From Dentipellis sp. KUC8613 (taxonomy: Eukaryota; Basidiomycota; Agaricomycetes; Russulales; Hericiaceae): a DNA stretch of 64,000 bases. Made by a program: the position numbers and the translations under genes. The notes below the pieces were generated by a model. The model was not told where the DNA came from. It was given only the letters and a program-made list of their open reading frames with translations, and did no database searches. The stretch lies in assembly GCA_002286715.1 (NCBI GenBank), contig NSJX01000001.1, positions 1,915,805 to 1,979,804 on the forward strand, read 5' to 3'. Positions 1 to 64,000 of the stretch are shown piece after piece. Each line of letters begins with the position of its first letter. The first letter of the stretch is position 1.

Positions 1-1921
1 AGCGCTGCAATTGCACACGCACAGACACAGGGCGTGCTCGTGTGCAACGCTCGATGGCGGCATCGTGGAGACGTATCTGGTGGGGTGATGCGGATGATGG
101 ATCCATCAGCATCGTATATGCCCGCCGCGTTCACTAGTGACAGTGAGCGCGGGGAGATATGCGGAGTCACATCACGCTCCGATGCAGTATCGACATCGGG
201 TGCGCGAGCACCTGCCGAGGACGAGAGTGCGTATGCAGCCATGCACTGGGTCGCGGAAGTGGACCTGCAGGCGCGACCGTCATTGCGGTTCTGGGTATTG
301 ACTGCCCGTCAGGGAGTGTGAGCAGGTGGCGACGTGAGCCGTCGTACCACGCACCATGCTCTAGCTTTTTGGTTGAGGTCGGTGCCGGTTGGTCATTGGG
401 AAAGTATGCATTATATACGGAATTGTTGTGTCGTGCGAGGGGCGGCGCCGAAGCAGCGTGCGCACAACGTTGTGCACGACAGGGCGAACTGTTGGCAGGC
501 GCGTGGATGCGGTGGATGGTGATGGTGACGGCGGGGTGATGAGGTGGGGGTACCGCGGCGTGGAGTAGGGTGCAGCCGGCGACAAACTGGTCGGCGTTCC
601 TCTTCTGCTGTCGTCCTTGTCTACTCTTACCTTCTTCGCAGCCCTTCGTTGCTCTTCATCACCTGCTAACTCGACACCACGCGCGGCAGCATATCGTTGG
701 AGTGCAGCGCGAGCGGAAGAGTCCGAGGTAAGAGAGGTAGCTCTCGCGTGGCCAAAATCCCAGCACGAGATCTCCCTCTATAACTGCCAACCTGCCTCAT
801 GGAAGGACACATGGATATAGGCCATGGTAGTCGACCTTTTGCGCACAACGTGTAATTCAAATTGGACGTCAAGATCTTGTACGCCGTCGGCAAAATCGCG
901 CGCCTGGAGTACCCACACAAGGAAGTCGTCTTCGACTTGAGTGCGATCTCATGATCTCGGACGTCAAGATCTTGTACACCGTCGGCAAAATCGCGCGCCT
1001 GGAGTACCCACACAAGGAAGTCGTCCTCGACTTGAGTGCGATCTCATGATCTGCCTGCTCGATTGATGACGAGAATCGACGACCATAGGCTGAGGACAAC
1101 GGTTTCGGGATTTAATCGACTTGTGGTCAGATCCATAGAGCCAGTCCATGACCAAAAGGTCGAAAAGAAAGAAAAGCAGGTGGCAGTAGAGCTAGTGATC
1201 AGTCGGAGAGATTCCGTGACGAGGAAGCCTGATAAGCGTAAAGAACTCAGTCTTTAACACGCCGAGAAGGACTTGAACTCGTTCGATTGGGAGTTCTCGC
1301 GGTGGTATGGTAGGATCTAAGTCAAAGGCCGCAGGAATCGAAAGTCGGGTAGCTAGGCGGCTTCAATTCGCGTCGCATGATGTCTTCTGAACACGTACCT
1401 GCAGGCTGCAGCACAATCGTGACGATCTAAAACGTTCCCAGCTCTACTACTTGTCAACTCGCAGCGAAAGGTATGGCAAACTTACACTGGGGATCAAGTC
1501 ATACTAATGCCATGCCAGGCGTGAGGAAGGCGCGCAGTCCCGGGCCGTGTGCGTGCACTCGGAGATGTCCACACTTAAGTCCGCGGCACTGAGCCAGCAT
1601 CAGCTTCGAATTTGAAATTCAAAGCGACCGACTCGAACCACGACGCCCTCAGGCTGAGCGCGTCGGGAGGGCTATCTCACTGGTACACGTCGGCGCAGTC
1701 ATCCAAGGCGATGACACTGCAGCAGTCTCTGACGCTTGACGGTACTATCAAAAGAACATGGCAAGCGCTATGGGATTCCGCGTAACAGTACATACAGGGT
1801 AGATTTATAGGGAGAACAACACAACAATGGACGCGGGGGCTAATCGACACATGCATCAGACAGGTAGACGTACAGCAAGGCATACAGTAGTAACGGTGAC
1901 ATCAACTCGTCCCGACGGTTC
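1..1921. other. Gene-poor stretch at window start
   Basis: No reading frame here looks like a real gene: the frames are short, lack family motifs and do not join across plausible introns. The only structured element is the 95 bp tandem duplication annotated at 864-1052. The stretch ends at the stop codon of the minus-strand zinc-binding gene, so its right edge probably includes that gene's 3' UTR. Confidence 0.6.
864..1052 (+). repeat. 95 bp tandem duplication with coding-like unit
   Basis: Two copies, 864-957 and 959-1052, lie head to tail and differ at two positions. Read on the plus strand, each copy gives an open frame of about 29 residues that begins DVKILY, contains the segment GKIARLEYPHKEVV and ends in the same TGA. 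The two differences change Ala to Thr and Phe to Leu. The unit looks like a duplicated exon or gene fragment, but I find no start codon, partner exon or family match. Confidence 0.75.
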
Positions 1922-3591
1922 TCAAGGCTCGTAACCATATTCACCACAGAGGGTGGAAAAGTTACGGGCAATATCTTCCTCTCTATTCCCGATCCTGTAG
2001 AACGACATGTCCTCTTCTTCTTCCCCCGACTCTGCTTGTTTGTTTTTGGGAATATTCGGAAGGGGAGATTGAGAAACGAGGGTGGCCTGGGGGGGAATGG
2101 GTGAAGACCCACACGACGGCACTGAAGCAGCAGCAAGAGGGCGCGGCGCCTGTTCAATAGGCTCGGAGGAAGATACGTCGCAGTCAGACGCAGTTTCACC
2201 AGAAACTGTTGTCGGCGAAGTTGTCGCCGTGGCGGAGGCGGACACGGAGGAACCAGATCCAGAGGACGGAGTGCCCGGGTCAGATTGCCCGACTGGGGAC
2301 AAAGACGAGGAGGACGACGACGACGATGATGACACGCCCGCATCCGAAGCCTCGGCAGTAGCAGCTTCATAAGTGGCCCTCGCCGTAGCCTTCGCGGCCT
2401 CGGCGATAGCAGCTTCAGCAGTGGCCCTTGCTGTAGCCTTTGACGCCTTTCGTTCCCACTCTGCTAGAAGATTATTACGTTCCACTTCGGAACGTAATGT
2501 CCACGCCAGCTGGCATTCTTGACGCTCCTTGCTAACAGCTCTAACTTGACCGGTCGCCTGATTGACGGGTGGACTTTGGACAACACCATTTGAATCTATG
2601 CCAATGTGGCGTAACATGTCGTCGGACCGGTTGGTTCTGCGGTCGTCAGTATATGGCCATCTAGTCGGAAGTCAGATAACAACTTACTCGTGCTTGCAAC
2701 CTGCCCTTGGGCAGCATATCCAAAACATGGCCTTGACGAACTTCTGATGGTCTTTGGGGAGATTTTTAAGATGTTTTCGGCTGGTGTAATGCATGTACAG
2801 GCTGGTGTTCTGGGTGGCCTCCCCGCAGCATGGAAACTTTTGAATATGCTGTGAACCCATCATCAGTCACAGCCAGAAGTAGAGCCGAAAGCAAGAAAGA
2901 TACATACAGCGTATCGCCCAAACTGCTCCTCAGCAGTCGGCGCACTTTCCTGCACCTGCGTATCCATATGGTCACGCGTACGCTTTCCCAGTCCATGCCC
3001 CGTCGCCCCTCTCGTCGCTCCAACGCTTGAACTCGCGCCGAATGGCACAGAACGGACGACGAGCGTGCCCTCCTCGCGCATGTGTCCGGCAATAGACCCT
3101 GTACTTTGCATGGACGGCGGTGATGGTACAGGTGGGACTTGCGGCAAAGCGATGGAATACTGAGAATATTCAGGATTATATGTGTGGGTCGCGTGCGGCG
3201 AAGGAACAGAAGGGCCTGGTACTTGAGAAGGCAGGCGAAAGCTGTGCTGCGCGTATGGGGTAGCTGTGGCCGCAAGTGGGAGCATCGGATAGGCATGGTG
3301 AGGCCAGCGTTGTGGGCCGATAGGGTCGCTAGCAGCCTGCAAGGCGGTCGACATAGTATCGAAGGGAGCATAATTGGGGGAATTGGCGGTAGCCTGGACG
3401 GGCTCTTGTGAGACTGATGTACTTATCCTGGGCCGTTTGGTAGGAGGCAGGTCGGAGCGGCTTGACGTGCCAAGCATGAGGGGCGCGCTGGGATCCGAGA
3501 ATGCTTCAGTCGTGTTTGTGGTCGTGGTGTTGGGTTGGGCAGACATGCCACCCGACGCGCTGAGAGGATAAGGGGGAAAGTTGAACTCCAT
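1922..3591 (-). CDS. Orphan two-finger zinc-binding protein, paralog Z1
   Basis: Three exons (3591-2908, 2848-2688, 2636-1922) give 519 residues; both introns are GT-AG and all phases agree. A disordered N-terminus carries a basic patch (TKRPRIS). Exon 2 encodes a finger-like unit: CC at about 235-236, then His and KHL, followed by Cys-x4-Cys-x12-His across the second splice. The C-terminus is Ala/Glu-rich, then poly-Ser and acidic. The start was chosen at MEFNF because the longer frame upstream has no coding character. Two other genes in the window (5.2-6.2 and 32.9-34.1 kb) share the finger layout and both intron positions. I do not recognise the family. A nuclear DNA- or protein-binding role is inferred from the basic patch and metal-ligand pattern. 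This copy lacks the C-terminal PDVG motif of the other two. Confidence 0.72.
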
Positions 3592-5200
3592 GCAGAGCGC
3601 GAAAGAAACAGGGATATGAGAATGGGATTGGAAGAGATAGAGATGTGCGTAGAGAAACGATGTGAGGATGTGGGGGAAGGATGCGAGGTGCGGAGACAGA
3701 TAAATATATAGGTAAAGGCCGACGCCTGACTCCCGGAAAATCCACTTCGGGGCGGACAATCAATATCGCGTGCACAATCGCCGCAGAGCGACTGTTTCCG
3801 CAGACATATGGTTTCTCTTTGTGCGCCAGTGGATGCAGGCCGTCCACAGGCAACGAGGCGGAGGGTTTGCCCACCGAGCCAGAGCCGTGTCGCCGCCGGT
3901 GAGTCACTGCCACGGGCGTTTGCCAGGGCGCACGCATATCCTTTGTTCGAAAGAAGAGAAGCAATCTCTGGCGTCCACATCAGGGCCCGCCACTCGATCA
4001 CACTCTGCATTGCAATGGGAGCTTCGCGACTTCGAAGCATACATGAATCTCGATCATGATCCGTTCCCGAGGCTCATTCTCGTTGTCGCTACATCACCGG
4101 ATATGGCGGTCGAGGATGAACGGCGCGGGTGTGCTTGGACACAGCACGGCATTCATGCAACTGCGTGAATGCACTGGCACCATAAAGACCAGGAAAACAG
4201 CTGGGATACAGTGAGCAGACGGAGATACTACGGAAGCGAGTGCTCACAGGATGGGAATAGACCAATGGGACCGGGCCAACTGATCACTCTTCCCGCATGA
4301 GCTTTCTCGTGAGCTCTTCCCTGTTCCTGAATATGGGTCACATCTGAGAGTTGTTCAGTACGCTGCGCAGCGAGTGAGGGCTTCTGTCTCTCCCCAACGA
4401 CCGCCGGGTTGACCTGACAGAAGATCTACTCTTTCAGATATGGATTAGACTCTCCGTCTCTCGAGCTTTACCCCGTATATCATCTGGAGGACCAAGCTCA
4501 TTCTGGGTTACCTCGTTTCACAACAGTGGACCTGCCCGCGCGAGTTTTACAACTATGATTTCCGGGCTTCATGTCAGCTTTGATGACATGCGAATCTAAC
4601 ACATACTATCCTCTTTGTATGCTGATGGCTGCTCGTCGGTGTTCCCTCTTCCCGCATCGCTGAACATCTGCATTTCGAAGTGCTTACAGCAGCGACCCGC
4701 ATCACTGTCCACAGTGGTGTTTCCAAACCGTTGATGCCGCCATCTTCGAGCCGCGCGTCACGAACAGAGCTTCCAATAGTTGCGAATGTACCGATACACA
4801 AAAGTGCGTTGAATGTGAGAAATGCATCAAGCAGACGCTAGTAGGGCAATACGGTGTGGACGCTTTTTGTGGCCTTTTTGCTTCCCCGAACTTCGTAGAA
4901 GCGTCCGACGGCGGCGCGGCGCGGCCCGCACGTCATCCCGGACGCTTCCGCTCCAGAGAAGCGCGACAACCAGATTGAACATTCTTATCTCGTGCTGACC
5001 AGTGACCAGTCCTCCTCCGTCCGCCTTGACAAGTGCATCAAATACAGCGTCATCATTACTCTGATAATAATACCCTTGATCTACATACAATCCCGGGGAC
5101 GACCAGAATCTCTGTATCCGTGGTATAGACAGATGAAATAGAAAGATACGGCGAACGTACATCCGAATGAAAGACGGAGGGCGCGAAGCGAAGACGATCG
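3592..5200. other. Intergenic region between zinc-binding genes
   Basis: About 1.6 kb with only short frames in both directions. Some of the sequence next to 3591 must be the promoter and 5' UTR of the gene below it, and the part near 5200 the 3' UTR of the gene above. I see no RNA gene, repeat array or spliced coding chain. Confidence 0.55.
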
Positions 5201-6218
5201 TCAAATGTAAGTGCTCGAAGGGTCGACACTGTCATCCCCAAGGATCCGGGAGAAGAAGCCATACCCCAAGTTTTCTGATTCCACGCCCACGTCAGGTGCA
5301 AACTCGTGATGAGCGCCCGCACCGAAAACCAAATGGGAGGGGCCCGGAGAGTTCGAGCTGGTTGATTCCGAGCGAGCGTCGGGCTCGGATGACGATCCTC
5401 GAGACGACGAAGCAGAGGCCCCCGAAGGCGAGCCGTGTCCGACTCGACTGGGGTGTTTTCGGCACGTCTTGTAATGCACACTCAAGCATGTTGTGCAAGA
5501 CAGCCTGCAGGAGATCATGATTCGGTATACTCGTGCAGTAGCCGGAGAAGAAACTCACGGTGCAGAGCAGAATTTGCATTTTTTGCCCCATATACTCATG
5601 ACCCACTCACGGATCCCAGGGGTTTTCTCCTCGCAAGCATCGAGATGCTTAGCGCGCCGATAGTGCTTTTTGCGGTTCTCGGGCTTCACCCCGCTGCAGC
5701 AGGGCATATAGCGTTCGAACTGTGAAATCATGTAAGCGAATGTATACCGGGAGAACAACTGAACATACGTCTGCCGTCGTGAACTTGGGTGCCTCCGAAT
5801 TGGGGCTGACCTCTGCTGGGCCGGTCAGGCGACGTCGCTTCTCTCTGGGCTGCTCGGTCGTGGCGGTGTCCTGCGCGACGGCGCCTCCAGGAATAGAGGA
5901 TGGACCTTCAAGTTGTTGGTCGTGCCAGCCCGCATATTGCACCATGCCAGTCGAAACGTACGCCCCGTTCGCATGATACGTCCACACAGGCGGCAGCGTG
6001 TTTTGCTCGGGAGGCGCCGTCTCCGTCATGGGGTACAAGTCACCGGTGACCGGTGTCCAGAAGTTGTTGTCAACGAAGTGAGGCTCTCCGGTGGGGGCGG
6101 TCATCGCTGGTGGTGGTACGGGGAACAGAAACTGGCTGAGAGGGTCGACGGCCTCAACGGGAAGGCGGGGGGTGTTCCTCGAAGCTGTGAGGGGGTCGGG
6201 GAAATGGTAGGAGGTCAT
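5201..6218 (-). CDS. Orphan two-finger zinc-binding protein, paralog Z2
   Basis: Exons 6218-5769, 5719-5559 and 5504-5201 give 304 residues. Exon 2 is 161 bp, the same length as exon 2 of the neighbouring paralog, with the same intron phases (0, then 2). Exon 1 ends after a basic patch (REKRRRLTG), a likely nuclear localisation signal. The finger exon has CC at about 157-158, KKH-x5-KHLDAC, then TPGIREWVM. A second unit, Cys-x2-Cys-x12-His-x3-Cys, spans the last splice. The Ser-rich tail contains FGAGAHHEFAPDVG, which matches the tail of the paralog at 33 kb. No known zinc-finger family fits exactly; function is unknown and nuclear location is inferred. The exon 3 acceptor has an alternative a few bases upstream, so the exact joint there is less certain. 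Confidence 0.72.
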
Positions 6219-7741
6219 CGTGTATCGAAAGGACCTCTGGCGGTGGAGGGATGGTTGAGATGCGGGACCGCTGATGGTGACGGAAGAGTAGAAAGTGCGA
6301 AGGGAGTTGGCTGGTTATATACCTACCCTGCGTCCACGTTCTCAATCCGATTGCGCTGTCTCAGTGCAAGCCCCGTCCTTTGTCGATGAAATGTCGAGAT
6401 AGCACTTACGCAATAAGTACCAACCAGATTGCTGATCTCGTCGAACCATTGGAGCGCCGCTGCCAAAATCAGAAAACAATGGGCGTTGACACGTGCCATT
6501 ACGGGGTCGCGAAGTTGCAAGCTGCGAGCCACCGTAGCACGAGGCCGTCCCAAACGATCGTCCCTTCGGTCATGGGAAGCCCCTTTGCACCGCTATGCGA
6601 ACCCTATGAGCCTGAGTGGCAGGGTCTTCTCACCCGTCGTCAGAGCAGGTATGTTGCGATGCATTTCGAAGCTCACCGGCAGCTTCCCACGTTTTTCTTT
6701 CGTGGACGGACAAAGAGCCGTCCGTCGATCACAAATTAAGTTGTTCTGTATTAGGAAAGCGTTCAGGGACAAACAACAGTGTTCCGACAACTCGTTCGTC
6801 CGCATCAGTAAGTGATGGGACTGCGGATCCTGTCGGCTATCCTGGCATTGTGGAAGCGGCACGTTGCTTCGAATCTGCTGCCACGGTAAGCGCCGACAGA
6901 ATCTTCTAGACCACTCACCTCACCACAGACGGACTACCCTCACAGGTCGCCCTACAGTTTCTGAGGTCCCGGTCTGTATTCGCCTCAAGACCGACAGTGA
7001 CGTTCCAATTTTCAGGCGTCCAGCACCCATCTTGCAGCATTGTATTGACCAAATTCATTGCTTTTCAGTGCAGATGACCAACATATGACGATACCATCAC
7101 TGGGCACGACGCTCGAGGAGGACAATCTCGCGTCGTGACCACTTGAACACTCTGCGTAAGTAACGGGCCTCCCTTCATCATTTACTAGTAGAGTCTATAA
7201 GCATGTGATGCGCTCCTTCGTCCAACGTAGAACACACCTCAACGACGATGCGAACGACCTTGACAGTCGGAAGACCTTCAAGAGTTCCCCAACTTCTATG
7301 CTCTGGCCATCCGAGTCTGTCCTTGCGGGTATTCTCTCTTTTGTCGTATGGTACTCACACTTCGTCCCATGGCCTTCAGTTCTCTGCGCTCACGACACAG
7401 TGCGTCTAGACAATCTTCCAGCAGATGTCATGCAAGCGCGAAGCGGCAGCGAAGTTTTGCATCGCGCGAGCGCAACTTTGCTCCACGGTGGCGGCGAGGC
7501 CGATCGAGTCTCAGTGTCTCACCGAACGCGTGCATTCGGCTCCCCATTCTAGCTCAGCAAAGTCCGCGGCACTCTGCTCGCCTAACGCAGCAGTCGGGTG
7601 TCCTCGGATGTCCTCCTCGACTTCATGCGCTCTTCCGGGTCAAAGCGCAGTTACGCATGGAATGCCCTGCTTGTCTCGATATCATAGCAAGCATTCCACG
7701 AGTATAGATCTCCCTTCAGCGTTACTCTGGGACGAACTGCG
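6219..7741. other. Gene-poor stretch upstream of Z2
   Basis: About 1.5 kb. The first few hundred bases beyond 6218 should be the promoter of the zinc-binding gene. The rest has only short overlapping frames without motifs or believable splice joints. The right edge is the 3' flank of the amidohydrolase gene. Confidence 0.55.
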
Positions 7742-9106
7742 CTAAATAATGCCGAAAATTCTGAGTGCATTCCTTCCTCGCACGCCGTCCTTTGCCTCCT
7801 CACTCCAGCACGGAACGTCTCTCACCGCCTCCAAGTTCTCCACCACGCTCTGCCACTTCGCTTCTTCCTTCCCGTCCTCAATCGGCGGAAAGAATGGATG
7901 GTCGGTGCCGAACATGATCCGCGCACTTCCACGCTCCTTGTCCTCTACACTCCCTGCCGTTTTCCCAACCACCACTGACGACGATGAGTCGAAGTGATCC
8001 GCCCGTCCGATGGTCGCGCTGACGAACTCGAGCTCTGCGGACCCGTAGGCAACTGCGTCGTAGTAGAGCCGACCGAGGTAGAACCGCGCGTCGTGCTGCA
8101 GGCGCGCTGCGACGCGAGGGTCATGCACTATGCATGAGGAGAGACGCGAAGACAGTGCGGGAAGGGCTCCTGCCGCGTGCGCAAGAAGGATACGGAGGTC
8201 TGGATGCCGGTCGAGAGTGCCTGCAAGGATGAGTCGCGTTACAGCCTGCGCAAATTACGATGAGGAATACACCTAGAATCAATGCATAGAGACACATACC
8301 GCAGTGGTCTCGAATGGGAAACCGAGCGCAAGGGGCAGGACGTGTCCGTTATCTTGCTCTCCCCAGACGTTTTCCCCACTGCTCAATCCGTAATGGGGAT
8401 GCAGAAACACGACGAGCCCCGTTTCAGCAAGGGCAGCCCACATGCTCTCCAAAGCAGGGTCGTCCAGCCCCTTCCCAATGCCTCGCGTGCCCATGATGAT
8501 GCCCCGGATATTGGGGTGGTTCGCGGCGAGGTCGCGCACGAAAGAGGCAAGAGCGTCCGGGGGCGCGTTCGGGACGAGAGGAAGCAGGCCAAGTGCGTAA
8601 AGACGGCGTATAGACGGGGAAGATGCGAGTTCGGGGGACGTGGCGCAGTAGGACTCGAGATCCGTGTTGAGGTCTTTAGCAAGGGAAAGGGCTTCAGGAT
8701 AAGGAAGGAAGTCCAGCCATGGGTTCGCTGTACTGCAAGACTGTCAAGCTCGATACGACGTACGTTTTCAGAAAGTCTACTCACCTGACGATCGAGATGT
8801 CAATACCGTGCTTATCCATGAATTTTAGCTTTTCATCTCTGTCCCAATACTGTATGAGCCACGCTCTTCAGAGAGCGATAGGCTATGCAATGTGTGCACA
8901 ACACGCACCTGAGGGCCCACTGGCCTTCCTCCACTCGGTTCGTTCTCAAGAATCAGTAGCCTCTCCTCGCTCTGACCTGAGGTCGTCGTCCTGGATAAGA
9001 TACGCGGAGCTATCGTGCGCGTACGAAGCAAGGACGCGTATCGGGGGAGGTAGAGGTGTGTATGGATGTCCACCAGCAATTTCGGAATTTTCGAGACGGA
9101 AGACAT
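7742..9106 (-). CDS. ACMSD / isoorotate decarboxylase-type amidohydrolase
   Basis: Four exons (9106-8909, 8849-8785, 8732-8300, 8245-7742) give 399 residues, a normal size for fungal members of the amidohydrolase-2 family. The family are metal-dependent TIM-barrel decarboxylases, including aminocarboxymuconate-semialdehyde decarboxylase and fungal uracil-5-carboxylate decarboxylase. Visible metal-site features are His15-x-His17 (DIHTHLYLP), FLHPH at about 197-201, LLAHAAGALP, and an aspartate in MFGTDHPFFPP. SIVSTANPWLDF is typical of the group. No signal peptide is visible, so a cytosolic enzyme is expected. Substrate cannot be decided from motifs: ACMS would tie it to NAD synthesis, isoorotate to thymidine salvage. 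It is divergent from the gene starting at 9351, sharing a 244 bp promoter interval. Confidence 0.85.
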
Positions 9107-9350
9107 GGTGGGATTCTCTGCGAACCAGGAGATAAAAGAAAACAGCGATAGCTGAAGAGCTTGTCAGGTTCATGCATGTTGGAATTGGGTTGAGATAAGC
9201 GCGGGCCATTTAGACGCCCATATCGCGGTAGTAGATAAGATAGGCGCGCGGAGGGCGTGGGAACCGGGCGCATCGGTGCGCTCAAGTGTCTCGCCATTGG
9301 CAACCGCAGCGTGCACGGCCCTCAAGAGGTCAGTGCCGCCCGTTCTCAAG

Positions 9351-11129
9351 ATGGCGACAACGACGGCTCAAACTGAATCAGCCTTCAAAGAGGTGCGTTC
9401 ACTCGCCACGCAGGCTCTTCTTGATGCGTATCTGACAGCACATACAGCTCTCAGGTGTGGCGGGCAAACTGACGGACGTCCGCGGGCGTCTTTTGTCCAG
9501 TTTCCAGGCCTTAGAGAAGGAAAATGCGGCTCTCAAACAGCGTATCCAAGAGCTCGAGTCGTCCACGGGTGACATTCCACGCCTCCGCGCAGAGAACAAG
9601 GCCCTAGCGATGGAGCTCCTGCGCCGAGAGAAGGCGCTGGCAGAGCGCGAGGCCCGTGTCAGCGAGCGGGAAGCACTCGATCGCAAACTGCAGAACATCC
9701 GGCGCGCGATGCGCGATCTCCTGAGTGAGCAAAATGTGAGTTGTAGCCCCCTATCGGCGTTGCTTTCCCGCCCGTTGTCATGATGGTGGCACTCATTGGA
9801 TTGACATGCGTAGGGCGTCTATATCCCGACCGGTGATATCAGGGAGGAGGACCTCGCGTCCAGCTCGGATGGCGCAGGCGTCGGCTCGGGGAGCGCTACC
9901 GTGCGGCCGGGCCAGGCCAGCGTGAGCCGCAACTCGTCTAGGTCTTCGTCCCCTCAGACGGATGTGACCATCATCCACGACGATGCTCCAAGCGTGCGCT
10001 CGTCTGCCTCCGTATCGCAAGGCTCGACCATGGCCAGCACGCTTGTCGACAGCAACCCACCGCCGCAGCCGGCGGGTCTGGGTTCTCCCTTTTCTGAGAC
10101 GCGGACCCAGCGCCAGGCTCGGGGTGGCCTCAACCCGCAGCCGCGCAATATCACACCTCCCCGCGCCGGCACGCAGGCTGCTGCTGTCAAGATGAACGGT
10201 AGTCTCCTGACGCCCCCTCGGACGTTGTCCCCGCGTCATCCGTCTACAGCGGAAGGGGCGAGGAACCGCATAAGCTCGTTGAACCTGATTGAGCTCAGTC
10301 CTGGCTCAAGTGAGGTTGGACGCTCGGTCGATGAGCGTACTGCGTCGAGGTGGCGGATCCATCTCGCGAAACCGCCCAGAAGTGCCTCGCTCGTCGCGGG
10401 CCCGCTCCTGTTCTCCGTGCTCGCAGACAGGCTAGATCTCGATGACGACACGGTAAGCACGCCCGGGCAATATCGCTAGCCATGTCACTAGACTCATTTT
10501 TCCTTCTCAGATCTTTTCACTCGACAGGTGCATTGCAATCACTTGGGCGCTTAGCTGGTCATACTAACCCTTATCTTTCAGCCTCGGGGACCAGACCAGT
10601 GACACGCTGCGCCTGCAGATCTCTGGCGAGTATGCCTTCTTGCATGACCCAAATATCCTCGAGAGTCCCTCTGGCACATATGTCGTCGATTGGGGTCGCA
10701 CAAAAGTAAATACGAAAATCACGAACTACATCGCGTCAGCGACGAGGCCGGCACTTCATACCTTCATGTACTCTTCCAAGAAGGTACGTTTGATCGTTCT
10801 GTAGTGGTTGCGGATACTCATGATTTTTTTTACCAGAATGGCTGGTTCTACCTCGGCATGTACAAATGGTCGATTGCTAGTATCCGTACGGTCTGGGACG
10901 TCCTCACCCCTCACGTAAGTCCGATAGCTTCCTGAGTTTCTTTGTATATCCTCATAGTTGACAATAGGCCCAACGAACTCTCGCTGCAAGGCGCACGGGC
11001 ACAACATTTGAGGAGCTTGACCGCCTGATCCGCAGCGATGAGCTCCAGCAGCTCACCGTCGAACTCGGATCGACTGTGGGCTCTGTTACTCGAGCTCAGA
11101 ACATGATAGCGACGCTTACACGGCCGTAA
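9351..11129 (+). CDS. Coiled-coil protein with conserved C-terminal region, function unknown
   Basis: Seven exons (9351-9392, 9448-9735, 9814-10452, a 17 bp exon at 10511-10527, 10582-10783, 10837-10914, 10968-11129) give 475 residues in phase. The N-terminus has leucine/glutamate heptads (about residues 30-105: ALEKENAALKQRIQELE), predicting a parallel coiled coil. A Ser/Pro-rich disordered middle follows. The last 170 residues look folded (SGEYAFLHDPNILESPSG, NGWFYLGMYKW). I cannot name the family. The 17 bp micro-exon is required to keep phase and has clean AG and GT flanks. The start is the first ATG in frame, upstream of a 14-codon first exon. Confidence 0.78.
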
Positions 11130-11773
11130 ACTTTTTATGACTAAGTTTATGACATGGTCAGTGCGCTTAAAGCCTGGTTGTTTGTTGCCGGCTAACAGAG
11201 AGTGTTTAGGATGATCCTTGATGACCTTGTATGAACGCTGTGTACGTTACTTTCATATATTGCCGCGGGCTTCTGGCACCAGCTAGTGCTGTATAGTGGT
11301 TACTTTCGCCAGTTGTTGTAGGTGCTGATTTGCGCCGGGAGTCCCCAATTTATGTGGACCGTCGATGATCGATAGTCCATAATTTTGTCTCACAGTTTGA
11401 GGTGGAGGAGTGCGAGAGTGAGCAGACTTGGACGCGATTTCCAAAAGATCAGATCTCATTTGCGCGCACATATTGACGGCGATGGCGATGAGCGGAGGAC
11501 GTTGGCCATCCTGAGAGGCGGGATGGTGGCCGGACGGAGTCGCGGCGGGCCTGCCAAGGACGGGACAACGAGACCGCGTCTAGGGTGTTTCCCACGGCTG
11601 ATTTTCGTTATTTTCGATGGTCGGAGACGTTCTTCGGCTCTTCAACGTTCTCTGCACGCTGCAACCCGCCTTCTCGACGTGACCACGTTCTTTCGCCCTT
11701 TTCTTCTCTTCACGTCGTTCGTGCCCTTTTAAACAGACCACCGTACTCCGTACACTCTACCAACTAGTTCACA
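11130..11773. other. Intergenic region, KNH gene promoter
   Basis: The left part is the 3' flank of the coiled-coil gene. The right part, close to the ATG at 11774, is pyrimidine-rich, as is common upstream of strongly expressed fungal genes. No coding sequence is supported. Confidence 0.5.
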
Positions 11774-12494
11774 ATGCGCACCATCGCCGCCGTCCTTTCT
11801 CTCGCCGCCTCTGCGCTCGCGTACTCCGTCTCCCAGCCCAACTCCAACCAGGGCTGGACCACCACCGGGCCTAACATCGTCTCCTGGTCCCGCGTCGACA
11901 CCGACGCGAAGAACTTCACCTTGGTTCTTGTCAACCAGGTTCGTCCTCCCCGCCCGCGTGCAGTGGTACACCTCAGGCTAATCTGAATCCGCCCATCCAG
12001 GATCGCTCTGTCATGCCCCAGAATGACCAGGTTCTCTCTGCCTTCGTCGACGGCACCACTGGCCAGCTCACCGCGAGCCCCCCGAGCGGCGGTTGGCCCA
12101 CCGGCAAGGGTTTCCAGGTGAACCTCGTCGAGGACCCGAACCACCTCAACACGATTCTCGCCCAGTCGAACCAGTTCACCATCACCCAGGGCACCTCCTC
12201 CGTGTCCTCCGTGTCTGGTGTCTCGACTCCTGCGTATGTTTCTGTCACACCGCACATCAATGATTGGTCGCTGATGCTTCTCTCCCCGATAGTAGCGTGG
12301 CATCCACGCCCGTTGTCAGCGCCGCGAACCCGACTGGCACCAACAACGCCGCGGGCACCGACGGCTCGCTGAACCCCAGCCAATCGCTCACCGACACCAG
12401 CCCCTCCCCCTCCAACGCCGCCGGCCGTCTCGCCATTGGCTCGCAGGGCATCCTGGCCATGGGCCTCGCCGCCCTCGGTGCTCTCCTCGCTTAA
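11774..12494 (+). CDS. GPI-anchored KRE9/KNH-domain cell-wall protein
   Basis: Exons 11774-11938, 12001-12233 and 12293-12494 give 199 residues. Residues 1-16 form a signal peptide (MRTIAAVLSLAASALA). The KRE9/KNH N-terminal-type beta-sandwich follows (about 17-120: QPNSNQGWTTTGPNIVSWSR, FTLVLVNQD, FQVNLV, SNQFTIT). A Ser/Thr/Pro-rich segment comes next, and the protein ends in a hydrophobic tail (GILAMGLAALGALLA) expected to be replaced by a GPI anchor. KNH-domain proteins are secreted and linked to beta-1,6-glucan assembly in yeast; in Agaricomycetes their role is little known. The next gene is a diverged relative in the same orientation, so the pair is probably a tandem duplication. Confidence 0.88.
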
Positions 12495-13038
12495 AACACC
12501 CGGGGTTCGGTCATCCGACGCCAGTCGGATATGCCATCGTGTTTCGTCAAGTTCGCGTCTCAGGTCTGGAATCAGTCGTAATGGATACACGCACGTGCGC
12601 GCGGCGCGCGAATACTCATAGTCATATACTGCGCCGTGGACTTATTTTCGGGAGGCCACCACACAGCTCGCGTGTGTGGCACTCTCATTGGACATTGCTT
12701 GCAGCACGGACCCTCTTACAGATATCCCTCTCTTAGCCATAGTATGATGACTACTCCCCTGGGCTCGTTGTTCCCGAGATTCTCTGGTTTGGTGATAGAT
12801 TCCCATATACATACCACCGTTATTGATTTGTGATATTTTGCCGCAGATGGACGTTGCGCAGGCCCGGTGCATACTGTACGAATGTGTATGGTATGTATGT
12901 TCCCTATATGAGTATCTTACCAAGTAGTATTTGCATGCGTGTCGGCATCAGATGGCGCTTCAGCTGAGGTTCTGGATATAAGCTGCTTCTGCAGCAGCGA
13001 TGTTCAGCGGCTGTTGAGCTTGTCGCTTTTCCCTGACT

Positions 13039-13673
13039 ATGATGCTGATCTACAACATTGCCATCCTCTCGACTATCTTTCTAGTGTCCCCTGCGTCCGC
13101 GTACAGGATCATCTCCCCGACAGAACACACGATTTGGACTCTCACCGGACCCAAGTACGTAGCCTGGACCCGCCATGCATACGACTCTGGTGCCTTCGTC
13201 GTCACTCTGTCTAATAATGTGAGTAATCCCTCTGAGCCCTCATCGCACTGCGAGCTCACCCCACCTGCCAGAACCGGGACCTTTTGCCACAAAACGACGT
13301 GATTATCGCAGAGCGCGCCGAGGACAGCACAGACGCCAGCGGCCTCATCCTTATCAAGGACGCTGTCTGGGAGAACGCGTCCGCCCGTCCCGGAGGGGGA
13401 TACTACGTCCACTTTGCGGTGGATCGAAAAAACAGGCGTTCTCTGTATGCACAGGCGGGACCCTTCAGAATATCGAACTGCACGGACGACTGCGGAGACT
13501 TTCATCGTCGGGCGCGGAAGGACACCAGAACCTTTCGTCCTCAATTAGAGTTCGACCAACCGATCCAGAGCGGACCAGGAGGAGACGGCGAGTCCGTTGA
13601 CGCAGCACATGCGGTCTTCGACATGATGCTGCCGCCCAGCAGTACGGACCCGTATCTCTTTATAGCGAGGTAG
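13039..13673 (+). CDS. Secreted KNH-domain protein without GPI tail
   Basis: Exons 13039-13218 and 13272-13673 give 193 residues. A signal peptide (residues 1-21, ending SPASA) precedes a KNH-type domain: RIISPTEHTIWTLTGPKYVA, FVVTLSNN, then LPQND after the intron, matching MPQND at the same place in the upstream gene. The intron after the FVVTLSNN strand sits where intron 1 of the upstream gene sits. There is no Ser/Thr stalk or hydrophobic C-terminus; the tail is acidic and polar with Cys residues (NCTDDCGD). It is therefore predicted to be soluble and secreted, or to have lost its anchor. A further 3' exon cannot be excluded. Function unknown beyond the wall-associated domain. Confidence 0.7.
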
Positions 13674-14071
13674 GTAGGCAGTTTCATTTGACGCCCTTCA
13701 CCTCCTCTGGAGCAACTCATTGAGCTCTATGGGGTTATGTAGAATGGTGGAGGGTCCTAGTAACTTGAACTGCACCTGTCGTAACAAGAACTTGAACGCC
13801 AGCGCGTGACGATGACTAGACTTGTCCGCGGCTAGTACTAGTCACGGAGGGGTTGGAGTAGTCATGAATGGAGCAAATGTGGCTGTATCTCGAGGAATCG
13901 AAGGGATTTTTAGTGACCGTGGTGTGGATAGAAGATCGCCTTGCAGGATCGACTTCAAAGCTGAGAGATCCCGATGTGTGCCAAGGGACTGTTATCAGAG
14001 ATCTAATGGCCGAGACTTACCCGAAGATCTAATCTAATCTAATCTACACTTCAAAGCTCTTCCCGAGGCCT
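13674..14071. promoter_or_regulatory. Former upstream region of the QPRT gene
   Basis: This 400 bp interval ends at the left copy of the 15 bp target-site duplication. Removing the LINE would join it directly to the sequence 31 bp upstream of the QPRT start at 24207. It should therefore hold that gene's original promoter and 5' UTR, together with the 3' flank of the KNH gene. It includes a short AATCT repeat. This is inferred from the duplication, not from promoter motifs. Confidence 0.6.
14026..14046 (+). repeat. Short AATCT tandem repeat
   Basis: Three perfect AATCT units follow one GATCT unit, about 25 bp outside the left target-site duplication. It lies in the host flank and is not part of the LINE. 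Confidence 0.85.
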
Positions 14072-14086
14072 CCGACTCTAGATCTT
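14072..14086. repeat. Target-site duplication, copy at LINE 3' end
   Basis: CCGACTCTAGATCTT, identical over 15 bp to 24162-24176. The element's A-tail (T-run on this strand, reaching to 14095) starts at or within its last two bases, which is the expected position for target-primed reverse transcription of a minus-strand LINE. Confidence 0.88.
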
Positions 14087-14195
14087 TTTTTTTTTGGACA
14101 AGTCATGATATTATGCAGTTACTTATATCCTACGACTAAAGAACTACATAAAGACTTAAGCCACGAACAGGTCGTGCCTCCGAGGAAAAATGCGC

Positions 14196-17100
14196 TTATC
14201 CACACCCGACAGTGTCAGGTAGTGTGGGGTTCCGTGTACTCCTCCGGTTACCTAGATTAGTAGGGTCGCGGGGAAGTGTCATACCCACTAAAACCTCATG
14301 ATTCTGGTGCCAGTTGGGGGGCGGATGATTAAGGGTGGCTTCCCAGGTGTTCCGTAGACGGTTAATGGCAAAGGGGCTGCGGCGGAGTTGGCATGATATG
14401 ATGCGGTCGTCAGATAGGCAGTTTTCGATGGAGGAGTTCCAGCAGGTGGTTATTTGGTCGGGGGAATGGCGAACGCCTGCAATGACGAATTCACAACGAA
14501 GGGCCCAGATGGTATGGGTGGATTCGGATATGATAGTGCATAGGAGGCGGCCGGCGCCTCGGGCTTTTGCCGTCGGTCGCAGTGGGGCAGCAGCGCCCGT
14601 GGGAGAGAGCTGGTTATCGGTAACTGAGAGATTGCCGCATGCGAGGACGAGGCCAAGAGAAATGGTGGGCCAGCTATGGGGGCTGTGGGGCCAGAGCCTG
14701 CGCGCTAGATGCCAGATGAGCTGGGTGGAGGGCGAGGGGCAGTCGATAAGGATATGCCTTATGCTCTCGTCGGGCGCGCCGCAGCGTGTGCATTGCTGGC
14801 GGGATTCTTTGCCTGGGACATGTCGCCATTGGGAGCCCAGAGTAAAGGAGTTGTGGAAGAGGCAGAAGAGGAGTTGGTTAACTTTACGGTTCATATCCCG
14901 ACGGCGACAGCCCTGCCAGAGCATCGCAAAGGTTTCGAGTTTGCCAGTGAAGGCGGCGAGCGCATGTTGTGCTTCTTCCAGCAGGGCTATTGTGGTTAGT
15001 TTCATAGGGGGGGCTTTCCGGGATCGGATGCCTTGGTATGCCAATGATTGTGTGAGCGCGGCGAGTTTCGCACCGGGAAGATTGAAGCTATCAGGGATAC
15101 TTAGGTCGAGGTCATCAGGAACGGGTTTTCGGGCTCCTTCATCGGCACTGTCGTCTGCATATTCGTTTCCTTCCTCGCCAGCGTGGCCTTCGACCCATTG
15201 TAGTTCGGAGGGGGCCGTGCAGCGCCGGAGGAGGAAGGCTGCCTTTTTGAAGAGTTCGCTATTTGATACGCCTATCCAGCCGCGGTCTTCCCAGCGGGGA
15301 AGGTGCTGAGTGAGTCCAGCGACAGCAAATTGGGAGTCGGTTCGAATGGTGAGGGGGAAGAAGACAGGGACTAATTGCAGGGCAAGAATGATGGCGACCA
15401 GTTCGCCAACTTGGTTGGTCTGGTGGGATCCCGGGACGCGGAAGGAGCGGTTGCGTCGGTCACCTTCACGGAACCAGACGCCGCTGCCACAACGGGCATT
15501 GGCTTTGCCATTGTTGATACAGGAGCCATCGGTGTAAACAATAGTGTGAAGATGAGGTCGTACGGGATGGTCAGTGCGGCGGGTGAGGCGGTCGGCGGGT
15601 GGGACAAGGATGTGCGACGGATCAGTAAAGACGCGAAAGCATTCAGCTAGGTCCGTTTTGCAGGTAATGGTGGGGTCAAAGAGGATAGCGCCCTTCGTGG
15701 TGCAGGCAGTCTGCGCGAGGGCACGACGGCGCGGGGTATGGGTGAGGTCGTCAGCGATGGTTGTCATGCCAGGGCGCAGTTTTGGCATAAGGCAGTTGAG
15801 CATGTTATGTGCGGTTGTGGCACATTTGTTTGGATGGGGGCAACCGAGGTGGCGGTCAGATTGGCAGTGTGCGCAGGCGCAATTAATGCGGTTAAGATGA
15901 TGGCGTCCTTGTATGGTATGGGTGACACGGTGGGCTACTTGGACCAGATCTGCAATAGTTCGTACAGCATGTGTGTTCTGGAGGCACCGCGGTTGGGCAG
16001 TCATGCGGATGGACGGGGCGCCAAGGTTGTGCCAGGCAGGCAGTTGTAGTTTGAGGTCGTCCGTGAGTTTGAGAGCAGCGAACGAAACATGGTATTTTTT
16101 GGCGGCTTGGAGCATGCGGAGGAGGGATGGGGGGAGGGTGTTCGCTCTGGCACCTTGTAGGGGGGGGGTCCAGGTCTGGAGGAAAGTATTCATGACGGTG
16201 AGGTCCGTAACGTGGGGTGGGGTGAGTCGGTTGATAAGGGTGTCGGCGACAAAGGCCCAGGCCGGGCGTGAGGTAGAGAGATCAAGGTAGGACTTGAGCC
16301 ACATAAGTTCAATAGCTTCGTTTCTTGCTTTGACATCCAGCAGGCCAAGGCTGCCGTGGTCGGGCGAGCGGTAAAGGTATTTGGGATCGATAGCGGCAGA
16401 GTGGCGGTCCGGCCATAGGAAATGTTGTATTTCTTTAGTAACCGCATGTAAGATCGTGGTGGGCATACCTTGTACCGTGGTGAGATACTGGGTCATACTG
16501 CCAACAACCATTTGAATCACATGTCGTTTGCCAGCGAGGGTCGGGTAAGCAGATAGCCAGGCATTGAGGGTATTTCGAATTTTGTCGAGGGTGGTTTCCC
16601 AGGGAGCGTCGTCATCAAGGTTGTTCCCGATCCAGGCGCCGAGGTAACGTATAGCATGGTGGTCTGGGGCGATGGTGATGCCGGTCGGGAGGGGGGTGGG
16701 GTCGTCGGGGTGGAGTTTGCGCGTGGCGGTAACCTGTTGTCAGTACTCAGGCGTCCCGATAGGGATAACCTCAGTTTTGTGGATGTTGAAGCAGGCGCCC
16801 AAGGCGGTACACCATTGATCAAGTATGGCTTTAACATCATGGTAGCGGTCGTGTTCGCTGAGGTATAGGGCGGTGTCGTCTGCAAACAGACTAATGAGGA
16901 CGCGGTGGGAAAGGCCAGGGATCTGGTAGCCTTGGATGGCGGGACTGGCGCGAAGCATGGCGGGTAAGTATTCAATGGCTAGGTCGAAGAGGAGGCAGGA
17001 CAAGGGGTTGCCTTGGCGAACTCCGCGGGTGACACGGTACGGGGTACTGTGGAAGCCGTTGACAGCCACACGGGTATAAGCTTCGGAGTATAGGGATCGT

Positions 17101-19385
17101 ACGGTGTTAAGAAAACGAGGTGGGAGGTTGAATTTTTGAAGGGTGGCCCAAAGGTAATCATGGCGTACTTTATCATATGCTTTTTCTTGGTCAAGCGCCA
17201 TGATGACACCGTTTTCCTCAGTAGCTTCAGCATAGCTGATAATTAGCTGGGCCAGGCGGGTTTGGCTGAAAATTGATCGGCCTGGGAGGAACCCAGCCTG
17301 ATCGGGGCCGATGAGGGTATCGGCAACTTCAAGGAGTTGGTTGGTGAGTATTTTGGTAAGGAGTTTATAGTCGGTATTCAGGAGGGTAATTGGTCGATAG
17401 TTAGAGATATCTGTTTTATCATTCTTTTTATATATGGGACACATCCAGCCGTGGCTAAAGGGGGAACCGGGGACGAGACCATATGTTTGGATGTCATTGA
17501 ATAGGGACGTTAGTGTTGAGATGATATCGAAGGTGGGGGGCGAACTCGGGGTCGCGGCCGAGTGGACGTCGCGGAGAGTCTTCCACAATTCATACGGGCA
17601 GCCATCGAGACCGGTTGCCGTGCCATTCTTCGTTCGAGTCAGCGCGAGTAATACATCATCATTGGTAATTGGGCTGCTCATCTGGGAGGCATCACGGGCA
17701 TCGTTGTGGAGTGCGCGGGAGTCTGGTATGGAGGAAAGAGCGTGGCGGATTTCCTCTTGACGCTGGGGGGTCGTGGTGTCGGGGTTGAGGTCGCGTTGTT
17801 GTAGTTGGTCATGGTAGCGACCCGCCAGGTCCGCCATGCGGGGAGAGTGTGTCTCATACCGCGGATTTGCATCCACGAAGTTCAAGGGCGGTTTAAGGTG
17901 GTGTATGAGGTCTCGGGGCTTGGGAGACATAGTGGATCTAGTCCAGAGTTTAGTTGGGCGTTCCCCGTTGAGGGAGAATTTGGCTTTCATTCGCCGACGA
18001 TCAGAGGTACGAAGTTTATTACTGAGATGTTGGAGTTCGTGCATGAGCAGGGCTTCAGAGTGGCGCAGGTCGGGGTCAGTGGCGAAGTTCGGGTGTTGGG
18101 AGAGGGCAATACGGTCACGAGTTAGTTGGCGCATTCGAGTTGTAATTTTGCCGGTGTTGGTGCGTGCAATAGGTTTGATTGCAGAGATAAGGGAGTTTTT
18201 AAAAGCAGTCCAGAGGGTTTGGATGTTCTGGTCCTGGGTGCGGATGGCCGGGAGGTCGGCGATTCGCGCCTGCAGGCGGAGTCCTTCGGAGGTGATTGTT
18301 TTTAACAAATTTTTATTATTCAAGAGGTATAATGGTAAAGTCCAGCGTCCTCGCCCTGTGGCGGGGGCCTGTGTAGAGGTATAGCGGACGGCGACAAGGC
18401 GGTGATCCGTGGGGACGGTCGGGATAAAGCAGTCCCATTCGAAAACTGTATCCGCTACTCAGGTGGACGTGTAGATGCGGTCGAGGCGTGACTGGGAGAA
18501 GTTGTTAGTATGGTGGCTGGTGTATGTGAATAGCTTAGTATCGGGGAAAGTGTGTTGCCAGGTGTCCTGTACATTGAGGTGGGAACGTGCCTCCCGGAGG
18601 GCATCGGTTGCAGATGTGGGATCAAGGCGCATTGGCGCTCGATCGATTAGATCCTCAGTTAGGTTAAAGTCTCCGAGGACGAAGTCAGGGCGAGGGAGGT
18701 GATGAGCGTCGTACGCGGAGGTTAAACGAGACCAGAAGGGTACATGTTCAGACGCATCATTGGGGGCATATATGTTGACGAGCGTTAGGGACTCAGAGTC
18801 GTGCCAGGTGAGTGTTAGGGCCATGGCGCGTCCAGGGATCAGAGCGTACGATTTGCAGGAGGACGTGTTGAGAAGGGATTTGTTTAGGGCAAAGGCGACT
18901 CCCGCAGCTCCTCCGGGATTATCAGGATCGCTTGAGTGGAAGACTTTAAGACGTCGGGAGTGGAGGGTGTCGACTTGGAGGAAGTGGGCGTCTGTTAAGT
19001 GGGTTTCCTGTAGGGCGAGGATAGCAATGTTTTGAGCTTTCATGGTAAATTGGACTTCTGTCCATTTCGAGATCGGGCTAGAATTAATGAGGGCGGAGGC
19101 GCGTCCTTTCATGTTTAGGGTGGCAAGTTTAATATTTGCTCTGGTTTTCATGCCGTTGTCGGCGGTATGTGCCCGGATGGGGGCGGACCTGGGTGGGGTC
19201 TGGTTTTCGGTATGTAGGGAAGGAGAACCGCCTCCATGTTCTCCGCGCATAGGATGTAGAGTAGCCCCGGCGGGAGAAGGCTGCTCTCTACGGGCGGAGA
19301 GGCTCGAACCTAAGGACGAAACAGATGACCGAGAGGGAGTGTGATTTAAATCAGGTGTATTGGGGGTCGGCGTACAAGCCTGCAT
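14196..19385 (-). pseudogene. LINE ORF2: endonuclease, reverse transcriptase, RNase H; two stop codons
   Basis: One frame of about 1,730 codons interrupted only by TGA at 18459-18461 and 16740-16742. In order: an APE-type endonuclease (19385 to about 18450; QETHL, GDFNL, SRLDRIY), a reverse transcriptase with LFADDTALYLS near 16875-16890, an RNase H domain (about 15540-15100; VYTDGSCINNGKANARCGSG, TNQVGELVAI, WVEGHAGEEGNEYADD), and near the end CTRCGAPDESIRHILIDC, a Cys/His motif usual downstream of RT in such elements. The first stop separates endonuclease from RT; the second lies just after the RT palm. No frameshift was found. As read it cannot make a full replicase; recoding is possible but not suggested by any structure I can see. 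Confidence 0.9.
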
Positions 19386-19926
19386 ACGACCATCTGCAGG
19401 CAGGAGGGAATTAGCACCGCCCTCACGGGTTGGATGATGTTTAGGATGTATAAGGCACGGCGCCCCACGGAGAGCGCCTGGCCAGACATCAGAAACTTCA
19501 GCATCTCTGCACGGTTAGTCACTAAACCTAAATAGGTTACTGTTTGTTAGCCTAGGCCAATGGTGGTAGGAATCGTGCATCGGCTTTCCTGTCCGCACGC
19601 GGCAGTATATTTGGGCCTTTGCATAGGATTTCTCAGAACTCGGATTCCTGTTCGAGTTTGAGTGGGGCATCGGTCACGGGATGCAATTGCGCAGGCGTTT
19701 GTCCGAGTAACGCGGGCGGCAGTCGTGAGGCGGAAGTTCGTAAAAGGTCATTCGGGCGGAATCACAAGTTAGTTTATTCAAGCCGTGGTACGTCTAATTG
19801 GCATAAAGTTCTAGTTAAAGGTTTGTATGAAGTGAGATGGTGGTCTATGAGAGAGGGTCTATGAGAGGGGGTAAAGTGGGGAGACGGTAGCTTCGTGGTA
19901 AGTCTAATGTGGTTTGTTAAGCAGAA
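19386..19926 (-). other. Spacer between LINE ORF1 and ORF2
   Basis: Roughly 540 bp with no continuing coding frame. It separates the stop of ORF1 from the first Met of ORF2 and may carry the signals for ORF2 translation. No recognisable structure. Confidence 0.55.
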
Positions 19927-21713
19927 TTACGTAAGGCGCGTGGCAGGGCGAGCGGGGCGACCCCGACAGGGAGCGGTGATGACGCGGCGCAAAGGGCCTT
20001 CCCAGCCGGGGAGTTCCGGGAAGGGGCATAGGCCTCGGGGATGAGTGATAGCGTGGCAAAGGGAACACGAAAGGATGCCACGGCAGGTGCCCGTGCCATG
20101 GAAGTTAGTTGTGTATCGTAATTGTCTCATGAAGTGACGAAAGGCGAACCACAATTCATCTGAATGGATGAGCGAGCTATCAGCGGAGATGTTAAACCAC
20201 GGGGCAGGTTCACCTCCAACGGTCTTCATCTCAAGTTTCTCTACGACGAGGGACTTGAGGTAGGGGACGAGTTCATCAGGCTCAAGGTGGGCAAGGCCTT
20301 GTTCGGCAATTGAGGTATTGATCTCCATGAAGCGGGCCAGGCTGGTCTCGGAGAGCCAGTGTTGGAGGACGGCATCTTTGACGGTGGCGGCATCATCAGT
20401 CGTAAACCCAGAGACCACAAGGAGGAAGTCGGGGAGACTGGGATCAAAGGGAATTACTTGGAAGGTTATAGTTGCGGATGACCAGACGCCGCGGCGTAAG
20501 AGGGTGTCGGCTCCTGCCGAGGAGATGTTGTAAAGCATAAAGGCGGGAACAGGGCCTCTGGGGAGCCCGGGGGTGGACGGGTTCGTGCTTGGAGCAGCTA
20601 TCTTGACATCTGGTTCGCCGGTGGCCTGAACAACTGCGCAAAGGAGATTGAGGGAAAGATGAGGGTGGAGTGACGAATCATGAGCAACTTGGTCGAAGAT
20701 GCGGATGAAGATCTTGACGCCCGGGAGCGCCTCCCATGCTTCGAGCTGGGCAGGAGAGTTGGCATCAGTGACGGCAAGGGCGTGTGAGTCCGGTATCGGG
20801 TAGAAGGGCCCGGGGTGAAACTGGATGACGGCGAAGGGGGCGCGGACGATGGCCGGGGTGGAGGGGGCATTCATGGCGGCCACAGCACGACGAGAGAGTA
20901 GGCGGGAGGTGAGGGGCATGTCTTGTCATGCGCCAGCGGCAGGCAGAGGGTGCAGCCATGCGGGTGGGGTACGGGGAGGGGGAGGGACAAGGACGGGGTC
21001 AGCGAGAGGTGCAGTCTCCTCAAGGATCGGCTCAGGATGGGGGTCAAGGTCCAGGGGGGTCGGGCCAGTCAACTCAGGTTGTGTGTCTTCAGCCACGGGG
21101 GCGACAAAAGCCGGGACGTTCGGTGCCATGAGGCCAATCTTGGGGGCGGCGTCAAGGGCCTCGGAGGAGGCACGCGGGGGGGCCGGGTACTGTGCACGAA
21201 AGTCCCGAATGAATTCGGGCGCCCCGGGAGCCCAGCTAGAAGTCTCTGCCCCGTCGATCGACAGGTTGCTGTAGGGGGTGTGTATGAGTTATGAGTTATG
21301 GGGTAGAGTATGTGGTCATACCCAGAGGAGACCGTGCGTCGCGTCGGGGGGGAGTCCATCGTCGGAGTGGCGGTGCGTGGTATCTCCACGGAAGGGGACT
21401 GGGACCCGAGATGGGTCAGGGGGGAGAAGAAGTTGCCAGGGTCGACGGGTGAGGATGGGTGGGTCGGAGGAAGGGGCGGCGTAGTGGGGACAAGGACTGT
21501 ATTATCCATCATATTGACGTCACCCGGCGGGGCTGGCACCTGGTCAGGCACCTGTGCGGTCGCCCTTCGGGATCGGCGAAGGGGGGCGGGTGGGGTGAGG
21601 ACTGGGAGGTACAAGTTAGGCGGGGTGTGCGGGAGTGGCGAGTATGTTACCATCGAGATTGGGGCCTCTAGCCTGTGAGCGGGAGTGCGTGGACGTAGCC
21701 GCAGGTCCAGCAC
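19927..21713 (-). pseudogene. LINE ORF1 (gag-like), one stop codon and an intron-like gap
   Basis: The 3' part (19927-20919) encodes 330 residues ending in a CCHC zinc knuckle, Cys-x2-Cys-x4-His-x4-Cys (CSLCHAITHPRGLC), then basic sequence, as expected for a nucleic-acid-binding ORF1 protein. The same frame continues upstream past a single TGA at 20926-20928 to about 21268. A further Pro/Ser-rich open frame (21713-21322) lies one frame off. The two join exactly, phase 2 to phase 2, if a 53 nt segment 21321-21269 with GTATGA and CTACAG ends is removed. That gives 578 codons including the internal stop. A simple frameshift is the alternative. The start may be at 21713 or at the Met at 21653. 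Confidence 0.72.
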
Positions 21714-22975
21714 TTTGGGCTTTGCGGGCGGCCGTGGTGGACTTCGAAGGGAGGTCCTTCAGGGTAGCACAGGTCGCTGAGGAGCTCATAGCGGAGGTGT
21801 GGGAGTGTGGTGGATTCGATGGTAAAGTCGGGGAGTGGAAGTCGTGGTTAGAGAGTGTGGTGAACTTCTCGCTTTTATGTGTGTAGGTGAACAGGTTCTA
21901 TGGGTATAGGTCAGCGACGGTATGTAGGCGGCTAATCATGGGATGGGGCGGTTCGGGGATAAGCGAGGGCGGTCATTACCAATATGCTCGGGGTGAGTAC
22001 GGTACTTGGTATTTACGATGATGGTGGGGCATAGGAGGAGGTTGGCCGGCTCGAGCAGGGCGAGTCTGTCATAGGTTTGCAGAGTTAGTTCGTGGGAGGG
22101 TACGGGGCGTATGGGGGAAGTGTGGAACCCGCTGACTATGCGCGCAACGGCTTACAGCTTGCGCGTTGATTCGGAGTGGCGGAGTGGGTGGTGCACATGG
22201 TTGATAGGTTCGTGGACATAAGCGGGGCGGGGTGCGGGACGTGGCTCGGTAGGATTGGTGGAGATTCGGGGTCGGGTTGGTGTCAGTCCGGGTGTTGCGC
22301 AGGAGGTCGTCGTTACTCATCGGGAATGTGGTAAAATGTATTTGGACACCATCGGGTCGAGACGATTCCGATGTCACGGTACGGTGAATGGGGAATAGTG
22401 TAAGGGGTAGTAACTGGGGGATTATGCATACCTATACGGCGGTCATCGTGGCTAAGGGTTTGGCAGGTTCGGGCGGGTGTTCGTGGATAAGTATGTGATG
22501 GCCGGATATCGGGGTGGTCCGGGTCAGATGAGAGTCAATCAGGTTGAGGGGTATTGCATGCGGGTAAGGATAGGAGAGACTGAGGGGAGGCGGGTGTCTG
22601 CTATGAGTTTTGCGCGAGGTGGGGAGGAGGGACAAAGCGTAAGGTAGATGTGGCGTTGATTTCGGCTGAGGCCAATGCATCTGTGGCGGTGGCACGCGGT
22701 TACTGGATTGGGTTTATGCATGGTTTCGGAACGGGATGCGGTATTGAGAGTGTAGGAGTGGGGTGGATGGGTATTTGGAGAGCGTTCAAGGTTTGAATAT
22801 AGTATTGGTATGTTGGTAGTGGAAATAAGGAGGAGACGTGTATATATAATGGTGGCGGACATTAAGTTTCGCCTTTTGAATTTCGCTTAAGAGGTGGCGC
22901 GGTGCATATAAAGGTTGCTTAGGTAGGGCGTCTATTAGTAAAGTCTCTCAGTCTTTATTTTGCTCATTCACAAGA
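21714..22975. other. LINE 5' region, non-coding part
   Basis: G-rich on the plus strand like the rest of the element, with only short frames. It lies between the start of LINE ORF1 (minus strand) and the start of the antisense gene (plus strand), so it is a divergent intergenic interval of about 1.25 kb. The LINE promoter is probably further upstream, near 24161, or internal. Nothing else is recognisable. Confidence 0.5.
22907..22912 (+). promoter_or_regulatory. TATA box of the antisense gene
   Basis: TATAAA in the context GCATATAAAGG, 64 bp upstream of the ATG at 22976. The interval between them is pyrimidine- and A-rich and ATG-free. Position and context fit a core promoter firing antisense to the LINE. 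Confidence 0.55.
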
Positions 22976-23605
22976 ATGTCTCTCCTGCCACTCTTTTTTT
23001 CTAATCTCGGAAGCTGTGTCTGGTCTTTTCTCGGTGGGGAGGTGAGGGTTGTGGATGCGTCGGGGATTCCACTAGGTCCATATATCGATAGTACGTGTTT
23101 TGTGGCATATTATGAGGGTATAGAGTAATGACAGGATTGTAGATGGCGAGAAGCCTGGGGAGGTTACCCTTGTTGTCGAGAGTCGTAGGGTCCTGCCGGG
23201 GGTTTCTTCGCAGGTGGATACGGTGGTTTCAACGGCTGGCCTTATTCGGATGCTCGAGGAGGTTATTATTGCGGGCGAGGAGAGGCAGGGGTGGAAGGCA
23301 AGGCGGGAGGTAATGTCCGTGGAGGGTTGGGTGAAGGTGCATTTCCGGGCAGGGACAGATGAATGTGGCGAGGATCGGTTCCTCTGGGCGCCGCAGTTCT
23401 GTGTTGAGTAAGCATTAGTTTCCTTTTTTGGGTTGTCAGGTGGACTGACTTCGTCGTGTTTAGGCCAATGCAGGTGGAGGTGGTCGACGAGTACGTCGTG
23501 GATGCATCGGGGGGTATTGCATACATGGGTGAGCCAGTGCATCCCGTCATACAGCCACGTCAGGGTTTTTGGAAGGGAGTATTTGCCCGGTTGTTTAGGG
23601 CGTAG
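22976..23605 (+). CDS. Three-exon gene antisense inside the LINE, unknown protein
   Basis: Exons 22976-23090, 23143-23407 and 23464-23605 give 173 residues in phase. The introns are 52 and 56 nt, with GTACGT...TAG and GTAAGC...TAG ends and a TAATGAC branch-like site in the first. The N-terminus is hydrophobic (LPLFFSNLGSCVWSFLGG). Two segments resemble each other, VRVVDASGIPLGPYI early and EYVVDASGGIAYMG late, hinting at an internal repeat. The middle is charged (IRMLEEVIIAGEERQGW) and the C-terminus is basic and aromatic (GFWKGVFARLFRA). A TATA box lies 64 bp upstream. No family is recognised. It sits between the LINE ORF1 start and the LINE 5' end, opposite in strand, and within the target-site duplication, so it moved with the element or inserted into it. 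Short exons hide it from simple ORF scans. Confidence 0.68.
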
Positions 23606-24161
23606 GGGAACTATATAGATTTGGTGTCGCGCGGGCGCGGATCCAGTGATAGTTTCGGCGAATCTTAGGTGGATCCTTGAGGGAACTTTAGCTGGTTAGT
23701 GCGTGTCAATTGTGAGAAGAGGAAAGGCGAGGGAGGATGTCTAAGGGGGGTAATATGAATCGCGATTCGGTTTGAGGGAGCTGGTGGCGCGCTCGATTGT
23801 GGGTGATCAGCGAGTTGCGGCACACTCTTAGTATGTGGGGCATAGTAGCAATAGAAGTCCATTATTGTAGGGGGGTGGTCGTGTCTGATGTTCTTAGTGT
23901 GTCGATAGGTCTTAGGGTAGAGGGACGGGACGGCGTCGTAGTGACGTGGCAGGGTCTAGGGGCGCGGTACGGGTGTAATTCGTCATTCATGGGAATGTAG
24001 GCTGATATGTATTTTGAATATGGGGAGCCAGAGGGTAATCTGGGAGCGTAGATCGTTCTGGGAGGCGAGTTCATCGTCTTCCATGGTGATTCACGCTCGT
24101 CCTTGCCCCGGTGTTACCGTGGGAAAACTCGCCATGGTGGTGGTTCGAGATCAAGGAGCTC
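23606..24161. other. Distal 5' end of the LINE
   Basis: About 550 bp from the 3' end of the antisense gene to the LINE 5' boundary. No coding frame is supported. On the minus strand this is the very start of the element, where an internal LINE promoter would be expected. Confidence 0.5.
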
Positions 24162-24176
24162 CCGACTCTAGATCTT
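24162..24176. repeat. Target-site duplication, copy at LINE 5' end
   Basis: CCGACTCTAGATCTT, a perfect match to 14072-14086. It is followed after 30 bp by the QPRT start codon, so the insertion site was in the QPRT 5' leader or core promoter. Confidence 0.88.
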
Positions 24177-24206
24177 ACACATCTTGCCATCTTACAAGTA
24201 CCTACC

Positions 24207-25332
24207 ATGGCGTCTTCGACTATCCCATCCTACGCGCACCTCCTCCCACCATCCTGGAAGACGCAAGTGACAGCCTGGCTCGCTGAAGACACCCCATCTT
24301 TCGACTACGGCGGCTTCGTCGTCGGCGAAGACCAGCGTGAGGCGTTCCTGCTCGGAAAGGGGAAGCAGACGGCCGTGCTTGCCGGCGTGCCCTTTGTCGA
24401 CGAGATCTTCGCGCAGCTCGGGTGTACGTGAGTGCTTTCGCGGTATCTCTTGCTTTGATTTGAGAGTGATTTATCGTGCGTTGCAGAGTGGAATGGCACC
24501 TGAAGGAGGGCGAGACCTTCGAGCCCGTCAAGCGCGTCGCGACTGTCCGCGGACCTGCGCGGCACCTTCTCCTCGGCGAGCGCGTCGCGCTGAACCTGCT
24601 CGCGCGATGCAGCGGGATTGCGACCAAGTGCGCCGGAAGCCAGTCTGCCATGCGCAGTACTTATTGACGAGTCATATAGGTCGAAGCGGATCAAGGATCT
24701 CGCTCGTGGGTACGGATTCAAGGGCATCATCGCTGGGACGCGCAAGACAACGCCTGGGTTCCGGCTGGTTGAGAAGTATGGCATGATCGTGGGCGGTATC
24801 GATCCGCATCGGCACGACCTCTCCAGCATGATCATGCTGAAGGATAATCATATCTGGTCTTCTGGTGCGCTTGACTATTACCATTTATAAAGACGCATCT
24901 TACACCCTCTTCGACAGGCTCTATCACGGCCGCGATAGAGCAGGCGCGCAGTGTGGGTGGGTTCTCGCTTTTGCTGGACGTAGAGGTGCAGTCGGAAGCG
25001 GAGGCAGATGAGGCGATCGCTGCTGGTGCGGACGTCATCATGCTCGACAACATCGAGGGTGCGGAGCTCGTCGGTGTCGCGCAGCGTCTGAAGGAGCGGT
25101 GGGGCGCACCCGGGAAGGGCAAGAAGTTCCTTTTGGAGACGAGCGGCAATATCACCGAGAGCAACCTGCAAGAACGTGCTATCAACGGTGAGTGCTGCCT
25201 GCCTGGCACGGGAAACGGATCTCTCAATATCGTACCTGCATAGAAATCGACATCTTGAGCACGAGCGTCGTCCACCAGTCGGTACAACACATCGATTTCA
25301 GCCTGAAGCTACAAATACCCAAGAAGGCCTAA
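24207..25332 (+). CDS. BNA6: Nicotinate-nucleotide pyrophosphorylase (carboxylating), QPRT
   Basis: Five exons (24207-24427, 24487-24627, 24680-24864, 24918-25187, 25244-25332) give 301 residues, the usual size. The enzyme converts quinolinate and PRPP to nicotinate mononucleotide, the step joining tryptophan breakdown to NAD synthesis, in the cytosol. Diagnostic motifs in order: [97 protein letters not shown] and LETSGNI. The start at [17 protein letters not shown] matches the family's N-terminus. A 10 kb LINE now ends 31 bp before the ATG, so transcription must start within the element or the residual leader, or be reduced. The 3' end faces the regulator gene 88 bp away. The coding sequence shows no defect. 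Confidence 0.95.
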
Positions 25333-25420
25333 TAGCGATATCTACGAGAAGTCGTGTATGGTATGGAAGTAAGTAAATTACAACGTATGTATCTGTACTC
25401 TGTACTCTTCTCTCTACAAT

Positions 25421-28400
25421 CTACGGTGCAATGTGGAACTGCCATCCAGAATACGGATGCGTCATAGCGGGGGGATCGAATGGGAAGAAAGGTCCGCTGT
25501 CTCCCGGCATCATGGGCTCCCCTTTCGTCTGTAGTGGTCCGGTCGTCTGGGCGTCTTCTTGACCATGCGCGGCCATCGAATGCAGGAAGTATTGCATGCT
25601 GAAGTCGACCTCGGGCTCTTCGACTGGTTGGTAGAATGCACCACCAGCATGATTCAACCTGTCTTCCGGGATAACAACGCCAGAGCCAAAAGCATTCGAC
25701 GTGTCGGACCACTGATATGCATCGGGCGGCATGTACTGGTAGTCGGCGGTAGGCTGAGGGACAAATTTCGCTTCATCGCTCGGCGGCGGCGGCGACATGC
25801 TGGCGAGGCGCTGATCGTGTTTGTCAAGCAGGCCAGTCAGGAAGCGCGCGTATATCGCAGCAAGATGTCGTTCATTGACTGCGACTTCCTTGGAGGCAAG
25901 GGCATTGATGAAATCTCCGATCGCTGTCCTTATTCGCCGATGAGTAGCCGGGTCGAGGAGCGAGGAGAATTGGGGGCGGAGGAGCTGCACATGCCGTGAG
26001 CTTGAGCGATAAGAACCGGGTGAAGGACGACATACGTTGATCAGAAATCCGGTAACGAACGACGGGAACCAGTAGTACGCCTGCAGATCTGCGTCAGAGT
26101 GTACAAAGTGATTCACCGACGGACCGCTCACCTCCATCGCAAATTTGTAGATGCCGCTAGGAGCAAGTTTGTCCCTCACTATCTCAAGACACTCACAAGC
26201 AACGTCAGTTGACTGTATTTGTATTAATGTGAGTACCGAACGGTAGTACCGCCTGAATCACTCACTTCATCGACGACATGGCGGTCTTTAGGTAACCTTC
26301 TTTTGGAAGCTAGTGGAAATGCCGTGGTGAGAATTGCGAGCCTCAAGAACGCGCACAATCTGCGGCGCATAAGTTAGAAGAAAATATGCAGACACGTAGG
26401 ATCATGACTGACAGCTGCGAGTTGTAATTGCTGTAACGGCACATAGGATCTGTGCCGTCACGATGATGTCAGAATTGAGGCTCATGGTAAGAGATTGTCA
26501 CTGCGGCTCACGATTGCTGTCTGTCTCAACATCAAATTTGTTCACCCAGAACTCCATTGTCTTCGCCAGCTTGGCGCTGTACTCAGCAGCAGTCAACACG
26601 ACATCGAATTCTCGCGCAGCTTTCTCCGACGACCGACCCAGCGCGACCGCTGAATGAAACCGTTCGGCCACCAGCATCAAGTGGGCGTGCGTCACCAGAT
26701 ATATATCCAGCGGCGAGTTGAATCTCGAGGACCTGTACCAGTCCTGCGAGTCGCGGAGCAGCGCGTCAGCCACGGGCAGCGTCGGCATGTTCCCCAGCGA
26801 CATCAGATGCATCGCGTCGCTGACGTAGATGGACAGGTATGTTCGGACGCGGTCTACCGCTTCGCTCTCGTCGCAGCACGTAGGCGCGCGCCGATGGAGG
26901 CCAAGTTCCACAGCTATTCTGTAGCACGTCTTGGTGAGAGTGTGACGATGGGGATTTCATGAATCATTGCTTACTGAGCCCCGACGCCCGTCATCATCCA
27001 CGAGCGCACTTTATGCCAATTGCTGCCCGGGATGGGGAAGACGGAGTATACGATGTACGCCTGACAAGTGAATAGCGACTTCTTGCCGTCCACGAGGGCT
27101 TTCCCGGCAGCGTCGTTTGCGAATTTCATCGCCAGAGGGTATAGATGGGGGTGTATAGGGCTAAATCGTGAGGCGAGGGCACAGACTAGGACATATCAGC
27201 TCGGCTTGTGCGTTGGGCATCCGTCCGTGCGGTACTTACTGGCAGTGAAGAGGAATGGGCATTCCCATATGACGTTGGACGGTGTATGGATCCTTGGGTC
27301 TAAACATGAAACTGTCGTCTGGTCCCGCAATTTGCGACGTCAATCAATAGATTACAAGCCTGAACGACTGGGAAAGACTAACGTTTATGTGATCAAAGAA
27401 ACTGAAGGTATACATGGTCAACAGGGACGATACGAGGCAGGAATCTAGAGGAAATGCCTACATGCGCCATAGGAGGAAAATGTCGTCTGCGGAAACAACA
27501 CCATGTTTGACTATGTCCGGTAATGGTGGTTCAGCTGCGGCCTCGGATTCTACTACAGGACTATGAACGTCTGTGGGCGGTGCGTCCGGATACGAAGTCA
27601 CTGACCATCACTTGCGAAGAGCCTTGGCTCTGAAGCAGCATAGTGCGCCGGCAAGCGACATCGTAAATACTCCAGAAGCTGCAGATCTTCGGCGGTGGGC
27701 TCATATGGCACTGGTGATAGCCCTGTTACAAGAATCGCGTGAGAACAGCTTGAATAGACGGTCTATAAAAAGACGGACCCATGCCATCATATGATATGGC
27801 GAAGGGGTCGAACTTCTTCTGTGTCCTGACATGATAGGACACGCCCAACCACTGCTGCGCCTTCCTGTCTACTTTGACGCGATCTAGCCGCTCCAACAGA
27901 GCTTGGATCTCAGCGTCCTGTTCATCAGAACGATCTTCTAGCTCTTTCTGAGTGCTGCGAATGAAGAGCGTAAGACGCACGAAACGCGGACTAGACAGAA
28001 AGGTGACTCACGGGGCGGGCTTGCGCTTCTTTCTGGATCGCGGCACACACTCGCGGTTGCCGTCTACGCACCGTCGACAACCGGTCTCGGGAGAGTCATA
28101 CACGCATTTGCTCTTGAACAGTCGAAATTGTTAGAATTGCAATTGTAACGCGGTTCACAAAATTCACCTTTATCGACCTGCAGTAAACACAAGCTCCGCG
28201 GCTTCAGAGGAGCGGTCAGCGTATCGCTCGTGAAGCCTTTAGTGACATACACTCACGATGGAGGTTTGCCGGACCTTCTTCTCCTCACACGAACCGGTCG
28301 TTCCTCCTCACTCTCACTCGGGTCGTCTTGGGCATAAGAGGGATCCAACAAGCCGAAGTCCGGCCTCGTGGTAGTGGTCGAAGAGGAGGCGTAATTTGAA

Positions 28401-28456
28401 ATGGCATCCCCTCTCACCCGGGAGGAAGATGCGCATGCAGAAAAGCTGGGGATCAT
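25421..28456 (-). CDS. Zn2Cys6 fungal-specific transcription factor
   Basis: Fifteen exons, all in phase, give 750 residues: 28456-28257, 28201-28168, 28112-28012, 27954-27779, 27722-27606, 27549-27462, 27401-27383, 27318-27240, 27185-26975, 26918-26512, 26449-26413, 26359-26266, 26212-26132, 26080-26036, 25984-25421. The binuclear cluster is complete: Cys71-x2-Cys74-x6-Cys81-x8-Cys90-x2-Cys93-x6-Cys100, formed only after splicing exons 2 and 3, then a basic stretch (SRKKRKP) and a short coiled coil (ELEDRSDEQDAEIQALLERL). The middle has the fungal-specific factor domain (FLLWRI.., LDPRIHTPSNVIWECPFLFT, HPHLYPLAMKFA, VELGLHRRAPT). The acidic/Pro-rich C-terminus may activate transcription. A nuclear regulator with unknown targets. 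It converges on QPRT. Exons 11-14 are the least certain. Confidence 0.85.
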
Positions 28457-31050
28457 GTTTGGGGGGACGCGACGGAGCGGCAGCAAATGCAGAAAAGCGG
28501 CGAGTCGTGGGTTGCTGTTATATCCATCTCTCGCGATGTTGGCGTGTCACCGAGCACATGCCGGACATTGAGTCGCTTCTGGCTTCTGCACAGATCTTTA
28601 GAAGAGCGATCGACCTTTGCGCATGCATCAAGATCATTATCCCCATCAAGACTGTGATGAGAGGTACTTTTGGTGTTAGGACGCTTTGGTTGAAAAGTGC
28701 TATTTTCATAAATAAAAAATGAAGCAAATCAGGTGGATGCAAAGCGCGAGATCTGTCAACTACACCTGCAAGAGGACCATCGAGAACATGCGCGTACCTT
28801 TCAGAGAAGCATAGCGTAGGGGACAAGGATTCCGCAAGCTACCAACACGAGTCATTACTGCATAGTAAGCTGTAACTATACGTTACATGCGATGCGCATG
28901 CTTCTGCTAAACGGCGTGTTCGATTTCTATTGATGACAGACTATCGCGAGGGCAAATAGTATATTCAAGAAGTCAACAAGGATGTGACCACATTCTGGGG
29001 CGTATGAGGATGTAAATAAATATTGTACAGATTCCAAACTTGAGAGGATTCATGCCATCGAGGTTAGTATGCTCTCAGTCACGGCTAGTCATCGTTGATT
29101 CACTGATTTTGTCGAAGGCACAGCACTGTAGATATCGTCATCATAGCGATCGTGAGCGGTGCTGATGGTGCCGCAGCTTTTTCAGACCGAAGGGGTATAC
29201 TCATATATGACACGTTCCGCTCCGGGCCTCTGCTATTCCTGTAGGAACTGATGGATCATTGAATTTGTTAGGATCTTGCCCATGAAAACCAACATTTCGC
29301 GAGCCTGTATATCTTGGAGTCGTACGTAGATGATGGACTGAGATCGATCTCAACGAACTCAACTGACGCAACACTGAGAATAGAGACATACAGTAAATAG
29401 CCCTCGGCGGTTGAGGCCTTGAGGCTCGAGGTCCGTGCGGAATCGAATTCCGAGTCTGAGGCACGCCCGGTAACTTTGAGGGTGTTTGTCCGGCAACCTA
29501 TGCTCACGGAAATAACCGTCGCGTTCATCATACCCCCGATGTTTGTTCGTGAGTTCAGGCCTGCCGTTCTCATCGGGCTTGAACGATCGACTGCGTCGGC
29601 TAGAGCTACTTCGCTCCAGCCTTTGCCTGTTTCATCATACAGATATAGAAGTAACACACTGACCATCTGTTGTGAGCATAGGCCCATCGCCTGGGCACAC
29701 ATCTGAGTACACCTACACTTATTTCTCGAAGATTTCAGGCCAGCGCGCTAATGATGATCCGCAAGACTGGTCTGAATGGCCGCTAGGAGAGGACAATAGC
29801 ATCTGTGAGAGACGTACCGGGGAAGTGCCGGTGGCAAATTTAACCGATGATCCCGCTTGCATCGCAACTTGGAGATGATCACCACAAGTTTACATTGATC
29901 GCGGCTTCGCATACAACCTCCGTGATGGATATAAGAGACCCAGGAGTTCTCAGGATGCCACTTTGAGGGGCGGCTACGTGACGGAGCACTGGGACTCGGG
30001 TGCGGGTCGGTGCTTCGACTGCACTAAACAGGTGGGATACATAACGTGTGGGTATAGATTGATCTGGAGCAGTCTCAATGTGAAGTCCAATCCTCACCTT
30101 TTCGAGGTCGATACGCGTTTGGAAGCAATGTGCCAACGTCAATAGCCTGCACACCTGGATACACCTGAAACAGCACGAGTAGTCCCCCTCCCCCCCCCCC
30201 CCCGCCGGTGGCGAAAAGGTCCATTGCGTGAATCGGGGAGATCCTTGTTCTGTTAGATCATAAACAGATCTCGTGAGCCCAAACCCGATCCACAGGGATC
30301 AGCATTTGCTAGACATCGCGGGTTGAAACGCAAAGGGCATCGACATCGACTGTCTTGCTGATCGTGGACCGTTGTGTAAGACAGGAAAATCCCCACTGGC
30401 GAGATTCAGGATGTGCAAATGACCTAAAAAACGATCTGATTCGCAGGAACAAAAACAAGAAAAGCGACAATGGGGTCGAGAGCGATTACCGACCGAACAC
30501 TCTAGAATGAAACATATGGATTTGCATGTGAACGCAACGGATGTAAAAGGGGATAGAGATCGTCTTTTCCGATAGCTGTGTCCACTAGAATTTGGGTATG
30601 TAAGTCGCAAATTCTGTCTGCGGAACGGGGACAAATAGCCTGAGAAATGCAAGCTGTGGCAGACAACAAGGGGTATTGTCGTATTTTGCCGCATCCAAGA
30701 ACGCCAGGCACCATGCAGGTATCAGGGGGGAACTGGTCGGAGGTATCCAGTCGTAAGTCGCACGTTCCATGCACCATGCATCATGTGGAGCATTCCGCGC
30801 TTCCTGTTTCGTCGATTTCAGTGCTAGACTCGGGTTACGCAGAGAAATTATTCACGTTTGAGGAGTATTATTCACGTATCAGGTCTGTGAAAGACATTTG
30901 ATCAGGGGTAACCGAAGATGGCGAGTTTCGCGGGATAGTAACAGAGCCATTCTCCTTGAAATATCGAGCGGGTGAGGCAGATCGGCAAAGCGAGTAATAC
31001 TTTAATTTTGTAGCAAGCACGTACATATGTATATGAGTCGTCCATCCCAG
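28457..31050. other. Gene-poor 2.6 kb stretch
   Basis: The part beyond 28456 is the promoter of the Zn2Cys6 gene. The rest has lower GC and several frames of 60-145 codons on both strands, none with a motif, a conserved domain or convincing splice partners. It also contains a homopolymer C run. Remnants of a decayed gene around 29.2-30.2 kb are possible but not supported. Confidence 0.5.
30190..30203 (+). repeat. Poly-C homopolymer run
   Basis: Fourteen C in a row, preceded by CCCCCT. Such runs are prone to length error in sequencing and assembly. Confidence 0.9.
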
Positions 31051-32398
31051 CTAAGCCAGCATCTCCTCCGCGTCCGTCCATAAATCGTGTTGCCCCCATG
31101 CACTTGTGATAATGGAGATGATAATCCAGCATGAGGCCTCGTCCATTTCATTGACAGGACCCCTTGCGTCCTTGTCCTCCATGATAATCGCCGTTTCAGA
31201 TTGCGATGGATTGCCATTGCTGTCCCTTCCTTGCCTTAGCTTCAAAAGCCTGATGCACGATCGAGCAAGTGCACGGAGAGTGTTCATCTCATCCGCCGAA
31301 CAAAAGTCATCCACGCGGGAGAGTAGTGAAAATATCCAACGGGCGTGCGTCTGAGTCGGCATATATTTGGACGTCACCGGTGATGGATTCCGAGCTTCAG
31401 ATAATTCCAGATGCTGGGCCATCCAATATGAAAAATACATGAGGAGGTGTATGGCTAAGCGCTACGACATAAGAGTTAGTTCACTGACGGGTTGGTGTTG
31501 CATTAGCAACTCACATGGTCAATCGCCCGAATAAGTCTTGGTGTTGGTTCTCGTGCCCCCTGTGGAGATGGTGCTGCATTGCCGCTTGATGCAGAATTGA
31601 CTGTTTCTTTAGCAGATTGTGAAGGCTGCGCTTCGGGGGCATACACGACGTAATCCGCTGGATTGTCGCGCATTTCCCCAGCATTGGTGCCATGATCTGG
31701 CTCAGCCTCGACCTCGTACTCCTGTTCCGCTTCCTGTTCCGTATTCCTTTCCTGCTGCACTTCCTGGTGCACAGGCACCCACCCTTCTGCGATGAAATCT
31801 CGCTGATTTCTCCGGCCGCCCTTCTGCTTTTTCGGTCCTCGTGGAGGATTCCAAACAGAAGGAGGAGCACCTTCCAGAAATGACCACCATGCATCTCGGT
31901 CTTTCTTCTCGGGGAACAGTTTCTGCCCTTTCTCACCACTGCCGGGTCGCTGTACAACAGTGGTCGATTGCGCAGTATTCTGGCATAAGAAGAGCGTCGC
32001 ATGAACAGAAGCAAAGAGGCGCAATGGAAGAGACGAACCTTCTGGAAATTTCTGAAACGACGGGACAGCGTTTCTCTCCATTCTTGGGCTGGGAGAAACG
32101 GTGTCGCTTTGGGAGCAGCTTCTTTGGGAGCAACATCTGGAATCTCATAGGGATTGGGAACGCGCGTGAATTCAGGTAGATTTCGATTCTCTCTCCTAAG
32201 GGAAGCCGTATCAGGTGGGAAGAAGGTGAAAGACGTTTTTTAATCGCACCTGACGGTGAATAAATATTGCAAACCATCTTCAGGCTCACCATCAAAGTCT
32301 CCAGGCAAGTTGGCTACGGGGAGGATCTGGCGCAGACCATACGAAGGCAAATCATCCTCGTCGCTACTCGGTTCTTTCCGTTTAACGCCTTGAGACAT
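31051..32398 (-). CDS. Gemin2 / SIP1 homologue
   Basis: Four exons (32398-32250, 32195-32039, 31979-31515, 31461-31051) give 393 residues. Gemin2 binds the Sm-protein pentamer and works with SMN in cytoplasmic assembly of spliceosomal snRNPs. Recognisable parts: LPVANLPGDFDGEPEDGLQY, which resembles the N-terminal Sm-contacting segment; a conserved RVPNPYEIP region; an acidic/Gln-Glu-rich insert (about 190-230); and a C-terminal helical SIP1 domain with LAIHLLMYFSYWM, ARWIFSLLSRVDD, LRALARSCIRLLKLR and SCWIIISIITSAWGQHDLW. The start MSQGVKRKEPSSDED opens the conserved N-terminus. The C-terminal domain is the strongest evidence. The protein is longer than human Gemin2 (about 280 residues) because of the disordered insert. 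Confidence 0.85.
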
Positions 32399-32936
32399 TT
32401 ACACGCGTTCCGTGATCTTTCCCCGTGCTTTGAAGGCTGGCAAGCGAGACCAAATTATGGCCGTATCTGTCGCGTTAATTTCGGGAAGGTGAAGATGCTA
32501 TTGAAAAAGCAAGCCTATGCAAGCTACAAAGGAGTTGCTGCCGTGGAGACCAGGTCAGAAAGACGAATGCAAGTAAAGTGAATATGCACAGTGACGCACG
32601 GCACACGGCAGCACACGGCCCGGACAATCAATCATGTCGTGTCTCGTGACAAAAGGACGATGCCACGTGACCATAACGCGCTCGTGAGCAAGACCGTCGC
32701 GGTGTCGGAGTACGCGGAGTGCGGCGGGTTTTGAAGCTAAAATCGTTTTTAGAATAAATCCTTTCATCCAGAAAGGTACCAAGCACTACACATAAATCGA
32801 TGCCTTGCAATATCCCAATCCGCAACAGATGCCTACATTGTCGATACAAATGAATCACAAGTACACATACACTTGACTCGAGGATAGCATATACAGGGTG
32901 ACAAAAACGAAACAAGTGAGACATGCAAGGAAACGT
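32399..32936. other. Intergenic interval between Gemin2 and Z3
   Basis: About 540 bp containing the Gemin2 promoter on the left and the 3' flank of the zinc-binding gene on the right. No coding frame is supported. Confidence 0.55.
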
Positions 32937-33073
32937 TCAGAAACCGACATGGAACGAGTTGTGGGTATAAGTGAGCAGTGACCCGTAGTTCGGGATAGGT
33001 GCTCCGACGTCGGGATGGAAGTCGTGAACTAGGCCAGAACCGAACGAAAGGGGCGGGTTCGATGCGGCGACGA

Positions 33074-33104
<31 letters not shown>

Positions 33105-34146
33105 TGTCTCAGAGCCTCGCTCTGAAGATGAAGATGAGGACGTAGATGGCTGAGGCGAAGAAGGTAGACGGGGCTGAGAAGTCTGCGCGTAAGGAGTCGA
33201 ATCTCCGCTTCCAGGTTGCGAAGACATATTTGCAAGATGCGCCAGAGGGCATTGCTTTTCGTGTCTCTGCGCGCTTGTGTGTCGAGTGTAGCTGCAGAAT
33301 GTTACAAATCAGTGCTCTGATCTGTTGTCCAAAGGTGATTACTCACATGTTGCCGCACAGATAGCTGCACCGATATCCACTTTTCTGCATGACTTGATCT
33401 TTAATACCGGGCATCTCCTTCTCCAGAGCACAGAGGTGCTTTAGAGAGGAGAAATGCTTCCTCAAAGCGCCCGGCCCAGAAGTTACTCCACCACAGCAAT
33501 CTAGAATCTTAAAATGCTGCAGATATGTTATGAGGGTTGGTTCGAAAAGCAGTGGCCTATAGTCACATACCGCTGTAGAAGAGTATCGTACAGTCTTCTG
33601 CACCTTCGCGAGGCGCGCCTGTGCATCCTCGTCCTGAGAATGTCCTGAACCCTCTACTGTCGAGCTTGATGTGCGGCGACGCTTCGTCCCAGTACCCATG
33701 GGAGCAAAATCGTGGAAAGCATTGTTGACATCTTGTAAGGGACCGCTGATGCTGTACTGAGGCATCACTTGCGACGATGCTGGTGGAATTTGGTCGGCTG
33801 GGTGCTCGCCCGAAGGGTACTGAACAATCTGCTTCAATACTGCCGTTCCCGGGCGAGGTGGCCGAGCGATACTTTCCATGAGATGATAAGGGTGGGTGGG
33901 CGCGGGCTCTGGCTTGTCTGCGGACTCGTGAGGAGAGTCGGGTGGATTGTAGGCCTCGAATCCGGGGTAGGAGAAGGGATTCAAGGATGTGGCAGAATAC
34001 GTGGACTGGTGAGGAAGCTGGGGCGCGAAGGGCTGAGAAACGGGTCGGTCATCATGGACGAGGGTATGGTGGACGGGTAGACGTGGGTGATTTTCGAGGG
34101 CTGTGTGTGGAAGAAAGCTATATGCAGGGGAAATATAAGGATTCAT
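32937..34146 (-). CDS. Orphan two-finger zinc-binding protein, paralog Z3
   Basis: Exons 34146-33571, 33516-33347 and 33291-32937 give 366 residues. The N-terminal 192 residues are Pro-rich and end after a basic patch (TGTKRRRTSS). Exon 2 begins with the finger unit: CCGG at about 199-202, LRKH-x5-KHL, MPGIKDQVM. A second unit, Cys-x3-Cys-x12-His-x3-Cys, crosses the exon 2/3 joint (YRCSYLCGN then RHEKQC). Intron phases (0, then 2) match the paralogs at 1.9 and 5.2 kb. The C-terminal half is Ser-rich, including a poly-Ser run from a GAC repeat at 33071-33102, and ends with LSFGSGLVHDFHPDVG, close to the tail of Z2. Nuclear DNA-binding is inferred; family unknown. Confidence 0.75.
33071..33102 (+). 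repeat. GAC trinucleotide repeat coding poly-Ser
   Basis: Uninterrupted (GAC)n inside exon 3 of the minus-strand zinc-binding gene, read as consecutive Ser codons. Likely polymorphic in length between strains. Confidence 0.85.
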
Positions 34147-35834
34147 GAGCGGCGGCGAGGGGGAGTTGCAGCTGAAGGTCGATGGCTGTAGGGCGAGGTC
34201 TAGGCAGGTCGTTTATATGTGCTGCGGTGAGCCTTTATACCGCGAACAAACTCAGTCGGAATTGAAAGTCGAACTCAGCCAGCGGAGATGGAGTTATCTG
34301 TGATTATAGGGAATAGCGAAGCTCTGGTACGTGGGAACGGGCGAGGCGAGAAACAATGGCAGGTGGCCGTATTAGCACAGCCCGTCTTCTTCTCGCCCTG
34401 GTTCCCTTGTCCGAACCAATGGATGAGCTCTGCACGACTCAACAGAAGCGGGCGCGTGATGCTCACCGTCCACAGGAGCGCGGGGGGGACGACGATCGCC
34501 TTTGTCCAGACATTCTCGGCCCCGGGGCGGTAGCCCAACGCAAGGGATATGCGTACTGTCATTGTCCTCCGTGAGTGTCGCCTTGACAGCGTAAGGGGAG
34601 ACGCCATACAGCTCCCGTTACTACATGTGCGGCGGCGGATTTTGACGCAGCGAAAGGACCTCGTTCCGGCAAAACGCGCGGCACACATGAGATCCCTGCT
34701 TCCTCGGTCTGTCACCCGATACTAGAATTGGTTTTGCCGCTGTGGCCTTGCCCCATAAGGGGAGCCAACAGTCCCGGAGCACAGAACTGGCAATAAAGAG
34801 ATCAGCAGCTTCCAAAGCCAATCATATACTGTATCGCCACCATACCTCCAGGCACACAACAATGGACGCACGCCCCCGTGGTTTGTTCCGTCAAGCCACA
34901 ATTTAAATGAAATCGGCCATGGTGCCGTAAAGGAAGCCAGTGCGCAGTAGACGCGCACAAGGTGGTGACGATGTGCATGCGCCTGGCCAGGTTCGCTGAG
35001 AACGACACAGCGCGGGAGCTGGGGCCAGGTCGCTGTGTCCGGGACATAAGCATAGCTAGAGGGAAGAAAACTCGAACCCCCGGAGGCGGAAATGAGTATA
35101 GGAGTGGAGGAGGAGGACATGATGAAGCCGGCGGAGTGCCTACTAGCAAGTGCGCTTTGCGTGATCATTCGCCTCGGCTAAGCGACTTCGTGAAGCTTTC
35201 CGTCGCTGCCCTGCGAAGTGCATCGCCAATAAGTAGAGCTGGTCTCCCCCCTGGTCAAGTCTCCGAGACTCACAATAACGTTGCAGAAATCTGGTCCTTC
35301 CGAAGCATGGTGTACATTAGTATCATTCGAGACAGCGTCACCTTAGCAAAACACGTCCTTCGGGACTTCGACAGCGAAACACTGGCACCCGATATACTAT
35401 ACCCTGCAACGGCGCTTTGCATCCATATTCAGTGGCATACCTTCGCAGCATACCAGAAAGGCACAACTCCTTCCGTATCCTCCCAGCGTTTCGGGTCATC
35501 ACGTTGGTTCTATGTAGCATCTGTACTTTGGGACACTCGTACCTTGAAGCCCTACAGCACCTGAACCAACAATTCTCTATGTGCCCGTGACAGGCATCAG
35601 CAACAACGTCGCACTACGTGTCAGACAAATCTAGAGGACGGGCTGTCAGACGCAACTCACGTCTCGTTCGACGTACGGCACTGGCACAAGGATGGACTTG
35701 AAAGGTCCAGATACACACATTTCGGTGGACGAGTTCGTATTATTGCAGCTGATAACGTGAGGAAGCGAGCTTTGACAAGTTCACTAGAAAACCACAGTGG
35801 ATCCGACTTCGTAGGTGTAGATGTGCTTCTCCCA
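34147..35834. other. Gene-poor 1.7 kb stretch
   Basis: Contains the promoter of the zinc-binding gene at its left edge and the 3' flank of RCE1 at its right. A plus-strand frame of 200 codons (34962-35564) and several minus-strand frames are open, but none shows family motifs or believable splice joins. I leave them unannotated. Confidence 0.5.
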
Positions 35835-37061
35835 TCACCAAACGTGGCTCTCATTCGCATACCAGAATATTCCATCAGCTCGCAAAGTCCAATTACGCAT
35901 GGTATAGATATATGCAAGGATGCCGAGCGCATATGCGACTTTGATTTCTACATGCAATGGAACGTAAACAAAAGCAGCAGATGAGTGAAAGTCTAGGACT
36001 CACGCGTCGCGTATCGTCTGTACCAGTTGACTTCTCCTTGAGGCTGGGGCATACCCATGAAATTGCAGAAGGTATGCGCGACCAGCGGAGGGAAGACGGA
36101 CCCTGTACGCAAGAAGATAAACGCGCAGTGAGCTCCAAAGGCTGTTGTATAAGTGAACTGAAAGACTAGCGTGCAGGTGAGGGTGAGTATATATCTCAGG
36201 CGCGAATCGGAGGACGTACGAGTGATTAGCAGGGCATTCTTCAATCCCTTCCGGGTTCGTCCGTTCTCGTTATAGTGTTCCCAGGCATGGTGCAAATGCG
36301 CTTCGATAGATGGATAAGAAAGCGGCAATACGTGCACATGACAGAAGAGCATACCCGAACCAAACGAGATGGGCGTGAAGAATACCATCGTTGCCCTCGA
36401 GGCACCCGCAAGATGATAGACGGCCAAGATGCTCGATCGCCATACTAGCTCCTCTGTAGCCGGACCCTGTATCACCATGTTTAGTGCTTGAAAGGAGGAC
36501 CGAGTGGTGGTGCATACTGACCACTATATAGTTTCTGATCCCTTGCCAGGTAAAGACTCTTTCGATCACATCCTTTCTGAACGACCAGCGTGACATGAAA
36601 GGTAGCTCGCTACCGATGTATCGCACGTAAAGTGGGCCCAAGAACAGCGCAGGGGTTACGAGATATGCAAGAAGAGTGTCTGTACTGAAAACCAGACCCA
36701 GGCGAGGCAATGACGCGTCCCATCCTGACACGGTCCCCTACTCGAGTCTGTGGTCAACATCTTGACACGTCAGACAATCAGAGCTACGCACCTTTTCTGC
36801 TGCCTTCGACGTGATCAAAGAATGCACATAGTATAAACACACGGCCGTGCTAATGGTGACAGACAGAAGACGAGTTCGGATGACGTTCGGGTGGTCTCTC
36901 CAGCGTTCATTCAGTGGTCTATTGCCGTTGACTTGATGAGTCCGAGATGGGCGGGAGTACTTGGTGAGGTATAATGGCGCAACATATCCTAGTGTAAAGA
37001 AGAGATTGAGAAGATGTGCTCTGCTCAACGTTAGCGGAGGCTCCTGAAAAAACCAAGACAT
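35835..37061 (-). CDS. RCE1: CAAX prenyl endoprotease RCE1
   Basis: Five exons (37061-36792, 36737-36522, 36466-36220, 36165-36004, 35947-35835) give 335 residues. RCE1 removes the last three residues of prenylated CAAX proteins such as Ras at the ER membrane. The CPBP-family signature is complete: Glu167-Glu168-x3-Arg172 (GPATEELVWRSS), the His motif in FGSGMLFCHVHVLPL (His205/His207), and HTFCNFMGMP with the conserved His and Asn. Several hydrophobic segments (for example LLNLFFTLGYVAPLYL, LLAYLVTPALFLGPLYV) fit a multi-pass membrane protein. The last exon adds a final helix (VAYALGILAYIYTM) and a WTLRADGIFWY tail typical of the family; it is easily missed because the previous exon reads on to a nearby stop. 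Intron 3 is 54 nt and stop-free, so retention would add 18 residues. Confidence 0.93.
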
Positions 37062-37510
37062 AGGCAGATACAGGTGCGGGAGGGATGATAGTAGGGATGG
37101 TCGGTGTTGGGTTTCGGGCCTTTATGAGAGGGTAGCTGTCTTTATTGTGACCCTTTGCATTCGCGACGCGTGAACGAGAATTCAGACCAAAAGGTGCTAG
37201 CGACCAAAAGCCAAAGGATGTCGGAGTCCGAGAGACGATTGCTGGGAGACTTGAAACAAGCGCGCGCCTGATGGAAGACAATTCAGAACCACATGGACGG
37301 CGCAGACGAGCGCTTGCTCAGGCCAGGTGCTAAAAGCCGAAACACGATACAGAAAAGCTGAGTACAATATTGCCTACAACAGCTTATAAGGGTTATATGC
37401 ATAGTTGTACATACGTACACAAGTCATGTACAAGAAAGATGTCGGCCGAGAGGATTATACACGCCGTTACAGAAGTAGATACGGCAACCGGAAACTCCAA
37501 CGTACCACCT
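37062..37510. other. Short intergenic interval
   Basis: About 450 bp between the RCE1 start and the stop of the minus-strand membrane-protein gene. It must hold the RCE1 promoter and the neighbour's 3' UTR. No coding sequence seen. Confidence 0.55.
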
Positions 37511-40500
37511 TTACCACCGTACAAGTAACGCGGACATGAAAAGCATTCCCGCCAAGCCGCCTATGGCGCCGACGACCGTCCACCGCGTGTAGTCTTTGAA
37601 TTGTCGGGTAATTGCGCCAATTCCTGTGATCGACACACCGCGGAAGGCGTATAATGTGATACCGGTGATGAACGCTATGATGGACCAGATGAGGAAAACA
37701 AGCGGAAGTGACAGAAGCACGCTACGTCTCTGTTGAAGGGTTCAATCAGTGTGTCAAAAGCCGAAGGATAGTATGATACGTACCGAGATCGTGATGAGCC
37801 CCTCCCCACCCACGTATGACGAGCGTTCTATGTCGGCTTTGTACCTGAACAAGGCAATAATTGCTGATACCATACTTGACGCGGACAGCAAGATGGCGAC
37901 GAATCCGGCGACACGAGAAACGTCGTCAAGGCCTGGCAGAGAGATGAATGTGACCGAAGCACTCAGGACGACAGCAGCCTGACGAGAGGCAAATAAAAAT
38001 AATTAAACATTTATCATCTAAACCAATACCTACTACTTACAATAAGACAGGCACAAGCTCCAATAACGAGCATCGGACCAGCCGAGCTGCGCAAGCCACT
38101 CTCCGCGTCCAGCCTTTGGTGATGGGAGCGCTCCAGGAAGAGGTAGGGGATCCCCAAGCAGATGGCGGAGATGATGAAGTCCGTGACTTTGCGGCGGAAC
38201 GGAATACGGGGCTCATTATGATCACCGTTGCGGCCAGAGGGCTGTGTTTGGGAGACATCCGTATAACCCTGCCGCCAAGTAGCTAGGAGCGAAGTCAGAT
38301 GTCATACGTGCAACCTAGTTAAGGAAGGGCATACTGATACGATAGAAGACCTTGGCTACAATACGAGTGCGAGTAGCTGCCGTGCTCGGCGCATGGTTTG
38401 CGGGTGCTGATAAGTTGTCAATACGTAGGTCTCTTGAGCCAAGACTACATGACGAACCATCCACCGAACGGAGCAAGCCCATTAGCTGCTGGCATTCTTC
38501 GTGAGTGAAAGCCGGCGGTGCGCCAGCCGCTGAAGGAAGCAAGCGCTCTGCGAAGATAGAATTAGCGAGTTTGCAGAATGGTATCGACGTCGGCCGTACC
38601 AGTATATGACCATGTCAGGATATCCATCGCCTCCGCAACAGTGCTGGGCGGGAGAGGAGCGTGTGCTGGGTGCGACTCCATGAAGGACCAGTAACGAGAC
38701 TCAGCCCCCAATTCTGTTGCCCAGAAGAGTCAGCATATTGTATCCGAACGGACGTCAAGAACGTACTCTCGTCTTCCGCAAACAGGCATTCTCCCGACCG
38801 CACAGGCGGCTGCTTGAAGGATAGCATCCTCGTCACATGGTCGACCCACGCCCGCGCAGGAATGAACTCGTTCCTGGATGCACCTCCATCCCGAAGCCAT
38901 AGTTCCCAACCTTCGGGCGGAGGAACGATCTCTTCGCCGTCTCTCTTGCTCAGATACGAGGCCACAGCGTCAAGCTTCCCGGAAATACGCAGGTCGATGT
39001 CTGTCGTGACACGCAGAGAAGAGTTCGAGAAGTAGAGGACACCGTTCGGGAGAATGTGTTCGCGCCATCCCAAAGCTTCGAAGTTGTTCGTCGGTACGGG
39101 CCATATGGTGCTGTCGCTGGGGCGGAAGTAAACCACAGGTTGCGGCTCCGGCTGTAAGCTCTTGGCCCCAGCCTCTGCATTCCGTGCTCCACGATCCCCC
39201 AGCAACGGGCGAGTCTCACTAAACAATGCCTAGGATTAACGTTGCGTCGAGATTCAGTGAAGGGTGTGTACGCACTCGGTCTCATACTCTCCGAGCTCGG
39301 ATGCGGGTGCGACGGTGCTCTGGCCACCGAGACTGTATTGCGAGGGCATATTATTGATCGGCCTAGCATACAAGAGGTTAGGCAATGAACATCAGTTATC
39401 AGGACTATCGTACCTTGCATAAATAACTTCTTCCGCAGGAGGAAGAGGAAGAGCAATTGGCACAGCTTGCTGCGAGCGGGAAGGAGCAGCAGCAGGGCTG
39501 GCAGGAGACGGTCTACGGGGGGCAGCGTCAGAGACGACTTTCTGTGCTTCTGTCAGGCCACGTACTCAGGCATATGCATATCACTATCCTCTGCTGAAGG
39601 TCCGACTTGGGATGGCGGAGTGTATTCAGCAGGAGTATCAGGCTCGAGCGCACTGTATGTATGCTATGAGTATGGACTTGTAATATGGACTAGAAAACGT
39701 ACCCAGGAATAGTGGTAGTCTTGGCCTCGTCGACAATCACCACATGTCTTGACTGGTCCGCCTTCACGCCTCCGACAGAGGGCGCCAAAGACGACTTGCT
39801 CGGCTTCGCGGAGAGGCGGCCATTCGGAGGCGGAGAAACAGGGCGAGCTAGAGACGAGACGGTCGAGGAGCGCGCCCGACCAGTTGCAGCCCCGGACATT
39901 CTGCGGACAAGCGGGCTTTCAAACCTGGCATAGTCGATGGGCCGGGGTGTCGAGTCGGTGCTGAACCCCTCGGCGGGTGTGCCGACTGCAACGGGCTGCA
40001 CAGGTCCCGGAGGAGGCATGTCGACATGGGTGGGCGGGGCAGAGCGCTCTTGAGTTGGCTCGTGTCCAGTGTCAGAGCTGGCCCAGGGATTGGCGAGCAT
40101 GGACTGCTCTCGCTGAACCGGGGCCTCTCGAGCAGCGGCAGGCTGGGGAGCAACAGGTGCCTGAGGAGCAGCAGGTGCCTGGGCAGTAGTAGCGGGTGGG
40201 GCTGGGACAGGTTCTTGGTGAACAGAAGGCGCCTTCTGCGATTGAGCATCTGCCTTCGCCTCAGGGACTGCGTCCGAAGCCGAGATAGAACTCTCTCTAG
40301 TCTGTCCCCAAGGTGCTGCATGCACTTCGGTCGGCGCAGGAGCATCCGAGTGAGCCTTGTGACCTTCATTGGACTCTGAGCTCTGGTCTGTACTGCCCGC
40401 GTACTCGGGATGCTCAGGGCGCGTAGGGTGGTCTGTAGTGTCGACTTCGTGCCCGCTCATTTGGTCCGGCGTCTGTGCTATCGGCGCATTCGACTCCCAC

Positions 40501-40868
40501 GTCCTGGCGTGCACTTCGGTCGCAGGCTTCGCCGGGATGTCGATGGGCTGCGACGGCTCGGAAGAGGTCACAGGAGGCGCCGCCAGCGGCGAGGGACCGA
40601 CATGCTCGTGCTCCGAGGTCTCAACCTCTCGCGCTTCGCGGGCAGGCGACTCAGGGACAGGGCTGGGGAGTTTGTGATCCTCCTGCAGAGACGACGGGGC
40701 GAGGGATTGCGCGTCCACTCTCAGCGACTCCGACGAGGAGCGCCGCGAGCCCGGTGTGCCCGGTCTCTGGAAAGCGAAGCCAGTGGAGGCGCGGCGGATT
40801 GCTCCGCCCATGCGCGAGCGCAGCGACTTATTGGGAGTCGTGCCCGACTTCGGCGGTGACGATGCCAT
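37511..40868 (-). CDS. Large fungal membrane protein with disordered N-terminus, function unknown
   Basis: Ten exons in phase give 956 residues: 40868-39703, 39652-39607, 39541-39414, 39362-39272, 39229-38767, 38713-38600, 38547-38341, 38282-38041, 37978-37784, 37729-37511. Residues 1-about 480 are Ser/Pro/Glu-rich and disordered. A folded part follows with a WW-like stretch (GWREHILPNGVLYFSN), LPPPEGWELWL-type sequence and ESRYWSFMESHPAHAPLP, a pattern I believe recurs in Agaricomycete hypothetical proteins. The C-terminal 220 residues have at least five hydrophobic segments (VTDFIISAICLGIPYLFL, VAGFVAILLSASSMVSAII, LLSLPLVFLIWSIIAFITGI, WTVVGAIGGLAGMLFMSALL). No enzyme motif is visible. The donor after 39272 is GTACAC, chosen to keep phase, and is the weakest joint. 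Divergent from the coatomer gene with a 980 bp interval. Confidence 0.75.
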
Positions 40869-41848
40869 CGTTCGAGGAAGGTCTGTATGGAAAGGGAGTG
40901 TAGAGGTAGATGATAGTGTTGATGGGTTGGCGGACGAGGTGAGAGAGGATGGAGCCGGAGATCGTCGTGCGCCCCATTATCAAGGAGCATGCCTCGTCGA
41001 AAACTCGAGGCAGGGGACGCGCAGCCATGCACGCTGCCGCCGTTCTGGGGGCGCCGTCGGCCTTGCCATGAATGACAGGATTCCAGCCGTACGCCACGAT
41101 AATCGGCCGCGCTGCACCGTCTTACGTGCCATCGACACGTGGAAGGAGGTTTAATGTGGGAGGACTCACCTGGCAGCCCTTGCATGGCAAGCACGCGACA
41201 ACTTCAATCATTTCATCTGTCGTAACGACACCACAGAACGACCCTCGAAGATGCTCCATTGACTCGTTCAGCCAGTACAGGGATTGGAGTATGTCGCCGT
41301 TATGAAGTCAGTTCAAGCAGAAGACCCGGCGAACGTGATGTATGGGAGATTGTGAAGGCGTACATAAAGGCGCCTAGATCAATCGCCCATGGAAGACCAA
41401 CACGTTGCCGGGACATCCTTCCGATATGTTCTCAGACGTGATCCACGACTTCACGGATAGGCTAGCCCCCTACAAGAGCCTTTCATGCAAGGCGAAAGCA
41501 ATGCTCGATATGCAGTTGAGGCGATGAGATAGACGCACCGCAACCGATCCAGCTTCAACAAGTAGTCAGAAGTGCGACGGGCTTGACCTTTCCAAGGTCA
41601 GCGTGCCCTCAACCGTCAAGAACATTCTAGCGCCCGGGTTCGAGAAAGTTGTGAAAGTAGTAGATAGAAGAACGATAGCATATACAAGCCAGTGCAGGCG
41701 GTGGTTGTTTGAGAGATCGCGCAGGTGAAGGCAAGCGACAAGGCCAGCCACAGCCACAGACGTGCCACGTTATTGCATTTGCCCGGTCTAGCAGCACCCA
41801 ATACCAGCCAACAGACCGTGAAATACACCACCGTCGTCGGCAACCACC
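40869..41848. promoter_or_regulatory. Shared divergent promoter interval
   Basis: Lies between the starts of the membrane-protein gene (minus) and the coatomer gene (plus). Only short frames without motifs occur. It should contain both promoters. Confidence 0.55.
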
Positions 41849-44800
41849 ATGCTCTTGGAAGTCAGCGTAAGTCCCCCGCACAAGTTCGTGATATTATGCT
41901 GAGGACCGGGGACACCAGCGGAAACAATTCAATCGCTCAGACCGTGTCAAAGCCGTCGACTTCCACCCCACCGAGCCATGGCTGCTTGCTGGCCTATACA
42001 ACGGCTCCGTCAACATCTATAATCATGAAACTGGAGCTTTGGTGAAAACGTTCGAGGTCGCGGAGGTTCCTGTTCGATGCTGTCGCTTCATCGCGCGCAA
42101 GAACTGGTTCGTTGCCGGCTCCGACGACTTTCAGCTACGCGTCTTCAATTACAACACGCACGAGAAGGTCACGGCTTTCGAGGCGCACCCCGACTACATT
42201 CGATGCCTTACTGTTCACCCTACCGCGAGCATTGTGCTTACGGGCAGTGATGATATGACCATTAAAGCTTGGGATTGGGACAAGCAGTGGAAGTGCATCC
42301 AGGTGAGTTGTTACGCATACTCGAGTATAGGAACGGCTATTGATATTGTTGGAAGACCTATGAAGGCCATACACACTACATCATGAACATTGCCGTCAAT
42401 CCCAAGGACCCAAATACATTCGCGTCTGCATGTCTCGACCGTACCGTGAAGATCTGGTCTCTCGGGGCGCCGATGCCCAACTTCACGATGGATGCACATG
42501 AAAAAGGCGTGAACTACGTCGAGTTCTACCCTGGTGCAGACAAACCATATCTCGTTACCACAGGAGATGACAAGACCGTCAAGATCTGGGACTACCTCAG
42601 CAAGAGCTGCGTCCAGACCATGGAGAGCCATACCAACAACGTCTCCTTCGCTGTCTTCCACCCTAACCTCCCCCTCATCATCAGCGGTAGCGAGGATGGT
42701 ACCGTCAAGCTCTGGAATAGCGGCACGTATCGTCTCGAGAACACTTTGAGCTACGGCTTGGAGCGCGCGTGGTGCATCGCTGTTCGCAAGGAGTCTAATG
42801 ATGTTGCCGTTGGCTTCGACGAAGGCTCAGTGGTCATCAAGGTGTGTCCTACGTTGTGATTTCCATAGGGTTTTACTCATCTGCGCTTACAGCTCGGTCG
42901 TGATGAACCTACCTTCTCGATGGACCCCGCCGGCAAACTCATTTATACCCGTAACAACGAAGTGCTTTCCGCCAACCTCCAAACCGTCTCCGACGACTCC
43001 TTCACCGAGGGCACGCGCATCCCCCTCTCGATCAAGGAGCTGGGGTCCACGGAAATCTTTCCCACCTCCCTGAACCACTCGCCAAATGGCCGTTTCGTCA
43101 CCGTCGTCGGCGACGGAGAGTACATCATCTACACTGCTCTCGCGTGGCGTAACAAGTCATTCGGCAGCGGAAGTTCCTTCGCGTGGGCCGGGGACTCGAA
43201 CACCTATGCCGTACTGGAGGGTAAGCTCAAGGTGCGCCTGTACAAGAACTTCAAGGAGCGCGCAGGTGCGGCCATGAAGGGTGCGGGATCTTGGAGTATC
43301 GACAGTCTGCACGGAGGCACCTTGCTCGGCGCCCGCGGTAACGGCTTCGTTGTCTTCTGGGACTGGGAGACCGGAGACATTGTGCGCCGCATCGACGTGG
43401 AGTCCAAGAACGTGAGTGCTTCGTGAGGATCTGTATCCCGTTCAGAGGTCTTATACATGCAACAGGTCTACTGGTCTAGCACGGGCTCCCTCGTCGCCAT
43501 CACCTCTGACGATTCGTTCTACATCCTGCGGTTCGACCGCGACGCATACAACGCAAAGCTCGAGGAGGGCGTGGAAATCACAGATGAGGGTGTCGAGGAG
43601 GCTTTCGAAGTCATCTCAGAGGTGTCTGAGAAGTAGGTCATATCGTGATTCCGACCTGCGAAGAAGCTAACAGCGCATTGTGCTTTCTAGCGTCAAAACT
43701 GCCAAGTGGATAGGCGATTGCTTCATCTACACGACATCAGCAAACCGCTTGAACTACTTTGTTGGCACCGAATCATACTCTGTGACGCACTTTGACAGGT
43801 ATACACATTTGTATAACTCGCCTAAGACATGCTAAACTTTGGAATCTTAGGCCCATGTCACTGCTCGGATACATCCCAGCGCACAACCGTGTATATGTCT
43901 GCGACAAGGACATGCATGTCTATGGGTACGCCTTGGCGTTGAGCGTCATCGAGTACCAGACTGCTGTCCTCCGAGATGAAATGGACGCCGCTGCCGAAAT
44001 CCTCCCGACCATTCCTAAAGATCAGCTCAACAAAGTGGCGCGATTCCTGGAAGGCAAAGGTACGAAATGCCCGTTGTATCAATAACCTGTGTTCACCCCG
44101 TTACTCAGACCTCAAGGAGCTCGCGTTGCAAGTCACAAATGATCCTGACCATAAATTCGACCTGTCGCTGCAACTCGACGACCTGGACTCTGCTCTCGAA
44201 ATTGTAAGATCAGTTCCGGAGAGTGAAGCCGAGTCGAAATGGAAAGCAGTCGGTGATCGCGCGCTGGCCGTGTGGCGATTCGATCTGGCACGAGAGTGTT
44301 TCGAAAAGGCGAATGATCTCGGTGCCTTGATGCTACTTCTCTTGTCCATCGGGGACAAGGAGGGTCTGCAATCGCTTGCTGTGAAAGCTGGTACGTAATA
44401 AATAGTCTAGACTGCTTAGATGCTAACATCACATGTGCCTTTTACAGAGGCAGCAGGCCAAAATAACCTCGCATTTGCCACTCTCTTCCAGATTGGCAAT
44501 GCCGACGGTTGCATCGACCTTCTGACGAAGACGCAGCGGGTGCCAGAAGCCGCTCTCTTTGCACGGACATATAAGCCGAGGTAATGTCCGATTCCTTCGG
44601 TCGGCGTCTTAATATTGATATGTTGACACTTTACGCACACACAGCAAAGTGCCGGAAGTCGTCGACGCGTGGCGAACGGAGCTTAAGAGCAAAAACCGGC
44701 CGAAACTGGCCGCCGCCATCGCCTCTCCTGTCGACCATCCTGAGCTGTTTGAGGAGGGTTGGGAGGAGGCGCTGCGGCGGGAGAAGGGGGAGGTCGCGCA

Positions 44801-44949
44801 TCCCGAACCGAAACTGAACGGGAATGCCGGTGAGTGTCTATTCTATCACTAGGATCTGCGTTCTTGACTTCTGACGATGTATAGATGACGCGGCGGCTTC
44901 GCCGGCGTCGCCGCCAGCGGAGGAGGAAGAGGAGGCGGCAGAGTCGTGA
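41849..44949 (+). CDS. SEC27: Coatomer subunit beta-prime (COPI)
   Basis: Eleven exons (41849-41866, 41919-42302, 42356-42841, 42893-43411, 43466-43632, 43691-43798, 43851-44059, 44109-44390, 44448-44580, 44645-44829, 44885-44949) give 851 residues, the usual length. Beta-prime is part of the COPI outer coat on Golgi-to-ER vesicles and binds dilysine retrieval signals. The N-terminus begins [20 protein letters not shown], a family hallmark, followed by WD40 blades ([48 protein letters not shown]). A second propeller and an alpha-solenoid follow ([38 protein letters not shown]). The C-terminus is acidic. Intron 2 ends in AAG rather than CAG/TAG; the conserved [10 protein letters not shown] sequence fixes that joint. 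The first exon is only six codons. Confidence 0.96.
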
Positions 44950-45259
44950 TGAGCGAATTGGGACATTGCTCTCGTACATAGTGGCTGCGTTGTATTAGAG
45001 ACAGTTTGCAAAAGGCGTTTCTATTGGACTGGAGAAGGTCTGGATCGCGGCTAGGGTGAGCCGTGCGAGAGATGTTCGCGGTCGAGGGCTGTGGAGAATG
45101 TGGCCATGTAAGGGCAAGCCGGCAAATGCCGCAATCGCGTGTGAGCTCGAGCGTGGTGACGGCCGTCTTTCTCAAGTTCCTCTCTCCTCCTACAGTCTCT
45201 TCTTCGTCCTCCTCAGCGTCCCCAGCGGCGCTCGTCTCTCCCTTTCTCCCCCATAGGCC
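44950..45259. promoter_or_regulatory. Chitin synthase promoter / coatomer 3' flank
   Basis: 310 bp between two genes in the same orientation. The right half is strongly pyrimidine-rich (CTCTCCTCC-type tracts) immediately before the ATG at 45260, a common feature near fungal transcription starts. Confidence 0.55.
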
Positions 45260-48200
45260 ATGGCCTCCTCATCAGCGCCCCCGGCGGTCAGCTCAGGCGA
45301 CCTCGTCGACCTTGTGTCCTCCTCGGGCTCCGCAACTGTTTACCCTACCGACGACACAATCCTCGCAGTCCTCCAAGCCCGTTTCCGCTCGGACTACCCC
45401 TATACCAGGATCAATGCGTCGCATCTCGTTGTCGTGAATCCTTACAAGGCTCTGGCAAACACCAACGAGAACAGCGCCAGAGAATACGAAGAACGATGCT
45501 ACAAGGATACCACGTTACCTCTGCCCGGCTCGTCCCAGCCACTCCCTCCACATCTCTATGACATTGCCGCCAAGGCATACCTTCTCATGCGCCGGAGGAA
45601 TCAGTCGCAGTCTGTGGTTTTCCGGTGGGTGGTGCCATCTTTGTTGCTCCAACCCCTCCTGACCCGCTAACGGTGCGCAGTGGAATCACGGGATCAGGCA
45701 AGTCGTCCAGCAAGGAGCTCCTTGTCAACCAGATCCTGCGCATGTCCGCACACTCGAAACGCGAGACGCGCCTTGCCGAGCAGATCAAGGCGCTTACGCC
45801 TGTGCTCGACTCGTTCGGCAACGCGAAAACCCTCATGAACCCCAATGCCTCGCGACACAGCCGGTACTTCGAACTGCACTTCAATGGCCGTGGCCGTATC
45901 TGTGGCGCAAAGGTCCTCACTTTCGGCCTCGACAAGTCCCGGCTGAATCGCCTCACTCACGAGGAGCGGACGTACCACGTCTTTTACCAGCTGCTCGCCG
46001 GTGCAACCCCGACCGAGCGTGACTACTTCAACTTGGAGGATCCGTCAGACTATGCCCTCCTTGCATCATCAGGGTGCTACCGCCTGCCGTCGGGACCTTT
46101 CAGCGATGACTCCATTGCCATGGATGACTTGCGCGCCGCGATGCGGACGTTGGGCTTCAAGGCGAAGCACATCAGTGCTATCTTCTCACTCCTCGTAGCG
46201 ATTCTCCTTCTTGGCAACGTTCAGTTCATCGAGGGTGACGCCCGTGATGTGTCCGCCTACATTGCCAACCCTCTCGTCTTAGATCAGGCAGCACGTCTGC
46301 TGGGCGTTCCGTCGGAAGAACTTTCTCAGACGCTGACCAACAAGACAAGCTACGTCCGTAAGGAGCTGTACACTGTGCTGATGGACGCGGAGCAGAGTGC
46401 CCGGCAGCGCGACCACTTCATCCGCGACCTTTACGCCATCCTCTTCTCATTCGTTGTCGAGACAGCCAATCACAAGGTCGCGCCTGGTGCTCAGGACCCG
46501 CCTCCCCCTACGCAAATCATCTTCCTCGATCAACCTGGCTTCCAATCACGTGGCCCGTCTTCGTCAGGCTCCATGATGTTCACTGGCAATGCGCCTCTTG
46601 TGCACGCGTACGGGCAGAACGGGTTTGACGAGTTCTGTGTCAACTTCGCTGACGAGCTCGTTCATTCGTATGTGTTGCGTAACACGTTCGAAGATGCGGT
46701 GGGCTACAACGGGCACCTCTCTGGCGACGGGATTTCCCTTCCGGCCGTTACTACCATGGATAATTCTGCATGTGTCGAGCTACTTCGGGGCGTCACGCTT
46801 AGCGAGCGGGCTCACAAGAAACCTGGCGGAATGCTTGGCGTTATTGCCAAGGCATGCTCTTCCTACAAGTCCGGCAAGAGCGGCGAGAAGAGGGATGAGG
46901 AGTTGCTCACGGAGCTCGTCTCTAAGTTCGGTGTCCATGCTTCGTTCGTGACGGACTCCTCTGAGCCGCACTCGTTCGGTATCAACCACTATGCTGGACA
47001 ATGCTCGTACGACATTACGGGCTTTGTGGAGAAGGATGCGGACATGTTGGACTCTGCGTTTGTGACCCTGCTTCGGAACTCATCGGACTCGTTTGTGTCG
47101 AGATTATTTTCAGGACCCAGCTTGGCGGTGGAGAAGCACCAGAAGGACGAGAACACCATCGTCCAGGCGCAAGTTTCTTCGAGGCCGCTTCGTCACCCCA
47201 CGCCTGTTATGTCTCTCAACCAGACGCTCCCCCAGCCAACGGAAGAGCACCCTCGGTTGGACCCGACCAAGGTTTATCCTGTTACGACGCAGCTCAACTT
47301 CAATCTCTCGGAGATGATTGCATCGCTCGACCGGACGCGCCTCTGGACGGTGTCTTGCATCCGTCCCAACGACTCCGGCTCGCCCAACTCCTTCGATAAG
47401 CGCCGTATTAAGGCGCAGATCCGGTCACTCCTTCTCCCAGATATCGTCTCGCGGAGGCAGATCGAATACATGGTCGACTTCGAGCAAGCCGAGTTCTGTG
47501 ATCGTTACGTCCCGACGATGCGCGGTTCTGAGCAGGAGCGTATCCAGCAATGCGCTCAGGCCAATGGCTGGAGGGAAGGCCCCGATTACGCAGTCGGTCA
47601 TCGCATGATCTTCTTGTCGTACAGCTCTTGGAAGATGGTCGAGGATGGTCTGCGCGCCATCGAGAAGGAGCAGAAGAAGGCGCTGCAGGACGACGAAGAT
47701 GCTGATAGTGCGTACGCAGAAACAGAGTATACCCACCAAGAAGGTGCTCAATCTACTGGTGGTTATGGCGAGAGCGTGGACAATCTCTTGCTTGCCCGGA
47801 CAGGTACCGACGGGACTCAATACCGCGATCCGAACATGGGATATGCGGAAGGCGGCCTCATGACTCCCAACACGGCTGGCATTCCGCCGTACAGTCAGGA
47901 AGACGGCGGTTGGGGCTCAGAGTACGACAAAAAGGAGAATCCCGATTACCAGTCCAACGAGTTCTCGAAAGAGGGTGGCAATATCGTCGTCAAGGATGCC
48001 CCTAACGCCGTGGAGGAGCTGCCATCCAGTCGCACACGCCGCGTTTGGCTTCATATCGTCTGGGCTTGTACATGGTGGATACCGACCTTCGCTCTGACCA
48101 ATATCGGCCGCATGAAGCGTCCCGATGTCCGGCTTGCTTGGAGGGAGAAGTTCACCATTTGCTTGTTGATTTTCCTCGCTAACGGTCTTGTCATCTTCTA

Positions 48201-51200
48201 CATTGTCGAATTCGGCCGTCTTCTGTGTCCCAACTTCAACAAGGCTTGGGCGACGAACGAGGTTGCGGAGCATACAGGCGACAACGACTATTGGGTGTCT
48301 ATCCAGGGCCAGGTGTACGATATCACTAACTTTGTGCACGGTCAGCACAGCGATATCCCAGGCGAAGCTAGCAACTCCCAGGACACCCTAGATGCTCTTG
48401 CTGGCCAGGATCTCACCGGATACTTCCCGCCTCCGCTGCCTCTGGCCTGCCCGGGTCTTGTCAGTGATGCCAACCTCGTCTTCCAGTCCCAGAACTTCAC
48501 CCCCCAGATTCCAAATGCCCTCCATGCGTCGGGTCCTCAGCAGCGTGCACAGGGTACTAAGCTGGACGCTTCGGACTGGTATACTTCGCGATTCTTGCCG
48601 ACCATCAAGCAGTACCACAAGGGTCCGTTGGTGTTTTCTACCAAGACGGTCAAGGCTTCGGCGAAAGATCAGGACAATCCGAGGTATGCCGAATCTGCTT
48701 TTGTATGGTCCGGCGTGTGCTGATGCTGATTCTCTCCCTAGAGCATGGGCGATCTGGGACAACGGCATCTACGACCTGACGGATTACTTCTACACGATCT
48801 CGCAGAACACTGGCAACACCGGGCCGTACACGTTCCTGAACGACTCGCTCACGAATCTGTTCCAGCAACAGGGCGGCCAGGACATCACGAAGCAGTTCGA
48901 GAAGGTCCTCGGAGAGATGGATTCTACCACCGCTGCGCAGAACACGAACTGCTTCAAGAACATGTTCTACGTCGGTGAGACTGATTTCCGCAAGACCCCC
49001 AGGTGCCAGGTTCAGAACTACATCCTCCTGGTGGCTTCGTGTATCCTCATGGCATCCGTCGGTATTAAATGTAAGTTGGATCGATTCCCCCGCCCGTGTC
49101 CAGTACTGACGCGAAATGTTCTCTAGTCCTGGCTGCCCTGCAGCTCAGTGGCCGTAAGAACCCCGAAATGTTGGACAAATTCGTTATTTGCCAAGTCCCG
49201 TGTTACACGGAAGGTGAAGATGAGTTGCGCCGTACCATCGACTCGCTGGCCAACCTCCAGTACGATGACAAGCGCAAGCTGATTTTCATCATCTGCGACG
49301 GCAACATCATCGGTAGTGGCAACGACAGGACGACCCCCCGTATCGTGCTTGACATCCTTGGTGTCGATCCCAAGCTGGATCCTGAGCCGCTGCTGTTCAA
49401 GTCTATCGGTGAAGGATCGCGTCAGCTCAACTACGGGAAGGTGTACTCCGGTCTCTACGAGTTCGAGGGCCATGTTGTTCCGTACGTCTGCGTCTGCCTC
49501 GCGCCTGTCTTAATCATGTCTGACCGTTTTTCTTTCTTAAGGTACATGGTCGTCGTGAAAGTCGGCAAGCCCACAGAGCGCTCGAAGCCTGGTAACCGTG
49601 GAAAACGTGACAGTCAGATCCTCCTGTTGCAGTACCTCAACCGGGTTCACTTCGACAACCCTATGAACCCTCTGGAGCTCGAGATCTATCATCAGATGCG
49701 GAATGTCATTGGTATCGATCCTGCGTTCTACGAGTATATCTTCACCGTCGATGCCGATACGGTAAATATCCTATACTTCTGCTTTGGACTTAGTTCGCTA
49801 AATTTTCTGTTTTCAGACCGTCACGCCGCCTTCTCTGAACACCCTGGTTGCGCACACGGCAGATGATTCCTCGATCATTGGTATCTGTGGTGAGACCAAG
49901 CTTGAAAACGAGGAAGGATCTTGGTGGACAATGATTCAGGTACGCTATATCGAGATTTTCATTCCAACATTTGCTCAATGATCTCGTTATAGGTATACGA
50001 ATACTACATCTCTCACCATCTGTCCAAGGCCTTCGAGAGTTTGTTCGGCTCTGTCACCTGTTTGCCCGGTTGTTTCTCCATGTACCGCATCCGTACTGCG
50101 GACAAGGGCAGGCCGATCATCATCTCGAACCGCATCATCGACGAGTACTCCGAACCTAACGTGGACACGCTACACAAGAAGAATTTGTTCTCCCTCGGTG
50201 AAGATCGTTTCTTGACGACCCTGCTTATGAAGCACTTCCCGACGTTCAGGACGAAGTTCACTCCGGATGCTCTCGCGCACACGGTCGCTCCCGAGTCGTG
50301 GCGCGTTTTGCTCTCTCAGCGTCGTCGTTGGATCAACTCGACGGTCCACAATCTGTGCGAACTTGTGTTCCTGCCGGAGTTGTTTGGTTTCTGCTGCTTC
50401 TCGATGCGCTTCTTCGTGTTCATCGATTTGTTGGGTACCTTGGTGAGTGTCTCGTACTTTCGTGGCAAATGAGAATATACTCAGTCATACGTTAACCAGA
50501 TTTTGCCTTCCACTGTCGTCTACGTAAGTCCCACTTTCGCTCTTTTTGGAATGCCTTCGGGTGCTCACAGTTTGCTGCCAGTTGGTCTACCTTATCATCG
50601 TCGTGTCGACTGGCAATGCGCCTCTGCCTTTACTTTCCATTATCATGATTGCAGCCGTGTATGGTTTGCAGGTATGTCCGATCTAAGTCTAACAGGGGGG
50701 TGTCACCTGATCGTCTCACGTTCCTAGGCTCTAATCTTCATCATCAAACGTGAATTCATGTTGGTCGGCTGGCTCGTGGTCTACCTTATCTCGTGAGTTT
50801 CTTTACCTGGGCCCCGGAGCAGTCTTTTTCATGCTATGTTACAGATACCCGGTGTATTCCTTCCTGCTTCCCGTATACTCCTTCTGGAGCATGGACGACT
50901 TCGGTTGGGGTAACACTCGTTTGGTTATTGGCGAAGGTGCAAGCAAGAAGGTTATTTTGAATGACGACGACAAGTTCGATGATTCCATGGTCCCTCTTAA
51001 GAAGTTCAGCGGTAGGTACAATCTCAGTCGTATTAGTTCCCCTACTGATCCCCCATCTAGAGTACGAGGCGGAAGCATGGGAGACTGGTACGCATCATTC
51101 GGATGAAACTCGCCAAACTGGATATACCAAGCCCCGCTCGCGTGTACCATCTCGTCCCGAGTCACCGCGCAGCTTCGTCCCGGCCTCGCAATCCGGCGAC

Positions 51201-51858
51201 TACTACCGTGATACGAATGCTCTCAACGGCAAGCTTAGAAGCCAGAACTCGCATAGCAACTTGTCACAGTACGGTGGCCAGCCTGCGATGTCGCAGTACG
51301 GCGGGGTACCCCAGCTACCGTTCATGCCATTCGCTGGCGGATATGCAGGATCGCAGGCTGGGTCCGAGTACGGCGGAGGCATGCCCCCTATGCCTCCCAT
51401 GCCTTACCAGGCTACTGGTAGCATGTATGGCATGCCGATGGGACCGAACCCGATGATGTCCAACTTCAACATGTTCGGTGCAGCACAAGGATCTCCGGCA
51501 CTTTCTGCTGCTAACGCAGGCTTGCCTCCTGTTCCACCTCTCGGAGGCGACCAGCGGCCACTGTCGACGTTCTCTATGGCGACGTCTGTGAATCCGTTCG
51601 CAGGGCCGAGCCAGAACCCGAACCCCACAGACGACGAGCTGATTCAGGCTTTGCGCAATTACCTCAGTACGCAGGATCTGATGACCGTTACGAAGAAGTA
51701 AGCCCGGTGTTGTCGCGTTGTTTTGCGATGTTACTGACTTGATGCTTTCCTCTAGAACCGCTCGCGAGGCCATCATGGCTCGCTTCCCGAAGGCGGATCT
51801 GGCGCCTCGCAAGGCGTTCTTGAACGAGTCGATCGACAAGATCCTATCCGAATCCTAG
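45260..51858 (+). CDS. Chitin synthase with myosin motor-like domain (class V/VII type)
   Basis: Thirteen exons in phase give 1,976 residues: 45260-45624, 45681-48683, 48742-49070, 49127-49481, 49542-49761, 49817-49939, 49993-50442, 50500-50523, 50582-50671, 50728-50792, 50845-51011, 51061-51697, 51756-51858. A plasma-membrane glycosyltransferase making wall chitin from UDP-GlcNAc. Order: myosin-like motor (about 20-740) with P-loop [12 protein letters not shown] at about 123; transmembrane helices at about 905-970; a cytochrome b5-like fold ([18 protein letters not shown], about 985-1045); the family-2 catalytic domain with DADT near 1422, EDR and QRRRW near 1573; membrane helices; a Gly/Pro/Met-rich linker; and a C-terminal DEK-type domain ([14 protein letters not shown]...[16 protein letters not shown]). 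The motor usually guides delivery to growth sites. The P-loop and b5 heme motifs are degenerate (no HPGG), so ATPase and heme binding are uncertain. Catalytic residues are intact. Confidence 0.96.
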
Positions 51859-52384
51859 ACATTTTCCCCTCCCGTTTGTACGCCCCATGTATCGCATCTC
51901 TTCTAGTTCGCATGCATTTGCACTGAACCATACAGTACTCTAATCACGGATGGTGTCTCTACGAACACTTTCTCTATTCTTCGCTTTGTCGTCCACGTCT
52001 AGGCCTCGTGTCGCTCATTTACTCGTTGACTCGCAATTTCATGGACTCCTACATATACATATGATCGTACCATCTCATCGTTCGGTTAACTGGTCGAGAA
52101 GACGCTGTAGTACTCTTTGCTCATGGACAATGGATTTCACCGTAGACACCACAGTGATGTCGAAGGTTTTGACTTGAGGCTCGCATTCGATGTTTTGTGG
52201 CCACGACTGAGCGGAAGTAAATGATGTCGCGGAAGGCACATCTTTGCCGACGATCGAGCTTCGGCATGCCCGAATACCGTAATAAGCCGGACCCAAGTCT
52301 CCTCCCAACACCCAGGAGCTCTACTCCTCGTCTTGCACTCAACCTCAGCAAGGCTCCCTCTTCTTGCGACTTTCACTCAGCATC
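51859..52384. other. Intergenic interval
   Basis: Chitin synthase 3' UTR and the promoter of the next gene. No supported coding sequence. Confidence 0.55.
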
Positions 52385-53734
52385 ATGCCTGGCCCAGCTA
52401 TCTATGTCGTTGCGGCCATCGGCACCGTTGCAGCAGCTGCAGCATTCAAGGAGGTGCGCTTTCAATCATTTCCTAGTAGGCTTACTACAGATGGAACTGA
52501 TCTTACGGCCTTGCATGTCTGCTTGTCGTAGTTCGTCTATGACCCTCATCTGAGCCCCATCGTTGATGCATGGGTGGAGAACCTCAAAGCTCGCCATCGA
52601 CAGAGGCAGCAGAGGAGACAGGCCGTCGCTGTGCCCCAGCGTCCTCGATCCCCGTCTACCTCTTCGTCCTCAGATGACGACCTGCCGCTCAAGAAGTTGC
52701 GGGAGAAGAGGGAGAAGAAGAAACAGTCTCGGGAATCTATGTCGTCCAACTCTCCTATCGAGCTCGAGATGCTCGCGGCGAAGGAGGCCGACGAGTGGAG
52801 CGGGGTCAGCACCGCCAGGAATCAGTCCGGTCTGAGGTCCCGCCTGCCTAGCCGCCCTGCGTCGAGCTGCGCCCCGGTATCACCCAACCTCATGGACGAG
52901 GTGTGTATCTATTCGCTTCGCTTAAGCCTTCCATGTCCGCCTTTGCCGTCGTCTTTGCCCGTTCTGACTCGTTCTGCATAGCATGGAAGCCCACTGCTTT
53001 CTCAGCGCCCGCTTCCCCCCTCGCGAAACACCGACCAGGACATCCTCTTCAACTACCCCGGCTCACCGTCCCACGAACCGTCCGCCCGCTCACCACCCTC
53101 GCCGACCATCTCCCTGTCGAGCGTCTCCGAGCTGAGCGAAGACCCGTTCAGGGACCCCCAGGCTGCCTCACCCCGCGCACCGCCCGGGCTCCACCTCGCC
53201 AATCCGTCCGCACAAGGCGGCCCTGCACTCCTCTCCCTTGGCCTCCCGACGCCCCTATCCCTGTCTCCCCGCGCGTCGCCTCAACTCGGGTTCCGCTCCT
53301 CCCGCTCGTCTACGCCCGAAGCCGACAATGACATTGATCTGCTCACATCGTCCGTGATGACCTCTGCGTACCTCACCCCGCAGGGCGGCCCCGCGTCGCT
53401 GCCGCCATCGCACTCGGGGCGCAGCACGCCCTCAGCTATTGCCTCGCCCGCGTTTTCGTCGCCCCAGATTAACGTCCAGGTACTCTCCGCCGTGCCGTCA
53501 CCGTCGCCCTCGAGTCCGATGTCGCCATTCTCTGACTTCGGGTCCCCGCTGCTGCCGCCGGTGCATATGCCAGCTGCGCCGGTGCGCGAGGACCAGGACG
53601 TGTTTTCGCTGCCGTCGAACGTCTCGAGCGACTCGGGCGACGATGACTTCGATCTGGCGTCGCTGCCTGAGAGCGATACCTCCAGCTGGGCCGATGCGCA
53701 TGATGAGGCTGGCTCGCCGCCGTTGCGCCGCTGA
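52385..53734 (+). CDS. Ser/Pro-rich protein with N-terminal hydrophobic segment, unknown
   Basis: Exons 52385-52453, 52532-52900 and 52982-53734 give 396 residues. The first exon encodes a short hydrophobic stretch (IYVVAAIGTVAAAAAF) that could be a signal anchor, then FVYDPHLSPIVDAWVENL. Residues about 40-90 are highly basic (RHRQRQQRRQ, KKLREKREKKKQ). The remainder is disordered, rich in Ser-Pro pairs with possible phosphorylation sites, and the C-terminus is acidic (SDSGDDDFDLASLPESDTSS). This suggests a membrane-tethered protein with a cytosolic disordered tail, but that is inference. I recognise no domain. Splice joints are canonical and in phase. Confidence 0.7.
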
Positions 53735-54676
53735 TTGTTCGCGCGCATCCGGTGTGCATCAGGGCCTGCCAGTGATGGCACATGGCCATCGCTGCGCTGT
53801 GCAGGTGTCAGTGTCCTCGAGCTCATCCTCGTCGCGCGCGCGCTCGCCCGCTGCATCCACATTCTCTCCTTCCCTGTCGTTATCCGCGTTTGTACTGTTA
53901 CTTATCTCCTTCCTGGCTCTACTTCGCATTGCTCTTCTCGGACCCTCTTCTCCCGCCTCGTCGCTTTCCTCGATATCGAGACACGTAACTATCTAAACCC
54001 GTTCATTGTGCATCTCTAGCATCCACGTTCCACGCCGTGTAGTATTCGCTGTTCAAGTACTTAGTATCCCGGATTCCGGAGCCCGTTCGTCCCTTTGACG
54101 TTGTAGATTTATCCCGCTGCCTGTATGTATGTACTTTCTTGTGATATAGGACCGAGGACTGCAACTCGTACCTTGTGTTCGGAGATGGGGGTCTGTCGAC
54201 GATGGTGGAGTTCAAGTTTACCCTTACCGAAGTGTCTTGGGCAGAGATATCGAATTCTGTAGGACCAAGGCTTGCTGCACACATGTGTCGACTCAGATCT
54301 AAAAGACAGGTCATTCTAATAATATTCGAGCCTGTACTAGGATGTCGGTCGCTCGAAGTAAAGAGGGTAATACGAATCCCTATATAGGTAGGTAATGCAA
54401 GATGCAAGGTGGGAGGCGACGGGGACTTGGATCGTGCTCGATGAGATGACTGTGGTGGGTGGATAAGGAGGGGCTACAGATTGCGGGTTGTATCGTGATG
54501 CAATGGTTATGGAGGTGCCGCAGGACGGGGGACTACAAAACAAGAACGGACACGGGACAGGGACACAGACACAGCAGACGTCTAACGATACAGCATGCTA
54601 CACACGCACGGCAGTACCAGTACACAGCACACGTACTTGTACACGTACTCGTACAGCATTCAGCGCAGCGGGGTGC
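53735..54676. other. Convergent intergenic region
   Basis: About 940 bp between two converging genes, holding both 3' UTRs. Only shadow frames. Short AC/GTAC-rich simple sequence occurs around 54.55-54.66 kb. Confidence 0.55.
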
Positions 54677-56923
54677 TCAGACCTTCGCGCCGCTGCCCTT
54701 GCTGAAGAGCTTCGCCTTCTCGATCGCGGCCATGCTCTTCTTGATGAGGTTCTGCTTGTAGTCGACGATCGAGATGCCCTCCTTGGTGAGGTTCTTGATC
54801 GTCTTGTCTGCCACCTCCCACAGCTCCTCGGCGACCTGCGAGATCAGCCGGAAGTCGTGGGACACGATCACGACGCCGCCCTCGAACTCGCGGATCGCGC
54901 GTGCGAGTGCGTCGATGGAAGACATGTCCAAATGGTTCGTGGGCTCGTCTGCGAAATGTCTTATTGTCAGCGCTATTCTAACTAGGTGAAGGGATATAAT
55001 GCATACCGAGCAGGAGAATGTGAGGGTGTTCCATGGAGAGCTGGGAGAAGACGACGCTGCGAGAGGGTCAGCCAGACAAAAATCGCTTTGCAATTGTGCA
55101 AACCCACCGATTCCGGAGACCGTCAGACAGCTGCCGGATCGGGGAAGTCTGGTGGGCACCCGACAGACCGAAGCGGCCGAGCTGCGCACGCCACGCCTGG
55201 ATATCCTTCTCGGGGTACTTCTGCGAGAAGAGGGCCTGGAAGTACTCGAGCGGCGACTTGTCGTACGGGAGCTGGTCGGCGGAGTGCTGCGAGTACTTCG
55301 CGAGCTTGAGACTGGCGTGCTTGGAGATGGTGCCCTCTGACGGCTGCAGCTGGCCGGTGATGAGGTTGAGCAGGGTCGATTTGCCGGCACCGTTGGCGCC
55401 GAGGATGGCGACGCGGGAGTCCATGCTACAAACAGAGAGTCAATTTCCGGTGGAACAGTATCATTCAAAGAATACTGACTCGATACCGAAGGACAGGTTC
55501 TCGTAGAGGTAGTCCTCCTTCTTGCCGGAGTACGAGAAGGCGACCTCGTTGAAGGCGAGGATCGGCGGGGGCAGCTTGCGGATGTCCTCAAAGTTGAACC
55601 TCAGGGGTCTCGGTGTCTCGATCTTCTCGATGAGTCCGGCAGCCTCCATCTTGTCGATGATCTTCTGCTTCGATTTGGCCTGCTTGACAAGGTTAGCGTA
55701 GGTACCTGCAGAAGCGATGAACCTGTGATAGGTTGTGGTCAGTATGATGTATGGTAGTACATGATTAAAGGAAGGACGCACTTCTTGATGTGCGCAATTT
55801 CGTCCTGCTGCTTTTGGTACGCCTTCATCTGGTTGACCTCGTTCTCGGTCTTCGTGCGGACATAAGTGGTGTAGTTACCGGTGTAGTAGACCAACTTCTT
55901 CTTCGGCGTGAGATCCATGATGTTCGTGCAAACGCTGTCCATGAAATCTTGCGAGTGTGACGTAATGACAAGAATGTGGTTGTAAGTCGAGAGGTAGGCT
56001 TCCAGCCAGACCACGGCGCCGAGATCCAAGTGATTCGTCGGCTCGTCCATGAGGAGAAGATGGGGCTTGATGAAGAGTGCCCGCGCGAGCGACACACGCA
56101 TACGCCAACCACCAGACATGTCCTTCGTCGGCTTGGCCATCATGGCCTGGCTGAAGCCGAGGCCGTGGAGAATGCTGCCTGCCTTCGCCTCGAAAGTGTT
56201 GGGGTCGAGCTCCTCGAGCTCCTCATACGCAGCTTCGAGGGCGAGCTCGTCGACATCGTCAGCGACAGAGAGCTCCTCAATGCGTTGCTCAATTCTGGCA
56301 ACTTTTTGCTTCGCCGAAGCGACGATGAAATCCAAGGCATTGACGTCGGAAGGCTCGGCCTCGCCCCGGACGATGTAGATATCGATGTGCGGGGGAAGTT
56401 CGATGTCCTGCTCGGCGATGGACTGGAGGAAGGTGGACTGAGATAGAGCGGAATGTTAGCCAAGGGGGATAATGTACGAATGATCCGCAGCGCACCTTTC
56501 CCGAGCCATTTTCGCCAAGCAAACCGTACCGTTGGCCGTAGTTCAGAGCAATTTCAGCCCCCTCGATGAGCAACCGCCCGTGGAACGACAGCGTGTACGA
56601 GTCAATTTTAATGTCACGTCCTTTGGGATCAGATACGAGAACACCGGCGGCGCTCCTGCGAAGATGGCGATTAGCAAGCGCTTGCGGTGGAGCACGGATC
56701 CATGTACTTACCTCTCGGTGGCGATTTGGAGCTTTGCCATGGAAGTGAGGTCCTCCTGGCTGGTCGCAGCTGACATGCTTGTCAAGGGCGTATTGACCGA
56801 GCTGCCAGGGGCGGAGCCTGCGGGGGTGGACGTAGAAGTGGAAGCAGTTGTGCCATTGTTCTTGGAGGCCTGCTTTGCAGCCTTTTCTGCGAGACGTTTT
56901 TGCTTGGAGGCGGAGGGAGCCAT
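54677..56923 (-). CDS. ARB1: ABCF-family ATPase, Arb1/ABCF2 type
   Basis: Seven exons (56923-56712, 56655-56496, 56437-55782, 55722-55480, 55425-55108, 55056-55007, 54948-54677) give 636 residues. ABCF proteins have two nucleotide-binding domains and no membrane segments; Arb1 supports ribosome biogenesis and recycling. The lysine-rich start ([18 protein letters not shown]) fits Arb1. First domain: Walker [13 protein letters not shown] (split by an intron), signature [15 protein letters not shown], Walker [13 protein letters not shown], switch HSQDF. Second domain: Walker [11 protein letters not shown], Walker [13 protein letters not shown], switch SHDFRL. The second signature reads [15 protein letters not shown], with Asp in place of the usual second Gly-preceding residue, as in many Arb1 proteins. 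Gcn20 is the main alternative, but its longer N-terminal domain is absent. Divergent from the next gene across 373 bp. Confidence 0.93.
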
Positions 56924-57296
56924 GGTGGAAGTGGAGGAGAGCAGAGAGCAATCGATCCAATGTGGCTCCTGCTTTTTCGGCGGAGTGTGAATCGGTCATC
57001 GGCCGTGGACCTAACCCGAGTCTGGGAGTCTTCCTCTCTCGTTCAACTCTCCTTGTTCTTTCCGATGCCGTCCTAATCTTCTCTGCCTTGTATTTCTCCT
57101 CTTGCTCTCATCTGCTCTCTATCTATCTCTATACACCCGGCTGTAGCATTCCATATTGCTCTCTCTTGCTTCTCAACAAACGCGCTTTCTTGACGTCGCC
57201 CAGCCTATCAATATACCTCTACTCTAAATCCCACACCATCTCCGCAGCCCTCAGCGCGGAGCCAATATCTACTGATACCTTCTCATTTCTTGTAAC
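56924..57296. promoter_or_regulatory. Shared divergent promoter
   Basis: 373 bp between the ABCF start (minus) and the coiled-coil protein start (plus). It is pyrimidine-rich on the plus strand with several CTCTCT tracts. No TATA box is obvious. Confidence 0.55.
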
Positions 57297-60200
57297 ATGT
57301 CGCGCATCTCGCGCAACAGCAGTAACAGCTCAGAACTCGCCTACGTAGACCCACCGTGAGTGCTGACTCCTGCGCCACAAGCGCGCCGAGCTTCACCTCT
57401 TGTCCAGATACACCCATGAGACGTACGAGCCGGCCAGCGATGATTACAACGATATACCCCGACCTGCCACGCCTCCGCCTGTCCCCCCCATCCCACCACC
57501 CCAAACCGCCACGGTACTCAACTTTCCAGAGCCAGACGTAAACAGTGCCGAGCGCCTGCCGAACGTGCAGAGATCCCCATCGACCGATTCCCCTCCCCTA
57601 GCCGACGGACGGTACGACCGACGCGTCTCGATCTCCACCATCTCCCTCGAACCCCGCCGCCGACGGCACCAGGACCGTCGATACACGTACGATGACTTCA
57701 AGCGACTCATGACCATGGCCGAGCGCGACGCGCGCGACATGCGGCGCGGGCTGCGTGCCGCGCTCGACCGGCTTGAGCAGTCGCGCAGCCGCGCGGAACA
57801 CGCGGAGCGCATCGCCATCGAGATGGCGACGCGCCTGCGCGAGGCGAACGACGAGCGCATGACCGCGATGAAGGCGGCCTCTACCGCGCGCGAGGAGCTC
57901 GGCATGTACAAGGTACAGTACCAGAACGCGCAGGCCGAGATTCAGCGGGCACAGGACCTGCTGAAAGACCAAGACACAGCGCGAAGGGATGCAGAGGCGT
58001 CGGCAGCGAGGGCGAGAGACACTGCACGGGCGCTGAAGCAGGACAGGCTGGTGGAGCTCGCGCGGGAGGAAGGGCGGAGGATGGGATATAATGACGGAAG
58101 GAGAGCAGGCGAACGGATGGGCTTCTTCGAGGCGCAGGCGAGTGCTAGGAGACGGAGAAGAAGAGAGATGGAGGACATGGGAATGTACGATAACCCCGAC
58201 TATCCGCCTTACGAGGACGATGTCGACACGGAGACGCCTATCGATGCCGAGCCTGGCGCCGCGGTTCGCGCAGTGCCCGTCCCCGGCCAACCACGCAACC
58301 CATCCGTTTCCGGCACAGCGCCCCGCGGCGGCGGCCCCGAAGCATCCGTCGACGGCGACATCGACATCGACGTCCAGCCCCTTCCGCGCTCTCCACCCCG
58401 GCGCCGCGTCTCACCCTCCCCTCCACGCGACGGACGCGGGCAGTACGAACCGAGTGTCGAATCAAGCTACTCCTACACGGCCCCGCCACCCGCAGGAGAC
58501 ATCATTCCCCCACCCCAAGCACTCTCCCGAATGTCCGTGCGCAACCCAGACCCGACGCCCCCGCCCCTCCCGCGCGCCGCCTCCGCCGCATCAACCAGCA
58601 CACTCCCCGTCGCGCCCGCCAACCCATACCAGCGCGCGCCGCGGCTGCCCGAGCCGAACGTGCTCGACCCGGTCCCGGAGGTCGTCAACACAGAGAGCAC
58701 GGGGCCCTCGCGGCGCAGCTCGCGGCGCGTCGCGGACGACTTCCGCGACCGCGACGCGAGCCCCGTGCACGTGGTCGCCTCGGGGCGCGGCACCCCGCGC
58801 GCGGGGTACTCCCCTGCGACGCCCGGCACGCCGACGCCGCTCCCGCTCCCGCACGCGCTGGGCGGGTACGCGAGCAGCGCCGGCTCGCGCGCGCCCGTGT
58901 ACGTCCCGCCTGTGCCGTCCGCGGGCGACTTTAGGTATGAGGAGAGAGGCGGCGTGCGGCCGGGCTCGGGGATCGACCCGATCCCGCAGTCGCCGGTGGT
59001 GGGCGCGGGCGCGGGGCAGCGGGGCCATCGGCGCTCGGTGTCGGAGAGCCAGCGGCTGGCGCAGGCGTTGCGCGCGAATGTGCGCGGGGAGGCGCCGCCG
59101 GAGTTTGGGGGTGTCCCGGTGAACCAGGTGCGTTCTGCTGCGCTGTGGTGTACGTTTCGAAAAGGAGTGCTAATTGGTATGTGGGTTTGCGTTTTACGAT
59201 GGTGCTTCAGTCCTCTGGCAGTCGCAACCGTGACAGGGAGAGGGACGGCATGCCGCCGCCTCGATGGCGGCCAACGAACATCACGCGGCCTGCGCCCCTC
59301 GCGCCGCAAATCCAGACGCAACGCTCAGCGTCGACTGCGAGCATGCAGCAGCCCGAGACGGATGGGTGGTACAGCAATCAGAGGGCCGCGAGATCTGGCA
59401 GCATCTATGGCGAGTCGAGAGGGGGTTCCCCCCGTGCTGGCTCGCCGGGGGGTGCGCCGTTGCCGAGATCTGGGTCGCCTCGAAGTGCCGGTGGGTATGC
59501 GCCAAGGCCAGTATCGCCGAGCAATGGATCTTATGCGCCTGGCTCGCCACGCAACGCCCCGTATGCACCTGGTTCGCCGCGTAATGGCCCGTATACGCCT
59601 GGGAATGGTTCGTATGCACCAGGCTCTCCTCGTAACAACGGTTCGTACGTTCCAGGATCGCCAAGGTATGGTTATGCACCTGGCTCTCCTCGCGCTGGTG
59701 GGCGCAGCACGGGCAATCCGTACGAAGATGTACAGCGTCGGGCGGAGCAGAGGGATAGACCTGGCCAGCGGACGATGTTGTCAAGTGGTGGATACGAAGA
59801 ACCGGCCATTATCCTCGAATCTCCTGTGCGTGTTTGTGCCTTTTCAATAATTGTTATAGCTCACTGCAAGTTACAGAGTATCCATTCGACTCAGGGCAGG
59901 ACGCCTTTGACGACTCTAGATTCACAGGGTCCGGGTCAGAACTCGAATCCCGACCGGCTTAGCCCAAATTTCGTTGTCGAGCCGCTCCCGCAGACTCAAG
60001 CACAACCCCCACCACAACCTCAGTTCCGGCCTCCACCGCCGCAGTCCCAACATCTGCCGCCGAACCCCATTTACTTATACAGCAACGGTGGTGATAACCC
60101 TGTCACTGTGAATCCAAACATTCCCCCGAACTACTTCAACTCGCATACGACATCCGCAATGCCACGGCCGCCAGGTGTCAACACAGGCTACGCAAGAAAA

Positions 60201-60836
60201 AGCTCCGGCCCGCCGTCGATCTACATCCCCTCTGCGGTTCCGAGCACGCGCCACTCCCCCACCAGTGCCGGATCTATGCGTGGCGGAACACCCGCACTCC
60301 CAGTGCCTACGCCAGGGTCGAATTCGCATCGACCGTCGTCCAGGACACACGGACGGTCAGCTTCGTCGGGTACAGGGGCGTACGCACCGCCGTCGCCGAG
60401 GCAGAATACCCCGATGCTCTACGGACCGCGTCCAGGATCTCCGCGCGCGCCCTCGCCCGTGCTGCCGGTCCCCGCGCCTCCCGTAGCCGCGCTGCAGCAC
60501 CCGCAGCGCTCGCACTCGCGCTCAGGCGCCGGTTCGCCATACCCAGCGTCACCCAGCCAGCGTGGTGCGGCGCTGCCCGTGCCTGCTCCCTCGGTGATAC
60601 ACGCGCGCTCCAGGTCGAGCGGGTCGCCGGACCCGCTGTACACGCCCTCGCCTGACATGCGGCGGAACCACCCGCTGTACAGTGGGTCGGCAGCAGACCG
60701 CCGGAGCAAGGCGGGGTCGGACGCGTCGCTGCCGCCAGGACGCCCGGGGTCGCCGTACGCGCACTACAATCCGAGCGAGGAGGCGAACATTGCGGCACTT
60801 GCGACTGCGAGTGCAGAACGGCTTCCGGGGACGTGA
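57297..60836 (+). CDS. Long coiled-coil and disordered protein, unknown function
   Basis: Four exons (57297-57355, 57408-59127, 59211-59825, 59877-60836) give 1,117 residues. After a Pro-rich N-terminus, residues about 115-280 form a strongly charged coiled coil (YTYDDFKRLMTMAERDARDM, ERIAIEMATRLREANDERM, AQDLLKDQDTARRDAEASAA). The remaining 800 residues are Ser/Pro/Arg/Gly-rich and disordered. An imperfect repeat of the type SYAPGSPRN occurs five or six times between 59517 and 59700. The C-terminal 50 residues (YAHYNPSEEANIAALATASA) look more conserved in character. No known domain; a scaffold or polarity role would be guesswork. The last intron (51 nt) is a multiple of three and stop-free, so retention would add 17 residues; the exon 3/4 joint is therefore less sure. 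Confidence 0.75.
59517..59700 (+). repeat. Imperfect APGSPRN-type coding repeat
   Basis: Runs of about 30 bp units encode variants of SYAPGSPRN, APYAPGSPRN, GPYTPGN and GYAPGSPRA. They lie within the disordered part of the coiled-coil protein. Confidence 0.8.
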
Positions 60837-61020
60837 GAGTGGGTGTGTTGTTATCTATGTGTTTATTTGAGTAGAGTAGTGTGCACTGGTAATATTGGAA
60901 AGTATTTATTATAAGTGGGTACTTAGCCGCCGGGAGCTGAGTCAGCAAGTGAGGCCTGCAACACTCGGCGTGCTCTCAACGCACCCGCTCCAAATCTCAT
61001 CCCGACACCACCACCACGTT

Positions 61021-62789
61021 ATGCCCATCCTCTACGCCCGCTCTCCTTCTCCAGACAGACACCCGCCCCAACCTCAGATCACAGACGCAGACGACTCCAT
61101 CGTCCTCTCCGACCTCGTCCGTTCGGGCGAAGCTTCCCGTCTGCGCCGCCGCGGCGCCATACGCGAGAACCCTAACGCAACCTCGGGCTCGTCGTCCACA
61201 CACTCGCACACATCTTCTACATTTACATTCGGCCGCCCCGCCGTGCCCCCCTCATCCGCACCAGCACCCATGTCCGCACCCCTGACATTCGCGACACCGA
61301 GCTACACCCCCGCGCCACCCTCGCCCCCGCTCGGGTTCCGAGACCGCGACCGCGACACCGACCAGGAGAACGAGCCTCCGCTCGGCATGCGGCCCCCCGC
61401 AGGCTTCAGCAGAGCCTACGCCTCGCGCCTCGATGCGGCGTACCCGCCGTACTCGTACCGCGACCTCGACGACGACGAAACGGACTCGGAACCGGGCCAG
61501 GGCGATGCCGAGGGCGAGGGCGAGGACGCCTGGGAGTGGAACATCCGCGAGACCGCGCCCGCACTGCCCATGCCGGCGTGGGACTCGACGCAGTCGACGC
61601 TCCCGTGGGGCGTCCGCGCGTCGAGCTGGGCCGAGCGCGATGCGCGCAGGGAGCCGCCCGACATCGAGGTCCGCCTTGACCCCGCGGACGAGGCGGCGGG
61701 CTCGTTCATGCTGTTCTGCGGCGGCGAGCTGTCTGAGGACGGCGTGCTGGAGCCTGAACCCGACGGCGAGCGCGATGCCCCCGTGCGATCGCCGCGCAGG
61801 CGCCCCTCGGCGTTCTGCCCCGCAGCATCAACGAAGGCGCGCCCGAGGCCCCGTCCGCGCACGAATGGATGCGGTGCGCTTGTGCATCTGTCGGCGCACC
61901 CGAGACATAAGTATAATGTGTGGGTCGCGCGCGGCGCAGGAGGCGCCTCGGATGACGTCGTTGGTATGGACGCGTCGTACTTCGATGGCTCTGCTGTTGC
62001 GAAGATGATGCGTAGTGCCTGTGGGTGTGTACGTGAGGGCGTCGGCTGCCGGTCATGGTATGTGCTTTGCTGTTCACTCTCGTATATGCAGGTTAAACTG
62101 ATGACTTTTGCTCACCTTCTAGTGGGAACCCGCTTGGGACGATATACCTCCCATGTCAGGCAGCTGCGGACGGCATCTTCGCACCTTCGTCCCCGTCGAC
62201 GCCTCCCCCACGCTCACCCAGTCCGCGTCACGAACCGCCAGCTCCTACTTCCCGTCCTCGCGCAGAAGCATCTGCAGACGCACCTGATCACCGTAGTACG
62301 TCCCCACGCCCGCCGACGCGATACCAGGTATTGCCCCTCCGCCCCTCTGGACCGGCATACTGGCTTCCCCACTCTTCAAACGCCAGTACATCCGCCTTCC
62401 CGTCGTCCTCGCGCGGCTCGCCGAATTCGAAGTTGGCCTTCTTCACCTTCTTCGCGAATCACGTGCGCTCTTCGCCGTCATTCACCTTCGCGCCGCGTCC
62501 CCCCACACCCCCGCGCTCGCCCGCCCCGCCGTCGCGCCCGCAGTTCGGGCCCACCACGTACTCTATGCGCTCGTCCTCCTTCATGCCGCGCCGATCGATG
62601 CGCAGTATGGTTCTGCGCGAGCGCGAACGCGCGGACGGTGCAGAGCGCACTGATTTCTTGGTGGGGCTGGCTTCTCCCATGCCGGGACCAGCGGAAGCAG
62701 GGAACGATGTGGATATGGAGGATGCAGAAGCGGGTGAGAAGCCTGACAGTCCTGGAGAGATGAGGGGGGTTATGAGGCCTGAGCGGTAA
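61021..62789 (+). CDS. Protein with Cys-rich CGNPLG motif, unknown function
   Basis: Two exons (61021-62057, 62123-62789) give 567 residues. Residues 1-about 270 are disordered and acidic. A compact central region follows: NGCGALVHLSAHPRHKYNVW, then ACGCVREGVGC at the end of exon 1, and SCGNPLGTIYLPCQAA after the splice. This sets out five or six cysteines (C-x-C-x6-C-x2-C-x9-C) that look like a zinc-binding ribbon and are assembled only after splicing. The rest is Pro/Ser-rich, with SKLAFFTFFANHVRSS and RRSMRSMVLRERERAD near the end. The intron has GTATGT and CTAG ends and the joint is in phase. No family is recognised; a metal-binding module is inferred from the cysteines. Confidence 0.72.
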
Positions 62790-64000
62790 GAGCACTGTGT
62801 CTGTGTGTTCTTTCCCTCTTGTCTCTTGCCCCGTTCCTTCCCCCTTCGCTTTATAGGCTGTCCAGTCAGTGGCTCCACGAACCCCAAAGGCTCTGCATTC
62901 TCCCCGCAAATCGCAACTCACGCACGTACATTCCCCCATCACCCATTCGCGGCGCCTTCTGCCTCCATAATCCCGTCACGTCGGTATCTTACTTTCGCAT
63001 ACATAGCTGTGATCCCCATTTCATGTTGCCATCTGTCGTCCGTCTGCTCATTTATCATGTCCCTTACGACCCCGGTTTATCTTCACGTACTGTACTCTAT
63101 GTTTTCCGTAAATCATGCTTTGGACCATTCTCCCCCCTCACTTCACTTCACTTCACTTCATCTTGATTCACCTCATGCTCATCCCTGACGATCCATCCAT
63201 ACACTTCGTTCATCTTCCAACGCTGTCCGCTATCCATATATCACGTCCCGCCCACGCCCACGTCCACGCCCCACGAAGCAATTCACGTTCCCCGCGCCTC
63301 GATTCTGACTTACCTTCATCGATCATCTGTCTGTGTCATCTGTCATACATCTCGTACATATCCACCCAATCTCATCGTTTCTCGGTTCTCGGTTCATTGC
63401 CTCATTCATTTGCTGCTCGTTCGTACTTGTCTGCTTGGTGGATCCCGTTCTCGTTCTTGGTTTTGGCTTCTGTGTTTTGTGATTTTGTTCTGCTGTCATC
63501 AGCAAATTGAGGGCCGTATGGAATCCGCAGGTGATGTTTGGCCTTGCTTGTAGAATTTGCAAGGCATTGCGACGTCATACAAAGGAAGCACCAATATTGT
63601 GAACCTTATGCAAGTAAGTACCAAGTTTATAATACCTTCGCAAAGGCCATAAACTAATTGAATTCCTACGAAAACTGAGTAACACTTTGGATTGCCTCGC
63701 AAAGCCATCGGAAGATGGTCAACAAAGCTCGAATTGTTTTGCGATTCAGGTGAACCATCGTCATCAGTATCAGCCTGTTACTCGCTACACAACCCTGGTT
63801 TCCCGTGGATCTTCGCTGTTGTCTTGCTCATATCACACAACCATCGTATGTCTCCCACTAATCTTCATGATACCAATATATAATGATACTTCTCACATCA
63901 CACGAAATTAGAGCGAGAGCGTATCAGAGCGGCCGTGTACTCATTGCGAGCGCGACTTCACAATGTTTCGATGGCTTGTTCTGTCCTCCTCGAGGGCCGA
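62790..64000. other. 3' flank and intergenic sequence to window end
   Basis: Pyrimidine-rich sequence with no supported gene. It includes a short ACTTC tandem repeat. The final 300 bp may be part of a gene outside the window, but nothing in it is recognisable. Confidence 0.5.
63140..63160 (+). repeat. ACTTC pentanucleotide microsatellite
   Basis: Four perfect ACTTC units plus a partial one. Confidence 0.9.

What the first reader, a model, noticed from the sequence alone, without database searches (positions are those of the whole stretch)
22976..23605. Spliced gene of unknown family carried antisense inside a LINE
Three short exons join in phase across canonical 52 and 56 nt introns to give a 173-residue protein, with TATAAA 64 bp upstream of the ATG. 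The gene lies on the strand opposite the LINE, between the ORF1 start and the element's 5' end, and inside the target-site duplication. Non-LTR elements rarely carry an extra intron-bearing gene, and in antisense its introns would survive retrotransposition because the LINE transcript cannot splice them. That would be a neat way to move an intact intron-containing gene. The repeated VVDASG segments suggest internal duplication. The reading frames and splice sites are seen; the cargo interpretation is inference.
Basis: partly seen in the sequence, partly recalled or inferred. Interest (0 to 1): 0.86.

Follow-up and report, generated by a model that had tools for sequence, protein, structure and literature searches.

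The report
Spliced antisense gene inside fungal LINE
A jumping gene (LINE) in a wood-rot fungus carries, on its opposite strand, a small gene with two introns that some of its relatives in the same genome also keep, which suggests that this kind of element can copy an intron-containing gene intact around a genome.

Summary
The + strand gene (22976-23605, introns of 52 and 56 nt, 173 aa) lies inside a 10,075-bp LINE (- strand, poly-A, perfect 15-bp target-site duplication), between its 5' end and ORF1. It is not a chance frame: two other full-length LINEs (C139, C161) and a deleted remnant (C11) carry homologous antisense genes with three exons, intron phases 1 and 2, introns of 47-58 nt and a shared promoter block. 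Leave-one-out profiles rank each gene as the best untrained match (E 3e-13 to 0.0025). Public gene models of Dentipellis sp. KUC8613, the apparent source, contain two of the introns exactly. A fourth full-length relative (C91) lacks the gene and has a 0.9-kb instead of a 2.4-2.5-kb 5'UTR, so the gene is accessory. Both introns have survived retrotransposition, as expected of introns antisense to the LINE RNA. Expression and splicing were not tested. The protein matches no known family; its role (regulator or counter-silencing factor) is inference. Antisense accessory ORFs are known in LTR elements and human L1; a conserved spliced one in a LINE did not turn up in my literature searches.

The parts
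14087..24161 (-). Non-LTR retrotransposon (LINE), 10,075 bp, 5' end at 24161, poly-A 3' end at 14087
   Evidence: poly-A and flanking 15-bp duplication; related elements elsewhere in the genome
14072..14086 (.). Target-site duplication, 3' side (CCGACTCTAGATCTT)
24162..24176 (.). Target-site duplication, 5' side (CCGACTCTAGATCTT)
14196..19514 (-). LINE ORF2 frame: APE, RT, RNase H; two in-frame stops
   Evidence: Pfam; stops
19927..21653 (-). LINE ORF1, broken by a frame change and one stop
   Evidence: ORF list; comparison with the C139 ORF1 start; stop
22876..22912 (+). Conserved promoter block: TTGAATTTCGCTTA ... TATAAA (22907-22912)
   Evidence: genome-wide pattern: 3 matches, all at antisense genes; reversed control 0; C161 has TTGAATTTCGCTTA then TATTTAA
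22976..23090 (+). Antisense gene, exon 1
23091..23142 (+). Intron 1, 52 nt, phase 1
23143..23407 (+). Antisense gene, exon 2 (the conserved domain)
   Evidence: leave-one-out profile E 5.3e-12
23408..23463 (+). Intron 2, 56 nt, phase 2
23464..23605 (+). Antisense gene, exon 3 (variable; stop at 23605)
24022..24044 (.). Conserved 5'UTR motif (GGAGCCAGAGGGTAATCTGGG), likely part of the LINE's own 5' control region
   Evidence: 100% over 23 bp with C139; same motif in C11 and a variant in C91
24098..24161 (-). Conserved 5'-terminal block of this LINE group
   Evidence: 90% identical in C139, 86% in C161; by eye, variants at the 5' end of C91 and in C11

Best explanation
This is a third, accessory protein gene of a fungal APE/RT/RNase H LINE group. 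It is encoded antisense in the 5'UTR, under its own TATA promoter, and has two small spliceosomal introns. SHOWN from sequence: four homologous copies, conserved exon-intron plan, conserved promoter block, position inside separate target-site duplications (three copies), absence from one full-length relative. INFERRED: RNA polymerase II transcribes it from the internal antisense promoter and host splicing removes the two introns. In the full-length sense LINE RNA those introns are reversed (CT..AC) and cannot be spliced, so target-primed reverse transcription copies them unchanged and every full-length daughter carries a complete, self-promoted gene. WEAKLY INFERRED: the small, fast-changing protein is a trans-acting helper of the element, such as a regulator or an antagonist of host silencing, rather than part of the retrotransposition machinery, since C91 does without it.
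For: Four genes with three exons and phases 1/2; leave-one-out profile hits E 5.3e-12, 5.4e-12, 3.1e-13 and 0.0025, each the best untrained match in 191 kb. The promoter pattern hits exactly 3 places in 34 Mb, all at these genes, control 0. Identity is lowest at codon position 3 in all six pairs, though by only 0.01 for window-C161, as for a coding frame on this strand. Separate target-site duplications: window 15 bp, C139 10-14 bp (its A-run merges with the poly-A), C161 18 bp. Public gene models contain intron 1 of C139 and intron 2 of C11 exactly, and an intron 1 of C11 in the same phase with another donor. The C91 5'UTR is 906 bp against 2416 bp in C139 and 2508 bp in the window.
Against: No RNA evidence. 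Exon 3 is poorly conserved; the public C139 model ends at the stop after exon 2 and does not use intron 2; the public C11 model uses a different donor for intron 1 (38 nt). Splice sites of C139, C11 and C161 were chosen by me with the window gene as guide. The C161 match is weak by sequence alone (E 0.0025). The opposite-strand frame also gives a match to C11 (7e-6), though weaker than the gene's (1e-8). No homologue outside this genome was found, so conservation is shown only within one species. Neither structure model is usable (mean pLDDT 48 and 32).
Confidence: 0.78

Rival explanations
1. The functional product is the antisense RNA (a regulatory or silencing-related transcript over the LINE 5'UTR), and the protein is incidental.
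For: The promoter block is better conserved as DNA (75% over 75 bp between window and C139) than the gene body, where blastn finds only one 26-bp match, to C139; the protein diverges strongly (21-37% in exon 2).
Against: Open frame in 4 of 4 copies, shared intron phases, protein-level conservation with the third codon position least conserved.
Confidence: 0.1
2. A host gene was captured by, or inserted into, these LINEs and is ordinary host cargo.
For: It has introns and its own promoter like a host gene, and one full-length relative lacks it.
Against: My single-protein and pattern searches of the 34-Mb genome found no copy outside LINE context: the 4 loci are 3 full-length LINEs and one LINE remnant with an RNase H fragment on one side and the 5' motifs on the other. 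A distant host family could escape such searches, and capture by the common ancestor of the carriers is still possible as an origin.
Confidence: 0.08
3. The real gene is the 207-aa frame on the LINE-sense strand (23072-23695), and the + strand gene is its shadow.
For: The frame is open in the window and its translation matches C11 at E 7e-6.
Against: Weaker than the + strand frame in all three comparisons (C11, C139, C161: 7e-6, 0.023, 0.033 against 1e-8, 1e-8, 0.007); lowest identity falls on the third position of the + strand codons; promoter and splice signals are on the + strand. Whether the opposite frame is open in the other copies was not tested.
Confidence: 0.03
4. A chance open frame with chance splice-like sites.
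For: This LINE region is rich in open frames on both strands.
Against: 0 of 200 random sequences; four homologues.
Confidence: 0.01

Closest known systems
Human LINE-1 ORF0 and antisense promoter (papers seen in search listing with starts of abstracts only; details recalled)
   Same: Antisense gene in the 5'UTR of a LINE under an internal antisense promoter.
   Different: ORF0 is recalled as a primate-specific frame of about 70 aa without a conserved complete intron-exon plan; here 148-217 aa, three exons, shared by diverged LINEs of a fungus.
Antisense accessory ORFs (aORFs) of plant Retand, Grande and RIRE2 LTR retrotransposons (PMC11963269, passages read)
   Same: Conserved extra protein gene antisense to the retroelement genes; function unknown; a regulatory role suggested.
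   Different: LTR elements, placed between pol and the 3' LTR; in Retand mostly with a TRP28 domain; the word intron does not occur in that paper's main text; no TRP28 match here.
Penelope elements dispersing intron-containing host genes in Adineta vaga (PMC3846280, abstract and passages read)
   Same: An intron-bearing gene sits inside an element's target-site duplication; the authors note that antisense templates would retain introns.
   Different: Penelope has pLTRs and a GIY-YIG endonuclease and moved host genes in trans; [quoted passage not shown] Here it is a LINE and the gene is part of the element lineage.
Antisense homing-endonuclease genes with spliceosomal introns in nuclear group I introns (PMC9548176, passages read)
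   Same: A mobile element carries an antisense gene with a small spliceosomal intron (47 nt) and its own Pol II transcript.
   Different: Homing starts from a double-strand break in DNA, not retrotransposition, so introns need not survive reverse transcription.

Membership tests
APE-type LINE with RNase H (Tad1-like; clade name recalled) | APE endonuclease, RT and RNase H domains | tested here: met
   PF03372, PF00078, PF00075 in window and C91; PF03372 and PF00078 in the part of C139 scanned
APE-type LINE with RNase H (Tad1-like; clade name recalled) | Poly-A 3' end and variable target-site duplication | tested here: met
   window, C139, C91, C113; C161 has the duplication but only a short run of four
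APE-type LINE with RNase H (Tad1-like; clade name recalled) | RT groups with reference Tad1 elements | not tested
   only relatives from the same genome were in the tree
L1 ORF0-like antisense gene | Antisense position in the LINE 5'UTR | tested here: met
L1 ORF0-like antisense gene | Active antisense promoter | not testable with these tools
   conserved motif only
L1 ORF0-like antisense gene | Sequence homology to ORF0 | not tested
   ORF0 sequence was not fetched
Retand-type aORF | TRP28 domain (PF04195) | tested here: not met
   no PF04195 in the Pfam scan at E up to 10 of 4 antisense proteins, the C161 one without exon 3
Retand-type aORF | Host element is an LTR retrotransposon | tested here: not met
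   APE-type LINE with poly-A; the end regions compared share only the 15-bp duplication and one 8-bp word
Element that disperses an intron-containing gene (Penelope precedent) | Intron-bearing gene within target-site duplications at separate sites | tested here: met
   window, C139, C161
Element that disperses an intron-containing gene (Penelope precedent) | Splicing of the gene in vivo | not testable with these tools
   no RNA data held

The most novel reading that the evidence does not exclude
A LINE lineage has for a long time kept a complete, self-promoted, spliced protein gene on its antisense strand, using strand orientation to carry introns through reverse transcription, and the fast-changing protein counteracts host silencing of the element. 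That would make it a counter-defence gene of a non-LTR element and a natural vehicle for intron-containing genes.
Probability: 0.25. Interest if true: 0.9.

Novelty: new variant of a known kind. Interest (0 to 1): 0.74.

Why it matters
Retrotransposons are taken to erase introns; Penelope elements were described as the exception (PMC3846280, abstract). Here diverged LINEs at separate sites, three of them with their own target-site duplications found, keep the same two introns, because the gene faces the other way. That gives LINEs a route to carry genes with normal host-like expression, adds a third gene to a fungal LINE group, and provides a new protein family of a mobile element that could be tested for action against silencing. 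It also warns that 'intron-containing means not retrocopied' is unsafe.

Tried and rejected
Protein identity: Pfam gave only insignificant matches (window NS3 helicase C-terminal 0.017; C161 MmgE/PrpD 0.034 and Agenet 0.084; none for C139 or C11); the PDB profile search of exon 2 gave nothing under E 0.17; Rfam gave nothing for 13000-25500 at E up to 1. I considered an SH3/Tudor/Agenet-like barrel from the pattern of the exon 2 alignment; it is only a thought. AlphaFold models of exon 2 (pLDDT 48) and of P0003 with two relatives (pLDDT 32) are too poor; I made no fold search. Outside homologues: three protein searches gave none, one and two proteins, both of them from Dentipellis sp. KUC8613; only the 7999 candidates sharing most words were scored, and could not see proteins much longer than exon 2. 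Internal duplication of VVDASG: only in the window copy, so dropped. Selection inferred from the gene staying open while the LINE decays: the window LINE has about four breaks in 7 kb, so an intact 0.5-kb gene is expected anyway; not used as evidence. Other short LINE matches (such as C81, C132, C128, C157) cover only the 3' part and were not pursued; search counts are lower bounds. Literature: I saw listings with starts of abstracts: 5 of 5 papers, 15 of 72, 15 of 30, 15 of 55, 5 of 5, 1 of 1, 15 of 53; no title or abstract start seen there reports a conserved intron-bearing antisense gene in a LINE. The library is open-licence PMC only.

Full report
OBSERVATION. The three-exon gene is present as described: exons 22976-23090, 23143-23407, 23464-23605; introns 52 and 56 nt, GT..AG, phases 1 and 2; 173 residues. 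TATAAA lies at 22907-22912. The surrounding LINE runs from 24161 to 14087 on the - strand, with a poly-A and a perfect 15-bp duplication CCGACTCTAGATCTT at 14072-14086 and 24162-24176. Pfam finds APE, RT and RNase H in its ORF2 pieces. ORF2 has two in-frame stops and ORF1 is broken, so this copy is decaying although its target-site duplication is still perfect.

SAME GENOME, OTHER COPIES. The genome (34.1 Mb, 171 contigs) holds a small group of related LINEs. RT identity to the window copy is 63% (C113), 61% (C139), 54% (C161), 52% (C91), 54% (C102, with stops) and 65% over a part (C1:1129155) (such counts are lower bounds). The window protein finds one further place in the genome, C11 (E 6.7e-5); the C11 protein finds the window (1.4e-5) and C139 (7.3e-5); the C161 protein finds only itself. 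Reading the antisense strands at these places gave three further genes: C139 199 aa, C11 217 aa and C161 148 aa, all with three exons and phases 1 and 2; exon 2 is 265 (window), 331, 256 and 256 nt, introns are 47-58 nt. Lengths of each exon differ by multiples of three; intron lengths mostly do not. I chose the splice sites with the window gene as guide, so frame agreement is in part by construction.

INDEPENDENT GENE MODELS. A search of a 5.8-billion-protein set with the exon 2 alignment returned one protein, DENSPDRAFT_919987 of Dentipellis sp. KUC8613. It equals my C139 exons 1 and 2, including the splice of intron 1, and stops where intron 2 would begin. With the full-length alignment a second one appeared, DENSPDRAFT_849984. 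It is exactly reproduced by C11 with intron 2 as I modelled it and with intron 1 at the same acceptor but another donor (38 nt). Its contig length, 763,940, equals that of C11, so the window most likely comes from this fungus; the contig length given for the first protein (1,010,991) differs a little from C139 (1,006,568). Whether those models had RNA support is not known to me.

STATISTICS. Profiles of exon 2 built from three genes and run on all six frames of 191 kb (window plus 16 fetched loci) placed the left-out gene as the best untrained match in all four cases: E 5.3e-12 (window), 5.4e-12 (C139), 3.1e-13 (C11), 0.0025 (C161; next row 0.12). Identity by codon position, six pairs: position 3 is lowest in each (0.27-0.41, against 0.40-0.59 at positions 1 and 2); for window-C161 the difference is negligible (0.42, 0.42, 0.41). 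The opposite-strand frame of the window, as a control, matched C11, C139 and C161 at 7e-6, 0.023 and 0.033, against 1e-8, 1e-8 and 0.007 for the gene. The promoter pattern TTGAATTTCRCTTA-N10-40-TATAWA occurs at three places in the whole genome, each upstream of one of these genes, with no match for the reversed pattern; C161 has the first part followed by TATTTAA. None of 200 random sequences gave an equal TATA-led two-intron frame.

IS IT PART OF THE LINE? Full-length elements whose target-site duplication I found: window 15 bp, C139 10-14 bp (the A-run merges with the poly-A), C161 18 bp, next to a run of only four T on the strand shown, all with the gene; C91 17 bp, without it. So 3 of 4. 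C91 has long open ORF1 and ORF2 frames (607 and 1751 aa, stop to stop) and a 5'UTR of 906 bp, against 2416 bp (C139) and 2508 bp (window); frames there score at most 2.3 bits, E 36, with the four-gene profile. C113 is truncated near the 5' end of ORF2 (13-bp duplication) and cannot tell; C102 and C1:1129155 also seem 5'-truncated (no duplication sought). C11 is a remnant: an RNase H fragment, 50-59% identical to these LINEs over 59-111 residues, ends about 0.14-0.2 kb before the gene's promoter, and the 5' motifs follow the gene. The conserved 5' end, 24098-24161, is 90% and 86% identical in C139 and C161. The gene is thus an old, colinear component of the carriers. In the RT tree C91 and C102 are close sisters and window, C139 and C113 fall together; whether C91 lost the gene or branched before its gain is not settled.

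MECHANISM. Because three elements with their own duplications share both introns at homologous positions and phases, the introns came through retrotransposition each time (follows from the anatomy). The simple reason is orientation: in the LINE's sense RNA the introns read CT..AC. Transcription from the internal antisense promoter and splicing are inferred. The protein has no known domain. It evolves faster than the RT (exon 2 36% against RT 61% for window-C139; 21% against 54% for window-C161), which fits either an arms race or relaxed constraint. As C91 does without it, it is not needed for retrotransposition as such. I favour a trans-acting helper, regulatory or counter-silencing, at perhaps one in three.

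COMPARISON. Antisense accessory ORFs are known in plant Retand, Grande and RIRE2 LTR elements (PMC11963269, passages read) and as L1 ORF0 (listing and starts of abstracts; details recalled). [quoted passage not shown] Antisense genes with spliceosomal introns occur in group I introns (PMC9548176, passages). The combination here - antisense, two introns, conserved among diverged LINEs - did not turn up in the listings of searches (listings partly capped at 15).

VERDICT. A real, conserved, LINE-borne antisense gene with introns; a new variant of a known kind, with function and expression open.

Noticed in passing
window 24162-24207: The LINE's target-site duplication ends 30 bp before an ATG (24207) that is probably the start of a gene with quinolinate phosphoribosyltransferase domains (PF01729 further downstream; the start is assigned by eye), on the same strand as the antisense gene, so an antisense transcript could read into it.
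   Followed up: partly
L040 4043-5900 (C11:24042-25900): The antisense gene survives open in a LINE remnant whose middle is deleted, and is annotated as DENSPDRAFT_849984: possibly on its way to becoming a host gene.
   Followed up: partly
window 24022-24044 and 24098-24161: Strongly conserved 5'-terminal motifs of the LINE group, with variants in gene-less C91: probably the LINE's own internal promoter; no Rfam match.
   Followed up: partly
window 23041-23085 and 23477-23520: A short near-repeat (GTGGATGCRTCGGGG) in exons 1 and 3 of the window copy, not seen in the other three proteins.
   Followed up: partly
L028 and L030 (C91, C102): C91 and C102 are close RT sisters, so this branch, whose full-length member lacks the gene, seems to have moved more recently than the gene carriers diverged.
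   Followed up: no
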